Positions 1 to 64,000 of a stretch of DNA of 64,000 nt are shown in pieces. Location: positions 1 to 64,000 of the forward strand of contig JAKARW010000002.1 in NCBI GenBank assembly GCA_021819125.1, written 5' to 3'. The DNA is from Pseudomonadota bacterium. Lineage in GTDB: Bacteria; Pseudomonadota; Gammaproteobacteria; Acidiferrobacterales; Acidiferrobacteraceae. The position numbers were made by a program, and so were the translations under genes. Positions within the stretch are counted from its first letter, which is position 1; each line of letters begins with the position of its first letter. The notes beneath the pieces were generated by a model. The model saw only the letters and a list, made by a program, of their open reading frames with translations, made no database searches and was not told the DNA's origin.

Positions 1-86
1 AACCGCCCGCCCAAGCAAGATATTTCGATCCCGCGAGTCGCTCGGACATAAAGGACCAACACCTGCTCTCGGAAAGGGTAGAACGG

Positions 87-482
87 TCAGACCGCTATGA
101 AGTCCAGCAACCTCGACGCCTTCGAATCAAAGGAAGCGGTTGCCTGGCATCCCAGTCGTCGATTTTTGGCACCGATCAAACAATCGGCAAAATCCGCCGC
201 AGCATCCTTCCAGGCAAAAAGCGCTTGCTCAATGGTGGGCTCGTCCTCCATTTGGACATCGGCCGCATCGAGCAAGCCGGATAGGGCTTCGATGACTTGA
301 GTCTTCGGTATGGCATAGCGGCTGCGCAACACCCATTCGGTTTCCATAATAACCACGTGGTTTACGAAAACTCGGCGGCCCGCGGATACTTCACGCTTAA
401 TGAGCTTGCGCGCCCTTTCAAACTGGGCTTCGTCGTCACGAACCAGAAAACGAACAAGAACATTGGTGTCAATTCCGAGCAT
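87..482 (-). CDS. vapC: PIN-domain toxin of a VapBC-type toxin-antitoxin pair
   Basis: N-terminal MLGIDTNVLVRFL and conserved acidic residues typical of PIN domains; ATGA overlap with upstream AbrB-type ORF. Confidence 0.85.
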   Translation of the reverse strand: MLGIDTNVLVRFLVRDDEAQFERARKLIKREVSAGRRVFVNHVVIMETEWVLRSRYAIPKTQVIEALSGLLDAADVQMEDEPTIEQALFAWKDAAADFADCLIGAKNRRLGCQATASFDSKASRLLDFIAV

Positions 483-700
483 CAGCGTGACAGTTGATCA
501 AGAGAAACAGGCTTTCGCCCTTTTTTGTACAGCGTACCTGCCAGTTCGGTCAGGCTCTTATTTTTCAAGCGCAAGACAACAGTGGCGTCCGGCATCAGCG
601 TGAAGGTCATTCGGTCTCCGGCTTTCATGCGTAGACTATCCCGAATTTCCTTCGGGATAGTCGTTTGGCCCTTGCTGGTCAGCGTGGCTTCGATGGTCAT
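482..700 (-). CDS. vapB: AbrB/MazE-fold antitoxin
   Basis: TLTSKGQTTIPKEIRDSLRMKAGD SpoVT/AbrB motif; overlaps toxin start by ATGA. Confidence 0.85.
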   Translation of the reverse strand: MTIEATLTSKGQTTIPKEIRDSLRMKAGDRMTFTLMPDATVVLRLKNKSLTELAGTLYKKGRKPVSLDQLSR

Positions 701-715
701 CGCGTAGTCCTTTAT

Positions 716-742
716 TCCTTACTGATCGCAGTATAGTAAGGA
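716..742. repeat. Inverted repeat TCCTTACT-N11-AGTAAGGA upstream of vapB (candidate autoregulatory operator)
   Basis: Perfect 8-bp arms read directly, immediately upstream of the vapB start. Confidence 0.6.
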
Positions 743-2080
743 CAATGCTAAAAGCCGATAGGGAAAGAAATGATATCTAGACGTCTGTTATCGAGAATAG
801 GCCTGGTGGTCCGCAATGACCTCAAAAGCGGCCGGTTTCCAACCAGTTTTGCTCATAGCCTTGAAAGGAGGCGCGGCGCGGTCGTCATCGCGCGAGTTGG
901 GCCTCGTCGCGCCGAACGATCCTCGCTCATGCCGCCAGGACTCACGGATACACGACACCGCCATGGATCATGGCACGGCCCACAACTTATATCGCGCTGC
1001 GCGTAACTTCAGCAAACCACGCCAGGAAGCGCGCCTGGGCCTCGGGCTGAGATGCGACCCAGCGCTCGAGGGCTTGCGCCATGCGCGCGCGCCCGGAGAC
1101 ATCGGCAAGCCACGCCGCGGCGACAGGCCCGAGATCCGATACCGCCGTGCACGATAGAACGACCTCGGCCTGAACGGCGGCCGCAAGCAAGGGGTTGCGG
1201 GGGTAAGGGCCGGCCAGGGTCGCGGCCCCGGTAGCCGGCGGCTCGGCCGGCAAGGGTGGCGCGCCTGCCACCAGTGTGCCACCCGCCACGATGAGATCCG
1301 CGCACCCAGACATGGCACGGCGCGCCTCCGGGCTTTCTATGTAATACACGCGGGTCTTGGGCGGCACCTCGGAGGTCATGAGCCGCGCCTGGCGCACTGT
1401 TGTCAGGTGATACTTGATCGCCTCGCGGTACACTTCCTCGTGACGCTCCGGGTCGCGGGGCGCCAACGCGAGCAGACCGCCGCTACCGGCCGATAACGCC
1501 ATAAAGGTCGTGTAGGCGAGCGCCTCTTCGTAGGACTCGGTGCCCGCGAAATAGACGATCCAGCGGCCGGCCTTGCGCACCGCCTGAAAGCGTTCGCAAA
1601 ACGGTGCGTCCGTCGATACGGCCGGCGCCGCAGGCCATGCAACCAACGGGTCGCCGATGACCGCACCACCCCCGATGCGCGACGCCACGAGATCGCTTGC
1701 CACCGCCACGGGCCCAAGCGGCAGAAGGTCCGGCGAGCGGCCGTTCACCCAGGCCATTGGACAGGATGCGGCCGCCGCAAGCGCCCGTGCGCGCGGGTCG
1801 TCGTCAAGGGCCAGCAGGATGCGAGGCTTCAGTCGGGAGAGAATGCGCGATGCGCCAAGCCCCGGCATCCGCACCCAGGGCAACGGCCCCTCATAACTCC
1901 CCTCGTCTAGCAATAACAATGCAAGCGGTCCAAGGCGGGCTTCTTCAAGCGCGGTGAGCAGCCCATGGGCCGCGCGTGCGCGTTTGCTTGTCGCGACGAT
2001 CCAGCAGGCGTCGGCCAGCGGCGGCTTGCCGGGCCAGTACCATTGTGCAAAGTGCAATAAAGGCGCGCCGCCCACGGCCT

Positions 2081-2926
<846 letters not shown>

Positions 2927-3000
2927 AATAGGATAGGGGTCGGCACGCTGGCATGTTACCAGTTACCGCGCGCAAATGCAGCGCGGCCACGCCCCTCCGG

Positions 3001-4113
3001 CTAGTAGGTGATATTGCGCAAGGAGTCGCCCAGCACGGCGTCTTTCGCATCCTTGCCGTGGAGCTTGATACGCAGCCGCAGATCGTTTTGCGAATCGGCG
3101 TTGCGCATGGCCTCGTCGTAATCTATGAGGCCCGCCTCATACAGGCCAAACAGCGCCTGATCAAAGGTCTGCATGCCCGCCTCCTCGGACTTGGCCATGA
3201 GCTCCTTGATGCCGTGCACCTCACCCTTCAAGATGAGATCGGCGATCAGCGGACTATTGATCATGATCTCGACGGCCGCCACGCGTCCGGTGCCATCCTT
3301 CTTGGGGATGAGGCGCTGCGAGATCACGGCCTTCAGGTTCAAGGATAGGTCCATCAAAAGCTGCGCGCGCCGATCCTCGGGGAAGAAATTGATGATGCGA
3401 TCGAGGGCTTGGTTTGCGCTATTGGCATGGAGCGTGGTAAGGCACAGGTGCCCGGTCTCGGCAAACGCAATCGCGTAGTCCATCGTCTCGCGCGCCCGCA
3501 CCTCGCCTATGAGGATCACATCCGGCGCCTGGCGCAAGGTGTTCTTCAGGGCCGTCTCGAACGAGTCCGTGTCGACGCCCACCTCACGCTGGGTGATGAT
3601 GCAGTTCTTGTGCTCATGCACAAACTCGATCGGGTCCTCGATGGTGATAATATGCCCGTTCGAATATTGATTGCGGTAGCCCACCATGGCGGCAAGCGAG
3701 GTCGACTTTCCGGAACCCGTGGCACCCACGAAGATCACAAGGCCGCGCTTTGTGAGCGCGATGTCCTTCAAAACGGGCGGAAGATTCAGTTCCTCGAAAT
3801 GCGGGATACGCGTCTCGATCTTGCGTAGCACCATGCCAACCCGCTGCTGCTGGCGAAACACGTTGACACGAAACCGCCCGACCCCCTGCGGATTGATCGC
3901 GAAATTGCACTCGTTCGTTTCCTCGAACTCGCTGCGCTGCTCCTCGTTCATGATGCTGTACACGAACTGCCGGGCCTGCTCGGCGGTGAGCGCCTGGCGC
4001 GCCACGGGCGTCAACTTCCCGTCCACACGCAGGCTCGGTGCCACCCCGGCTGTGATATACAGGTCCGAGGCGTTTTTCTCGACCATGAGACGCAAGAGAT
4101 CAACGAAACCCAT
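3001..4113 (-). CDS. pilU: Type IV pilus retraction ATPase PilU
   Basis: MGFVDLLRLMVEKNASDLYITAG, GATGSGKSTSLAAMVGYRN, IITIEDPIEFVHEHKNCIITQREVG; start moved to internal Met. Confidence 0.9.
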   Translation of the reverse strand: MGFVDLLRLMVEKNASDLYITAGVAPSLRVDGKLTPVARQALTAEQARQFVYSIMNEEQRSEFEETNECNFAINPQGVGRFRVNVFRQQQRVGMVLRKIETRIPHFEELNLPPVLKDIALTKRGLVIFVGATGSGKSTSLAAMVGYRNQYSNGHIITIEDPIEFVHEHKNCIITQREVGVDTDSFETALKNTLRQAPDVILIGEVRARETMDYAIAFAETGHLCLTTLHANSANQALDRIINFFPEDRRAQLLMDLSLNLKAVISQRLIPKKDGTGRVAAVEIMINSPLIADLILKGEVHGIKELMAKSEEAGMQTFDQALFGLYEAGLIDYDEAMRNADSQNDLRLRIKLHGKDAKDAVLGDSLRNITY

Positions 4114-4114
4114 C

Positions 4115-5185
4115 CTACCTCCGCGCGGCGGCAGCCGCCCCGTTGTTGCTCGTGAACGCGTCTTTGTTCGCCGCCTTGCCGCGCGCCTCATCGACCGACA
4201 CCTGATGCGATCGCACGAGCTCTATGAGACATTGATCCAGGGTCTGCATACCCGCCGACTGACTGGTCTGAATGGCCGAATACATCTGCGCGATCTTGTT
4301 TTCACGAATCAGGTTGCGGATGGCAGGCGTACCAATCATGATCTCGTGGGCGGCAATACGCCCGCCGCCGACCTTCTTCATCAGCGTCTGGGAAATCACC
4401 GCGCGCAGGGACTCCGAGAGCATCGAGCGCACCATCTCCTTCTCGGCCGCCGGGAACACGTCGACTACACGATCTATGGTCTTGGCCGCGGAACTCGTAT
4501 GAAGGGTGGCAAACACCAGATGACCGGTCTCGGCTGCGGTGAGCGCCAGACGGATCGTCTCCAGATCGCGCAACTCGCCGACTAGGATCACGTCCGGATC
4601 TTCACGCAATGCCGAACGCAAGGCGTTTTCGAAGCTCAAGGTGTCACGGTGAACCTCGCGCTGATTGATAAGGCAGTTCTTGCTCGTATGCACGAACTCG
4701 ATCGGGTCCTCTATGGTCAGTATGTGCTCGCGCCGGCTTTCGTTGACATGGTCTATCATCGCCGCAAGGGTGGTGGATTTGCCGGATCCGGTAGGGCCCG
4801 TGACCAGGACGATACCGCGCGGCTGGTCTGAGATCTGCTTGAAGATACCCGGGGCATTCAATTGCTCAAGTGTCAGCACTTTCGAGGGAATGGTCCGGAA
4901 AACGGCTCCGGGGCCACGATTCTGGTTGAAGGCATTGACACGAAAGCGCGCGATGTTCGGTAATTCGAACGAGAAGTCGCACTCGAGCCGCTCCTCGTAC
5001 TCCTTTTGCTGCTTGTCGTTCATGATATCGTAGACCATATTGTGCACGGCACGCTCATCCAATGGGTCTACATTGATGCGCTTGACGTCACCGTCGACGC
5101 GGATAAGGGGCGGCAAGCCGGCCGACAAATGCAAATCCGACGCGTTCTGCTTGTAGGAAAAGGCCAGGAGTTCCGCGATATCCAT
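4115..5185 (-). CDS. pilT: Type IV pilus twitching motility ATPase PilT
   Basis: MDIAELLAFSYKQNASDLHLSAGLPP, GPTGSGKSTTLAAMIDHVN. Confidence 0.93.
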   Translation of the reverse strand: MDIAELLAFSYKQNASDLHLSAGLPPLIRVDGDVKRINVDPLDERAVHNMVYDIMNDKQQKEYEERLECDFSFELPNIARFRVNAFNQNRGPGAVFRTIPSKVLTLEQLNAPGIFKQISDQPRGIVLVTGPTGSGKSTTLAAMIDHVNESRREHILTIEDPIEFVHTSKNCLINQREVHRDTLSFENALRSALREDPDVILVGELRDLETIRLALTAAETGHLVFATLHTSSAAKTIDRVVDVFPAAEKEMVRSMLSESLRAVISQTLMKKVGGGRIAAHEIMIGTPAIRNLIRENKIAQMYSAIQTSQSAGMQTLDQCLIELVRSHQVSVDEARGKAANKDAFTSNNGAAAAARR

Positions 5186-5287
5186 GACATTGGGCTACCA
5201 GGGTGGAGGTATACTGAAGTATAACGGGCGCAAGCGCGGAGACAAGGCGCTCTTTCCCTGGAGGAAGAGTCCCCTTACACTCACCCC

Positions 5288-6109
5288 ATGCAAAACCTCT
5301 CGATAGGCATCATAGGCGCGGGCAATATGGGCCTGGCGCTCGCCTCCGGCCTGGCATCGCGCATGGCGCCGGAGCAGATCGCGGTCTCCGATCCGCACCC
5401 CGACAAACGGCAGCGCATCCGCGATCTTGGGATCAGCGCTTACGCCGACAACGGCCCCGTGGTCGCGCGCGCCGATCTCCTGGTCCTCGCGATAAAGCCC
5501 CAGGGCCTGCGCGAGCTGTGTGCCGCGATCGCGCATGAAGTTCAGAGTCGCCGGCCGCTTGTGGTCTCGGTGGCGGCCGGCATCCGCGGAACGGACATTG
5601 ACCGATGGCTGGGAGGAGGACTTGCCATCGTTCGCGCCATGCCCAATACCCCGGCACTGATCAACGCCGGAATCAGCGCGCTATGGGCAAATGACAAGGT
5701 CAGCGCAAGACAGCGCGAGGCGGCGGCGACCGTACTGGGCGTCGTGTCCGAGGTGTTCTGGCTTACAGACGAAGCCCTCATGGATGCCGCCACGGCCATC
5801 TCCGGGAGCGGGCCGGCCTACTTCTTTTTGATGGTTGAGGCGCTCACCGCAGCCGGAGTGACACTGGGACTTCCTCGGGACCTGTGCGCGGCGCTCGCCG
5901 CCGGCACGGCGGCTGGCGCCGGACGCATGATCCACGATCACCCCGAGGAGGCCGCGGCGCTGCGCGCGCGCGTCACATCCCCGGGCGGTACCACCGAGCG
6001 CGCCATAAAGAGTCTTCTTGGTGACGGCTTCATGGAGATGGTCGGACGCGCTGCGCAGGCCGCCCGTGATCGCTCGCGCGAACTGGGCGAGCAATTGGGG
6101 GCCGCGTGA
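5288..6109 (+). CDS. proC: Pyrroline-5-carboxylate reductase
   Basis: IGIIGAGNMGLALASGL, MPNTPALINAG, SGSGPAYFFLMVEAL. Confidence 0.93.
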   Translation: MQNLSIGIIGAGNMGLALASGLASRMAPEQIAVSDPHPDKRQRIRDLGISAYADNGPVVARADLLVLAIKPQGLRELCAAIAHEVQSRRPLVVSVAAGIRGTDIDRWLGGGLAIVRAMPNTPALINAGISALWANDKVSARQREAAATVLGVVSEVFWLTDEALMDAATAISGSGPAYFFLMVEALTAAGVTLGLPRDLCAALAAGTAAGAGRMIHDHPEEAAALRARVTSPGGTTERAIKSLLGDGFMEMVGRAAQAARDRSRELGEQLGAA

Positions 6110-6678
6110 GCTATCTCAGCCAGGCGTTGGCCTTTCTCATCGATACCTTGTTTGGGATGTACGTCATCCTGGTCCTGCTGCGCTTTTTGCTGCAGCTCAC
6201 CCATGCCGACTTTTACAACCCCTTCAGCCAGTTCATCGTGCGCCTGACAAACGGCCCGCTTCTGCCCTTGCGACGACTGATACCAGGCTTCTTTGGGATC
6301 GACTTCGCGTCGGCGGTACTGCTCATCATGCTCGAGGCCCTCAAGATCACATTGATGGCGCTCGTGCAGAGCGTGGTGCCGCGCTTTGGGGGCATCCTGA
6401 TCTTGAGCTTCGCGGATCTGATCCAGCTTACGCTCTATGTCCTGATCGTGGCGATCTTCGTGCGCGTGCTTATGGGCTGGGTGAGCCCCTATGGCGAGCA
6501 CCCGTTTACCGATCTTGCCACCCACCTGACCGAACCGTTCATGCGCCCGGCCCGGCGCCTGCTGCCCTTGATCTCCGGAATCGACCTCTCGCCGGTCCTG
6601 GTGGTCATAGGTCTTGAGCTCATCGCCATACTGGTCGTGCAACCACTGCACCACCTCGGACTTACGCTCCTTACGTGA
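6106..6678 (+). CDS. YggT family membrane protein
   Basis: Two repeats of hydrophobic YggT signature (LLRFLLQLTHADFYNPFSQFIVRLTNP-like); downstream of proC as commonly seen. Confidence 0.85.
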   Translation: MSYLSQALAFLIDTLFGMYVILVLLRFLLQLTHADFYNPFSQFIVRLTNGPLLPLRRLIPGFFGIDFASAVLLIMLEALKITLMALVQSVVPRFGGILILSFADLIQLTLYVLIVAIFVRVLMGWVSPYGEHPFTDLATHLTEPFMRPARRLLPLISGIDLSPVLVVIGLELIAILVVQPLHHLGLTLLT

Positions 6679-7160
6679 ACCGCCTTGGCCGTGGCGCCCT
6701 CGAGTTGCTGGCGGCAGCGTTGCTCATTCTGGCTGGCAACGCCTACCTCACGCGCCACGCCGCCGATGGGCGCGCCCCGCCCCTGCCACATGCGGCCCTG
6801 AATGGGCGCGCCTTGCCGGTCGCTGCGGGGCACGTCTTGCTCATCGATTTCTTTGCGACCTGGTGTCCGATCTGCCGCGCCGACCAGGGTGCGGTCCAGG
6901 CGGTGGCGCGTCATGCGCCGGTGGTGGTCGTGGCCACCCAATCGCCGGTGGCGGCGGTCCGCGCATTCGCCACGGACCATCATTGGCACACCCCCGTGGT
7001 CCTCGATCGGCACGGGCGTATCGCCCGCCGCTATGGTGTCCACGTCCTGCCGATGGCATTCATTCTCGGGCCGCGCGGCCGCATCCGCTTCGTGGCCGCG
7101 GGGTATATGACCGAGGCCGGCCTGCTTGCGCGGCTATGGCTTGCGCGCCTGCACCTCTGA
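6675..7160 (+). CDS. TlpA/DsbE-like thioredoxin-fold protein
   Basis: N-terminal hydrophobic segment, FFATWCPICRADQ active site, cis-Pro region HVLPMAFILGPRGRI. Confidence 0.8.
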   Translation: MNRLGRGALELLAAALLILAGNAYLTRHAADGRAPPLPHAALNGRALPVAAGHVLLIDFFATWCPICRADQGAVQAVARHAPVVVVATQSPVAAVRAFATDHHWHTPVVLDRHGRIARRYGVHVLPMAFILGPRGRIRFVAAGYMTEAGLLARLWLARLHL

Positions 7161-7167
7161 GGCCGTG

Positions 7168-7344
7168 CTACTCCGGGCGCCGGAGCTGTCGGCGGTAATA
7201 CCAGCGCTGGATCACCACCAACACCGCCGCCAGTGCGAAGGCCGCAGTCGGCAACAACGCATAGGGCTTGGGCAGGGCCTTCATGCATAGCCAAGCCGCG
7301 ACCGCATAAAAGAGCGGCAAGATCTCATAAAGCAGTTTCGGATA
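7168..7344 (-). CDS. Small integral membrane protein
   Basis: ORF with two hydrophobic helices (MYPKLLYEILPLFYAVAAWLCM...); internal Met start. Confidence 0.4.
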   Translation of the reverse strand, partial: YPKLLYEILPLFYAVAAWLCMKALPKPYALLPTAAFALAAVLVVIQRWYYRRQLRRPE

Positions 7345-7440
7345 CATAACGCCCCCTCCCCCCGGAACCAAATTTATTGCAAATCGCATGCCACGCCTTT
7401 ATCTGTGTTATTTACGCGACATGGGGCCCGCTCTATGTTG

Positions 7441-7446
7441 TATAAT
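7441..7446 (+). promoter_or_regulatory. -10 box TATAAT of thioredoxin gene
   Basis: Perfect TATAAT 24 nt upstream of ATG at 7470; -35 is weak. Confidence 0.45.
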
Positions 7447-7469
7447 GAGGCAATTTTTGGGGGATATCC

Positions 7470-7883
7470 ATGGCCACGATCGAGGCAACAAAAGCAAATT
7501 TTGAACAACTGGTCGACACCAATCCGTTCGTGATCGTCGATTTCTGGGCGCCGTGGTGCGCCCCCTGCCGGGCGTTCGGTCCGATTTTCGAGGAGGCCTC
7601 CGAACGACACCAGGACATCGTCTTCGCCAAGGTCAACACCGAGGCCGAGACCGAGCTTGCCGCCCATTTCCAGGTGCGCTCCATCCCAACCCTGTTGATC
7701 TTCCGCGATCAGATCATCCTGTTCGCCCAGCCTGGCAGTCTGCCGAAAAAGGCCCTGGAGGAGATCATAGATCAGGCGCGGACGGTGGACATGGACGCGG
7801 TGCGCCGCGAGGTGGCCGAGGAGGCCGAGCACGATCATGGATGTTGCGGCCATGATCACGGCGGTGAGGGGCACCAGCATTAG
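7470..7883 (+). CDS. Thioredoxin with His/Cys-rich C-terminal extension
   Basis: IVDFWAPWCAPCRAFGPIFE active site; C-terminal EAEHDHGCCGHDHGGEGHQH. Confidence 0.88.
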   Translation: MATIEATKANFEQLVDTNPFVIVDFWAPWCAPCRAFGPIFEEASERHQDIVFAKVNTEAETELAAHFQVRSIPTLLIFRDQIILFAQPGSLPKKALEEIIDQARTVDMDAVRREVAEEAEHDHGCCGHDHGGEGHQH

Positions 7884-7944
7884 AAACATTGCGGGCTTAT
7901 CGTTCAGCCAGTACACTGCGGGCTTTGCGTGATCCCGTGGATTC

Positions 7945-9090
7945 GTGAAGCCCATTCCCCCAGATTCCGTGGGACTGGTAACCCCAGCCCGGTTGCGATT
8001 CGCAAAACCGCTGGCGCTGGCAAGTGGCGGCGCATTGGCGGATTACGAGATCGTTTATGAGACCTACGGAACACTAAACGCCGAGGCCAGCAACGCGGTG
8101 CTTGTGTGTCATGCCCTAAGCGGCAGTCACCACGTCGCGGGCTATCATAGTGCCGACGACAAAAGGCCCGGGTGGTGGGAACACCATGTGGGCCCCGGCA
8201 AGAGCCTGGACACCCGCAAATTCTTCGTCGTGGCCTGCAATAATCTCGGCAGCTGTTTTGGTTCCACGGGCCCGGCATCCATCAACCCGGCAACCGGTCG
8301 CGCCTACGGCCCGGAATTTCCGATGGTGACGGTCGGCGACTGGGTGGCAAGCCAGGCGCGGCTTGCCGATCGGCTGGGGATCCGGAAATGGGCGGCGGTG
8401 GTGGGTGGCAGCCTCGGCGGCATGCAGGCCCTGCAGTGGGCGATCGACTACCCAGACCGCGTGGCGCATACGGTCATCATCGCCGCCGCGCCCAAGCTTA
8501 CCGCCCAGAACATCGCCTTTAACGAAGTGGCGCGCCAAGCGATATTGACCGACCCGGACTTCCACGAGGGGCGGTTCTATGACCATGCCACCGAGCCCCG
8601 CCGGGGACTGCGTATTGCGCGCATGCTCGGGCATATCACCTACCTTTCCGACGACATCATGCGTGAGAAATTCGGTCGGGGCCTGCGCGGTGGAAAGCTC
8701 AACTTCGACTATCAGGTCGCCTTCGAGGTCGAAAGCTACCTGCGTCATCAGGCCGACAGCTTCGTCGGCCACTTCGACGCCAACACCTATCTGCTCATGA
8801 CCAAGGCGCTCGATTATTTCGATCCGGCAGGCGCGGCCGATGGCAATCTCGCCGCGGTGCTCGCGCCCGTCAAGGCCGACACGTTGGTCATAGCCTTCAC
8901 GAGCGACTGGCGGTTTGCCCCGGCACGCTCGCGGGAGATCGTAAAGGCGCTTCACGACAACGATCTCAACGTAAGCTACGCGGAGATCACGGCCTCCCAC
9001 GGCCATGACGCCTTCTTGATGCGCATCCCCCGCTATGTCGACATCTTCACCGCCTATATGGACCGCGTGTACGCGGGGCTTACGTCATGA
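7945..9090 (+). CDS. metX: Homoserine O-acyltransferase
   Basis: [42 protein letters not shown]. Confidence 0.92.
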
Positions 9091-9698
9091 TCCCGGCACG
9101 CGTCGACTTTCGCATCATCGGCGACTGGATCCGCCCAGGAAGCCGGGTGCTGGATCTGGGCTGCGGCGATGGATCGCTGCTTGCCTACTTGGCCGAGAGC
9201 AAGGGCGCAAGCGGTTATGGGTTGGAGATCGACGATGCCCACGTCGAAGAGTGCGTCAGGCGTGGCGTGAACGTGATCCAGACCGACCTTGACGCGGGCC
9301 TCTCCGAATTCGACGAACGCTCTTTCGATTATGTCGTGCTGTCACTCACCCTGCAGGCGGTGCGCTACCCGGACCGGCTGCTGCGCGAGATGCTGCGCGT
9401 GGGTACCGAGGGTATCGTCACCTTCCCGAATTTCGGTCACTGGCGCACGCGCTGGCAACTTGGTGTCCTCGGGCGCATGCCGGTGTCCGCGGCCCTCCCT
9501 CATGAATGGTACAACACGCCTAATATCCATCTGTGCACGCTACTGGATTTCGCGCGCCTGTGCGAACGCGAGCAGATAGAGGTCCTTGAGTCGCAGGTGG
9601 TCGATCACGCCCATAGACCACGGCTCGCGTTACGGCTGCTTCCCAATCTCCTTGGGGAGATTGCCCTCTACAGGTTCCGGCGTGCGCGATTACCTTAA
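9087..9698 (+). CDS. metW: MetW methionine biosynthesis protein
   Basis: [18 protein letters not shown] motif; translationally coupled to metX. Confidence 0.9.
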
Positions 9699-11145
9699 GC
9701 GCCGGGACGTCCGCGTACGACTTTTTTGGATTGCCGTACTGTATGTGGCTGAAGGTCTGCCGTTTGGGCTGTTTAGCGATGTGTTCCCGGTCGCGTTCCG
9801 TGAGGGTCACGCGCCCCTTTCGGAGATCGGGGTCATAAGCCTGCTCGGGCTACCGTGGACCCTTAAGTTTCTCTGGGCGCCGGCCATCGATCACTTTCGT
9901 CATCACCGGTTGTGGATGCTCGGCGCGGACCTGCTCATGGCGCTCGCCCTGGGACATCTGGCGTGGGACCGCGGGGTGGGACCGGCGGCGCTGGTCGCGA
10001 TCGGGGTGTTCACTTTGCTCTCGTCGACCAATGACATCGCCATAGACGGCTACAGCCTGGAGCTGCTCGAAGTCGAAGAGATGGGGATCGGCAACGGCCT
10101 ACGGATCGGATTCTACCGCGCCGGCATGCTGGCCGCAGGCCTTGTGCTGATTGCAAGCACTTACCTCGGCTGGCGCTACGCTTATATCCTGGCCGGGGGC
10201 CTCGTGATCGCAGACGGCCTCGCCTGCTTGGGGGCCCCCAGGGAACGCGCGCGCGCGGCCGTCGACCGGCAATCCCTTGGTCAAGAGCTCGCCTCCTTGA
10301 GCCGCCGCCCCAAGGCGCTCGCCCTGGTATTGGCCTTGCTGCTCGGTGCCGTGTGGCTTGCCAATGACACGCTGCACTGGTCGCGCGCCGTCCCGCATCT
10401 TTTCGTCTATGCCGCCGCGGCGGCCCTCCTCGCCTGGGGCGCGAGCCTGTGGCGCCACGATCCGCAGGCCCCGCCGGCCTCCGACGGCCCGCTGTTTGGT
10501 GCCCTGTTGGAGATAGCCGGGCGTCCTGGGATGCCGGCCGTGTTTGTCTTCATCGTCCTCTATAAACTCGGCGACAGCGCCATCGGCTTTATGATCAAGC
10601 CGTTCTGGGTCGATCACGGTTTCAGCGCCGCGCAGATCGGGGCGGTATCGGTCATAGCCGGTATAGGGCTGTCGATCCTAGGTGGTCTCATCGGCGGCTA
10701 CATCACCGATCGCATCGGTATCTACAAGGCTCTATGGGTGTTGGGTCTCGTCCAGGTGCTGCCCAATCTCGGCTATGCGGCATGCGCGCGCATCCTGCCA
10801 CGCGCCGCGCTCGGGGCGCCCATCCCGCTTGACCACGAACTCCTCCTATATTCCGTGAGCGCCCTGGAATCCTTTGCCGCCGGGCTCGGCACCGCGGCCT
10901 TTCTGGCGTTCCTCATGGCCATCGTGCGCAAGGAACGCGCCGCCACCGAGTACGCCCTGCTGTCGTCCTTGTTTGCCGTCAGCCTGCGATTCGCCGGGTT
11001 CGCGAGCGGCTTTGGGGCGCAGGATCTCGGCTACGCACTCTACTTCCTGCTGACCTTCCTGCTTGCGTTCCCCGCCTATTTGTTGCTGCCGGCGGCCGGG
11101 CGCATGCTGACGGTCATGCGCCCCGAACCCCCGCCACCGGCCTGA
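9682..11145 (+). CDS. MFS transporter, AmpG-like/PAT family
   Basis: Multiple TM segments; VAEGLPFGLFSDVFPVAFREGHAPLSEIG; GTG start proposed at 9682. Confidence 0.75.
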   Translation: MRDYLKRRDVRVRLFWIAVLYVAEGLPFGLFSDVFPVAFREGHAPLSEIGVISLLGLPWTLKFLWAPAIDHFRHHRLWMLGADLLMALALGHLAWDRGVGPAALVAIGVFTLLSSTNDIAIDGYSLELLEVEEMGIGNGLRIGFYRAGMLAAGLVLIASTYLGWRYAYILAGGLVIADGLACLGAPRERARAAVDRQSLGQELASLSRRPKALALVLALLLGAVWLANDTLHWSRAVPHLFVYAAAAALLAWGASLWRHDPQAPPASDGPLFGALLEIAGRPGMPAVFVFIVLYKLGDSAIGFMIKPFWVDHGFSAAQIGAVSVIAGIGLSILGGLIGGYITDRIGIYKALWVLGLVQVLPNLGYAACARILPRAALGAPIPLDHELLLYSVSALESFAAGLGTAAFLAFLMAIVRKERAATEYALLSSLFAVSLRFAGFASGFGAQDLGYALYFLLTFLLAFPAYLLLPAAGRMLTVMRPEPPPPA

Positions 11146-11193
11146 TGACCGGTCCGAAGATCATCTTGCGAAAACGGCCGAGGCCTTGAACTT

Positions 11194-11970
11194 ATGTTGC
11201 GCATCGTCACCATCAATCTCAACGGCATACGCTCGGCGTGCGCCAAGGGCTTTCTGGCCTGGCTCGCCCAGGAGGACGCCGATGTCGTATGCCTGCAGGA
11301 GCTAAGGGCCCAGGAGCCGGATCTGGCACCGGAGATGCGCGCGCCGGCCGGCTACCAGGGCTACTTTCATTGTGCCGACAAACGTGGCTACAGTGGCGTT
11401 GGCATCTACACCAAAAGGCCCCCCGATCGCGTCGTGGCCGGAGTCGGGCGACGCGACATCGATGCCGAGGGGCGCTATCTCGAACTTGTGTTCGGCGCGC
11501 TCTCGGTGGTGTCGGTATACCTCCCGTCGGGCTCGAGCGGACCCGAGCGGCAGGCCGCGAAATTCGCTTTCATGGACCATTTCTTCCCGCAACTTGCGAC
11601 ACTCGCTCAGTGCGGGCGCGAAGTCGTGCTTTGCGGGGACTTCAATATCGCGCACCAGGAGATCGATCTCAAAAACTGGCGCGGCAACCGCAACAACAGC
11701 GGCTTTTTGCCCGAGGAGCGGGCGTGGTTCACACGCGTCTTGGGCGAGCTTTCGTTCGTCGACGTGTACCGGGCCTTGTATCCCGCCGAAGGCGAGGGTT
11801 CTTATACCTGGTGGAGTCACCGCGGGCAGGCCTGGGCAAAAAACGTCGGGTGGCGGATCGATTATCAGATCGCCACACCCGGCCTTGCCGCCCGAGCCCG
11901 CGCGGCGCGGGTCTACAAAGACCAGCGCTTTAGCGACCACGCACCACTCATTATCGACTATGATTTATAG
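11194..11970 (+). CDS. xthA: Exodeoxyribonuclease III
   Basis: MLRIVTINLNGIRSACAKGF, CLQELRAQ, GDFNIAH, YTWWS, RIDYQIATPGL, SDHAPLIIDYD. Confidence 0.92.
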   Translation: MLRIVTINLNGIRSACAKGFLAWLAQEDADVVCLQELRAQEPDLAPEMRAPAGYQGYFHCADKRGYSGVGIYTKRPPDRVVAGVGRRDIDAEGRYLELVFGALSVVSVYLPSGSSGPERQAAKFAFMDHFFPQLATLAQCGREVVLCGDFNIAHQEIDLKNWRGNRNNSGFLPEERAWFTRVLGELSFVDVYRALYPAEGEGSYTWWSHRGQAWAKNVGWRIDYQIATPGLAARARAARVYKDQRFSDHAPLIIDYDL

Positions 11971-12015
11971 CATTCGTCGGGCCTTACACCCGGATATCCA
12001 TTCGAGGATCATGAC

Positions 12016-12771
12016 ATGTCACGCCTGAAGGCCGCATCCTGGCACCTGGCGCTCACCGCCGGGGCGCTTGCCGTCGTTTTTGTTGTCGCACGCACGCTTT
12101 GGTACCCGCGCCCACTGTTCGCCGCCGACGGCGGCTGGCAAGCCTATGGGCTTTTGGCCGGAGCAAGCCTGGTGCTCGGGCCGCTACTCACGCTCATCGT
12201 ATTTCGCGCCGGCAAAAAGGGCCTGCGCTTGGACCTTACGCTCATCGCCATCGCCCAAGTCGTCGCGTTCGTGTTTGGCGTCCACCTGCTCTATACCCGC
12301 CGCATCCAGATGGTCGTCTACTCCCAAGGGGCATTTCATGCCCTGGACGCCGCCCACATCGCCCTCATCGGGGCAAAGGGCCAGGCGCTGCTACGTACCC
12401 TGCCGGCACGCCCGGCCTATGTCTATGTGAAACTGCCGCGCAGCAAAAAGGCCCTGCTCGGGGTCGAGATCCGCACGCTTCAGGGTGAACCGCCGGTCTT
12501 TCTGCGTGGCTGGCGTTATCGGCCCTACACGGCGGCGGAACGGAAACAGGTCCTTACCCATGGCTACCCGTTTCTTGCCTTGGCGCGCACCAACCGCGTG
12601 GCCGCCGCCGCCATCGCGCGCTTTCGCAAGCACCACCGGCGGCTTGTCCATTACGTCTTCGTGCCGCTGCGCGGGACCTACACGAGCGTGATGCTGGTCC
12701 TCGACCGGAGCGACGGCCGGGTCGCCGATGTGCTAGCGTTCAATCCGGGCTTCGGACAACCACCGACATGA
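12016..12771 (+). CDS. TfpX/TfpZ-type type IV pilin accessory protein
   Basis: LWYPRPLFAADGGWQAYGLLAGASLVLGPLLTLIVFRAGKKGLRLDLTLIAIAQ family signature. Confidence 0.7.
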   Translation: MSRLKAASWHLALTAGALAVVFVVARTLWYPRPLFAADGGWQAYGLLAGASLVLGPLLTLIVFRAGKKGLRLDLTLIAIAQVVAFVFGVHLLYTRRIQMVVYSQGAFHALDAAHIALIGAKGQALLRTLPARPAYVYVKLPRSKKALLGVEIRTLQGEPPVFLRGWRYRPYTAAERKQVLTHGYPFLALARTNRVAAAAIARFRKHHRRLVHYVFVPLRGTYTSVMLVLDRSDGRVADVLAFNPGFGQPPT

Positions 12772-13421
12772 ACGATACGCAAGACGCATTTTTTGACCTC
12801 GCCGTATCCTGCGGGGCGCTGCGCTTCGGCGCCTTCACTCTCAAATCGGGGCGCCAAAGCCCTTATTTTTTCAATGCCGCGGCATTTGCCTCGGGGCGCG
12901 CGCTCACCGAACTCGGGCGCCTGTACGCACGCGCCGTCGAGACTAAGGGACTTCCCTATGACGTGATATTCGGACCCGCCTATAAGGGCATTCCGCTCGC
13001 GGTGGCGCTGGCCTTAGGGCTCGCCCTCGAATATGGCCGCGACACCCCCTACTGCTTCAATCGCAAAGAAGCCAAGGATCACGGCGAGGGCGGAATCACC
13101 GTGGGCGCGCCCTTGCGCGGCCGGGTCCTGGTCATCGATGATGTCATATCGGCGGGGACCTCGATCGCGGAATCGGCGCGCATCATTGCCGATGCCGGCG
13201 CCACGCTCGCCGGCGTCGTGATCGCCCTCGATCGCGAGGAGCGCGGCAGCGGCACACAGTCGGCGGCCTCCGAGGTGGCGGCCCGCCACCAGGTCCCGAT
13301 AATAAGCCTCGGACGGCTATCCGGGCTACTCGCCTACCTCGGCCGGCGCGAGGACCTTGGGCAATATCGTAAGGCCGTTGCCGACTATCGGGCCCAGTAC
13401 GGCACAGGCGATACGGACTGA
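12768..13421 (+). CDS. pyrE: Orotate phosphoribosyltransferase
   Basis: LKSGRQSPYFFNAAAF, VIFGPAYKGIPLAV, VLVIDDVISAGTSI. Confidence 0.94.
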   Translation: MNDTQDAFFDLAVSCGALRFGAFTLKSGRQSPYFFNAAAFASGRALTELGRLYARAVETKGLPYDVIFGPAYKGIPLAVALALGLALEYGRDTPYCFNRKEAKDHGEGGITVGAPLRGRVLVIDDVISAGTSIAESARIIADAGATLAGVVIALDREERGSGTQSAASEVAARHQVPIISLGRLSGLLAYLGRREDLGQYRKAVADYRAQYGTGDTD

Positions 13422-13471
13422 AAGGTGCCGTATCTTCCCAGGCCTGCACGCGACTTCCCATAACCGGCCTT

Positions 13472-14221
13472 CTAGACCAACAACCTGAGACCCACCCCGA
13501 TTGTCAGAACCTCGAAGGCGCGCTTGATCCAACGATTCGAGGATCCGACAGCGATATGCGCCCCGGCGTAGCTGCCGCTCAACGCCCCAGCCAAAAGCCA
13601 CGGGAGCCATGACCACTGGATCTGTCCGAATGACCCCAAGGTCGCGGCGCCGACCGCGTTCCAGGCAAGCCCCACCAAGGTCAGGGTATAGGCGACCGCG
13701 GATTTATAATCGAGCCCGAACCAGCGCACCAACCACAAGGTGCAAAAGAGCCCGGTCCCGGAGGTGATCGAGCCGTTTAAAATGCCAATGACAAAAAGGC
13801 CGAGCCCGCCCAAGATAAGGCCCCGCGGATCGCGGTGGCGCGCCACGGCCACCTGCCCGAGATCATGGCGGCGCCACGAATAAAGCCCAAGGCCCACGGT
13901 CAACGCCCCCAGAACCGTGCGTATAAGGGTCTGCGGAATGGCCAACACCACGAGCGCCCCCAGAAGCACGCCCGGCAGTCCCGAGGCCAGGACCAACCAC
14001 ACGAGACGCGGGTTCAATAGCCCGCTGCGCCCATAGCGGCTTGCGGCACCCACGCCCAGCGCTACGCTTGCGACCTTATGGGTGGCCAGCGCCTGCGGAT
14101 AAGGGAGCCCCAAAAACAGCAACAGAGGCAGCTGAATAAGACCCACGCCACCCCCGGCGGTGGCCGCGAAACCGTTCGCCAAAAACGCCACGCCCACCAA
14201 AAGTAAAGGCCGATCCAGCAT
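13472..14221 (-). CDS. TauE/SafE family sulfite/anion exporter
   Basis: Eight-TM-like hydrophobic protein with GGGVGLIQLPLLLFLGLP, ATHKVASVALG. Confidence 0.85.
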   Translation of the reverse strand: MLDRPLLLVGVAFLANGFAATAGGGVGLIQLPLLLFLGLPYPQALATHKVASVALGVGAASRYGRSGLLNPRLVWLVLASGLPGVLLGALVVLAIPQTLIRTVLGALTVGLGLYSWRRHDLGQVAVARHRDPRGLILGGLGLFVIGILNGSITSGTGLFCTLWLVRWFGLDYKSAVAYTLTLVGLAWNAVGAATLGSFGQIQWSWLPWLLAGALSGSYAGAHIAVGSSNRWIKRAFEVLTIGVGLRLLV

Positions 14222-14259
14222 TTGACTTTCCGTAACCCCGCGCCTTAATTAGTGTAGCT

Positions 14260-14670
14260 ATGTTGAGTCGGCCTTCCATCACCCCCGTGCTGGCCGTGGC
14301 CCTGGCCCTGCTCGCGGGTATGGACGCCGCGGGGTCGGCCGTGGGCGCGATCTTCAAATGCCGGTCCGCCGACGGCCACTGGATCTATGCCGGTCGCCCG
14401 CCGACCGGCTGCCGCGGCCCGGCGACCATACTCCCCCTGACCCCCGCCGTGCACCGCGCCGAGCCGCCGCGGGGCCGGGAATTGGGGCCGCCCGCGCGCC
14501 CGACGCCGAGACACCTGCGGGCACGCCTGCGGCGCGACGAGGCCACCTTGCGTGCGCTCCGCGCCACCCACGCACCGCGCGACCCGGCCCTTGAGCGCTG
14601 GCGGACCCACGCCCTGCGGGCCGTGACCGCCGATATTGCCACGCTGCGCCATGACCTGGCGGCACGGTAG
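14260..14670 (+). CDS. Hypothetical exported protein, DUF4124-like N-terminus
   Basis: Signal-like N-terminus followed by IFKCRSADGHWIYAGRPPTGC. Confidence 0.5.
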   Translation: MLSRPSITPVLAVALALLAGMDAAGSAVGAIFKCRSADGHWIYAGRPPTGCRGPATILPLTPAVHRAEPPRGRELGPPARPTPRHLRARLRRDEATLRALRATHAPRDPALERWRTHALRAVTADIATLRHDLAAR

Positions 14671-14999
14671 GCCGCCGGCTTAAAAGGGCCGCCACGAGGG
14701 GCGAACGAGGGGACACAGGGCCTAGCCATAGATTGATGTTTCAATGAGAGGGGCCGCGTTGCCCATGATGGCCGCCCGATGGGTGGGGTTTGCGGTTCGC
14801 GACCTTACGCAAAACGATACCACTTGGGGGTCGCGACCGGCCGCGCATGGCGCGCCACCACCCGCACCATCCCGGCCGACGGTACGATCCACCTTGCCAA
14901 GACCGGCCGGACATCGCACACTAGCAAGGATTTGCACGGACTCGGTAGCCTTCCCCAATTTAAGTTGTTTCTTTTATAAAGCGGGTTTATCGGTTTTCC

Positions 15000-15020
15000 G
15001 TAAAACTTGATTAGTTTTAC
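15000..15020. repeat. Inverted repeat GTAAAACT-N5-AGTTTTAC in the sat leader
   Basis: Perfect 8-bp arms; an overlapping GTTTT-CCGT-AAAAC repeat precedes it. Confidence 0.55.
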
Positions 15021-15092
15021 AAACCGTAAGGCTATAGAGTCTCGCCGACCGGGCACGCCCGGTATCCGCCTTATAACCGAGGAAAATCGTTA

Positions 15093-16310
15093 ATGTCGAG
15101 ATTGGTGAGACCCCACGGTAGCGCGGCGCTGAAGCCCCTCCTTTTGACTGGGACTTCGGCGACAGCCGAAAAAGAACGGGCCAAAGGCCTTCCCGCCATC
15201 CCCATGTCATCACGCGAGACCGGGGACGTCATCATGCTGGGTATCGGCGGATTCACGCCCCTGGACGGGTTCATGAATCAGGCCGACTGGCGCGGCGTAT
15301 GCGATGACATGCGTCTGTCGAACGGCGTTTTCTGGCCCATCCCGATCACCTTGTCCGCCGATGAAGCCACGGCCGCCAAACTGCGCGTCGGCTCCGATAT
15401 AGCGCTCGTCGACAGCGAATCCGGCGAGATCATGGCCACCATGACGGTGACCGAGAAATACACCATTGACAAGGCCCATGAATGCCAAACGGTCTTCAAG
15501 ACCACGGATCTTGCGCATCCTGGCGTGAAGATGGTCATGGAACAAAAGGCGGTGAACATCGCCGGCCCGGTCAAGGTCCTCTCGCAAGGAGAGTTTCCGA
15601 CCAAATACGCGGGAACGTATATGACGCCCGCCGAGACCCGTGCCCTCTTTGAAAGCAAGGGCTGGTCCACGGTGGCGGCCTTCCAGACCCGCAACCCCAT
15701 GCATCGCTCGCATGAATATCTGGCGAAAATCGCCGTAGAAATCTGCGATGGCGTCCTGATTCACTCGCTGCTTGGCAAACTCAAGCCCGGTGATATACCG
15801 GCTGAAGTACGGTCGAAGGCGATCGCCAAGCTGATCGAGGTCGCGTTCGTCAAAGATACCGTCGTCCAGTCCGGCTATCCCCTCGACATGCGCTATGCGG
15901 GACCGCGCGAGGCCCTGCTGCATGCGCTATTTCGTCAAAACTACGGCTGCTCCCACCTCATCGTCGGCCGCGACCACGCGGGGGTCGGCGATTACTATGG
16001 GCCGTTCGATGCCCACAAGATCTTTGACGAGATTCCGGCCGGGGCGCTTGAGACCAAACCTCTGAAGATCGACTGGACGTTCTGGTGTTACAAGTGTGGC
16101 GGCATGGCGTCGACCCGGACATGCCCCCACAACGAAAAGGATCGCCTGCTTCTGTCAGGCACAAAACTGCGTAAGGCCCTGTCGGAAGGCCAGGATGTCC
16201 CGGCGGAATTCAGCCGCCCGGAGGTTCTGGCCATCCTGCGGGATTATTACGCGAACCTCAAAGACGACGAAAAGGTAGAGGTCAAGCTGAGCGGTCATTC
16301 GGCGAAATAG
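15093..16310 (+). CDS. sat: Dissimilatory-type sulfate adenylyltransferase (ATP sulfurylase)
   Basis: [51 protein letters not shown]. Confidence 0.96.
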
Positions 16311-16373
16311 CCGAGAGCGAGCCCTGCCCGGACGCATCGTCATAATTTTACTTTCCTAGAAGCGGAGTTAACC

Positions 16374-16841
16374 ATGCCAACGTTTGTTCGCACAGATAAA
16401 TGCGATGGCTGCAAGGGTCAAGACAAGACCGCATGCATGTACATCTGCCCTCATGATCTTATGCTGCTCGACAAGGATGGCTCGAAGACCGGCCATGCGA
16501 TGAAGGCGTTCAATCAGGAGCCCGAGCAGTGCTGGGAGTGCTATTCCTGCGTCAAGATCTGCCCGCAGAATGCGATTGAGGCGCGCCACTACGCCGATGT
16601 CGTGCCCATGGGCGGCTCCGTGCAACCGCTGCGCGGCACGGATTCCATCATGTGGACCATCAAGTTCCGCAATGGCAACATGAAGCGCTTCAAGTTTCCG
16701 ATCCGCACCACGCCCGAAGGCTCGATCAACCCCTATGGCAACAAGCCCAAGGCCGATCTCTCCAAGCTTACGGACATGGCACTCTTCACCGAGGCCAAGG
16801 CGTATCCGTGTGATCGGAGTCAGTTGATCCGCGCCAAGTAG
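16374..16841 (+). CDS. aprB: Adenylylsulfate reductase beta subunit
   Basis: MPTFVRTDKCDGCKGQDKTACMYICPHDLM, CWECYSCVKICPQNAIEARHYADVVPMGG. Confidence 0.96.
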   Translation: MPTFVRTDKCDGCKGQDKTACMYICPHDLMLLDKDGSKTGHAMKAFNQEPEQCWECYSCVKICPQNAIEARHYADVVPMGGSVQPLRGTDSIMWTIKFRNGNMKRFKFPIRTTPEGSINPYGNKPKADLSKLTDMALFTEAKAYPCDRSQLIRAK

Positions 16842-16917
16842 TCGCGACGCGGTTTTTAATCGACACCCGGCATAACGGGCCGTGATCCCGGGCCGGGTCT
16901 CTCAAGTAGGGTGAAAC

Positions 16918-18837
16918 ATGTCAACAGAAGCTACATTTGGTAATCCCCAGGTCGTTGAGGAGACCGTCGACATCCTTCTGATCGGTGGCGGTATGGCCGC
17001 CTGCGGCGCAGCCTATGAGATCATGCGCTGGACGGAAGGGACGGGGCTCAAGGTGAAACTGGTCGACAAGGCCGCCATGGATCGCTCCGGCGCCGTGGCT
17101 CAGGGCCTGTCCGCCATCAATACCTACATGGGCGGCCAGGATCCGGCGGATTACGCGCGCATGGTGGCCAATGACCTCATGGGTATTACCCGTGACGACC
17201 TGGCCTATGACGTCGGCCGTCACGTCGACGACTCGGTCCACCTGTTCGAGGAGTGGGGCCTGCCGATCTGGAAGCAGCCGGGCGACGAAGAGAAGCCCTT
17301 GAAGGACGGCGGCAAGCCCGTACGGTCCGGCAAATGGCAGATCATGATCAATGGCGAGTCCTATAAGGTCATCGTCGCCGAGGCCGCCAAGAAGGCCCTG
17401 GGGATGGACAACATCCAGGAACGCGTGTTCATCGTAAAGCTCGTGAACGACAAGAAGGACCCCAAGCGCGTAGCGGGTGCGGTCGGTTTCAGTGTTCGCG
17501 ATCACAAGGTCTACGTCTATAAATTCAAGGCGTGCCTGCTCGTGGCAGGCGGCGCGGTGAACATCTTCCGTCCGCGCTCCGTGGGCGAGGGCACGGGCCG
17601 TGCCTGGTACCCGGTATGGAACGCAGGCTCGACCTACGCCATGGCCGCCGAGGCCGGCGCCGAGCTCACCATGATGGAGAACCGCTTCGTGCCCGCCCGC
17701 TTCAAGGACGGCTACGGTCCGGTCGGTGCCTGGTTCCTGCTGTTCAAGGCCAAGGCCATCAACGCCTTCGGCGAGGTCTACATGGAGCGCAACAAGGAGA
17801 TGCTAAAACAGTATCCTCCGTACGGTCTTGCCCATGTGCCCGCGAGCTGCCTGCGTAACCATCTCATGCTGCATGAGATGAAGGAAGGCCGTGGTCCGAT
17901 CTACATGGATACGCCGACCGCGCTTGCCAAGCTCGCCGAGACCATGACCCCGAAGGAGATCAAGCACCTCGAGGCCGAGGCCTGGGAAGACTTCCTCGAT
18001 ATGTGCATAGGCCAGGCCGGAGTCTGGGCGGGCGAGAACATCGAGCCCGAGAAGAAGCCGTCCGAACTGATGCCGACCGAGCCCTACCTGCTCGGCTCGC
18101 ACTCGGGCTGCTCGGGGATCTGGGTCTCCGGACCTGAGGATCTGGGCGCGCCGGACGACTGGCATTGGGGCTACCGCTCCATGACCACCGTCAAGGGCCT
18201 GTTTACCGCAGGTGACGGCGTGGGCGCATCGGGCCACAAGTTCTCCTCGGGCTCGCATGCCGAAGGGCGCATCGCCGCCAAGGGCATGGTCAAGTTCGCG
18301 CTCGACAATAAGGACTGGGTGCCGGAGCTCGACACGCCGGTCAATGAGCTTGTGGAAGAGATCTATCGTCCGGTTCGTACCTTCCTGCAGCACAAGGACT
18401 ACACGACGGCAATCGACGTCAACCCGAACTACATCACGCCGCGCATGCTGCAGTTCCGCCTGCAGAAGATCATGGACGAGTATGTGGCGGGGGTTGCGAC
18501 CTGGTACCAGACCAACGGCAAGATGTTGGCGGTTGCCGAAGAGAAGCTCGAGATGCTGAAGGAAGACGCGCTCAAAATGCGCGCCAAGGACCTCCATGAG
18601 CTGTTGCGCGCCTGGGAGAACTACCATCGCGTGCTGGCGGCCGAGGCCCACATGAAGCACATTCAGTTCCGCGAGGAGTCCCGTTACCCCGGCTTCTACT
18701 ACCGGATGGACTACAACTTCGTCGATGAAAAGAACTGGAAGTGCTTCGTGAACTCGACGTACGACCGCAAGACCAAAAAGTGGAACGTGTTCAAGCGTCC
18801 GCACGTCGACCTCGTCTCCAAGCCCACCGCGCCGTAA
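16918..18837 (+). CDS. aprA: Adenylylsulfate reductase alpha subunit
   Basis: ILLIGGGMAACGAAYEIMRW FAD fold; YLLGSHSGCSGIWVSGPEDLGAP; immediately follows aprB. Confidence 0.96.
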   Translation: MSTEATFGNPQVVEETVDILLIGGGMAACGAAYEIMRWTEGTGLKVKLVDKAAMDRSGAVAQGLSAINTYMGGQDPADYARMVANDLMGITRDDLAYDVGRHVDDSVHLFEEWGLPIWKQPGDEEKPLKDGGKPVRSGKWQIMINGESYKVIVAEAAKKALGMDNIQERVFIVKLVNDKKDPKRVAGAVGFSVRDHKVYVYKFKACLLVAGGAVNIFRPRSVGEGTGRAWYPVWNAGSTYAMAAEAGAELTMMENRFVPARFKDGYGPVGAWFLLFKAKAINAFGEVYMERNKEMLKQYPPYGLAHVPASCLRNHLMLHEMKEGRGPIYMDTPTALAKLAETMTPKEIKHLEAEAWEDFLDMCIGQAGVWAGENIEPEKKPSELMPTEPYLLGSHSGCSGIWVSGPEDLGAPDDWHWGYRSMTTVKGLFTAGDGVGASGHKFSSGSHAEGRIAAKGMVKFALDNKDWVPELDTPVNELVEEIYRPVRTFLQHKDYTTAIDVNPNYITPRMLQFRLQKIMDEYVAGVATWYQTNGKMLAVAEEKLEMLKEDALKMRAKDLHELLRAWENYHRVLAAEAHMKHIQFREESRYPGFYYRMDYNFVDEKNWKCFVNSTYDRKTKKWNVFKRPHVDLVSKPTAP

Positions 18838-18872
18838 ATTCGGTACCTGCGGGCTTAAAACGAGGTATAATG

Positions 18873-18901
18873 AGGGGGTCCTCCGGGACCCCCTTTTTTT
18901 A
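18873..18901 (+). terminator. Rho-independent terminator after aprA
   Basis: GGGGGTCC-TCC-GGGACCCCC stem followed by TTTTTTT. Confidence 0.9.
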
Positions 18902-18935
18902 TCCGGCGTATTGTGCTTTTCCACGAGGAACCCCC

Positions 18936-19790
18936 ATGAGTCAAGATCCCTCCGACGCGCGTCCGCAAAGCCCCATAACCCCCGTCAAGCTTGATCTGGA
19001 TGACCACTTCCAGTTTGCCTGCCACAGCCAGATCGCCTGCTTCAATAAATGCTGTCAGAGCATCGATATCCAGCTCACGCCTTACGATATTCTGCGTCTC
19101 AAGACCCGGCTTCAGATAAGCGCGCGCGAGTTCTTGTTTCGTCACACGGTCCCATTTGAAATGGACGGCCACGGCGTTCCGGGCCTCAAACTGCGCACCG
19201 AGGGCGAGTCGACCCGCTGCCAGTTTTTGACTGACGAGGGCTGCAGCGTCTACGAGGATCGGCCGACTGCGTGCCGCTATTACGCGCTCGGCCTTATGTC
19301 GATGCGCAAAAAGGATGCCTCGACCGACGAAGATGCGTATTTCATCGTCAAGGAAGAGCATTGCCTGGGCCATTACGAACCACAGACACAGACCGTGCGC
19401 GCCTACCGCGAGAGCCAGGGCGTCGACATCTATGACGACATGAACCGCGAATGGCGGCAGGTCGTTTTGAAGAAACGTTCATGCGGGCCGACCATAGGTA
19501 AGCCCTCGGATCGCAGTCTGCAGTTGTTCTTTCTCGCGAGCTATGACCTAGACGGGTTCCGGGACTTCATCGGCACGCCATCCTTCGATGAGGTCTATGT
19601 GGTGGCGCCGCAAGAACACGAACAACTGATGCAAGACGACGCGGCCCTCATGCGCTTTGCGTTCCGTTTCCTAAAGCAGTCGCTCTTCGGCGAGATGACA
19701 ATCCCCGAACGCCCCGGGGCGTTGGAAAAGCGCCTCGAGCGCCGCCGGGCGCGCACAGCCGAGGCCCCAGGCGAGGCCGCGGGCCGCTAG
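18936..19790 (+). CDS. YkgJ-type cysteine-cluster protein
   Basis: FACHSQIACFNKCCQSIDIQLTPYDILRLK, CQFLTDEGCSVYEDRPTACRYYALG; start moved to MSQDPSD. Confidence 0.85.
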   Translation: MSQDPSDARPQSPITPVKLDLDDHFQFACHSQIACFNKCCQSIDIQLTPYDILRLKTRLQISAREFLFRHTVPFEMDGHGVPGLKLRTEGESTRCQFLTDEGCSVYEDRPTACRYYALGLMSMRKKDASTDEDAYFIVKEEHCLGHYEPQTQTVRAYRESQGVDIYDDMNREWRQVVLKKRSCGPTIGKPSDRSLQLFFLASYDLDGFRDFIGTPSFDEVYVVAPQEHEQLMQDDAALMRFAFRFLKQSLFGEMTIPERPGALEKRLERRRARTAEAPGEAAGR

Positions 19791-22486
19791 GCCCCACCCG
19801 CGCGACGGGGGTCCCCGCCCGCGGGCCCCGTGCCCACGGGCGTGTCGTTTGGGGCAAGCCACGTGGTACAGCCGTCGGCGGGCGTCAGCGGGCCGGCAAG
19901 ATCTCCCGTGTAACGGTCGCAACCCCAGCGGCGCATCGCCTCGTACTGCGCCGTATGGTTGACGGGGGCCACGACCGCGATGGCGAGCGCGTGCAGGGTT
20001 GTGATGATCGCGCTCAGGCTTTCGACCGACTTCGGATCCGCCTGGTCGTCGACGGTGAATGAGCTATCGAGCCACACCGCGGACGGCGCAAGCGGCTTTA
20101 GGTAGGGAAGACTGGAATCCCCGGCCCCGTATTCAGTGAGCACCACTTCGACCTCGCGCTCGCGCCAGGCGCGCCGTGCCGTGATTGTGGTCTGCGGGTC
20201 GTCCATGAGGTCCTCCTCGCGGATTTCAAGGGCCACTGAACCGGGGTGTACGCCGACATCGGCCAGCACGGCATGGAATGACTCCTGGAAACGGGCGTCA
20301 GAAAACGGCCCGGGACCGAGGCGGATGAAGACCGGTGGCACTATAAGACCCGTATGGCGCCATTGGCGCATCTCGCCGCCCAATTGGCGCAGCGCCCACT
20401 CGGCAAGCGGCATAGCGAGCCCAGCCTCCTCGGCGACCGCCAGGAATTCGTCGGCATCGAGCAGGCCCTGCTCCGGATGATGCCACTTGATGAGCGCCTC
20501 CATGGCCACTAGGCCATGGTCGCGGATCGCGCGCACCGGCTGGTAGTAGAGGACCAACTCGCTTGCACTCAAGGCCTTATGCAGGTCGCGTGCCAGCCGA
20601 ACCTTATCGCTTGAGGTCGCGTTCACGGCCTCATCGTAACAACGATACTGGCCTCGGCCCGAGCGCTTGGCCTGATACATGGCGGCATCGCTGTGGCGCA
20701 AAAGGCTTGCGGCGTCGCGGCCGTCCTGAGGATAGAGCGCGACACCGATACTCGCGCTGGAATAAAGCGTTTTATCATCCAGGAGATAGGGCGTAGACAG
20801 GGCCCGCAAAAGCTTGTCTGCGATCAGGGCGGCATCCAGGGGCGTGACGAGCGCCGCCGTCAGGATGACGAATTCATCCCCCCCGAAGCGTCCGACGGTG
20901 TCCTCGGCGCGCAGCGCCTCCTGGAGACGGCGGGCCACGAGGCGCAAAAGCCGGTCGCCCCCGTCATGGCCAAGCGAGTCATTGACACCCTTGAAATCGT
21001 CGAGATCGACGAACATCACCGCAAACAACTGGCCGCTTCGTTCAGCGCGGCGAATGAGCTGGTCGATGCGCGTCTGGATCAGTGCGCGGCCCGGAAGATC
21101 GGTCAGGGCGTCGTGGGTGGCCACATGCTCCATGCGCCGCTCGGCCTCCTTGCGCCCGGTCGCGTCGCGCGCGTTGCCGATGAAGCGCCGCTTGCCCCCC
21201 AGGTAAAACTCCGACACGCGCAGGTCGATCGGAAACTCGCTACCATCCCGGCGCCGGCCCATCAGCTCCCGCCCGATCCCGATGATCCGCGCCTCGCCGG
21301 TCTCCCGATAGTGGCGCAGGTAATCATCGTGATGACTGCGGTGCGGCTCGGGCATGAGCACGCTTACGTTACGGCCGATCACCTCCTCGGGCGCATAGCC
21401 AAAGAGACGCGCCATGGCCGGATTGAAAGTCTCGATGATACCGGTCTCCGAGATCGTGGTGATCCCTTCATCGACACTGCTCAAGACCGCCTGCACATGG
21501 TTCTCGGTGTCTTTGAGCCGCGCGTGGGCCTCATAGGCCGCCCGTTCCGAGGCCACGAGATCGGCTACGAGCGGCGCGAACTGCCAGCGCAACACGAAGA
21601 GCGCGACCGCAAGCACCCCGAGGATGAGCGGCAGCACCACGGCAAATTCCCGATATACAGGGGCATAGAGCGCCGCCGTGTCCATGGTGAGCACCATGCC
21701 AAGGCCGGTGTGACCGACAGGCCGGTAGGCGGCGGCGACCTGGTGCCCGAGATAATTGCGCGTCACCACAAAGCCGGTGTGGCCAGAGAGGGCGTAGCTC
21801 ATGGGCACCGGGACGCCGTCACGGCGGCGCCCAACTGAGGGAAACGCCTGGGTGGGATCGAAGGTGTTCGGAAAACAGCTCATGCGTGCGCCCGCCGGGC
21901 CACACAGACCGACATTGGCCGCCGAATGCAGGGCCTTGGCCCCAAGCAGGAGGCGGCTTAGCATCGGCAAGGGCGCATCGCCTACCGCCCAGCCGACGAC
22001 CGCACCGTGGCGGTAGACCGGCAGGCCGGTACGCAGCACAAAGCCGCGCGTCGCATTCCACAAAAGGGTTGTGCCCAGCTCCCCGCGCAAAGGCATGTCC
22101 ACGACCGGATGGGCCATGAAGTGGCCAGCACGGGCATAAAGCGTCCCGGCATTCGTGTAGAGCGCCAACGCCGACAGCCGCATGGGCAGGAAGGCGCGCA
22201 GCCCCCGGTCCGCGGCCGAGCGCGCCGCGCCTCCGGCACCGGCCGCCAGTTGATCGGCGAGAAACGGGCGGGTCGCCACCATGCGCACGCGTAACCGCGC
22301 GTCATGGATGTCGCGGACCGCCCACTGCACGCGCAGCGCCAACCCCGACACGAGATTGCGCCGCACGGCGGTATCGGCGTTGGTGCGCATCACGGTAAAG
22401 ACCGCAAGACCGGTGATCGCGCCGACTCCCACAACGAGCAACGCGGCCACGATATTGATCGCCCATCCACGCCGCCTTAAATCCAT
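19787..22486 (-). CDS. Membrane PAS-GGDEF-EAL protein (EAL domain degenerate)
   Basis: N-terminal TM and sensor region, PAS (GIITETFNPAMARLFGYAPEEVIGRNVS), GRFGGDEFVIL, EALIKWHHPEQG. Confidence 0.9.
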   Translation of the reverse strand: MDLRRRGWAINIVAALLVVGVGAITGLAVFTVMRTNADTAVRRNLVSGLALRVQWAVRDIHDARLRVRMVATRPFLADQLAAGAGGAARSAADRGLRAFLPMRLSALALYTNAGTLYARAGHFMAHPVVDMPLRGELGTTLLWNATRGFVLRTGLPVYRHGAVVGWAVGDAPLPMLSRLLLGAKALHSAANVGLCGPAGARMSCFPNTFDPTQAFPSVGRRRDGVPVPMSYALSGHTGFVVTRNYLGHQVAAAYRPVGHTGLGMVLTMDTAALYAPVYREFAVVLPLILGVLAVALFVLRWQFAPLVADLVASERAAYEAHARLKDTENHVQAVLSSVDEGITTISETGIIETFNPAMARLFGYAPEEVIGRNVSVLMPEPHRSHHDDYLRHYRETGEARIIGIGRELMGRRRDGSEFPIDLRVSEFYLGGKRRFIGNARDATGRKEAERRMEHVATHDALTDLPGRALIQTRIDQLIRRAERSGQLFAVMFVDLDDFKGVNDSLGHDGGDRLLRLVARRLQEALRAEDTVGRFGGDEFVILTAALVTPLDAALIADKLLRALSTPYLLDDKTLYSSASIGVALYPQDGRDAASLLRHSDAAMYQAKRSGRGQYRCYDEAVNATSSDKVRLARDLHKALSASELVLYYQPVRAIRDHGLVAMEALIKWHHPEQGLLDADEFLAVAEEAGLAMPLAEWALRQLGGEMRQWRHTGLIVPPVFIRLGPGPFSDARFQESFHAVLADVGVHPGSVALEIREEDLMDDPQTTITARRAWREREVEVVLTEYGAGDSSLPYLKPLAPSAVWLDSSFTVDDQADPKSVESLSAIITTLHALAIAVVAPVNHTAQYEAMRRWGCDRYTGDLAGPLTPADGCTTWLAPNDTPVGTGPAGGDPRRAGGA

Positions 22487-22953
22487 TGTCCGCGCCCCAG
22501 TATCCTGTCGTCACCCGCGACCATCACGCGCCCGCCGGTCCCGCGAACGCCTCCGCGGCATCCCTCCGCACCCCGCTCATTTGATAAACATCATAGCCTA
22601 AGATGGAGGGCGCCGCCCTTGGGGCTTTCCCGGCCTTTGCCCCAATGCCCGCGAAGGCATAGGGGCGCCGGCCGGTATCCGCTGGATGATCGATCCCGAG
22701 GAAGAGTATAGAAGGCGTCGGGTTACAAGCAAACCAGGGCTACGGCGGAAACTCTGTAAGCCCGAAGGGTGCCTGTCGGAAAAAAGCCGCTGGGTCGCGC
22801 GCGCGGGAATCTGCCCGCCAGGGCCTTGACATCAGGCGGTCATCAGCGCCCCCGCCCGTCGTTTCCGTTCGAGACCACCGTTTTTACCGCGCCGCGACAC
22901 GCGCTTACCCCCGCGACACCGGGACCCCGAACGGCGCGCGATCGCGCAGACCG

Positions 22954-23484
22954 CTATTCGGGTCCGAAACAGGCCGCGTAGTCGGTGCATACACGGCAAC
23001 TGGGGGCCTTGCATAGGGCCACCTGCGCCTGCCGACAGAGCTCCTTGTAGAAGAACTTCTTCCACTTCATGTTGTGGACGTTCCTCTCATAAAGTGCGGT
23101 GAAGTGCCAACGCAAAAGCCCTGAGAGCTCTTCACGCCCGTTTAGCCCCATGTCCTGCCAGAGGTGGTTGTCTCCGAGGCACGCGGTGGCAATGGTAAAG
23201 GCCAACCAGAGCGTCTCGCGGGACCGGTCAGCGCGATGCGCCAACAGCAGCTCGACGAGCTCGCCATGCTCCTCAGCCCGCAAGGGGTCACAGCCCGGGA
23301 CCTCAGGCGCGGCGTCATCTCCCGCATGCCCGGCCAAATGACGCCGGCGCAGGACCGAGAATTCCCGGGAATCAAGACCCAATGTATGAAATCGCGAGAG
23401 CACGCCCGCAAACGCGCGTGCGACGATAGGGTCTGCGGGTCGAACCCTTGGTGTCAGTGTGTCACGTGATCGGTCTACGGTCAT
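22954..23484 (-). CDS. nifQ: NifQ molybdenum delivery protein
   Basis: C-terminal CKAPSCRVCTDYAACF cysteine motif; position after fdxB. Confidence 0.85.
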   Translation of the reverse strand: MTVDRSRDTLTPRVRPADPIVARAFAGVLSRFHTLGLDSREFSVLRRRHLAGHAGDDAAPEVPGCDPLRAEEHGELVELLLAHRADRSRETLWLAFTIATACLGDNHLWQDMGLNGREELSGLLRWHFTALYERNVHNMKWKKFFYKELCRQAQVALCKAPSCRVCTDYAACFGPE

Positions 23485-23488
23485 CGCC

Positions 23489-23806
23489 CTAGCCTCCTTC
23501 CTGCATGGGTGCATGGGTATAGCACTTCTTCGGACAGATCTTGGCGCAGGCCTCGCACCCCACGCAGTTCTTTGGCTGCGCGATGGTCATGACCTTTTTC
23601 TCATACTCCCCGTCATCGTCGTCATCCGCGCCGATGGCAATGGGTACGGTCTCACCCTCGTCGGTCAGTCCCACAAGCTGCAGGACGTCGCGCCCGCACA
23701 CCCGATAGCAGCGCCCGCAACCGATGCACTTGTCGCGGTTTAAGCCTTGGACGAACCGCGGGACCCAGCTGCGTCCGTCAGGCATGGTGACCGCGATGTC
23801 AGCCAC
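23489..23806 (-). CDS. fdxB: Nif-specific 4Fe-4S ferredoxin III
   Basis: [20 protein letters not shown] and [21 protein letters not shown] start proposed. Confidence 0.88.
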
Positions 23807-24026
23807 TGCCGCCTCCCGCCTGAGCGAGTTCGGCGCGCGCCGCGGCCAGGGCCCGGTAGGCCTCATGGGTGTGAGCGGCCACCTCGCGGATCGTCTCCCA
23901 ACCGACCGGAAGGTCCTCGGCCAGGTCGTGCAGCCGCATCTTGTGTTCGATCGCCTGGGCGCTCAGTTTCTTGATCCGCTTCTTCAGGGTTTCGGTGTCA
24001 CCGCCGATAAGCTCTTCATTCATGGC
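23799..24026 (-). CDS. CCE_0567/DUF683-type small nif-associated protein
   Basis: [37 protein letters not shown]; conserved position. Confidence 0.8.
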
Positions 24027-24027
24027 C

Positions 24028-24504
24028 TTAAAGCCCATAGTTGGCAAGATCTGGATATTGCGTGATCATGGCGACCGCATCGGCGACGAGCTTTTCGCCT
24101 TCCGCCCCCAGAGCGGCGAGCGTCGGGTAGCCGTAGCGATGCACGTCGCGCAAGTGTTTATTCACGACCACGATGCGTCCGGCGAGCAGCACGAGACGCC
24201 CGAAACCCTCATGGTGCATCTTGATCATGGGCTGGGCCATGACCCCCGTCCGGCGTTCGACGCACAGCCCCACGGCATTGTAGAAAAGCTCGAGACGCCA
24301 GAGGGTCTCCGGGTCCGGATCGCCGATGATCGGCATCTCCTTACGCTTGGCCTTGTCGATGACGTAGGGTTCGAGCAGGTCGCGGTCGGTCCGTCCGTCC
24401 CACGCCCCATGGGTATCCTGCGCCCGCCATTGCTTGACAAGCTCCCGGACGAACGGCGATTGCAGGACCCCATCGTCTTCCAAGACAGCCTCGTTATGCG
24501 CCAT
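24028..24504 (-). CDS. NifX-associated protein (DUF269)
   Basis: [31 protein letters not shown]; next to nifX. Confidence 0.85.
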
Positions 24505-24907
24505 GGCCCACCTCCTCATCCCAGGCGAACACGCGCTTTTGGCCTTTGAGCAAGGCCTTGCGCAACCATGGCGGCGGAGTGCCGGCCAAGACCCGGCGCA
24601 ACTGCATAAGGAGATCTTCGATCAGCTCCGGGCTCGAGACCTTCACCGGGTGGACATTCTTTGCGACCACGCGTGCCGCCCCCGACCCTCCGATGGCGGC
24701 CACATAAAGAATGGCGCAATCGGCTACCGCCTCGAGCTTGGGGCCAAGCTTGTCCTCGTTGCCGTCCTCGCTCAACTCGCCGTCGAATTCATGCACCTGC
24801 ACGCGTTCGTAGCCATCCGCGGATATCTCGTAGACCGCGATGTTCTTGGCCCAACCGAAATGAGCGTCGACGCGCTTGAGATCCTGTGTTGCGAATGCGA
24901 TCTTCAT
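24494..24907 (-). CDS. nifX: NifX
   Basis: [29 protein letters not shown]. Confidence 0.9.
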
Positions 24908-24913
24908 GGCGAT

Positions 24914-26341
24914 TCAAGTCTCCCTTGTGGAATGATGAGGCAGGCCCACACCAGCGCACGTCGCGTCTCCCGCCGCGGGCCCCTGGCGGTGGTCTTGCAA
25001 AACATCAAAGGCCCCGTCGCCTGGCTGCCATTCGTGACCGTTGGCAAGAAAGATGTTGCCTACCTCGAAGACGAGGTCGCGCGTGCCCTTGTAGCCCACG
25101 ATGACGCGGTGCGCGGCCCCCAGGCGATCGAATATCGGCAGACCCATGCGCAGAAATGGAATACCCAGGCGGTGCGCGGCCTGACGCCCGTGCGAATGGG
25201 TGATCAAGAGGTCGCAGCCGCCGGCCTGCGCCTCCAGATCCTCGAGATCACCGAGGCGTACGCCTTCGGCCGCGAGGCGGGCGAGCACCGGGGACTCGGT
25301 GGTAGTGACGGCCGCGGCAAGCTCGCACCCCATGTCCTTGCACCATGCCCCCAAGGCCCACAACAGGTCCGGCTCGGCGCCGATAGCCACCCGCTTGCCG
25401 CCGAAGAAGAAGTGGGCATCGAGCATGGCATCCACGAGTTGGCTGCGCTGTCTGCGGTATTTGTCGGGTACCGGTCGCCCGGACAAGGCGCTCAAATAGG
25501 CGTACAGCTCGTCTGCGGCCGCAAGCCCCGTCAGACTATCGAACACCTTCGCCGGTACCCCGGTCTTTTCCGTCAAGACCTGGGCCGCCGGGCGCATCTG
25601 TTCGCCGATCGCGATGGTCGCCTCCGAGGCGCCAATCTGTCCGATCTCGGTAACCGTAGTGCCGCCAAGGCTCGTGGGGCTGAAATCCTCCGGCACGTGG
25701 CCATCAAGCGAGCCGGACAGGTCGGGCAGGACGATGGGAGACAAACCGAAGTCGGTCACGATGTCGCGCAGCTCGACGATGTCCCCTGGGGTCATGTGGC
25801 AGCCTGGCAGGATGGTCACCTGGCCCTTGACGGTCGGCGCGGGCACCGCCAGGGCTTCCATGATGGCGGTAACGGCCTTGGCCCACCCGTCCTGGAAGGC
25901 CCCCTGATAATCCGGTGTCGACACATAGACGATCGGCATGTCGAGTTCCGGATGAGCCCCCTTGATAAGCCGTAGATCGCCCGCCACATCGTCACCCTTG
26001 GTCTCGGTAAGTCCGGTCGAGGCGATACCGATGAACGCCGGTTTTGCACGCTTGTGGATATTCAAAAGCGCTTTTTCGATATTTTCGCCGCCGCCGAGGA
26101 TGGTTGTGACCTCATTCATGGCGGTGGTCTGCAGCGGGATCGATTCGCGGAAGTGGCGCACGAACAACACAAGCCCAAAGGCCGTGCATCCCTGCGAACC
26201 ATGAAAGAGCGGCATGGATCCGGCGATTCCCAGAAAGGCAAGCGCCGCCCCCAACGGCTGGCTCATCTTTAGGGGATTGACCGTGCAGGCCTTGGTCGCA
26301 AGACCCGCGGCGCGGTCATGAATGGCAGCCGGGGCCGTCAT
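24914..26341 (-). CDS. nifN: Nitrogenase FeMo-cofactor scaffold NifN
   Basis: NPLKMSQPLGAALAFLGIAGSMPLFHGSQGCTAF; overlaps nifE stop. Confidence 0.94.
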   Translation of the reverse strand: MTAPAAIHDRAAGLATKACTVNPLKMSQPLGAALAFLGIAGSMPLFHGSQGCTAFGLVLFVRHFRESIPLQTTAMNEVTTILGGGENIEKALLNIHKRAKPAFIGIASTGLTETKGDDVAGDLRLIKGAHPELDMPIVYVSTPDYQGAFQDGWAKAVTAIMEALAVPAPTVKGQVTILPGCHMTPGDIVELRDIVTDFGLSPIVLPDLSGSLDGHVPEDFSPTSLGGTTVTEIGQIGASEATIAIGEQMRPAAQVLTEKTGVPAKVFDSLTGLAAADELYAYLSALSGRPVPDKYRRQRSQLVDAMLDAHFFFGGKRVAIGAEPDLLWALGAWCKDMGCELAAAVTTTESPVLARLAAEGVRLGDLEDLEAQAGGCDLLITHSHGRQAAHRLGIPFLRMGLPIFDRLGAAHRVIVGYKGTRDLVFEVGNIFLANGHEWQPGDGAFDVLQDHRQGPAAGDATCAGVGLPHHSTRET

Positions 26342-27732
26342 GACGCCACCTTCGCATCCCATGGCGCCGGGCGGCGCACCTGCCCCCAGATCGGGTTTGT
26401 GAGCGCCTTGTCGATCTCGCCCACCAACGCCACCATGCCATCGTAACCGGCGTAGGCGTGGTGACGCTCCTGATTGATATCGAGCCAGGGGACCTTGGCC
26501 TTCAGGGCCACGAACTGTGAGCGCCCCCCCGAGAGCATGATGTCGGCGCGCGCGTCCTTCAAAACCCCGTACATCTCGCGCGGCGTCATGTCCTCGATCA
26601 TATGGGCCTCGTCACCCATGATCTTCTTGATACGTTCCTTGTCCTCCTTGGTCGATTTCTTGACGCTCGTACCGACGATTTCGATGCCGATCTCCTGCAG
26701 CGCCGCGACCACGGACCACGACTTCACGCCGCCTGTGATCAAAAGCGCGCGCTTACCCTGAAGCCTTGGCCGATAGGCGCTAAGCCGTGCCCAGGCGCGC
26801 GCCTCCTCGCGCGCGACGAGGGTCTCGACACGCCCCGAAAGATCCGCGGGCGCGCCGCGCGCGATCAGCAAGCGCGCGATCTCGCGCAGCGCCTCGCTCA
26901 TGTCCGACACGCCATAGAACGAACCCTCGAAGAACGGGATGCCGTAGCGCTCCTCCATCTTGCGCGCCACATTGATCATGGCCTTGGAGCACACCATCAT
27001 GGCCGCGCGGGCGCGGTGCGCGGATGCCACTTCATGGTAACGCGCATCGCCGCTGATACAGGCAAGGACCCGGATACCGAGTTCGGCCAGCAGGGGTTTG
27101 ACCTGCCAAAGCTCGCCTGCAAGGTTGTACTCGCCGATGATGTTGATGTCGTAGGGCGTCGTGTACTCTGGTTCCTTTGTGCCTATCACGTACTCGAGCA
27201 AGGCCTCGCCGGCCAACTTGTTGCCGAGGTTCTTGCTGCCGACAAAGCCCGGGGCATTGACCGGGATAATGGGCTTTCCAAACTTCACGCTCGCCGCCTT
27301 GCACAAAGCCTCGATGTCATCGCCTATGAGCGCGGTCACGCACGTCTGGTAGACGAATACCGCCGGCGGATCGTACTTGGCGAGGATTTCCTTTATGGCG
27401 CGAAACAGCCGCTTCTCGCCGCCGAACACCACATCCGTCTCGTTGATGTCCGTCGTGAACCCCGTACGGTACAGGAGCGGCCCGGAGGACTTCGCCCCGC
27501 GGTTGTCCCAGGAGTTGCCTTCGCAGGCGATCGGTCCATGCACCAGGTGCGCGACGTCGGTGATGGGGGCCAGGGCGATCTTGGCTCCGTCGAAGGCACA
27601 ACCCCCGGCCGCCGCCCCCGGCTGCAGGGCACGGGTACAGCCTTTCTTACGCGCCTTGTCGTCCTTCCCCTGATTCTTGCCACAGGCCGGTTCATTGAAG
27701 ACCTGCTGCACGGTATTGGCCAAGCTGTCCAT
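26338..27732 (-). CDS. nifE: FeMo-cofactor scaffold NifE
   Basis: CAFDGAKIALAPITDVAHLVHGPIACEGNSWDNRG. Confidence 0.95.
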   Translation of the reverse strand: MDSLANTVQQVFNEPACGKNQGKDDKARKKGCTRALQPGAAAGGCAFDGAKIALAPITDVAHLVHGPIACEGNSWDNRGAKSSGPLLYRTGFTTDINETDVVFGGEKRLFRAIKEILAKYDPPAVFVYQTCVTALIGDDIEALCKAASVKFGKPIIPVNAPGFVGSKNLGNKLAGEALLEYVIGTKEPEYTTPYDINIIGEYNLAGELWQVKPLLAELGIRVLACISGDARYHEVASAHRARAAMMVCSKAMINVARKMEERYGIPFFEGSFYGVSDMSEALREIARLLIARGAPADLSGRVETLVAREEARAWARLSAYRPRLQGKRALLITGGVKSWSVVAALQEIGIEIVGTSVKKSTKEDKERIKKIMGDEAHMIEDMTPREMYGVLKDARADIMLSGGRSQFVALKAKVPWLDINQERHHAYAGYDGMVALVGEIDKALTNPIWGQVRRPAPWDAKVAS

Positions 27733-27759
27733 ACCACCTCCACGACATTCGCGGGCGCT

Positions 27760-28110
27760 TTACGCAAAGACAATGATGTCCTCGTCTGTTACCACATATT
27801 GGCAAGCGAGCCGCCAGAGCGCCGGATGGGCCGGGATGTCCGCGGCGCGATATTCGGCGTCGGTGAGCTTTCCGGCGCGATAGAGAAGCGTCTTTTCGTC
27901 GGCGCCCAAAATCACCCGCGCCGTGGCACGCTTGCGGTCACGGAACACGACCTTGACGGCACACGCCCCGCATAACCCCTGGCCGCAAGTTTTGTGCGCC
28001 GGCCACGGCACCTCGCGGGCAAGACTCAAAAGTGTCGCGCAGCGCGACGATTCGATATGGATTACACGCGCCACATCGAAGGGGGGAGCAATAAACGTCA
28101 CGCTGCCCAT
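27760..28110 (-). CDS. 2Fe-2S ferredoxin resembling Shethna FeSII nitrogenase-protective protein
   Basis: C-x4-C-x2-C (CGQGLCGAC) and C-terminal GKL...RLACQYVVTDEDIIV, resembling the Azotobacter FeSII C-terminus. Confidence 0.75.
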   Translation of the reverse strand: MGSVTFIAPPFDVARVIHIESSRCATLLSLAREVPWPAHKTCGQGLCGACAVKVVFRDRKRATARVILGADEKTLLYRAGKLTDAEYRAADIPAHPALWRLACQYVVTDEDIIVFA

Positions 28111-28129
28111 AAATCACCTCTGACTTGCA

Positions 28130-28146
28130 ACACATCCCTGATGTGT
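28130..28146. repeat. Hairpin ACACATC-CCT-GATGTGT between nifK and the 2Fe-2S ferredoxin gene
   Basis: Perfect 7-bp arms, 3-nt loop. Confidence 0.6.
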
Positions 28147-28188
28147 CATTGAGGGACCGCCCGCCGCATCAGACCGCGGTCGCCAGAC

Positions 28189-29745
28189 CTACCGGATGAT
28201 GTCGAAGCTGTAGTCGGTCTTGCCCGCTATGTTCGTATCGGCGTCGGTGACGTCAAAGATCTTATCCAGGATTTTCACGAGCGTGTTCATGGCGCCCTGG
28301 TAGCCCCACAACGGATAGCGGTGGTGGTGATGCCGGTCGAAGATCGGGAACCCTATCCGAATCAAGGGCGTACGCGTGTCACGCTCGAGAAACTTTCCAT
28401 AGGTGTTGCCGATCAGGAAATCGACGGGCTCGGTGAACAATAGCGAGCGCATGTGCCAGAGATCGCGCCCCGGGTAGACGTGACAGCCCTTGCCAAAGGG
28501 CGAGGAATCCAAACTCGCCTGCACACGCGCCTCCCACTCCGGCGTGCCGTTGGTGGCCAGGATGTGCACGGGCTCGGCGCCAAGCTCGAGCAGAAAGCCG
28601 GCGAGCCCAAGGGTGAGATCCGGATCCCCATAAAGCGCGAACCGCTTGCCATGGATATGCGCCGACGAGTCGGCAATGGCGTCTACCAGCCGGCCGCGCT
28701 CGCGCGTGATCTCCTCAGGGATCACGCGCCCCGAGAGCCGCGCCACCTCCATCAGAAAGCGATCGGTGCCAGCCACCCCCATGGGGTGGTTGAAGGCCAC
28801 GACCTCCTGGCCCTTCTTTTTGATATAGGCCAACGTCTTTGGTGTACAGAACTCCTGCATGGAAACCGTGGCCTTGGCGTGCACGGCGGCGGCGGCATCG
28901 CTTAGTTTCGTGCCTCCGTCGTACATGCGAAACTGGCCGTCGGTCGGGGTATCCCACGCATCGCTATTGTCCCCGAGGATCGTGTAGTCGATGCCCATGA
29001 GGCCAAAAAGGCGCTTGATCTCGCGCATATTGCCGACCGTATAGCCGTCGAAGCCGCCGATGAAGTTGATGCTGTCGCGCGCCTCGCGCACAAGCGGCGC
29101 TTCGGTTCCCGCCTTGCCATCCCAGAAATGCTCGAGGATGCTCCTCATGGTGTTGTCATAGCCTGTGACATGGCTGCCCACGAAGGCCGGCGTATGCGTG
29201 AAGGGAACATCGAACGGCTCGGGTACCGAGCCCTTTTCCTTCGCGGCCTTTATGAAGGCATTGAGGTCATCCCCGATCACCTCGGCCATGCACGTCGTCG
29301 AGACCGCGATCATCTTCGGCTTATAAAGGTTGTAGGCGTTTGCCAGCCCGTCGATCATGTTGTTCAGGCCCCCGAACACCGCGGCGTCCTCGGTCATGGA
29401 CGACGACACGCACGATGTGGGCTCCTTGAAGTGCCGGCTGAAATGGCTGCGATAGTAGGCGACGCAGCCCTGCGACCCGTGCACGAACGGCAAGGTCCCC
29501 TCAAAACCCACCGCCGCAAACACCGCCCCCAGGGGCTGGCAGGCCTTGGCGGGGTTGACGACCAGGGCCTCGCGCGCGAAGTTCAGCTCGCGATATTCCT
29601 GAGTCTTGGTCCAGTCGACGGCCTTTTGCAGTTCGGCCGCCGGCACCGCGTTCTCGAAGGTTTTCTTGTTTTCGAACATGTTCACGTATTCCGGGGACCG
29701 GAACAAGGTGAAATGATCGAGGACTTTTTCCGCATTCTGGCTCAT
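28189..29745 (-). CDS. nifK: Nitrogenase MoFe protein beta chain
   Basis: [46 protein letters not shown]. Confidence 0.97.
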
Positions 29746-29786
29746 AGAAACTCTCCATTCACTTGATTGGGCGACCGATGACCGCA

Positions 29787-31247
29787 CTATGGCCCTACGT
29801 TCCAGGGGGCTTTGGTAAGTCCCCAGACCGGATTGTTGATCGCCATATCCATGTCGCGGGCAAAGATCGCGAAGCCGTCATAGCCGTGATAGGGGCCCGA
29901 GTAGTCCCAGGAATGCATCTGCCGGAAGGGCACACCCATCTTCTGGAACACGTATTTCTCCTTGATCCCCGAACCCACGAGGTCCGGCTGCAGGCGGTCG
30001 ACGAACTTTTCGAACTCGTAGCCTGTCACATCGTCGTAGATCAGTGTGCCATCCTTCACGTAATGGGTGGTGCGCTGATAGTCGTCGTTATGGCCAAACT
30101 CGTAGCCCGTGCCGATGACCTCCATGCCGAGATCCTCGTAGGCGCCTATGACGTGGCGCGGCCTAAGGCCCCCGACATACAGCATGACCTTCTTGCCTTC
30201 GAGGCGCGGTTTGTATTTGGCGATGACCGCGTCCATGAGCGGCTGGTATTTGGCAATGACGCGCTCGGCTCCCTCTTTGATCCGGTCATCGAAATGGCTG
30301 GCGATGGCGCGTAGCGACTCCGCCACCTTGGATGGGCCGAAGAAATTGTATTCCACCCACGGGATGCCGAACTTCTCCTCCATATAGCGGGAGATATAGT
30401 TCATCGAGCGATAGCAATGCAGGATGTTGAGCTTGGCCTTAGGCGTGTTTTCGAGTTCGGCAAGGCTCCCGTCGCCAGACCACTGGGCGATGACGCGAAG
30501 CCCCATCTCCTCGAGCAGGATGCGCGACGACCAAGCGTCGCCACCGATGTTGTAGTCGCCGATGATAGCCACGTCATAGGGTGTACTTTCAAAGAGCGGC
30601 GCCTTCTCGCCACCCTTCTCGAAGACCCAGTCGCGAACCGCATCGTTGGCGATATGGTGGCCGAGCGACTGCGACACGCCGCGGAAACCCTCGCAACGTA
30701 CCGGCACTATGGTCTTGCCGTCGTATTCCTTGGACTTCTTCTTGGCCACCGCCTCGATGTCGTCGCCTATGAGGCCTATGGGGCACTCGGACTGGATGGT
30801 GATGCCATGATTCAGCGGAAACAGTCTTTGGATCTCGTCTAGGATCTTGTCGAGCTTCTTGTCGCCACCGAAAACGATGTCCTTTTCCTGAAAATCGGAC
30901 GTGAACTGCATGGTCACAAAACTATCGACGCCGGTGACGCCGATGTAATAGTTACGCCGCGCGGCCCAGGAATATTGGCCACATCCGACCGGACCGTGGG
31001 AGATATGTATCATGTCCTTGATCGGTCCCCACACGACGCCCTTGGAGCCCGCGTAGGCGCAGCCGCGGATCGTCATGACGCCGGGCACCGACTTTATGTT
31101 GGATTTCACGCCGCAATCGGGTTTGTCGCCCTCATAGACGTTCAGGTGCTTTGCACGCTTCTTGGCGGTTTTATCCGGATAGACGGAAAGCGCCTCCGTG
31201 ATCACCTCGGCATTGCGGGCCTTGACTTCGTCTAGTGTCAGATCCAT
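29787..31247 (-). CDS. nifD: Nitrogenase MoFe protein alpha chain
   Basis: [37 protein letters not shown]. Confidence 0.97.
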
Positions 31248-31265
31248 AGCGAACTCCTGTCAGTG

Positions 31266-31288
31266 CGGCCGGGGTTTTGCCCCGGCCG
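31266..31288. repeat. Strong hairpin CGGCCGGGG-N5-CCCCGGCCG between nifH and nifD
   Basis: Perfect 9-bp GC-rich arms just downstream of the nifH stop. Confidence 0.8.
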
Positions 31289-31300
31289 GCGTCAACATCG

Positions 31301-32392
<1,092 letters not shown>

Positions 32393-32402
32393 TTAAAAAC
32401 GC

Positions 32403-32418
32403 TGTCGCTCTTGCGACA
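32403..32418. promoter_or_regulatory. NifA upstream activator TGTCGCTCTTGCGACA
   Basis: TGT-N10-ACA, palindromic, upstream of nifH promoter. Confidence 0.88.
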
Positions 32419-32442
32419 AAGTCTGTGCGTGAATGTGGGACT

Positions 32443-32458
32443 TGTCTTAAACGCAACA
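32443..32458. promoter_or_regulatory. Second NifA upstream activator TGTCTTAAACGCAACA
   Basis: TGT-N10-ACA. Confidence 0.8.
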
Positions 32459-33008
32459 GAGGCGACGCAGGGATACGAGACATCCGTCACGGTTCTTTGC
32501 GGGATCTCGGAAGGGTCGCGGGCGACGGTGGTCCGATAACGGCGCGGCGGGACCAAAATGGCGGCTTTTCTTGCAAGAGGTGTTTTCCGGAGATTTCGGC
32601 AGGCCAATCGGCGCAACTGCGACGAGGCGGGCCCCGATCGCCACGTATTCGTGATCGTGGGCTGCGAAATCAGCCGGACCACCCTGCGGTTCATGCGGCA
32701 AGGCGAATACGAGACTTAAGGAATGGCTAACGGAAAGGCGCGAGTACCTGCGCCCGCGCACGTCCCCTGTCGTGATCGGGGGGTACATGCGCTCAGCACG
32801 GCCGGTGCGTCGGCCATCGGTCGGATTCGCGAGGCCAAGCCCCCGACAACGCATTCAGGTCTTGGTCGACATGGCATCCGGGGAAGACCGCCCATCGCGT
32901 GCCGGGCGCGCATGGCCTCCTGGCGCCGCCCCTTACCGTGGACACCCGCGTCGCAAGCTGCGCCGGGCCTTGAGGCTAGGCATGGCGCTTCATCGGCGGG
33001 GAGATGGG

Positions 33009-33887
33009 CTAGGCCGGATTTGCAGCGGACGACGCCCCTTTTGCAAGGCCGCGCGCGTGGGGCACGGTCTTACAATCGGCGAGCGCCTCCGTGAAGGCGG
33101 CAAGATCCAAGGGAACGGGCGTTATCGACTGCTCGGTCAGGAAGCGGGATTCGTTGCGAGTCATGGTTTCTGACAATACCACCCAGTGCGGCCCGCGCGA
33201 GCGCTTCATGATCTGACGCGCGAAGGCCCGCTCGAGCTGGGTCGTAAAGCGGCATCCGAGAAATAGAAAGCCCCGATCCCGGCGCCATTCCTGCACTTGC
33301 GCCGGGATCGGGGTCTGAATGTCGATTTCTGTCAGGACCTCGACAAAATCCGAGTCCGACACGAGAAAGTTGCGCGCAGGATGGAGGGCGCCGAGCGGCT
33401 CGTAGACGAGCGTCGCCCACAGATCGCCCATGGCGCAGTCCGCGCGCGCCCCGTCATGCTGGAAATAATGGACCCACGCGCCATAATGTTCGGCTTGGCT
33501 CACAGCCTGCACGAGACCCCAGTCGGCGCCCCGCGCCTTGAGCGCCGACTGGAGAAGATCGTCGTACCAGGCGTGCACCACGAGCGGGAGACCGGACGCG
33601 GCGAGCCAGTCGTGGAGGGCATTGGGCGTGGCGTTCACGGCGAACGCATCGCGCATCAAGGCGCTCACGGTCTTTCGGTGTTTGAAGTTCTCAATGAACT
33701 GGGCGGCGGCCGTGAGATTCCCCCGAATCTTGTGCGGGACCGCGACCTTCTCGACGAGCCGCGAGACCAGCGCCTCGGGGGTCGCAGGCAGCGGACAGGC
33801 GGGGTCGAGTGCGAGCACCCCTGGGCCTATGTAAGGGATGAGTCGGCCCGCGGTCAAGGCTTCGTGCAAGTCGCTGGGAATGATCAT
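33009..33887 (-). CDS. SIR2-like domain protein in nif cluster
   Basis: LIPYIGPGVLAL (GxG N-terminal motif), VVHAWYDDLLQSAL (NYDdLL-like), WVHYFQHDG, FLFLGCRFTTQLERAF pattern of SIR2-like domains. Confidence 0.7.
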   Translation of the reverse strand: MIIPSDLHEALTAGRLIPYIGPGVLALDPACPLPATPEALVSRLVEKVAVPHKIRGNLTAAAQFIENFKHRKTVSALMRDAFAVNATPNALHDWLAASGLPLVVHAWYDDLLQSALKARGADWGLVQAVSQAEHYGAWVHYFQHDGARADCAMGDLWATLVYEPLGALHPARNFLVSDSDFVEVLTEIDIQTPIPAQVQEWRRDRGFLFLGCRFTTQLERAFARQIMKRSRGPHWVVLSETMTRNESRFLTEQSITPVPLDLAAFTEALADCKTVPHARGLAKGASSAANPA

Positions 33888-33943
33888 AATGGCAAGCTCC
33901 TATTCGGGGTGTTGATGCATGGACGCGCCATGGGCGATCTCCC

Positions 33944-34261
33944 TTAGAGATAGATCGCCGATCCTGCGCCGGCATGGATCGAGGCGTCCTTCAAAGTCTC
34001 GACGATAAGCGCGATATCCTCTTCGGAAAGCTCGGTAGGGAACGGGAACGATGCCACGATCCGCGATCTTGTCGGTGATCCCGCATCCCGCCCCTGAAAA
34101 CCCCCTTTGCCGGCCTTGCGCGTCTCGGTAAAGCGCAGTCGCCCAGGGGCGTGCTTGAGGCCGTCGGCGCGCAGGTCCTGCAATGGCATTACGTGCCAAA
34201 CGGCTAAAGCGCGCCCGGCCGTGATGCCCCGGACTTCGGCTCGAATCTTGAAGTCGGTCAT
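33944..34261 (-). CDS. Conserved-looking hypothetical in nifB operon
   Basis: Complete ORF MTDFKIRAEVRGITAG...GSAIYL between nifT and SIR2-like gene, tightly packed. Confidence 0.6.
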   Translation of the reverse strand: MTDFKIRAEVRGITAGRALAVWHVMPLQDLRADGLKHAPGRLRFTETRKAGKGGFQGRDAGSPTRSRIVASFPFPTELSEEDIALIVETLKDASIHAGAGSAIYL

Positions 34262-34515
34262 GACGATTCGCGCATGGCGATCAGAAGTCCGCTGGCCGCC
34301 GCCGGATCCGGGGTGAGCGAGATACAATGGCCATGCCCATCGATGAGAAAGACATCGGCCGTCGGGGTGACACAAAACGGCCTATGACCGGCCATATCCG
34401 AGGCATCACAGCGCACGAAGGCAAGCCCCGGGAACGCGCGTCGCAACGTGACCAAAGATGGCGGGGCCTTAGTATCAAGAATATCGTGGAGACGGTCCCA
34501 ATCGGATTCATTCAT
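34258..34515 (-). CDS. Hypothetical protein in nifB operon
   Basis: ORF MNESDWDRLHDILDTKAPPSLVTLRRAFPGLAFVRCDASDM; overlaps next start (ATGA). Confidence 0.6.
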   Translation of the reverse strand: MNESDWDRLHDILDTKAPPSLVTLRRAFPGLAFVRCDASDMAGHRPFCVTPTADVFLIDGHGHCISLTPDPAAASGLLIAMRESS

Positions 34516-34520
34516 GGGAT

Positions 34521-34733
34521 TTACACCTCGCCGACGCGTCTTGCCTCGACGGTAATGGGCAGCGCGGTCTCCACCGCCAATCCCGGCAGTTCCAGCTGCC
34601 ATCCGTTGGCAAGCGTCACCCGGCCACCCCACATAGCGGGCCGCTCCATGGCCACGATCGGCTCCTCCAGATCCTTCTTGGCAACGTAGACGGACACGAC
34701 TCCGTCGCGGTTTTTGCGAATCATGACCTTCAT
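34521..34733 (-). CDS. nifT: NifT/FixT
   Basis: MKVMIRKNRDGVVSVYVAKKDLEEPIV. Confidence 0.9.
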   Translation of the reverse strand: MKVMIRKNRDGVVSVYVAKKDLEEPIVAMERPAMWGGRVTLANGWQLELPGLAVETALPITVEARRVGEV

Positions 34734-34734
34734 T

Positions 34735-35922
34735 TCATACCCCCTCGCATCCTTCAAGTGTTCCTCTTACGCCGCGCGCGGCCACCTCGGCCAAGATACC
34801 GGGGAGCAGGGCCAGCACGCGCTGCACGCAGGCCTTTGTGTTATAGCGCCCAAACGAAAACCGGATCGCCCCCAGGGCCGCGCGCCGCTCAAGACCCATG
34901 GCGGTCAACACGTGCGACGGCTCCATGCCGCCTTTTGCGCAGGCCGCGCCTTGAGAGACGGCCACGCCGCGACGGTCAAGGGCCTCCATGATGTGTTCAC
35001 CATCCAAAGTCCCAAAACCGACGTTGCTCGTGTTGGGTAGTCGCGGCGCCCCGGCTCCATGGATCCGAGCCGCGGGAAAGCACTCCCTGATGCCCCGCTC
35101 GAGGTCATCGCGCAGCCCACCCACGCGCCGGGCCTGCAGGTCGAGATCCTGCTGAATAAGCGCACACGCGCTCCCGAGCGCCACGATCGCCGGAAGATTC
35201 TCGGTCCCACCGCGCCAAGCGCGCTCCTGGTGCCCCCACAAAAGCGGCGCGATCTTCAAGCCCTTGCGCAGAAACAACGCCCCCACCCCGGGAGGCGCAT
35301 GCAGCTTATGGCCGGACAAGGACAACAGGCTAATCGGGATCTGCGCCAGATCCACTGGGATCCTGCCTACCGCCTGGACCGCATCGACATGAAGCGCCAC
35401 ACCCGATGCCTGCGCGATCTCGGCGATCTCGGCTATCGGAAACAGCACGCCGGTCTCATTGTTGGCCCACATGACCGTCACAAGCGCGGTATCCGCCGCA
35501 AGCCTTGCCGTTATCGCATGAGCGGCAAGCCTGCCCTCGCCGTCGACCGGGGCATAGGAGACGCGCACCCCCGATCCCTCGAGGTGGCGTAACAGCCTCA
35601 TCGTCGAAGGATGTTCGACTGTGCTTGTCACAATATGTCGTCGATCCGGATGCGCGGCAAGCGTACCGAGGATCGCCATATGGGCGGCTTCGGTGCCGGA
35701 ACTCGTAAATACGATCTCTTGCGGCCGCGCGCTTATGAGCCCCGCCACCTGGGCACGCGCCTCCTCAAGTAACCTTTTGGCACGCATGCCCGCGGCGTGC
35801 TTGCTAGAGGGGTTTCCGATGTGAGGCCCCATCGCCCCCAGCATCGCCATAAGGCACTCGTGCGCTACGGCCCCGGTCGCGTTATTGTCGAGGTAGACAT
35901 CCGCCGATACGTTTTCGGTCAT
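34735..35922 (-). CDS. nifS: Cysteine desulfurase NifS
   Basis: VYLDNNATG, SGHKLHAPPGVGALF PLP lysine region, GAACAKGGMEPSHVL. Confidence 0.93.
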   Translation of the reverse strand: MTENVSADVYLDNNATGAVAHECLMAMLGAMGPHIGNPSSKHAAGMRAKRLLEEARAQVAGLISARPQEIVFTSSGTEAAHMAILGTLAAHPDRRHIVTSTVEHPSTMRLLRHLEGSGVRVSYAPVDGEGRLAAHAITARLAADTALVTVMWANNETGVLFPIAEIAEIAQASGVALHVDAVQAVGRIPVDLAQIPISLLSLSGHKLHAPPGVGALFLRKGLKIAPLLWGHQERAWRGGTENLPAIVALGSACALIQQDLDLQARRVGGLRDDLERGIRECFPAARIHGAGAPRLPNTSNVGFGTLDGEHIMEALDRRGVAVSQGAACAKGGMEPSHVLTAMGLERRAALGAIRFSFGRYNTKACVQRVLALLPGILAEVAARGVRGTLEGCEGV

Positions 35923-35975
35923 CGTCCAAGGCCTCTTACTCGTAGCTCAAGACATCGATCGGCGCGCCGCTTCAC

Positions 35976-36266
35976 TTACGTGTCCGCGCCATCGGCCGCG
36001 GTTGTGCTCTCAAGCTCGCGTGCCTTCATGCCCACCCGATAGCCATGGGTCACGAAATCCACGCCATAGATATAGAACTGCTGCAAAAATGTCCCGATAC
36101 TCGTCACATAACCCTCGTCACCCTTCTTCACAAGAATGTCTCCTATGTCCTTGCCAGGAAAGGTGCCGTCGTTGCGCACGGTTTTGCGCGAGCGGACTTT
36201 TTGCCCGTACTCGAATTGGGGAGGCCCATTCAACTCCACGACATCATGGTCTCGGTCAATCTTCAC
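35976..36266 (-). CDS. nifZ: NifZ
   Basis: PPQFEYGQKVRSRKTVRNDGTFPGKDIGDILVKKGDEGYVTSIGTFLQQFYIYGVDF. Confidence 0.92.
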   Translation of the reverse strand: MKIDRDHDVVELNGPPQFEYGQKVRSRKTVRNDGTFPGKDIGDILVKKGDEGYVTSIGTFLQQFYIYGVDFVTHGYRVGMKARELESTTAADGADT

Positions 36267-36311
36267 CTGCGCCCTCCCTTCGTGCCGCTCATAAAGCGTT
36301 TGTCTCGACGT

Positions 36312-36674
36312 TTAAGGGCCGCGCTTTAGGCGGCTTATATCGACGATGGCCGACCGCGGGTCGGCGGTCGAACAACCGCAATGGCCGCCTTTTGGATCCA
36401 AAACCGTAAAGCCCGAGGAATGAACGGCATCCGAAAAATCCAGGGTGCACCGGTTGAGAATCTCCTCGGTTGCAGGTGGCATATAGATGGTCAGATCCTC
36501 GTACTTTGTTGTCACATCACCATGGGATCCAAAGGCCTCGACACTGAACTCGACACTCGTCCCCGAACATCCGTGAGGGGTCGCCAGCAACCGGATCCCG
36601 GATGTCGGGTGGCCGCTCATTCGCAACATACGGCGCATGAACTTGAGCGCGGATGGCGTAATCGTCATGCACAT
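36312..36674 (-). CDS. HesB/IscA-like Fe-S assembly protein
   Basis: MTITPSALKFMRRMLR ... GIRLLATPHGCSGTSVEF ... GGHCGCST. Confidence 0.8.
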   Translation of the reverse strand: MCMTITPSALKFMRRMLRMSGHPTSGIRLLATPHGCSGTSVEFSVEAFGSHGDVTTKYEDLTIYMPPATEEILNRCTLDFSDAVHSSGFTVLDPKGGHCGCSTADPRSAIVDISRLKRGP

Positions 36675-36692
36675 GAGTTTTGTGCCCCTTTT

Positions 36693-36911
36693 TTAAGCCT
36701 GATAACGCGCGACGCTTGAGTCGACCACGCAAGTGTTTTCGACCGGGCACACCGCCACGCATTGAGGGTCATCGAAATACCCAATGCACTCCGTGCACTT
36801 TTCCGGCTTTATGATGTATGTGCCATTTTTTTCGCGGATGGCGTTGTTCGGACATTCGGGCTCGCAGGCCGAGCAGGCGGTGCATTGCGAGCTTATGATC
36901 TTGTATGGCAT
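36693..36911 (-). CDS. fdxN: Nif 2[4Fe-4S] ferredoxin
   Basis: [39 protein letters not shown]; follows nifB. Confidence 0.9.
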
Positions 36912-36949
36912 TGTGGCTTCCTCGTGGTTTTGGATATCTCATGCAAGAC

Positions 36950-38500
36950 TTAGGCGGCGACGTAGGCCCCCTGGCGGATAGCGGCGTCACCCTTTGGCAA
37001 ATGCGTAATCTCGCCTTTTTCGACCCGGTCGATGTAGGTTTTGTAGTAGGCAATGGCCGCGGCATCTATAAACTCATGGGCGCATGAATCGACCGGCTCT
37101 ATGCCCGCCTGTTTCAGGGTGGCTTGTGGGCAACCGCCGATCTTGGCGACGAGCACCGCCGTGCAATCGTTCAGTGCGCGGATGATGGTGGGGAGGGTAT
37201 CTTCCTCGCCGTAGCCGCCCTCACAATACAGATCGACGCGCCGATGGCCGACGAACTTGGCACCTAAAGCGCTCACCTCGTAGATCTGAAACTCCTTGGC
37301 ATGTCCGAAATGCTCGTTTACGCGCCCTTCGCCCTTAGTGGCCACCGCCACCAGGATCGCAATATCGGCACCGCGTCCGCGTAAACTTTCAAGTTCAGCC
37401 TCTTTGGCCGCGAGCTTCTCGTTTCTCTTGTCCTCAACCGCGGCCTGGTAGGCGCGCCGCGCCGCGCCGTCGTAGGCAAGCTCGCTTTCCATGACCTTCT
37501 CGGTGGTGAACTCAGACGACCGATCCTCGCCCAGAAGGCCTACGGCATCCGCCCGGCACTGCCGACAATGCCGCATCATGTTCATCTGCCCCTCGCAGCG
37601 GTCTTGCAGGGCCTTGAGCTCTTGCGCGGTGGGCCCGCGAACCCCAGTGAGACCGAACACCGTTCCATGTTCGGGCGCGGATATGAGCGGCATAATGTTG
37701 TGCAGAAAGGCCCCACGCGATTTCACGGCTTTGTTGACCTCGACCAAATGCCGATCGTTGACCCCCGGGATCATGACTGAGTTGACCTTGCAGAGAATTC
37801 CGCGCTCGGTCAGCATCTCGAGGCCCTGCATCTGGCGCTCGTGAAGGATCTGGGCCGCATCACGCCCCGTGTGGCGCTTATGCTGGTAATAGATCCAGGG
37901 GTAGATCCGGGCGCCGATGTCGGGGTCCACCATGTTGATGGTGATGGTCACGTGGTCGACATTGAGGTCTTTGATCCGGTCGACGTAGTCGGGCAACGCC
38001 AAGCCATTGGTGGATAGGCAGAGCTTGATATCGGGGGCCTCGCGGGCGATGAGCTCGAAGGTCTTAAATGTCTTTTCGGGATTGGCGAGCGGGTCTCCCG
38101 GCCCGGCGATGCCAAGAACCGTCATCTGCGGAATGGCGCTTGCCACGGCAAGGGTCTTGCGCGCGGCCTGTTCAGGAGTCAAGCGCTCGCTCACAACGCC
38201 CGGGCGCGATTCGTTAGCGCAATCGTATTTACGATTGCAGTAGTTGCACTGGATGTTACAGGCGGGTGCCACCGCCACATGCATGCGCGCATAGTGATGG
38301 TGGGCCTCCTCGCTGTAACAGGGGTGGTTTTTGATTTTTTCCCAGACGCCCGGCGCCATATCCGCGGGCGCCATGGATGATCCGCAGCTGGCCTTGCCAG
38401 AGCCGCCCGCGGACCCGCACCCCTTATGTTCAAAGATCGCCCGAGCGCTTACACTTAAAGGGGCTCGCGCTCGCCGCTCATCCAAATCTTTCGACTCCAT
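36950..38500 (-). CDS. nifB: FeMo-cofactor biosynthesis radical SAM protein NifB
   Basis: [30 protein letters not shown]-terminal NifX-like domain; start at MESKDL. Confidence 0.96.
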
Positions 38501-38582
38501 AAAAAGGCTCCTTTGAATGGGAACGAAAACCGCAATCGCCACGGCCCCGCTCTTTATGATGCGGTCGATTGACCTATCCCTC

Positions 38583-38598
38583 AGCAAACGCCGTGCCA
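38583..38598 (-). promoter_or_regulatory. Sigma54 promoter of nifB: TGGCAC-GGCGT-TTGCT
   Basis: Exact match to -24/-12 consensus on minus strand. Confidence 0.92.
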
Positions 38599-38661
38599 GA
38601 GGCGCTTGCCGCCAATAACAGCGCGGTGGCGCGGCGCGACACCTCATACCAAAGATATGTG

Positions 38662-38677
38662 TGTCGTGTTAGCGACA
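38662..38677. promoter_or_regulatory. NifA UAS TGTCGTGTTAGCGACA between divergent nifB and IscA-like gene
   Basis: TGT-N10-ACA. Confidence 0.88.
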
Positions 38678-38836
38678 GATTCAGACAAAACCGGCAAGGT
38701 TCGTCGTTCATGCGACACGAGCCGCGCGGCTTTCAGTCGTCAGACAAGCGCCGCCGGATACAGGCCGGGGAAACTTCCGGCGGTTTTAGCGGAGCTAAGC
38801 GGGCATGAGCCGAGCGCCCCGGCAAAAGCAGGGGCG

Positions 38837-38852
38837 TGGCATAAGACTTGCT
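38837..38852 (+). promoter_or_regulatory. Sigma54 promoter TGGCAT-AAGAC-TTGCT for the IscA-like gene
   Basis: Matches consensus on + strand, about 105 bp upstream of ATG 38958. Confidence 0.88.
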
Positions 38853-38957
38853 TTTTATCAAGGTGTGCGCCCTGGTGTTGGGGGCCAAACGGGATTTCGG
38901 CGCCGGACAGTGGCCGCAAGGCAACTGGCGCCCCCCAGAGGATAAAATGGAGACCTC

Positions 38958-39356
38958 ATGACGACTGGCATGGCATTGAAAATGGCGGCGGATCCCATTG
39001 AGGCGATCGAACCGATTTGCGAAATCGACGACTTTGTCACGGTGAGCGCGGCGGCTCTTAAGAAGATGCGCGCGCTTATGGATGAGGAGGGTCCGGGGCC
39101 ACATTTTCTGCGTATATGGGTAAGTGGCGGAGGGTGCGCGGGGTTTCAGTACGGCTTTTGCTTCGAGCAAGCGAGCGAGCCCGGGGACCGGATCATCGAG
39201 AAAAGCGGGGTGCGCGTAGTCATCGATCCGCTTAGTCTGCCGTATCTCGCAAGCGTCACCATCGACTACCGGGACGACCTGAAGGGGGCGCGCTTTATCG
39301 TGAAAAACCCAAACGCCCGCACGACCTGCGGCTGCGGTAACTCGTTTTCCCCTTAA
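38958..39356 (+). CDS. IscA/ErpA-type A-type Fe-S carrier
   Basis: LRIWVSGGGCAGFQYGFCFE and C-terminal TTCGCGNSFSP. Confidence 0.9.
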   Translation: MTTGMALKMAADPIEAIEPICEIDDFVTVSAAALKKMRALMDEEGPGPHFLRIWVSGGGCAGFQYGFCFEQASEPGDRIIEKSGVRVVIDPLSLPYLASVTIDYRDDLKGARFIVKNPNARTTCGCGNSFSP

Positions 39357-39522
39357 AGCCGATGGCAAGTCCTTGCGCCAAGGCGTGCCGCAGGCCCTGT
39401 CGGCGAATGGCGGGCGTCACGCGCTGTTTTTTAAGCGTTCGACACACGCCGACATTTTAAGTCTGCGGGCATGTGGACGCGGCGTGGCAACCCGTACGCC
39501 TGACATCAGCGGATGGTAAGTG

Positions 39523-39825
39523 TCAGCCGAACTTGAATAATATCCCATAGCCTCCGCGCGGGTACTCCCAGCGGACGTTTCTATGTTCAGTGCATATCAC
39601 GCGGCAGGTCCCGCACTCCAAGCAGCCGTCTGTTATGAGAGTCACGCGCCCCGCGTTGTCCTCGGAATAGCACCCGGCCGGACAGCAGAACGTGCAAAAC
39701 TTTTCCTTGCACTGAACGGCGCAGACATTGGCGTCGGCGATTTCTATATGGGACCTGCCCGCGTCCACTCGATAGCGGTTTTGAAAAAGCTTCTCCTCTA
39801 TGCGTATCATTCGAAAGCCCTCCAC
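39523..39825 (-). CDS. fixX: FixX ferredoxin-like protein
   Basis: [47 protein letters not shown]. Confidence 0.93.
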
Positions 39826-41105
39826 AGCTTGAAGGCGTCCGCGAATAACCCGAAGGTTGTGCGGGCGCGCGTGAACGTCTTGCGGATCGCGCGCTCCTTG
39901 GTCTTTTTGTCGACGCCGTCGACGGTCAGCAAGGTGTGCGCGGCCTGGCTTGCGAGATTGGGGTAGGCGGTGAAGAACTGGCGATTTCGGTCCATGATGT
40001 CCGGAACGTCTTTATACTTTTTGAGGTCCTTCATCACGAAACTCTCGTCTAGGGCGGCGCGATAGGCCGCCAGATTTCGAGCGGTCATGGGCTTGTCGCG
40101 GGCTTTTAGGTCGATGACCGTTTCGGCGGCAATCCGCCCGGTGGTCATGGCGAGGTTGGATCCCTCGCGATGCACGGCGTTTACGAACATGCCGGCGTCG
40201 CCCACTATGAGCCAGCCGTCGCCATAGACCGCGGGGATGGCGTTATAGCCGCCCTCGGGAATGAGATGCGCCGTGTATTCCTTCATTTCACCGCCCGCGA
40301 GCAGCGGCTTTATGGCGGGATGCTCCTTCATCTGCTCAAGCAGGGCATAAGGCGCGATCCCGCTTTTCTTGAAGTCGGAGAGCAGGCAGCCGACCCCGAT
40401 CGTCACCGACTCTTTGTTCGTATACAAAAAGCCCGTGCCGACCATGCCCTGGGTGATCTTGCCGGCCATTTCTATGACGACACCCTCGGTGCCCTTGACG
40501 TTGAACCGCTCCTCGATGGTCGATTCCGGCAGGAAGTGGATTTCCTTGACGGCCAATCCGACGTCCTTGGGTTTCAATTCCTCGTGGAACCCGGCTTTGC
40601 GCGCAAGCAGCGAGTTCACACCGTCGGCAAGGATGACGACATCCGCATAGACAGAACCGTTCTCGCGGTCGGTGCGGACCCCCACCACCTGGCGTCCATC
40701 CATGTGCAGATCGAGCACCGTGGTCTCACATACGACCAGCGCCCCGGCATCCCGCACCTTTTGGGAAAACCAGCGGTCGAACTGGGAACGGATGATGGTG
40801 TAGCGATTATGGGGGGGCTTGCTGAAATCCGCCGACCGATACGTGCCGCCCAGGTAAGACTCGTCGTCTAGAACCCAGACGCGCTGTTCGATGATGTGGC
40901 GTTCAAGCGGCGCATCCTCGCGAAAATCCGGTATGACCCGCTCCAGGGCATCGGAATATAAGATCGCCCCCTGGACATTCTTGGACCCGGAATACTCGCC
41001 GCGCTCGATCTGCAAGACCTTGAGACCGGCCTTGGCCATGGTATAGGCCGCGGTATTCCCAGCCGGCCCCGCACCCACGACAATGGCATCAAAATGCTCG
41101 GACAT
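39807..41105 (-). CDS. fixC: FixC electron transfer flavoprotein-quinone oxidoreductase
   Basis: [45 protein letters not shown]. Confidence 0.94.
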
Positions 41106-41121
41106 AAACCCTCCTTTGCCG

Positions 41122-42225
41122 TCAGCAGGCCTGCTTGCGCGCCTGCAGATGTTCCGTGAACGCCTGCGTCAACGCCGGCAGAATGGTCATGGCGTTGCCG
41201 ACGATACCGTAGTGCGCGAAATCGAAGATCGGGGCGTTGGCATCCTCGTTGATGGCGATGATCACGTCGGATTTGTCCATGCCCACGCGATGCTGCACGG
41301 CCCCCGAGATGCCGGCCGCGATATAAAGCCGCGGCCGAACGGTCTTCCCCGACTGCCCGACCTGGCGATCCGCGCCGACCCAGCCGGCCTGGATGACCGG
41401 ACGGCTCGCGCCCACCTCGGCGCCCAGCACGCGCGCAAGGTCCTGGATGAGGCGGAAGTTCTCCTGGCGCTTCATCCCGCGCCCGCCGCTTACGATAATG
41501 TCGGCGAACGGCAAGTTGGCCTCGGCCACATGGTCATCGGGAATAAACTGAAGGACCTTGGTGACGATCGACTCCTCGACGAGGGTGACCGGATGATCTA
41601 TGACGCGTCCCGTGCGCGCCGGGTCCGCCTGGGGTGTCACCATGACGCGCGGACGTATGGTCGCCATCTGCGGACGGTAGTTCAACGTCACGATGGTGCA
41701 TAACAGGCTGCCCCCGAAGGTCGGGCGGGTCGCTGCAAGCCCGCGGTTTTCGGGATCGATTGCAAGCCCGGTGCAATCGGCCGTAAGCCCGGTCTTCAAG
41801 GTCGTGGCCACGCTGCCGGCGAGGTCGCGCCCGAGCGTGGTCGCCCCCAGTAGCAGGATCTCCGGACAGTAGCGGTTGACGAGCTCAGTGAGGATTGCGG
41901 TATAGGGGGCGTTGCGGTAATCCTTTAGAGCCGGATGACACGCGAGGTAACAGAGGTCCGCGCCGTAGTGAATCGCCTGATCGCAGAACGCGCGGATGGC
42001 GCTATCCGGCGGGCCGAGCAAGACCGCGGCAAGCTCCACCTTGAGGGCATCGGCAAGCTTGCGGCCCTCGCCGAGCAACTCCCAGGAAACAGGATGAACG
42101 TGGCCCCGCTCATATTCGACGAAGACCCAGACACCCTTGTAGCCGGCCAGGCGTTCATCGAGCTTTTGAACGCGCCGGCCGGCGGGACGCGAAGCCGGCG
42201 CTTTTTGTGTCTCCGTGGATGTCAT
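41122..42225 (-). CDS. fixB: FixB electron transfer flavoprotein alpha
   Basis: [67 protein letters not shown]. Confidence 0.94.
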
Positions 42226-43085
42226 AGGGGTCTCTCGTCAGGCACAGGGGAAGGGTTGATGGCGAGCGCCACGTCCGGATGCCGGGACACGATCTTTGCC
42301 ACCAAAGTCGCCGCCAGATCCACCGGCTGCCCGCTTTGTGTCTCGATGATCTCCGCGCGGCGATTGGTAGACGTCGGCGCAAAGACCTTGGAGACCGCCG
42401 TCGGCGAACCTTTCAGGCCGATCTTGGTGACATCCTCGATATGGGCATCGTCCTTGCTCCAGGTCGTAAGCTTATGGCGCTCGGCACGAAACACGTCCGT
42501 CAATGAGGCAAAGCGCATGTCATTGATGCCCTCGAGCACGGTGATGAGCGCAGGCAGCCTGGTCTTCAAGACCTGCACGCCACCCTCGGATCGTCTGTGC
42601 ACGACGATCTCGCGAGCCGAAAGGTCAAGAGAAACGATCTTGCTGACATAGGTGAGCAGCTGCATGTCGAGGCGGGTCGCGATCCCGGGCCCGACCTGCG
42701 CGGTATCGCCATCTATGGTCTGCTTGCCGGCAAACACGAGATCCACGGGCAAGCTCTGATGAACCTGACGTATGGCCGCCGACAGGGCGTAACTTGTGGC
42801 CAGCGTATCGGCACCAGCGAACGCCCGGTCTGTCAGAAGAATCGCCTCATCGGCGCCGAATGCCAAGGCCTTGCGGAGCGCCGCCTCGGCCTGCGGCGGG
42901 CCCATGCACAAGGCCGTGATGCGCCCGCGATAGCGATCCTTCAGGCGCAGCGCCTCCTCTAAAGCATAGAGATCGTAGGGATTGACGATCGCCGGCACCC
43001 CTTGACGCATGATCGTATTGGTGACCGGATGCACGCGGATCTGCGCGCTGTCTGGCACCTGTTTTATGCACACAAGGATATGCAT
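42222..43085 (-). CDS. fixA: FixA electron transfer flavoprotein beta
   Basis: [46 protein letters not shown]. Confidence 0.94.
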
Positions 43086-43086
43086 G

Positions 43087-43449
43087 TCACTCCCCCTTGG
43101 GCCGCGTAACGGCGACGCGCGAAATGTTTGTTACCGCGACCTGCGGCGTCTGGTCCTGGAACACCCGGAAGACCTTTTCGGCCTGCGCGCTGGATCGCGC
43201 AAAGTCTTCATGGGACCGCTTGAGAAGCGAGGCGCACAGCGCGCGCAGGCTTTCGCTATCGGCTGGCGTGTCATCAAGGGCGGTCGCCAGATATTGGCGA
43301 AAACGCTTCAAGATATGGAGGCGGTTTACGTTCACGACGTGCCGGTCGTAGGGCACCGCGAAATAGTCAAAAAATTCCTCGGCCGCCGATAATTGGCCGA
43401 GATCGCGAAACAGCCGTTGGCTTTCGGATGCCTGGGATTTTTCATTCAT
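43087..43449 (-). CDS. nifW: Nitrogenase-stabilising/protective protein NifW
   Basis: LSAAEEFFDYFAVPYDRHVVNVNRLHILKRFRQYL. Confidence 0.9.
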   Translation of the reverse strand: MNEKSQASESQRLFRDLGQLSAAEEFFDYFAVPYDRHVVNVNRLHILKRFRQYLATALDDTPADSESLRALCASLLKRSHEDFARSSAQAEKVFRVFQDQTPQVAVTNISRVAVTRPKGE

Positions 43450-44591
43450 ATGGTCACCCCGATCAAGCGCGCGCGTTGAGTCTCGCCAAGAAAATCGCGC
43501 AGATCCTGGTCGCTCGGCGAGGTCTTGGTGCGGATGGTATGGGCCCGGATGAGAGGCACGATCCCGCGCGCCTGCTCACGGCTCAAGGTGATGCCGAGCT
43601 TGTCATAGACATAAGTCACGGCCTGCGAGCCCGAGTATTTTCCAAGCACGATGCGATGCGATCGGCCGACTTCCGCCGGGTCGAATCCCTGATAGGTCCG
43701 TACATCCTTCAAAAGCCCATCGACATGGATGCCGGCCTCGTGGGTAAAAACGGCGTCGCCCACCACGCTCTTTTGGGGAGGGGCCGGTCGGCCCGAGGCC
43801 CGGCCGACAAGCTCCGAGATCGTCGGCAGCTGTTTCATATCGATGCCGGTCGTGCGCCGGTAGATCACATGAAGCGCGAGCGCGACCTCTTCTAGGCTTG
43901 CGTTGCCGGCGCGCTCACCGAGGCCATTGACGGTCGTATTGACGTAGCGCGCGCCGGCAAGCACCGCCGCGAGCGTATTGGCGGTCGCAAGGCCGAGATC
44001 GTCGTGCGCATGCATCTCGATCGGCAGGTCGGTGTTTGCCACGAGCGCATGGAGACGTTCGTGGGTGGTGAATGGATCCAGCACCCCCAGGGTATCGGCA
44101 AACCGCAGACGCCAGGCACCGGCCTTTTGCGCCACCTCCGCCACGCGGTACAAAAAATCGGGATCGGCGCGCGAGGCATCCTCGGCGCCCACCGACACAC
44201 TCATCCCGCGATCAACGGCGGTACCCACAAAACGCTCTACGGTCTTTAGCACCCACGCGCGGTTGCGTTTGAGTTTGTACGCCATATGAATGTCCGACAC
44301 CGGAATGGATAGATGCACCAGGACGTTTCCGCAGAGGCTCGCGGCATCGAGGTCGGCGTGACACATGCGTGCCCACACCATGAGTCGGGCGCGCAGGCCA
44401 AGCGCGCCGATCGCGCGGATCGTTTCGCGCTCCTCGGGACTTAGAATCGGTATACCGACCTCCATCTCCGCCACCCCGGCCTTATCCAGGGCACAAGCGA
44501 TGGCGATCTTCTCCTCGGCGCTAAAGACCACGCCTGCGGTCTGTTCGCCGTCGCGCAGCGTGGTATCGTTGATGCCGACGTTAAGATCCAT
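43446..44591 (-). CDS. nifV: Homocitrate synthase NifV
   Basis: INDTTLRDGEQTAGVVFSAEEKIAIA, EMHAHDDLGLATANTLAAV; start at MDLNVG. Confidence 0.94.
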   Translation of the reverse strand: MDLNVGINDTTLRDGEQTAGVVFSAEEKIAIACALDKAGVAEMEVGIPILSPEERETIRAIGALGLRARLMVWARMCHADLDAASLCGNVLVHLSIPVSDIHMAYKLKRNRAWVLKTVERFVGTAVDRGMSVSVGAEDASRADPDFLYRVAEVAQKAGAWRLRFADTLGVLDPFTTHERLHALVANTDLPIEMHAHDDLGLATANTLAAVLAGARYVNTTVNGLGERAGNASLEEVALALHVIYRRTTGIDMKQLPTISELVGRASGRPAPPQKSVVGDAVFTHEAGIHVDGLLKDVRTYQGFDPAEVGRSHRIVLGKYSGSQAVTYVYDKLGITLSREQARGIVPLIRAHTIRTKTSPSDQDLRDFLGETQRARLIGVTI

Positions 44592-44627
44592 GGCGTAAGC
44601 CCTCAAAGCCGTTCGTAGATCACCAAT

Positions 44628-44643
44628 AGCAAGGGCCATGCCA
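44628..44643 (-). promoter_or_regulatory. Sigma54 promoter of nifVW-fixABCX: TGGCAT-GGCCC-TTGCT
   Basis: Consensus match on minus strand, 37 bp upstream of nifV. Confidence 0.9.
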
Positions 44644-44728
44644 AGGGCCAAAGCGCCATAAAACCGCGGCGCGGCGCCGATCGCGCCTTGGCAAATGATG
44701 AAGGTGTCGGTTTTGCGACCTACGCGCG

Positions 44729-44744
44729 TGTCGGTAAGCCGACA
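44729..44744. promoter_or_regulatory. NifA UAS TGTCGGTAAGCCGACA
   Basis: TGT-N10-ACA; a near-match TGTCGGTTTTGCGACC lies at 44705. Confidence 0.85.
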
Positions 44745-44922
44745 GGGTGCGGGGCCCGGATGACGCCGGGTTCCGCTCAGTGGAATCTATCGTGAGATGC
44801 GCCGCCTTCGTCGGAAATGGCAATAATGGCGGACGGCGACCAGGAAAGCGCGTAATCGGCGGCGAGCGACGGCGCACGGCGCGAGACTCGCCGCGCACAC
44901 CAGGCGCCGGTGCGCGCCGGTC

Positions 44923-45330
44923 TCAGGCGACGCGACTTGCGTCGGGCGCGGCCTCGTGTTTGGCGCGGTAATCCGCGACCGCCGCGCGGATGGCATCCTC
45001 GGCCAGGACCGAGCAGTGGATCTTGACCGGCGGCAGCGCCAGTTCATCGGCTATCGCCTGGTTACTGATCGTCAAGGCCTCCGCCAAGGTCCGCCCCTTC
45101 AGCCACTCGGTCGTGAGGGAACTCGCGGCGATCGCGCTTCCACAGCCGTAGGTCTTAAACCGAGCCTCGGCGATGACGCCGCGGTCGTCCACACGAATCT
45201 GCAGACGCATGACATCCCCGCAGGCCGGTGCCCCGACCATGCCTGTTCCGACGGCATCATCGTTTTTGTCGAACCCCCCGACGTTACGGGGGTTTTCGTA
45301 ATGATCGAGTACCTTATCGCCATAACTCAT
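44923..45330 (-). CDS. IscU-type Fe-S scaffold (single domain) in nif cluster
   Basis: MSYGDKVLDHYENPRNVGGFDKNDDAVGTGMVGAPACGDVMRLQI, KTYGCGSAIAASSL, IHCSVLAEDA; ORF ends without C-terminal NifU domains. Confidence 0.92.
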   Translation of the reverse strand: MSYGDKVLDHYENPRNVGGFDKNDDAVGTGMVGAPACGDVMRLQIRVDDRGVIAEARFKTYGCGSAIAASSLTTEWLKGRTLAEALTISNQAIADELALPPVKIHCSVLAEDAIRAAVADYRAKHEAAPDASRVA

Positions 45331-45462
45331 GGTGGTTAATCTCCTGCAAACGATACGTGGGCCGCGCGGGGGCCGGAGGCGGTATAAGGTGGGGCCTGCA
45401 GATCGGCCATCATTGCGCCCGGTGCCGTCATACCGTCCGCAGGCTCCACGCCGTACGTGAGG

Positions 45463-45478
45463 GGCAAATCCCGTGCCA
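45463..45478 (-). promoter_or_regulatory. Sigma54 promoter of iscU-type gene: TGGCAC-GGGAT-TTGCC
   Basis: -24/-12 match on minus strand. Confidence 0.85.
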
Positions 45479-45510
45479 CTTAAAAAAGCCAGCCCGCGTG
45501 AGGCCCGGCC

Positions 45511-45526
45511 TGTCGGCTCATCGACA
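45511..45526. promoter_or_regulatory. NifA UAS TGTCGGCTCATCGACA
   Basis: TGT-N10-ACA. Confidence 0.82.
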
Positions 45527-45550
45527 ATACCCGTACATAATGTCCGTGTT

Positions 45551-45566
45551 TGTCGCATACGAGACA
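45551..45566. promoter_or_regulatory. NifA UAS TGTCGCATACGAGACA
   Basis: TGT-N10-ACA. Confidence 0.82.
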
Positions 45567-45741
45567 AACCCCGGGGCGGATAGGCCGAAACCACGGATGG
45601 TCCGTTGGGGCCGCAAGCGGCGGGTAAACACACTCGATAGGGGCAACAGCAAGACTTGGGGACACATCTTGCAAGCGGTACGTAAATTGCCTGATGTCGC
45701 GCTAGAATCGGAAATCAGGGGTGTCTGATGGGAATGGAGTC

Positions 45742-47349
45742 ATGACCAAGCGGCCAGAAACGAATGCGCCAAGGCAGATGCTCGCCATGTACGAGATCAG
45801 TAAGGCCCTCAACTCCTGCACCGACCTCGCCAAAAATTTGCGGGCGACCCTCGAAATCCTGGCGTCTTATCTGCACATGCAGCGCGGCATGGTGGCGCTC
45901 GTGCAGGACGACGGGGCCTTGCAGACGGTGAGCGCCCACGGCCTGAGCCGTCAAGAGAAGGACCGCGGGCGCTACCTGAGGGGCGAAGGCATCATCGGAC
46001 GGGTCCTGAAGACCGGTCTGCCCATGGTCATACCGGACGTGGCCGACGAACCGTTGTTTTTGAACCGCACGCAGTCGCGGGATCTCGGCGAGGGGAGCGC
46101 GATCGCATTCATCTGCGTGCCGATCAAGGTGGATCGCGAGACAGTCGGGGTATTGAGTGTGGACCGCGAGGCCGATGCCGGACAGCGGGCCACGCGCTTT
46201 GAACAGGACGTGCGCTTCCTGAAGATGGTCACGATCCTGATCGGACACGCAGTCAAGCAAAACCGCGTGATCGCCGCCGAACGCGCCGAGCTGTTGTCGG
46301 AAAAACATCGACTCGAGACCGCCTTGAAGGGCCGCTACAGCATCGACAACGTGATCGGCCATGGCAAGCGCATGCAAGAGGTGTTCGCGGAGGTCCACAA
46401 AGTGGCGCCGGGGCGCGCCACCGTGCTTTTGCGCGGCGAATCGGGGACCGGAAAGGAGATGATCGCGCGCGCCATTCATTATCTGAGCCCACGCAAGGAC
46501 AAGCCCTTCGTGCGCGTTAATTGCGCGGCGCTCACCGAGACCCTGCTCGAATCCGAACTCTTCGGCCACGAAAAGGGGGCCTTCACCGGCGCCTCGCAAG
46601 AGCGCAAAGGGCGCTTTGAATCCGCGCACGGCGGTACGCTCTTTTTAGACGAGATCGGTGAGATCTCGCCGGCCTTCCAGACAAAGCTCTTGCGCGTGCT
46701 CCAGGAGCGTGAATTCGAACGGGTCGGCGGCAACAAGTCGATTCGGGTCGACGTGCGCCTGATATGCGCCACCAACCGCGACCTGGAAGCGGCGATCGCC
46801 GATGGCACGTTCCGCGAAGACCTCTACTATCGCATCAATGTCGTGGCGATCTTCCTGCCGCCGTTGCGCGAGCGCCACGAGGACATCCCGTTTTTGGTCG
46901 AGCATTGCCTCGAGAAATTCAACCGGGAGAACGGCCGGCGGGTGCGCATAGCGCCGGAGGCTATGCGCACCCTCCTGCAATGCAACTGGACCGGCAACGT
47001 GCGCGAGCTCGAAAACTGCGTGGAGCGCTCCGCAACCATGGCGCAAGGCGAGGTCATCGAACTTCCGGACCTCTCCTGTCAGCAGGGGAAGTGCTTTTCG
47101 GGGGTGCTGCAGGAAGGCTTTGGCGCCAAAGGCGCGGCCCATTCCCTGGCCCGCATGGACGCGCGCCCCGGTGTGCCGGCCATGGGGAGCGACGCCGCGC
47201 CGCCTCCGGGCTCCGAGCGCGAACGCCTGATCTGGGCCCTCGAGCAATGCGGATGGGTCCAGGCGAAGGCCGCGCGTCTTCTCAACCTCACGCCACGACA
47301 GGTCGGCTACGCCTTGAAAAAGCATGCCATCCCGCTGCGACGCCTCTAA
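45742..47349 (+). CDS. nifA: NifA sigma54-dependent activator
   Basis: GAF domain, [36 protein letters not shown]-terminal [24 protein letters not shown]. Confidence 0.93.
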
Positions 47350-47456
47350 CCGAGTCATGTCGGAAAGCCGACCTTTTTGCGTGCACCGTGTCAGCCGCGT
47401 CGCAAAACGCACGCGCCATGTACGGCAAAGACCGCCGCACGCGCACGAATCGGGCC

Positions 47457-47472
47457 TGGTACGCTCATTGCT
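47457..47472 (+). promoter_or_regulatory. Sigma54 promoter TGGTAC-GCTCA-TTGCT upstream of the lrv-type gene
   Basis: One mismatch to -24 element, exact -12 and spacing; near-UAS TGTCGGAAAGCCGACC at 47358. Confidence 0.75.
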
Positions 47473-47562
47473 TGGGAATAGCGAGATCGCAAAGACCGGC
47501 GCGCCCCGGGGCGTAACGGGGCGTTTCTCGCAATGTAAGCGGCCTTAACGCGGAGGTGACCC

Positions 47563-48195
47563 ATGACGACGGACAAAACGACCTGCGCGGTAAGACATGA
47601 TTCCGGCCTAGGGAAGGAATGCGTGGATTGCCGCATCCGCGGGGCCCCGTGGCCGGCCCAGTGCCATCCAGGATCCATGTGTCCATTTGCCCGCCGCACT
47701 ATGGGCGTCCACCGCTTTTTCCGGGGCAACCCCTCGTTTGGCACGCGTTGCGCCACCCCCGAGTGGCCCGATCGAGTCCGCCGGGCGGCCGTCGCTCGCG
47801 CCCACCCCTATTACGCCTCGGAACTTCTCCACGACCCGGACCGGCATGTACGCCGCCAAGCGGTCAAGCGCGCGCCGCTTGGCCAGATCTTGCCGCTGCG
47901 CGAGGATGCCTGCGCGCTCGTGCGGGTTGCGGTGGCGCGCCGACTGTTCGGAAGCGATCTCATCATCATGATGGACGATCCGGATCTTACCGTCCGACGC
48001 ATCGTGGCTTCGCGCGTCACAACACACATGCTGCCGCTCATGCTCGGCGACAACGACCCCCATGTCCGACGGGTCCTGGCGCGACGCATAGACGCATTTT
48101 GGCTTACGGTCCTTGCCGAGGATCCCACGGCCGACGTCCGAGCGATCGTAGCCGGCCGCCTGCAATGGGCCGTGTCGGCGATGTGCTCGGATTAG
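47563..48195 (+). CDS. LRV-type (leucine-rich repeat variant) 4Fe-4S protein, nif-associated
   Basis: N-terminal cysteines CVDCRIRGAPWPAQCHPGSMC then degenerate LRV repeats (DPDRHVRRQAVKRA, DPDLTVRRIVASRV, DNDPHVRRVLARR). Confidence 0.8.
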   Translation: MTTDKTTCAVRHDSGLGKECVDCRIRGAPWPAQCHPGSMCPFARRTMGVHRFFRGNPSFGTRCATPEWPDRVRRAAVARAHPYYASELLHDPDRHVRRQAVKRAPLGQILPLREDACALVRVAVARRLFGSDLIIMMDDPDLTVRRIVASRVTTHMLPLMLGDNDPHVRRVLARRIDAFWLTVLAEDPTADVRAIVAGRLQWAVSAMCSD

Positions 48196-48277
48196 ACCAT
48201 GTGCCGGTTTGCGTCCTCGCATGGCCGGGGCGGGCAACGAACCGGCCGCGACCGGCCGCACGTCGGGTGGCCTGACC

Positions 48278-48652
48278 GTGAATGACGCCCGCCACGGTGG
48301 GAAAGCGTCCCCGAATCATGTGGCGGCGCCCCCCATCCATCCCAACGATGTCGACAGGCGGCGTATCCTACGACTGCTGAAGAACCGCCGTCGTTACCGC
48401 TACGTCACGCCCACGGTGCTGCCTGGCCCCGAAGGCTACATCGTACGCAGCCCTTGCTGTTCACGCACGGTCGATCACACCGGGGGCATCATAGACGTCG
48501 CCTGGCTACGCTTTCGCAGCGGCCATAACGTCTGGCATCTCTACCGGCGCGACCACGTCACCGATGCGTGGGTGATCCAAAGCGCCCAGCCAAGCCTTGT
48601 CGAGGCCGTAGCCGAGCTTAACGCCGACCCCGCCCGCGTTTTCTGGACGTGA
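48278..48652 (+). CDS. Hypothetical protein following lrv-type gene
   Basis: ORF containing SPCCSRTVDHTGGIIDVAWLRF...WHLYRRDHVTDAW; start uncertain (track start 48209; GTG at 48278). Confidence 0.5.
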   Translation: MNDARHGGKASPNHVAAPPIHPNDVDRRRILRLLKNRRRYRYVTPTVLPGPEGYIVRSPCCSRTVDHTGGIIDVAWLRFRSGHNVWHLYRRDHVTDAWVIQSAQPSLVEAVAELNADPARVFWT

Positions 48653-48717
48653 GATGGCATAATATCGAACAGGCTTGGGATTCCCCATCAAGTCGCGGGG
48701 GCGAGGTCGGTTTCGTA

Positions 48718-48746
48718 TTGACCGGCCTCACGAGAATTCTTAAGAT
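48718..48746 (+). promoter_or_regulatory. Sigma70-type promoter TTGACC-N17-TAAGAT upstream of rusticyanin-like gene
   Basis: 5/6 -35, 4/6 -10, 17-bp spacer. Confidence 0.6.
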
Positions 48747-48771
48747 GGGAAATTGATCCTTCTTGCGGTAA

Positions 48772-49425
48772 TTGAGCGTGCGTCTTTCGGTCGTCTTCGT
48801 CTTTCTTATGCTTGCCGCCCCCGTAAGTTTCGCAAAGACCCTGGGTACCGTGAAAAAGCCCGCCATGCCCATGGCGATGGCAGACGGCGAGATGCATGTC
48901 GTGGCTCCGACGATCCCCTGGGCGCAGGCCAAAACCGCGTGGCAGTCTTCGCGAAAAACAGGTGAGCGTCATGGGTCCGATGCCGTTATGTTTCCCGGCA
49001 AGAAGGTGGTGATCACCGTGATCGCCAACGCCCCGCACCACCCGGACATGAGCTTCGAGGCCGGGGGCCTCACGAACCCCACGCTCTGTGTGTCGCAAGG
49101 GGCGCATGTCACCCTGAGACTCATCAACATGGACTATGGTCCGGGCATGGCCCATGGTCTTGTCATCACCTCGGCCAGCCCCCCCTATCCGCTCCAGATC
49201 GGGCGGCACCCGCCCGCCATGCTGGCTCGTATCGGTGCATTGGCGCCGCGGTCTAGCATTCACCTGCGCGATGCGCATTATGCCAAGGCCACGGTCCACT
49301 TCGTCGCGCGGCGCGCGGGCACGTACTACTACGTCTGCCCCATTCCCGGCCACGCCTTGGCGTTCCACATGTATGGGCGCCTTATCGTGACCCCGTCGCC
49401 TTCGCGGATGCCCCCTCGATGTTGA
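48772..49425 (+). CDS. Rusticyanin-like exported cupredoxin
   Basis: Signal peptide; NPTLCVSQGAHVTLRLIN, MAHGLVIT, AGTYYYVCPIPGHALAFHMYGRLIV with His/Cys/His/Met copper ligand pattern; TTG or GTG start. Confidence 0.82.
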   Translation: MSVRLSVVFVFLMLAAPVSFAKTLGTVKKPAMPMAMADGEMHVVAPTIPWAQAKTAWQSSRKTGERHGSDAVMFPGKKVVITVIANAPHHPDMSFEAGGLTNPTLCVSQGAHVTLRLINMDYGPGMAHGLVITSASPPYPLQIGRHPPAMLARIGALAPRSSIHLRDAHYAKATVHFVARRAGTYYYVCPIPGHALAFHMYGRLIVTPSPSRMPPRC

Positions 49426-50032
49426 GGACGCGGCGCCCATAGAGCAGCAGCGCCTGCAAGGCCCTTTGATTGTCGGCGTCCTTAAGAAGAGTCCACAGTC
49501 CGGCCAGTCCGCCGCCTGGATGCGGGGCTTGGGCTAGCTCCTCCTGAAGTCGCTTGCTGCCCTTCGCCGCGTCCGGCAGAACACCGCTTGCCGCCACACA
49601 CTCGAAGAGGTCGAGCAGTGGCGGCAGAGCCTTTAGGGTACGATCGACGAGCGCGGGGGTAAGACGCTCCTCCAGCCGCTCCCATATGCGGGCATAGCGG
49701 CCATCGTCGACGCGCGTGACATGATCCAGGACGGTCATGGTCTGGCTTGCAAGACCGACGAGTCTCGTCACGAGGTCGTCGGTCAAGGCGTCCTCGGCCG
49801 CCCCCACGAGGCGGGCCAGCCGCGCCAGCCGGGCGAGATCGCCGGAGGCCGCGAGTTCACCTATAAGCGGCAAGACCTCCGAGATATGATGGCGCTGCAG
49901 ATCGTCCAGCATATCGAGTCCCTGGCTCGCCGCCTGAGTGAGGCGACCCACCATCTCGTCGGTCAATGTCTCGAATCCGGCCTCGATCAGGACGGCGGCC
50001 GCACTTTCCACGTTCGCGTTATCGGTAGACAT
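49382..50032 (-). CDS. DUF1641 protein
   Basis: DDLQRHHISEVLPLIGELAASGDLARLARLARLVGAAEDALTDDLV and position next to sqr. Confidence 0.75.
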   Translation of the reverse strand: MSTDNANVESAAAVLIEAGFETLTDEMVGRLTQAASQGLDMLDDLQRHHISEVLPLIGELAASGDLARLARLARLVGAAEDALTDDLVTRLVGLASQTMTVLDHVTRVDDGRYARIWERLEERLTPALVDRTLKALPPLLDLFECVAASGVLPDAAKGSKRLQEELAQAPHPGGGLAGLWTLLKDADNQRALQALLLYGRRVLNIEGASAKATGSR

Positions 50033-50044
50033 GGCAGTCGCTCC

Positions 50045-51181
50045 TTACAACAGGCCGCGTACGCTGTTCCAGTACAAGCGATTGTAAGCGAGCTTGAACC
50101 AGTGGATGGCGCGTGTCGGGGGCCGGGGCTGGGGGGGATTCTTGTAGTCGAATGACGCATAGGTGGCGCGATCCTTGCCAGCCTCTATGAAGCAAAAGAC
50201 CTTGCCTTCATAGGTGCGCATGGCCCCGCCCTGGGTGGCGAGCCGCGCGAGATTTTCGCCCAACACTTCGGCCTCGTAATGCGCCGTGGAGCCGGCCTTG
50301 CTGATCGGCAGATTCGTGGTGTCGCCGAGCACAAACACATTCTCGCGGCCCTCCATGGCGAGGGTCGCGCGATTGGTGGGTATCCATCCCGAGGTCCCGA
50401 GCTTATTCTGCTCTATGACCTCCATACCCTTATGGGGCGGAACGGCTATCAGAAGGTCAAACTCCACGACGCTCCCCTCTTCGCTATGCACGCGCTTTTG
50501 GACCCCGTCGACCTCCTTGGCGTTGAACAGCGTCTCGTACCGCACGCCCATGCGATCGAACTCCGGGGCCGCCCACTTGGCGACATTCTCCAGGGAATGG
50601 ATGCGGCCTATGGGGTAGGTATAGGTAAAGCTCACCTTGTCTAGCAACTCGCGGTCTTTGAAATAATCGTACATCATAAAAGTGAGCTCGAGCGGCACCA
50701 TGGGGCACTTATGCGGCACCCCGGTCACGATGGCGATCCGCCCCCCCTCGAAGGTCCTCAAGGCCTCGGCGGTCTTTACGGCCGCATCCTCCGTATACAC
50801 ATGATGGGCGTTTTCCATGAGGCCGGGAACGGAGGCTGGCACGGGACGCGAGCCCGTACATATCGCGAGATAGTCATAACCGTAAGTCTTGCCGCTCTTT
50901 GCCTTGACCTCGTTATGATCGAGATCGAAGGACTCCACCGGATCGACATGAAAATGAATGGTCGGGTCGAGCAGGGTCTTTTGATCGACATAGAGCTCCG
51001 ATGGGGCCATCTTGCCGAATGCGACATAGAGCAGGCCTGGCTGATACATGTGGCGGGCGCTAGCCGAGAGTAGGGTCACCGACGCGCGCGCGCTGTCGAT
51101 CTCATGGCGAAGCCTGCGCGCAAGATTGTTCGCCAAGATCGTGCCACCCGTCCCGCCGCCTACTATGAGTATTCTTTTCAT
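50045..51181 (-). CDS. sqr: Sulfide:quinone oxidoreductase-like FAD protein
   Basis: ILIVGGGTGGTILANNLAR, YLAICTGSRPVP, GVPHKCPMVPLELTFMMYDYF, FVLGDTTNLPISKAGSTAHYEAEVL. Confidence 0.85.
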   Translation of the reverse strand: MKRILIVGGGTGGTILANNLARRLRHEIDSARASVTLLSASARHMYQPGLLYVAFGKMAPSELYVDQKTLLDPTIHFHVDPVESFDLDHNEVKAKSGKTYGYDYLAICTGSRPVPASVPGLMENAHHVYTEDAAVKTAEALRTFEGGRIAIVTGVPHKCPMVPLELTFMMYDYFKDRELLDKVSFTYTYPIGRIHSLENVAKWAAPEFDRMGVRYETLFNAKEVDGVQKRVHSEEGSVVEFDLLIAVPPHKGMEVIEQNKLGTSGWIPTNRATLAMEGRENVFVLGDTTNLPISKAGSTAHYEAEVLGENLARLATQGGAMRTYEGKVFCFIEAGKDRATYASFDYKNPPQPRPPTRAIHWFKLAYNRLYWNSVRGLL

Positions 51182-51217
51182 AAGTTTATAACTCCTCCCG
51201 CCTTCGACATGAAGACG

Positions 51218-51448
51218 TCATTTGGCCTTGCGCACGCGCAGGTGGTAGACACCACCCTCCTCGGAACTGGATACCAGGGTGTGGCCGACCTTTTTGATCC
51301 ACTCCGGGATATCCTCGGCCGACCCCCGGTCCGTAGACAGAACCTCGAGCTCTTCGCCCACGCGTGCCGCCTTCATCGCGGCGATCAATTCCATAAGAGG
51401 CCCGGGGCAAAAGCTCCCCCGGGCATCGACGATCGTGGCTTCACTCAT
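51218..51448 (-). CDS. tusA: TusA-family sulfur carrier
   Basis: VDARGSFCPGPLMELIAAMKAARVGEELEVLSTD. Confidence 0.9.
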   Translation of the reverse strand: MSEATIVDARGSFCPGPLMELIAAMKAARVGEELEVLSTDRGSAEDIPEWIKKVGHTLVSSSEEGGVYHLRVRKAK

Positions 51449-51463
51449 CAGTTTCCCTTCCCT

Positions 51464-51853
51464 TTAGAAAGTAAGGACATGGCTGCCTTCCAGTTCACTT
51501 AGGAACTTGGTGAGGCCGGTGGGTTTTTCCAGATACGAGACGAGATCAGCCGGGCCCAGGGACAAGACATCCAGGGCCATGGAGCAGGGGTAGATCCGGG
51601 CCGATCCGAGATCGACGGCCTGCGCGAAGAGATCGAGAAACCGCGGGGCGTTGCGCGCCTTCAACGCATGCCCGACATCGCCTTCGGCGGGGGCCTCGGG
51701 GGCACCCTCCCGACGAAAATACGGCAGCGCGTTCATAGACACGAAAATGCCGACATCCGTCCCGCCAGCCGAGGCCACGGCCGCGGTCATGGCGGCCATT
51801 TGCAGCTTCTCGCGGGTTCCCGAGGTCATGATGATACAAATGCGATCGGACAT
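51464..51853 (-). CDS. DsrE-family sulfur-transfer protein
   Basis: MSDRICIIMTSGTREKLQMAAMTAAVASAGGTDVGIFVSM, RIYPCSMALDVL cysteine motif. Confidence 0.85.
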   Translation of the reverse strand: MSDRICIIMTSGTREKLQMAAMTAAVASAGGTDVGIFVSMNALPYFRREGAPEAPAEGDVGHALKARNAPRFLDLFAQAVDLGSARIYPCSMALDVLSLGPADLVSYLEKPTGLTKFLSELEGSHVLTF

Positions 51854-51914
51854 GAGACTCCTTCGTTCAAAATCGTATGAATCAGCACGCGGTGATGGCA
51901 ACGCCACCCGCACA

Positions 51915-51930
51915 GGCAATAGTCGTGCCA
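51915..51930 (-). promoter_or_regulatory. Sigma54 promoter of dsrE-tusA-sqr operon: TGGCAC-GACTA-TTGCC
   Basis: -24/-12 match on minus strand about 60 bp upstream of the dsrE-like start. Confidence 0.85.
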
Positions 51931-52022
51931 CGCGCGACTTTAGGACATTACGGCTCGCGGGACACAATATATAGGATCGAACGCAAGGCCACGGCCGCTT
52001 GACACGGCACCGGTGGCAGTGC

Positions 52023-52040
52023 TGTCATGACACCATGTCA
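52023..52040. promoter_or_regulatory. Overlapping inverted repeats TGTCATGACA / TGACACCATGTCA (candidate FisR-type UAS)
   Basis: Palindromes about 100 bp upstream of the sigma54 promoter. Confidence 0.5.
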
Positions 52041-53402
52041 GAGTTGTCAGTACCGTGTTTCCAGGAGACCGTGCAGTCCTTGATCGACATGCACGAACAT
52101 CCGGCCGTACTCATCGATCGCGCCTACCGCATCGTCGCGGCCAACCGTGCCTATCGCACCACCTACGGGATAAAAAGCGAGCAATTAATCGGCCGCTACT
52201 GCTACGAGGTCTCCCATCATCGTGACACGCCCTGCCACCTGCATGGCGAGGACTGCCCCCATCAGCAAGTATTTGCGCGCAGCGAGGTCCAGCGTGTCGT
52301 GCATACCCATTTCGATGGCAAGGGCCGCCCCGAATATGTCGGGATCAAGGGTCACCCGGTCGTGCTCCCAGACGGCGAGACCTACCTTGGGGAGTCAATC
52401 CAGCGGCTTGCGCCGCCGGAGGCCATGAATTGCGAGGAGATGCGGATGGTCGGGCGGTCGCGCCCCCTGCTGCACGCGATCGATCAATTGAGCCAGGCCG
52501 CGGCAAGTCCGGCGCCGGTGCTGCTCGCCGGCGAAAGCGGGGTAGGCAAGGAACTTGCCGCCCGCTACCTGCATGATCACGGCCTGCGGCGTAGCGGCCC
52601 GTTTGTGGCCATAGACTGCGCGACACTGCCCGAAAACCTATTCGAGAGCGAGATGTTCGGACATGAGCCCGGCGCCTTCACGGGCTGCGTCGGGCGCAAG
52701 ACCGGACTGTTCGAGGACGCGCGTAACGGCACGGTGTTGCTCGATGAAATAGGCGAGATCCCGCTTGCCATGCAGGCCAAGTTACTGCGGGTCTTGGAGA
52801 CCGGGACGTTCCGCCGCGTCGGGGGACACGAGACACTCCATACGGATATCCGGCTCGTGGCGGCCACTAACAGGGATCTCAAAAACGCCGTCGCAACCGG
52901 CCAGTTCCGCGAGGATCTTTATTATCGTATCGCGTGCATCACGATCGCCCTGCCGTCGCTTCGCGAACGCCGCGCGGATATCCCGCTTCTGGTCGAGGCC
53001 CTGCTCGCGCGCATCAACGCCGCCAATGGCCGTCACGCGCGATTGAGCGAGGCGGCCTGGGCGCGCCTCATGCAACACGACTTCCCAGGCAATGTCCGCG
53101 AGTTGCGCAACATTTTGCAGCGCGCCGTCGCGCTCTGTCATGGCCAGGTCATAGAAGCCACAGACCTCGGCCTCGAGGAAACCGCCATCGATATCGACGC
53201 TCTCGCCGCACCGAACTGGGAGGGCCTGGAGCGCGAACAACTCGAGGCGCTCGCCGAACGCTACCACGGCAAACGCCGGGCGATGGCCGACGCCCTGGGT
53301 GTCAGCGAACGGACCCTCTACCGGCGCCTGCGCCGCCATGGCTTTGCGACATCGGGAGAGGACATGAGCCGGCTTTCGAAAAGATCATCAAACCGCCCTT
53401 AA
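52035..53402 (+). CDS. fisR: FisR-type sigma54-dependent regulator (PAS-like three-Cys sensor, AAA+, HTH)
   Basis: C56-x10-C67-x6-C74 in sensor ([22 protein letters not shown]), [54 protein letters not shown]. Confidence 0.82.
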
Positions 53403-53494
53403 AGCCCCGCCTTCCGACCGCACGCGTGGACCTATAATAGATTCTCACCGGCGGGAATGGACCTGCCCGAAGACCCGTCACTTATGGAGGCTTT

Positions 53495-54022
53495 ATGACA
53501 GAACTGGAACGTTTTCGGTCGCTATTCCATCAACAGGTCCTGCACACCTTCGATTACCTGCAGGCGATAAACGAGACTCAATGGCAGGGTATCCCGTGCG
53601 ACTCGCAGGCCCTGTATCTTGGATCTCGCATCAACAAGATCACCATCGCCGCGCTTTCCCGCCATCTGGCGACGACCGAGTCGCACTGGATCAGTCAACT
53701 GCCCTCGATCCCGGCGAACGGAACCATGCCGATGCCGGAGAAAGACCCGGTGATCGAGGCCGCGAAGACCGTCCCTGGCTTTATCGACATCTATGAGCTG
53801 CGCCACCGCAAAAACATGGAACGCCTCACGGCCCTAAGCGCGGGCGACCTCGACAAACCGCTCCTGTTCGCCGGTCGCCACTACACGGGGATGGGCCTAC
53901 TGTGGTCCATTCTAGGCCACCACGCCTACCACCTCGGTCAAATGGATTTGCTGATGCGCCAGCAAGAGGTGACGGCCCCGGAATACATGGAGTGGCGGGA
54001 AAAGGAACGGGTCGTGGGTTAA
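53495..54022 (+). CDS. DinB-family protein
   Basis: Four-helix DinB-like fold with His residues (HLATTESHWISQL, HHAYHLGQMDLLMRQ). Confidence 0.8.
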   Translation: MTELERFRSLFHQQVLHTFDYLQAINETQWQGIPCDSQALYLGSRINKITIAALSRHLATTESHWISQLPSIPANGTMPMPEKDPVIEAAKTVPGFIDIYELRHRKNMERLTALSAGDLDKPLLFAGRHYTGMGLLWSILGHHAYHLGQMDLLMRQQEVTAPEYMEWREKERVVG

Positions 54023-55113
54023 TTCCAGTCCGCCAAGTCCACGAGCGCGCGCAGGCGCGAAAGGGCATCGAGCACATCGGGCTCGTGCGGCGCGCGCACC
54101 GTGGCATGCCCGAGCTTGCGGCCCGCGCGCGCGGTCTTTCCGTAGACGTGCAGATGGGCGCCGGGCACGGCAAGCACCGCCGAGGCTTGAGGCAGGCGGC
54201 CCACGAAATTGACCATGGCCGAGGGCGCGAGCACACGCGTCGCGCCAAGCGGCAGACCGAGCACGGCACGCAGATGATTCTCGAACTGGCTGGTCTCGGC
54301 CCCCTCTATCGTCCAGTGGCCGGAGTTGTGCACCCGCGGCGCCATCTCGTTTGCGAGCAGCGTGTCGCCTTTCTGAAAAAACTCCACGGCCAGCACCCCC
54401 ACATAGTCGAGATGGGCGAGCAGCCGGCCGACGTAGGTCTCGGCACGCGCCGTCATCGGGTCCCCGGGACGCGCTTGCGATTGCGCGAGAACGCCGTTTC
54501 TGTGGATATTCTCGGTCAGAGGGTAGAAGCGCACATCGCCTGCGGCATGGCGCACGGCGACAAGCGAGACCTCCCGATCGAAGGGGACGAAGCCCTCCAG
54601 GATCAATGGCACACCGCAAAGCGCAGCAAACGCGGTATCCGCATCGCCGGTATTGCGCACCACCCGCTGGCCCTTGCCATCGTAGCCCATGGTGCGGGTC
54701 TTCAGGACGGCCGGCCGGCCGGTGACGGCGAGCGCTTGGTCTAGGTCCGCGCGCGTATCGACCGCCACGAACGCCGGCGTCGGTATGCCAAGATCGGTGA
54801 ACAGGCGCTTCTCGTGCCAGCGGTCACGTGCCAGGGCGAGCGCTTTGGGGTGAGGATGTACGGTAACCCGAGAGGCCAGATGGCGAAGGCTCGCCTCCGG
54901 CACATTCTCGAATTCATAAGTCACGACCGCCGCACGCCGGGCCAACTCGTCTAACAGGCGTTCGTCGCCATAGTCGCCACACAAAAGCTCCCCGGTCGTG
55001 CGCGCGCAGGCATCCCGGGCGGGATCCAGAAACAGGCAGTGGATGCCGAGCGGTTGGCCGGCCATGGCCAGCATCCGCGCCAGTTGCCCTCCGCCAAGAA
55101 TGCCGACAATCAT
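54019..55113 (-). CDS. purK: N5-carboxyaminoimidazole ribonucleotide synthase
   Basis: [54 protein letters not shown]. Confidence 0.95.
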
Positions 55114-55601
55114 GGAATACGCGGATCTCCATGGGCAAGGACGGTCTCGGTCTGCCGTATCCGAAAGGCCGCAAGCGCCTCGCGGATCGCACTATCGTAT
55201 CCAGCAAGCAGCGCCGCCGCGAACAATGCCGCATTGATCGCCCCGGCCTTGCCGATGGCAAAGGTGGCAACCGGCACGCCAGCCGGCATCTGCACGATGG
55301 ACAGCAGCGAGTCGAGCCCCTTCAGGGCCTGGGACGGCACCGGCACACCCAATACCGGAAGCGCGGTCTTGGCGGCCACCATGCCAGGGAGATGGGCGGC
55401 GCCACCGGCACCGGCGATGATGGCGCGCAACCCACGCCCCTCGGCCTGCGCGGCATAGGTAAAGAGCAGATCGGGGGTACGATGCGCCGAGACGACCTGA
55501 ACCTCATGGGCGATACCGAGATCGCCCAGTGTCTGCGCGCCATGCTGCATCGTGTCCCAATCGGAACGCGACCCCATGATGATACCCACAAGTGCCGCCA
55601 T
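55110..55601 (-). CDS. purE: N5-CAIR mutase
   Basis: [56 protein letters not shown]; start moved to MAALVG. Confidence 0.95.
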
Positions 55602-56199
55602 CAGGCCTCCCGACATCGGTTCCGGCCGATAAATCCGTTTGGGATGGCCGGATGTTGCCCAGTGCCGGCATTGTGTCACAGCTCGCGTCTTCCTGTCCCG
55701 CGCACGCATCACATTTCGCGCAGCCCGAGGCCACCTCATCACCGATGGGCACGCCCTCGCCTGGAGGCGTGGCTTGCAACACCTGGGGCCCACTCGCATC
55801 CCTGCATCCGCGCAAACCACAAGGAGAGGCCCGCCTTGCGGGCTTACGAAACATTCCCGCGTCTTAGGCAGAAAGTGCTTTCGAGGGCGTCGCGGGCAGG
55901 CGGCCATGGATCGGCCATCATGCGTCCAAAAGGCAGGACGGCAAGGCACCGGCGCCTTTATGTATATAAGGCGCTTTTGGACCCTTGAAGCTTCTTTGCG
56001 GCGGCTGCCTGCGCTTTAATCCTCGATCACGCATCTATGATCCGCTCCCATCCTGGCACCTATCGAGAATGGTTGGGTCATGGCGCGGACCGCGACCCAA
56101 CCGAGACGGGGCGGTTTTAGCGGGTTGCGCCGCAAAGCCGTTCGTTTTAAGGTGACTACCATGAAAAGGCCGTCACTTTAAGCGGCCCGTAGGGGGTTT

Positions 56200-56955
56200 G
56201 TGCAAAATTCCCGTTGCCTCGTCGCCTTGGCATTGGTCTTGAACCTCGCGATGGTGCCCTTCGCCTATGCCAAACCTCCGACTCCAGGCCCCACGCTCGC
56301 TCAAGGCATTGCCCGCGATTTCACGCAACCGCAGTCGGCGCTCGGCGCCCTGGGAGACACCACCGTCGTCGGCATCGGGCTCGGCCTTTTGGACTATGCG
56401 GGCCTACACAAACTCGATCACCCGGTCTCTCAGGACAACCACGGCGTCTATGCGATCGCCAAGACCCCCACCTTCCCGTTCGAACTTATCATGACGACGC
56501 TCGGGGCGGCGATCTGGGAAGGCGGGCGGACGCGGCTTGGGCATACCCTGTGGCAGAGTCTCGATGCCGCGGCGCTCGCCGGGGTCTCCACCCAGATCCT
56601 GAAGTTCACCTTTCAACGTAACCGCCCCTCGCAGAGCCCGAACAATCCGGATCTCTGGTTTCAGGGCATCCATTCGCAAAGCTTCCCGAGCGGCGACGTC
56701 TCATCAATCACAGCGCTCGTCACCCCGCTTATCCTTACCTACAAACGTCGCGAGCCCGCGGTCTGGGCGCTCGCCCTGGTGCCCGCCTTCGACATGGTGG
56801 CGCGAGTGAAGGCGCACGGGCATTGGGAGACCGACGTCGCGGCTGGCGCTGTGATCGGCGCCCTGAGCGGCTACTACGCCCATGAACGCCATAGTCCCTT
56901 CATACTAAGCCTGCTCCCGAATGGCTTCTATATGGGCTTAAGGAGCGCATTCTAA
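56200..56955 (+). CDS. PAP2-family phosphatase
   Basis: Signal peptide; KFTFQRNRP, SFPSGDVSS, ARVKAHGHWETD. Confidence 0.82.
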   Translation: MQNSRCLVALALVLNLAMVPFAYAKPPTPGPTLAQGIARDFTQPQSALGALGDTTVVGIGLGLLDYAGLHKLDHPVSQDNHGVYAIAKTPTFPFELIMTTLGAAIWEGGRTRLGHTLWQSLDAAALAGVSTQILKFTFQRNRPSQSPNNPDLWFQGIHSQSFPSGDVSSITALVTPLILTYKRREPAVWALALVPAFDMVARVKAHGHWETDVAAGAVIGALSGYYAHERHSPFILSLLPNGFYMGLRSAF

Positions 56956-57062
56956 GACAAAGCCGGGTCCGGCCGGCCCGTGGGGCATGCGATCCGATCG
57001 CGAGCGGACGCCCGACCGCCTTTTTGGGCGAGCCCGCGCTCCAGGGCGGCGGGATATAGTCA

Positions 57063-57169
57063 CCGGCCGTCACGGGCGCTTGCGGCCCTGGAGCATATCC
57101 GCGAGTCGCGCGAGCGCGGCCGCCAATTCGCGGGCCGTCTGCGCTCGCGGCCGCAAAATCTTGAGCGAG
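57063..57169 (-). repeat. Diverged direct repeat of the SNF2 helicase 3' end (copy A)
   Basis: Same orientation as 59008..59113; reads SLKILRPRAQTARELAAALARLADMLQGRKRP* versus SLKIPLPPAETARELATALARLADMLQGRERP*. Confidence 0.85.
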
Positions 57170-57564
57170 AGTGGCGCGGGCTCCGCTCGTACGAACAGCG
57201 CGAAACCGGCCCCCGCGAAGCGGGAAATCCGCTTCACTCATACTTTAGCAGGAATGAGTAAGCCTGATGGAACGGCCCGCAAGAAGGATCCGCAAGGCCT
57301 GTCGAGGGCGGGACGAGGCCTTTCCCCGATGGACAACTCCCGTCTGCTCTAAGGCGGCCGCCATGTTCACGCTTCAATATCCACGCCATGATGTTCCACG
57401 GCCTGGCCGCTTCATGCCTCGCGCGATTCCTGCCCGGACAACCTCGCATCCGATGCATGCGGCGGCGACGGGGCAACATTCCTATCACGGGCGCGGATCG
57501 TGCAAATGGGAAATCGGGCCCACACGGATCCTGCATGCCCAGTTTGTAGCGACCTGCGTACGCT

Positions 57565-58782
57565 CTAGAGATCTTCAAAGGGGAGCGCCAGAACCCCGCC
57601 TCCGAGCGGAGTTCGAACACGGCCCGTATGCACGACCAATCCATCAGCGCGCGCTTCACGGACCCATTCTCGAAACCTGAAAATCCCGCGGGCCATTATG
57701 GGCGACGGGGTGGCCGTCGCCTTGATTTCCAGAGGCAATAAGCCGGTCGCGGTTTCAATCACCAGATCGACCTCATCGCCGGTGGCGGTGCGCCAGAAAT
57801 AAAAGCGCGGCTCAAGTCCCCTGTGAAAAAACATTTTGAGAACCTCGCTTACCACTGCGGACTCGGCGATAGCCCCCGCCATCGGACTTAGCGCCGCATG
57901 CGCCGTATCGCGGATGCCGACGAAGTAGCACAGCATGCCCGTATCCGTGAAATAAACCTTGGGCGTCTTCACCAGTCGCTTACCGATATTCGCGAAATAG
58001 GGGCGCAAGATCACAATCTGATGTGTCGCTTCCAGCACCGAAATCCAGGCCCTGACGGTATTGGTGGCAAGGCCCAAGTCGCGCCCCATGTCCGCGAAAT
58101 TGATCAGTTGGGCGCTACGCGCAGCCAAGGTACGCAGGAATATTTGAAACTGCGTGAGGTCGCCTACCTGACGCAAAGTCCGTACATCACGCTCCAGATA
58201 AGTCTGTACATAACTTCCATACCAGAGCGCGACATCGCGCGCGGGTTCGGTGGCCGGCTCGGGAAACCCCCCGCGCACCGCCGCTGCCCAAAAATCGTAC
58301 CGTTTTTTGGGTACCGGACGCGCAGAGGTCTTGCCTTCCCAGGGTGGCAGTGCCTTGGGCGCGCCCACCAATTCCCGACGCGATAGGGGCAAAAGATAGA
58401 GAACGGCCGCACGGCCCGCCAGCGTCTCGGCCACCTGGTGCATGAGTAGGAGATTCTGCGACCCAGAAAGAAAGTATTGGCCTTTGAGCGCGCGCCTGGC
58501 ATCGATGCGCTCCTTGATATACGACAGCAGATTCGGCGCATATTGGATCTCATCTAAAATGAGCGGCGACTGCCATGCGTCAAGAAAACCACGGGGATCG
58601 GCGGTGGCAACCGCGCGCGTATCCGGTGATTCGAGGGAAACATAATGCGCGCGTCGACCAAAAATGTGACGCAATAGCGTGGTCTTTCCCGATTGCCGTG
58701 GGCCCGTCAATACAATTGCGGGGAATTCCCGCGCAGCCTTGCGTAGAATTGGCTCGATGGTGCGTGGTAGGTAGGCGACCAT
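57565..58782 (-). CDS. AAA+ ATPase with DUF4143
   Basis: IVLTGPRQSGKTTLLRHIFG, LESPDTRAVATADPRGFLDAWQSPLILDEIQYAPNLLSYIKERID, DTGMLCYFVGI. Confidence 0.9.
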   Translation of the reverse strand: MVAYLPRTIEPILRKAAREFPAIVLTGPRQSGKTTLLRHIFGRRAHYVSLESPDTRAVATADPRGFLDAWQSPLILDEIQYAPNLLSYIKERIDARRALKGQYFLSGSQNLLLMHQVAETLAGRAAVLYLLPLSRRELVGAPKALPPWEGKTSARPVPKKRYDFWAAAVRGGFPEPATEPARDVALWYGSYVQTYLERDVRTLRQVGDLTQFQIFLRTLAARSAQLINFADMGRDLGLATNTVRAWISVLEATHQIVILRPYFANIGKRLVKTPKVYFTDTGMLCYFVGIRDTAHAALSPMAGAIAESAVVSEVLKMFFHRGLEPRFYFWRTATGDEVDLVIETATGLLPLEIKATATPSPIMARGIFRFREWVREARADGLVVHTGRVRTPLGGGVLALPFEDL

Positions 58783-58785
58783 ATC

Positions 58786-58818
58786 GTGCAATTATGCATC
58801 CGAAATGCATAATTGCAC
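58786..58818. repeat. Perfect 14-bp inverted repeat GTGCAATTATGCAT-CCGAA-ATGCATAATTGCAC upstream of the DUF4143 ATPase start
   Basis: Read directly; lies just before ATG at 58782. Confidence 0.9.
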
Positions 58819-59007
58819 AATGCACTTTGTGCGTGCGCCCACATGCCAACCATGGGGTTGGCCGAGGGTACGCGCCCCGCATTCGCGTCCCCGATCTCGC
58901 GCGCCGAATCTACCACCGTACTAGTGTTTGCCAAGGGCGTGGATGGGCGGCGACCTCTGGGCCCCGAGGTTCACGGGCGGCCCGCAATCGACATCCGGCG
59001 TGGTTCG

Positions 59008-59113
59008 CCGGTCGTCACGGGCGCTCGCGGCCCTGGAGCATATCCGCGAGCCGCGCGAGCGCGGTTGCCAGTTCGCGGGCCGTCTCCGCTGGCGGCAGCG
59101 GGATCTTGAGCGA
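59008..59113 (-). repeat. 3' end of SNF2 helicase gene (copy B, in-gene copy of the repeat)
   Basis: Matches 57063..57169 with roughly a dozen mismatches by eye. Confidence 0.85.
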
Positions 59114-61492
59114 AGATCGGCCGCTTGCCGCGTCGCGCTCGACCCATGGGTGGGCTACGTCATCGTCGTGAGCCGCGGCAAAAGCGCCCAACAACTGGCG
59201 GCCGAGACCCGCAAGCGCCGCCCAGGGATCATTCGGGGCAGGCGTCGCGACCGGTGAAGGTCTTGCGTCCCCTTTATCAGGCTTCGCCGACGAAGGTCTT
59301 GCGTCGCCCGCGATACCCGCTCTGCGCGATTTCGCGTCCGCTACAGGTGCGGCGACCTCGAAGACTCGCTCCTCGGCGGGTGCCACCTCCGCGGCCTCCC
59401 CCATGCGTCCGGTCACGTTCTCCACGTCCTTCATGAATCGATTGAGGCGCGAACCGCCAAGCGACACCTCGCCCGCCCCTCCGTCTAGTATCCCGGCGGA
59501 TAGCGAACGCTTGAACGCGAGCACCCCCAACATGCCCTCTTCTATGGTCCCTTTGGCCACGAGATTCACGATACGCACCGGGCGCTTTTGCCCCATCCTG
59601 TGAATGCGCGCGATGCGCTGCTCGAGGATCGCCGGGTTCCAGGGCAGATCCATGTTGATAAGAGTGGTGGCGTGCTGCAGGTTGAGGCCGGTACTGCCGG
59701 CGTCCGTCGACAGAAAGACCCGACAGTCGGCATCCTCGGCAAACCGTTGCACGAGCGCCGGACGCTTCTCGGAAGGCACCCCACCATGAAAACTCACATA
59801 ACCGAGGCCGCGGGCCTCGAGCCTGCGGATCACAATGTCGTGACTGCGCGTCCACTGCGAGAAGATCACGGCCTTGGCGTCTTGCGCGGCCAGATCGTCC
59901 ACGAGCGCCGCCACTTCGTCGGCCTTCACGCCGTGATCGCTCTCGTGATCCAGGAGATAGGTGCTGTTGCAGGCCATGCGCATGTTTTGAAGGGCGCAGG
60001 TCAGGCGTCTTTGATCCGTGTCGGATAGAAAGCGCGTCTTGCGCCAACGCTGAACGATGCGCGCGACGATATCGGCGTTGTCCTCGTGATAGCGCATCTG
60101 CGCCTCAGTCATGGGAACGAGGATGGTACTGTCGGTCCGCCCCGGGAGCTGGCGCAGGACCTCGGCCTTGCGCCGCCGAATCATAATGGGTGCGAGCGTC
60201 TTGCCGATCGTGTCGAGACCGGCGTAACCGATGACGCGCCCGGCCTCGTCGCGCACCTGGTGCTCATGTAAAAGCCTCCAGGTAGGCCCGAGTCTATGCT
60301 GATCCACATATTGAACGATGGAGATCAGCTCCTCGAGCTTGTTCTCGAGCGGCGTCCCGGTGAGCACGACGGCATAGGGGCTGTCGATACGCTTCAGGGC
60401 ACGCGCGGCGATCGTGTTCCAGTTCTTGATGCGCTGCGCCTCGTCGACGATGACAAGCTCCGGCGCCCAGCCGGTGATGAGATCAAGGTCCGGATCGAGC
60501 TTTTCGTAATTGGTGATCTTGCAAAAGTCGTCCTGCGCATAATCCTTCTGCCGCAAGGCACGCCCGCCCGCGATCACGCGCGCCTTGCGGCCCGCGAAAC
60601 GCAAAAGCTCGCCCTGCCACTGATACTTGAGCGACGTCGGGCAGATCACCAGCACCCGCGAGACCCCGAAGTGGCGTGCCAGGATTTCGGCTGCGGCGAT
60701 CGCCTGCGCGGTCTTGCCAAGCCCCATCTCGTCGCCTATGAGGGCGCGTCCCGCGCGCACCGCGAACAAGGCGCCCTCGACCTGATAGGGGTACAGCGCA
60801 AGCTTGGTGAGCCGCGCGCGCCCCCAGTCGGCGGCGCCCCGCGGGAACAGGCGGTCCAGCGTCCGGGCGCGGTAGGCGGCATCGCGCAGCCCGGCAACGA
60901 AATCCAGGACCTCATCTTGAACCCGCAGCTCGTGGCCGGCCTTGGCGGCCGCGCTTATGAAGGACTCCAGATCGCCGGAGCGATCGGGGCGCAAGTCGCC
61001 CCCGGGTTGCTCGAAAAGCCCCGCCGATGCCCGCACCAAGGGGGCGGGGCAGGCGGTCCCCGGCCGGAACCGGACAAAGCGGTGGCCGTCATTATGCAAG
61101 ACGAGTTCCGAAAACGCCGGCTGGTAGCCGCGCGCGAAGGCCGCCTTGGCGCCGCGTTTCTTAAGAAGCTTGCCTACCACGAACTCGATATGCTTGCAGG
61201 TGCCGAGTTCATTGGTGGCGAAATCCGGACAGGAGCAGTGGTTGTCGCCCGGCTGCAGTCCGCGAACCGTCACGCGATAGCGGGATCGGGTCTCCGGATT
61301 GGTTACATGGAAGTCGGAGAATATCGCCTCGTCCCCAATATTCTCCCAGCGAAACGCCTGCTCGCGCCCGAACTGCCGGCGCAAGGCGCGCTGCCAGTCG
61401 ACGGGCGTAAGATCAGCGGGTTTGTGGGTATGGGGTATCTTCGGTTGCCCGCGCCTCTTGGGACGCGAACGGGTCTTTTGGCCTTGAATCAT
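59015..61492 (-). CDS. SNF2-family DEAD/DEAH helicase with SWIM zinc finger
   Basis: CSCPDFATNELGTCKHIEFV (SWIM), GDEMGLGKTAQAIAAAEIL, VDEAQRIKN, HRMGQKRPVRIVNLVAKGTIEE. Confidence 0.92.
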   Translation of the reverse strand: MIQGQKTRSRPKRRGQPKIPHTHKPADLTPVDWQRALRRQFGREQAFRWENIGDEAIFSDFHVTNPETRSRYRVTVRGLQPGDNHCSCPDFATNELGTCKHIEFVVGKLLKKRGAKAAFARGYQPAFSELVLHNDGHRFVRFRPGTACPAPLVRASAGLFEQPGGDLRPDRSGDLESFISAAAKAGHELRVQDEVLDFVAGLRDAAYRARTLDRLFPRGAADWGRARLTKLALYPYQVEGALFAVRAGRALIGDEMGLGKTAQAIAAAEILARHFGVSRVLVICPTSLKYQWQGELLRFAGRKARVIAGGRALRQKDYAQDDFCKITNYEKLDPDLDLITGWAPELVIVDEAQRIKNWNTIAARALKRIDSPYAVVLTGTPLENKLEELISIVQYVDQHRLGPTWRLLHEHQVRDEAGRVIGYAGLDTIGKTLAPIMIRRRKAEVLRQLPGRTDSTILVPMTEAQMRYHEDNADIVARIVQRWRKTRFLSDTDQRRLTCALQNMRMACNSTYLLDHESDHGVKADEVAALVDDLAAQDAKAVIFSQWTRSHDIVIRRLEARGLGYVSFHGGVPSEKRPALVQRFAEDADCRVFLSTDAGSTGLNLQHATTLINMDLPWNPAILEQRIARIHRMGQKRPVRIVNLVAKGTIEEGMLGVLAFKRSLSAGILDGGAGEVSLGGSRLNRFMKDVENVTGRMGEAAEVAPAEERVFEVAAPVADAKSRRAGIAGDARPSSAKPDKGDARPSPVATPAPNDPWAALAGLGRQLLGAFAAAHDDDVAHPWVERDAASGRSSLKIPLPPAETARELATALARLADMLQGRERP

Positions 61493-61936
61493 AAGTTCCC
61501 CAGGAAACATTCCGCAACGTCGATAGGGGTCGGGTGATAGCGACCGTTTGGCGTCACGGACATGGGGTCGGTCACAGCCGCCTTTTACCATGCGCGCGGG
61601 CGCCTGCGCCACGCATTCGATAGCAAGGCTTCATGCGCCACATGCCTCGATCGCCATCGCGGCGGATTGGCCATCCTTTAAGGATCGCAGACACCGGCCC
61701 CCGTTATCGCCACACGACTGCGCACGATACCGGTTTTCCTGGAAGATGGCACGATGAGCTGAGGCATCGAGGTTGCGATCAGAAGGGTAAGCGACCGTTC
61801 GGGGGCCACATACCGGCGATCCGCCCGCCAGGAAAGCGAAGGTCCGCGGCCCCGGCCCGATGCGGCGTAAGCCACGGACGCGCCGGGCATTCCGGCGCCA
61901 TCGCGCCGCGCCCGCAATCGCCGGCAAGACCGCGGC

Positions 61937-63004
61937 CTATCCTTCGGGTGATCGCAGGCCACGGCCTCTCGCGTACTGCGCCGCGCCAAGACCCTTGTGT
62001 GTCATGCCCTCGAGGGCCCAATCGCCCTTGGCGGCGCGCTCCAGACGATCGCGCACCGCGTCCCACTCCTCGGTGGCGGGCGGCCGCTCGACCAGCACCA
62101 TACGACAACCCCAGTGATCGATCGCGCGCAGGCGCGCGTAGAGCGCGCGACCATAAGCGCCGGCCGCGCGCGGCATCACAAGCCAACGGCACCGCACGGG
62201 TCCCCGGGCCGGGGGACGCAAGGCGATCACCGCCAGTGGCCGTGGCCCGAGGCGCCACTCCCGATCTGGATCGGCGACGAGCCGTAAGGGGGTCGCGGGG
62301 GCGTAATGAGAGGGGAGGCGTCCGGGGGCGCGCGGACCGCCGGTTGCCAAAAACACCGGTGTGCGACCGATGATGGCGGCCAACGCCCGTGGCGCCACCG
62401 CGCCCGGACGCAGTATGCGCGGCTCGGACCCGCTGAGGTCGAGGATCGTGGATTCGAGACCCACCACACAAGCGCCGCCGTCCAAAATCGCATCCACCGC
62501 GCGCCCAAGGCCTGCGGCGACATGCGCGGCGGTGGTCGGGCTCACGCCGCCAAACGGATTGGCCGAGGGGGCGGCCAAGCCGCGTCCGAAGGCCTTGAGG
62601 AGGGCCTGCGCCACGGGGTGCGCCGGAACGCGCAGACCGATTGTGTCTTGGCCACCGGTGACGCTATCGGGCAGGCCCGGGGCACGGCGCATGATGAGCG
62701 TCAGAGGCCCCGGCCAGAAGCGTTCGGCAAGCCGCCAGGCGACGGGCGGGATGTCGCGCGCGTACCGGCGCATCTGATCGGCATCGCTGATATGGACGAT
62801 CAGGGGATGGTCGGCCGGACGCCCCTTGGCGGCGAACACGCGCGCCACGGCTACGGCATTGTGCGCATCCGCGGCCAAACCGTAGACCGTCTCGGTCGGA
62901 AACGCGACCAGGCCGCCACGATCCAGTATCCCGGCCGCGCGCACGATCTCCGATTCCAAGACGCGTCGCGCGCGCCAAGGCGTGCCATCACACTCATCCG
63001 CACT
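61937..63004 (-). CDS. L-threonylcarbamoyladenylate synthase (Sua5/YrdC family)
   Basis: AGILDRGGLVAFPTETVYGLAADAHN, GLESTILDLSGSEPRILRPGAV, PSHYAPATPL. Confidence 0.92.
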   Translation of the reverse strand, partial: SADECDGTPWRARRVLESEIVRAAGILDRGGLVAFPTETVYGLAADAHNAVAVARVFAAKGRPADHPLIVHISDADQMRRYARDIPPVAWRLAERFWPGPLTLIMRRAPGLPDSVTGGQDTIGLRVPAHPVAQALLKAFGRGLAAPSANPFGGVSPTTAAHVAAGLGRAVDAILDGGACVVGLESTILDLSGSEPRILRPGAVAPRALAAIIGRTPVFLATGGPRAPGRLPSHYAPATPLRLVADPDREWRLGPRPLAVIALRPPARGPVRCRWLVMPRAAGAYGRALYARLRAIDHWGCRMVLVERPPATEEWDAVRDRLERAAKGDWALEGMTHKGLGAAQYARGRGLRSPEG

Positions 63005-63711
63005 CATGCCTCGGCACCCATGGCAAGTGCGGCGACAATCGCCGTCAGGGAAGGCGCGATGGCGCGCCAAGCAAGGTTGCCGTCTTTGGTGTCGTGATGA
63101 CGGACGATGAAAGGATCGCGCCCGAGCCAGTAGGCGAGATCGGCGCCGTTATCCATCTGCGAATCGGCGCCCAGCGCCGTCTGGTTCAACACCACCCCGG
63201 CCAGCATGAGGCCGCGACGCGCGACCGCCTCGGCCGTCAGCAGGGCCTGATGGATGGCGCCGAGCCGATCGGCGCTTACGACCAGCACCGGAAGACCGAG
63301 GGCTACGGCCAGATCGGCGTTCAGGGCATCGGCTGTCAGTGGCGAATAAAACCCCCCGGCGCCCTCCACCAATAAAAAGTCCCCGGGGTGGACCTCTTCG
63401 CGGCACGCCTGGACCAAATCGTTGAGGCGTAGGGTCCGGCCCTCCAAGGCCGCCGCGCGCGCGGGCGAAAGCGGCGCACGAAACCGGTAATGGCCAATGC
63501 GCGTAAGCGGCTCCCGGCCTTCGATCGCCGCGTGATAGGTCTCGCCATCGCCGGGATGCGCGCCGCCCTGTTGTGCGGTACAACCCGATTCCACGGGCTT
63601 ACGCGGCCGCACGATGAGGCCTTCACGGGACAACCGCCAGGCCAGCGCGGCACCGATAACGGTCTTGCCGACACCCGTATCGCTCCCGGTGATAAATACC
63701 CCTCGCATCAC
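63004..63711 (-). CDS. bioD: Dethiobiotin synthetase
   Basis: VFITGSDTGVGKTVIGAALAWRL, VEGAGGFYSPLT. Confidence 0.93.
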   Translation of the reverse strand: MMRGVFITGSDTGVGKTVIGAALAWRLSREGLIVRPRKPVESGCTAQQGGAHPGDGETYHAAIEGREPLTRIGHYRFRAPLSPARAAALEGRTLRLNDLVQACREEVHPGDFLLVEGAGGFYSPLTADALNADLAVALGLPVLVVSADRLGAIHQALLTAEAVARRGLMLAGVVLNQTALGADSQMDNGADLAYWLGRDPFIVRHHDTKDGNLAWRAIAPSLTAIVAALAMGAEA

Positions 63712-63890
63712 ACCCCCTTTAAGGCCCGCACCCCAAAATCACACGATCGGCTACCAGCGCGCGCGGACCGTTTTGCCGCCGTGGCTTGCCCTTTCCAAGA
63801 AATCGCCGTCAAGAAGATACACGCATCCCGCCACGTCCGCGCGTTGTGGCCCACCGGGCTTTGGTGAACGCGGATTGTTTTGCCACCGCA

Positions 63891-64000
63891 TCATATGTCG
63901 GAAAGCACGCGCGTGATGGTCGCCGTCAACATCGACAGATCCTCCGGACTTATGATATAGGGAGGCATCAAATAGACGAGCCGGCCGAAAGGACGCAGCC
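63891..64000 (-). CDS. bioA: Partial DAPA aminotransferase, C-terminal end only
   Basis: Minus-strand translation LRPFGRLVYLMPPYIISPEDLSMLTATITRVLSDI*; next to bioD; truncated by window edge. Confidence 0.75.
   Translation of the reverse strand, partial: LRPFGRLVYLMPPYIISPEDLSMLTATITRVLSDI

Follow-up and report, generated by a model that had tools for sequence, protein, structure and literature searches.

A gene for a sirtuin-like protein closes a nitrogen fixation operon in the stretch of 64,000 nucleotides analysed here (the window), raising the question of whether it encodes an NADase, like its relatives in antiphage defence, or a protein that serves nitrogenase in another way. A preliminary description, made from the sequence alone, had placed a SIR2-like protein and two small unknown proteins at the end of the nifB operon; all three open reading frames are present, all on the minus strand, as are the SIR2-like motifs that it quoted. 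The operon runs from nifB through fdxN, a HesB/IscA-type gene, nifZ, nifS, nifT, a DUF6129 gene and a 318-nt ORF to the SIR2 gene, which comes last:

33009-33887, minus strand: nif-linked SIR2_2 protein of clade A, 292 aa (PF13289, 1e-14; AF2 model; motifs in 93 relatives)
33944-34261, minus strand: DegT/DnrJ/EryC1/StrS aminotransferase pseudogene, 318-nt ORF, 105 aa (blast to L062 and L064)
34258-34515, minus strand: DUF6129 protein, 258 nt, 85 aa, neighbour of nifT (PF19624, 26.3 bits against a cut-off of 23.6)
34521-34757, minus strand: nifT (TIGR02934, 2.6e-31; PF06988)
34735-35922, minus strand: nifS-type cysteine desulfurase (PF00266, 1.4e-70; TIGR03402 is the top model, under its equivalog cut-off)
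35976-36266, minus strand: nifZ (PF04319, 1.4e-33)
36312-36674, minus strand: HesB/IscA-type protein (PF01521, 5.4e-6)
36693-36911, minus strand: fdxN-type 4Fe-4S ferredoxin (ORF; homologues in 71/80 related loci)
36950-38647, minus strand: nifB ORF (homologues in 67/80 loci; the true start being internal and downstream of the sigma54 site)
38584-38598, minus strand: sigma54 -24/-12 site of the nifB operon, TGGCACGGCGTTTGC (exact pattern match)
38662-38677, no strand assigned: NifA-type upstream site, TGTCGTGTTAGCGACA, TGT-N10-ACA (pattern match)

As NifQ, NifX with its DUF269 partner, NifENDKH, NifV, NifU and FixABCX are also encoded within the window, besides the nifB operon, it is a full nif island. 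The control by NifA that had been proposed for the operon agrees with the sequence patterns, since a perfect sigma54 site and a TGT-N10-ACA site both precede nifB, predicting that the operon belongs to the NifA/sigma54 regulon. The pattern search found no further sigma54 match between the site at 38584-38598 and the nifH promoter region, the next sigma54-like match downstream of the nifB operon site being that of nifH. Two more perfect sigma54-type sites lie elsewhere in the window, at 45464-45478 (minus strand), near a NifU_N ORF and with TGT-N10-ACA sites close by at 45511 and 45551, and at 51916-51930 (minus strand), without a clear nif gene behind it. A small ORF at 27760-28110 (minus strand), between nifK and nifE, matches 2Fe-2S ferredoxin-type neighbours in related nif clusters.

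The two small ORFs exist, but the description of both as unknown proteins did not survive comparison with related loci. One is DUF6129 (PF19624), a conserved nif gene that recurs in 69 of the 80 related loci. No PDB fold match was found for its AF2 model (pLDDT 87.5), no paper on DUF6129 was found in the literature search, and no NCBIfam model matched it, the SIR2 protein or the product of the 318-nt ORF. The latter was ruled out as a genuine small protein, being a two-frame remnant of an aminotransferase gene: the closest relatives of the locus (L062 and L064, with SIR2 proteins ~74% identical) carry a full-length DegT/DnrJ/EryC1/StrS gene in its place, of which the window retains the initial residues and the C-terminus, split over two frames, with an internal deletion of ~800 bp plus a frameshift. 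No intact close copy of this DegT-type aminotransferase was found elsewhere in the window's genome. Across related loci DegT is common (67/80), and it lies directly upstream of SIR2 in 26. In many nifB operons (L031-L042, L062-L141), a conserved block separates DUF6129 from SIR2, consisting of the genes for the aminotransferase, an unnamed protein of ~93 aa and a 2Fe-2S ferredoxin. A minimal recurrent context is nifZ-nifT-(DUF6129)-SIR2, found without DegT or an adjacent draT in Rhizobium, Rhodopseudomonas and some MAGs labelled as Acidobacteria. Although the adjoining DegT gene has decayed, the window's SIR2 gene is intact and under purifying selection, with differences from its relatives mainly at silent sites (NG86 dN/dS of 0.16-0.25 against L062 and L064).

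The SIR2 protein had been judged closer to the NADases of defence systems than to deacetylases, and as a statement of kinship this stands. The search against SIR2 families placed it well above the gathering cut-off of SIR2_2 (PF13289; 55.3 bits against 24.5, E=1e-14), the only one of the Pfam SIR2 models to match, and found no classical sirtuin domain of the CobB type. Structure prediction gave a confident SIR2 Rossmann-type fold (AF2, pLDDT 90.3), for which the best PDB matches are the antiphage NADases ThsA, DSR2 and KomC (E about 1e-8, TM about 0.6); at the level of sequence, the family profile matches KomC (4e-6) and ThsA (3e-5). Fold and Pfam family are therefore shared with these proteins, and KomC, at 264 aa, is also similar in size and consists of one SIR2 domain. 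However, the nif-linked proteins differ from all three in a broken catalytic dyad, in a glycine loop altered from GAGxS to GPGV, in a unique invariant EVLTEIDIQTPIP loop, and in their setting, a nif operon without a defence partner or sensor domain.

This setting is highly consistent. At least 561 relatives were identified among 84,980 species genomes, and the neighbourhoods of the best 80 were read: all lie inside nif clusters, each preceded by a nif operon gene on the same strand. In a survey of the window's class, strong matches were found in 28 of 369 genomes, comprising 27 of the 32 with nifD versus one of the 337 others (Fisher p 8e-35, a figure that ignores kinship of genomes); this 28th match (G079) is adjoined by nifH at a contig edge, leaving none in the remaining 336. 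A phylum-wide sample contained 17 genomes with a match, of which 15 have nifD, one (G603) has a nif cluster, and one (G425) was assigned to neither. The conserved linkage that had been anticipated is thus strong, and confinement to nif is near-absolute across Gamma-, Beta- and Alphaproteobacteria. It extends to rhizobial symbiotic plasmids, with 75 plasmid records containing a match; on Rhizobium etli p42d, the SIR2 gene closes a nifB-fdxN-nifZ-nifT run. Linkage does not equate to necessity, as only 15 of 41 nifD-positive genomes in the phylum sample carry the gene, and those lacking it (26 of 41 there, 5 of 32 in the class) indicate that nitrogen fixation does not generally require it. A Bradyrhizobium-like genome (G551) carries two copies, one a full clade A gene and the other interrupted and lying beside fragments of nifT and nifS (C125, C107; L222, L223).

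The family divides into two clades. Clade A, to which the window belongs, comprises the hits of 45-64% identity and closes the nifB operon; the hits of 23-31% identity make up clade B, which lies beside nifH, divergent from nifHDK. Each has its own signature (SD[SA]D[FY]VEVLTEIDIQTP in A, SDADYVDYITELMGG in B), by which, together with its nif linkage, the window's protein is assigned to the nif-linked SIR2 proteins, and the two are sister groups with support of 97/91 in a tree with few, long-branched outgroups. The class survey detected clade A in nine and clade B in 18 of the 32 nifD-positive genomes, never both in one genome, which by simple counting that ignores kinship has a probability of about 7e-5. 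The clades' mutual exclusion is compatible with their being alternative forms of a single function. Seven genomes have draT immediately upstream of the clade B gene, in the same orientation. Clade B clusters (L043-L061) also often contain a hemerythrin-domain gene after SIR2, giving the order draT-SIR2B-hemerythrin beside nifH, with draG further on.

Kinship to the defence proteins does not extend to their catalytic residues. The Asn of the dyad (TTNYD) aligns with Trp107 (HAWYD) of the window's protein in both the DSR2 and ThsA alignments, and the position of the His corresponds to Leu165 (YEPLGA) when aligned to the nearest outgroup, L030 (YKMHGG). Among 93 clade A sequences, Trp107 and Asp109 are invariant (93/93 each) and Tyr108 nearly so (91/93), whereas the His is replaced by Leu, Ile, Trp or others in 92/93 and kept in one. 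A further, mostly alphaproteobacterial set of clade A proteins includes five with the His, each with Trp at the Asn position. Hence clade A retains the aromatic residue and the Asp after the Asn position, but not the Asn itself. Clade B shows the reverse loss, retaining the Asn and Asp of the motif (DINRD-type, Asn in 19/19) with the His changed to Met or Leu in all. No sequence of either clade has both residues together. This loss is specific to the nif family: where some of these genomes encode further SIR2_2 proteins, those retain TTN[YF]D, and several of them also HG. In SPARSA, N142A and H186A each abolish activity; N142 is needed for hydrolysis, while F143 and D144, which are also needed, were assigned by the authors to NAD binding (PMC10781750). 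In DSR2, N133A and H171A abolish NADase activity (PMC11290490). Therefore the NADase activity implied by the likeness to defence proteins is unsupported, as the dyad that SIR2 NADases need is broken throughout. Recruitment of SIR2_2 proteins to a role outside defence has a likeness in the vertebrate FAM118A/B, although in FAM118s the dyad is complete and needed (PMC12700824).

DraT modifies nitrogenase using NAD, and the preliminary description had tied the protein's role to the lack of visible draT and draG in the window. The absence itself is real: the DRAT domain (PF07357) was not found anywhere in the window's genome by a search that was positive in 19 other genomes, and the one ADP-ribosylglycohydrolase encoded elsewhere in the genome may or may not be DraG. 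The proposed tie was not borne out, as draT coexists with SIR2 in 3/9 clade A and 10/19 clade B genomes, often directly before the clade B gene, leaving 6/9 and 9/19 respectively with SIR2 but no draT. Thus, of the two associations suggested for a survey of nif clusters, that with a small ORF held in the case of DUF6129, while absence of draTG is no rule. Either draT or draG is near the SIR2 gene in about 10/80 loci, and SIR2 and draT were not associated among nifD-positive genomes (Fisher p=0.34). The idea that SIR2 replaces draTG was accordingly rejected. Five nifD-positive genomes of the class lack SIR2 (G057, G068, G177, G194, G322), and four of these very few genomes have draT. With draT both present and absent across genomes with SIR2, and in four of the five without it, the family neither substitutes for draTG nor depends on it. 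The likeness is one of position, both being linked to nitrogenase and clade B genes often lying right behind draT, as the SIR2 protein is not homologous to DraT or DraG, and is often present without draT.

The most likely reading, to be held tentatively, is of an NAD-binding, hydrolysis-dead accessory or regulatory protein of nitrogenase. It would be a SIR2_2 protein dedicated to nitrogenase, co-produced with NifB, NifZ and NifT under NifA/sigma54 control. Having lost the Asn-His dyad, it should neither hydrolyse NAD nor deacylate proteins by the known route. Its Rossmann cleft may still bind NAD(H) or an ADP-ribosyl nucleotide, the aromatic-Asp pair being kept, and the invariant VEVLTEIDIQTPIP loop might attach the protein to a component of nitrogenase or to a maturation factor, so that the assembly or activity of nitrogenase would be adjusted to NAD or redox state; NAD binding, docking partner and regulatory role are what we infer. 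The loop, SDSDFVEVLTEIDIQTPIP at residues 177-195 of the window's protein, contains the most conserved stretch of the family, SDSD[FY]VEVLTEIDIQTPIP, which is also the least confidently modelled (pLDDT about 49). This low score would suit a loop that takes on order only when a partner binds, but may reflect nothing more than missing covariation; with a pLDDT near 49, the AF2 model says nothing on the loop's role. Some details sit uneasily with a hydrolysis-dead protein: some alphaproteobacterial clade A members have a His at the dyad position, and many conserved charged residues (E66, H70, R71, H134, D178, D180, E183, E187, D189, K228, R229) could make up an active site invented anew. A more specific proposal, rather doubtful as it stands, is that a catalytically silent, nif-wide sirtuin senses NAD(H) and switches or protects nitrogenase, independently of DraT in many clade A genomes and alongside it in many clade B genomes.

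These same features divide the alternatives. A maturation or protection factor, in which the SIR2 fold serves only as a scaffold for binding proteins and not NAD, and which works with NifZ and NifT on the MoFe-protein or cofactor assembly, would suit the recurrent minimal nifZ-nifT-(DUF6129)-SIR2 context, the lost dyad and the altered GxG loop, since the change to GPGV could weaken NAD binding; it is nevertheless unlikely, given that clade A keeps the NAD-contacting Tyr-Asp pair, clade B keeps the Asn and Asp, and clade B is coupled to draT. Nor does it appear probable that the protein is an enzyme whose active site has been rewired, with nitrogenase proteins as targets of a deacylase, ADP-ribosyl transferase or NAD glycohydrolase activity, because the dyad is never complete, and single Ala mutants of either residue kill activity in SPARSA and DSR2. 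The attractions of this reading are the dense conservation of charged residues, the His kept in some alphaproteobacterial members, the Asn kept in clade B, and the acetylation of Nif proteins in Zymomonas (PMC8600466). The frequency of DegT, and its position directly upstream in 26 loci, could instead point to a metabolic partner of this aminotransferase and of the neighbouring ferredoxin and ~93-aa protein, all taking part in a small pathway of biosynthesis or modification that serves nitrogenase. Yet in the window DegT is a pseudogene beside an intact SIR2 gene with mostly silent changes, and Rhizobium, Rhodopseudomonas and clade B have no DegT alongside, making this quite improbable. Least credible is a phage-defence NADase (Thoeris, DSR or Kom-like) in a nif operon by chance, which is strongly disfavoured: although KomC, ThsA and DSR2 are the nearest solved structures, the dyad is gone, nif confinement is near-absolute, and the PADLOC match is weak and partial (9e-4 over 81 residues). 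The protein is a single domain with nif neighbours in 80/80 loci, and neither a sensor domain nor a partner gene of defence was found; with the defence context absent and the dyad lost, the NADase or defence reading was rejected.

Individual members have been encountered before. In Rhodobacter capsulatus, Rcc03262, a SIR2 protein beside NifT, was detected in the wild type but not in a nifA mutant (PMC6925177). ZMO1821 of Zymomonas is upregulated under N2 fixation, and its authors suggested a deacetylase (PMC8600466); PST_1325 of P. stutzeri lies beside nifH (PMC11332353), and a SIR2 family protein is mentioned in the nif cluster of Rhodovulum (PMC9412634). These are probably the same family, judged by position beside nifT or nifH, the sequences not having been compared. 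The single annotations read hypothetical or presumed deacetylase, and the papers found do not describe the family-wide linkage, the clade split or the loss of the dyad. Nor do they contain a functional test of a nif-linked SIR2 protein, although the search was mostly outside subscription journals, and a study may exist elsewhere. Most sampled nif-positive genomes of a large proteobacterial class, and rhizobial symbiotic plasmids too, thus carry a gene that is without a name in the papers found, and whose product has been presumed a deacetylase despite the loss of the catalytic pair. The preferred reading of an NAD-binding, hydrolysis-dead protein would, if true, represent a sirtuin recruited from catalysis into nitrogen metabolism, and if NAD state is linked to nitrogenase, it would offer an extra control layer for engineered nitrogen fixation systems. 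A second, weak SIR2_2 match (26 bits) occurs in a 376-aa frame on the same contig, outside the window (G000:C7:74879-75034).
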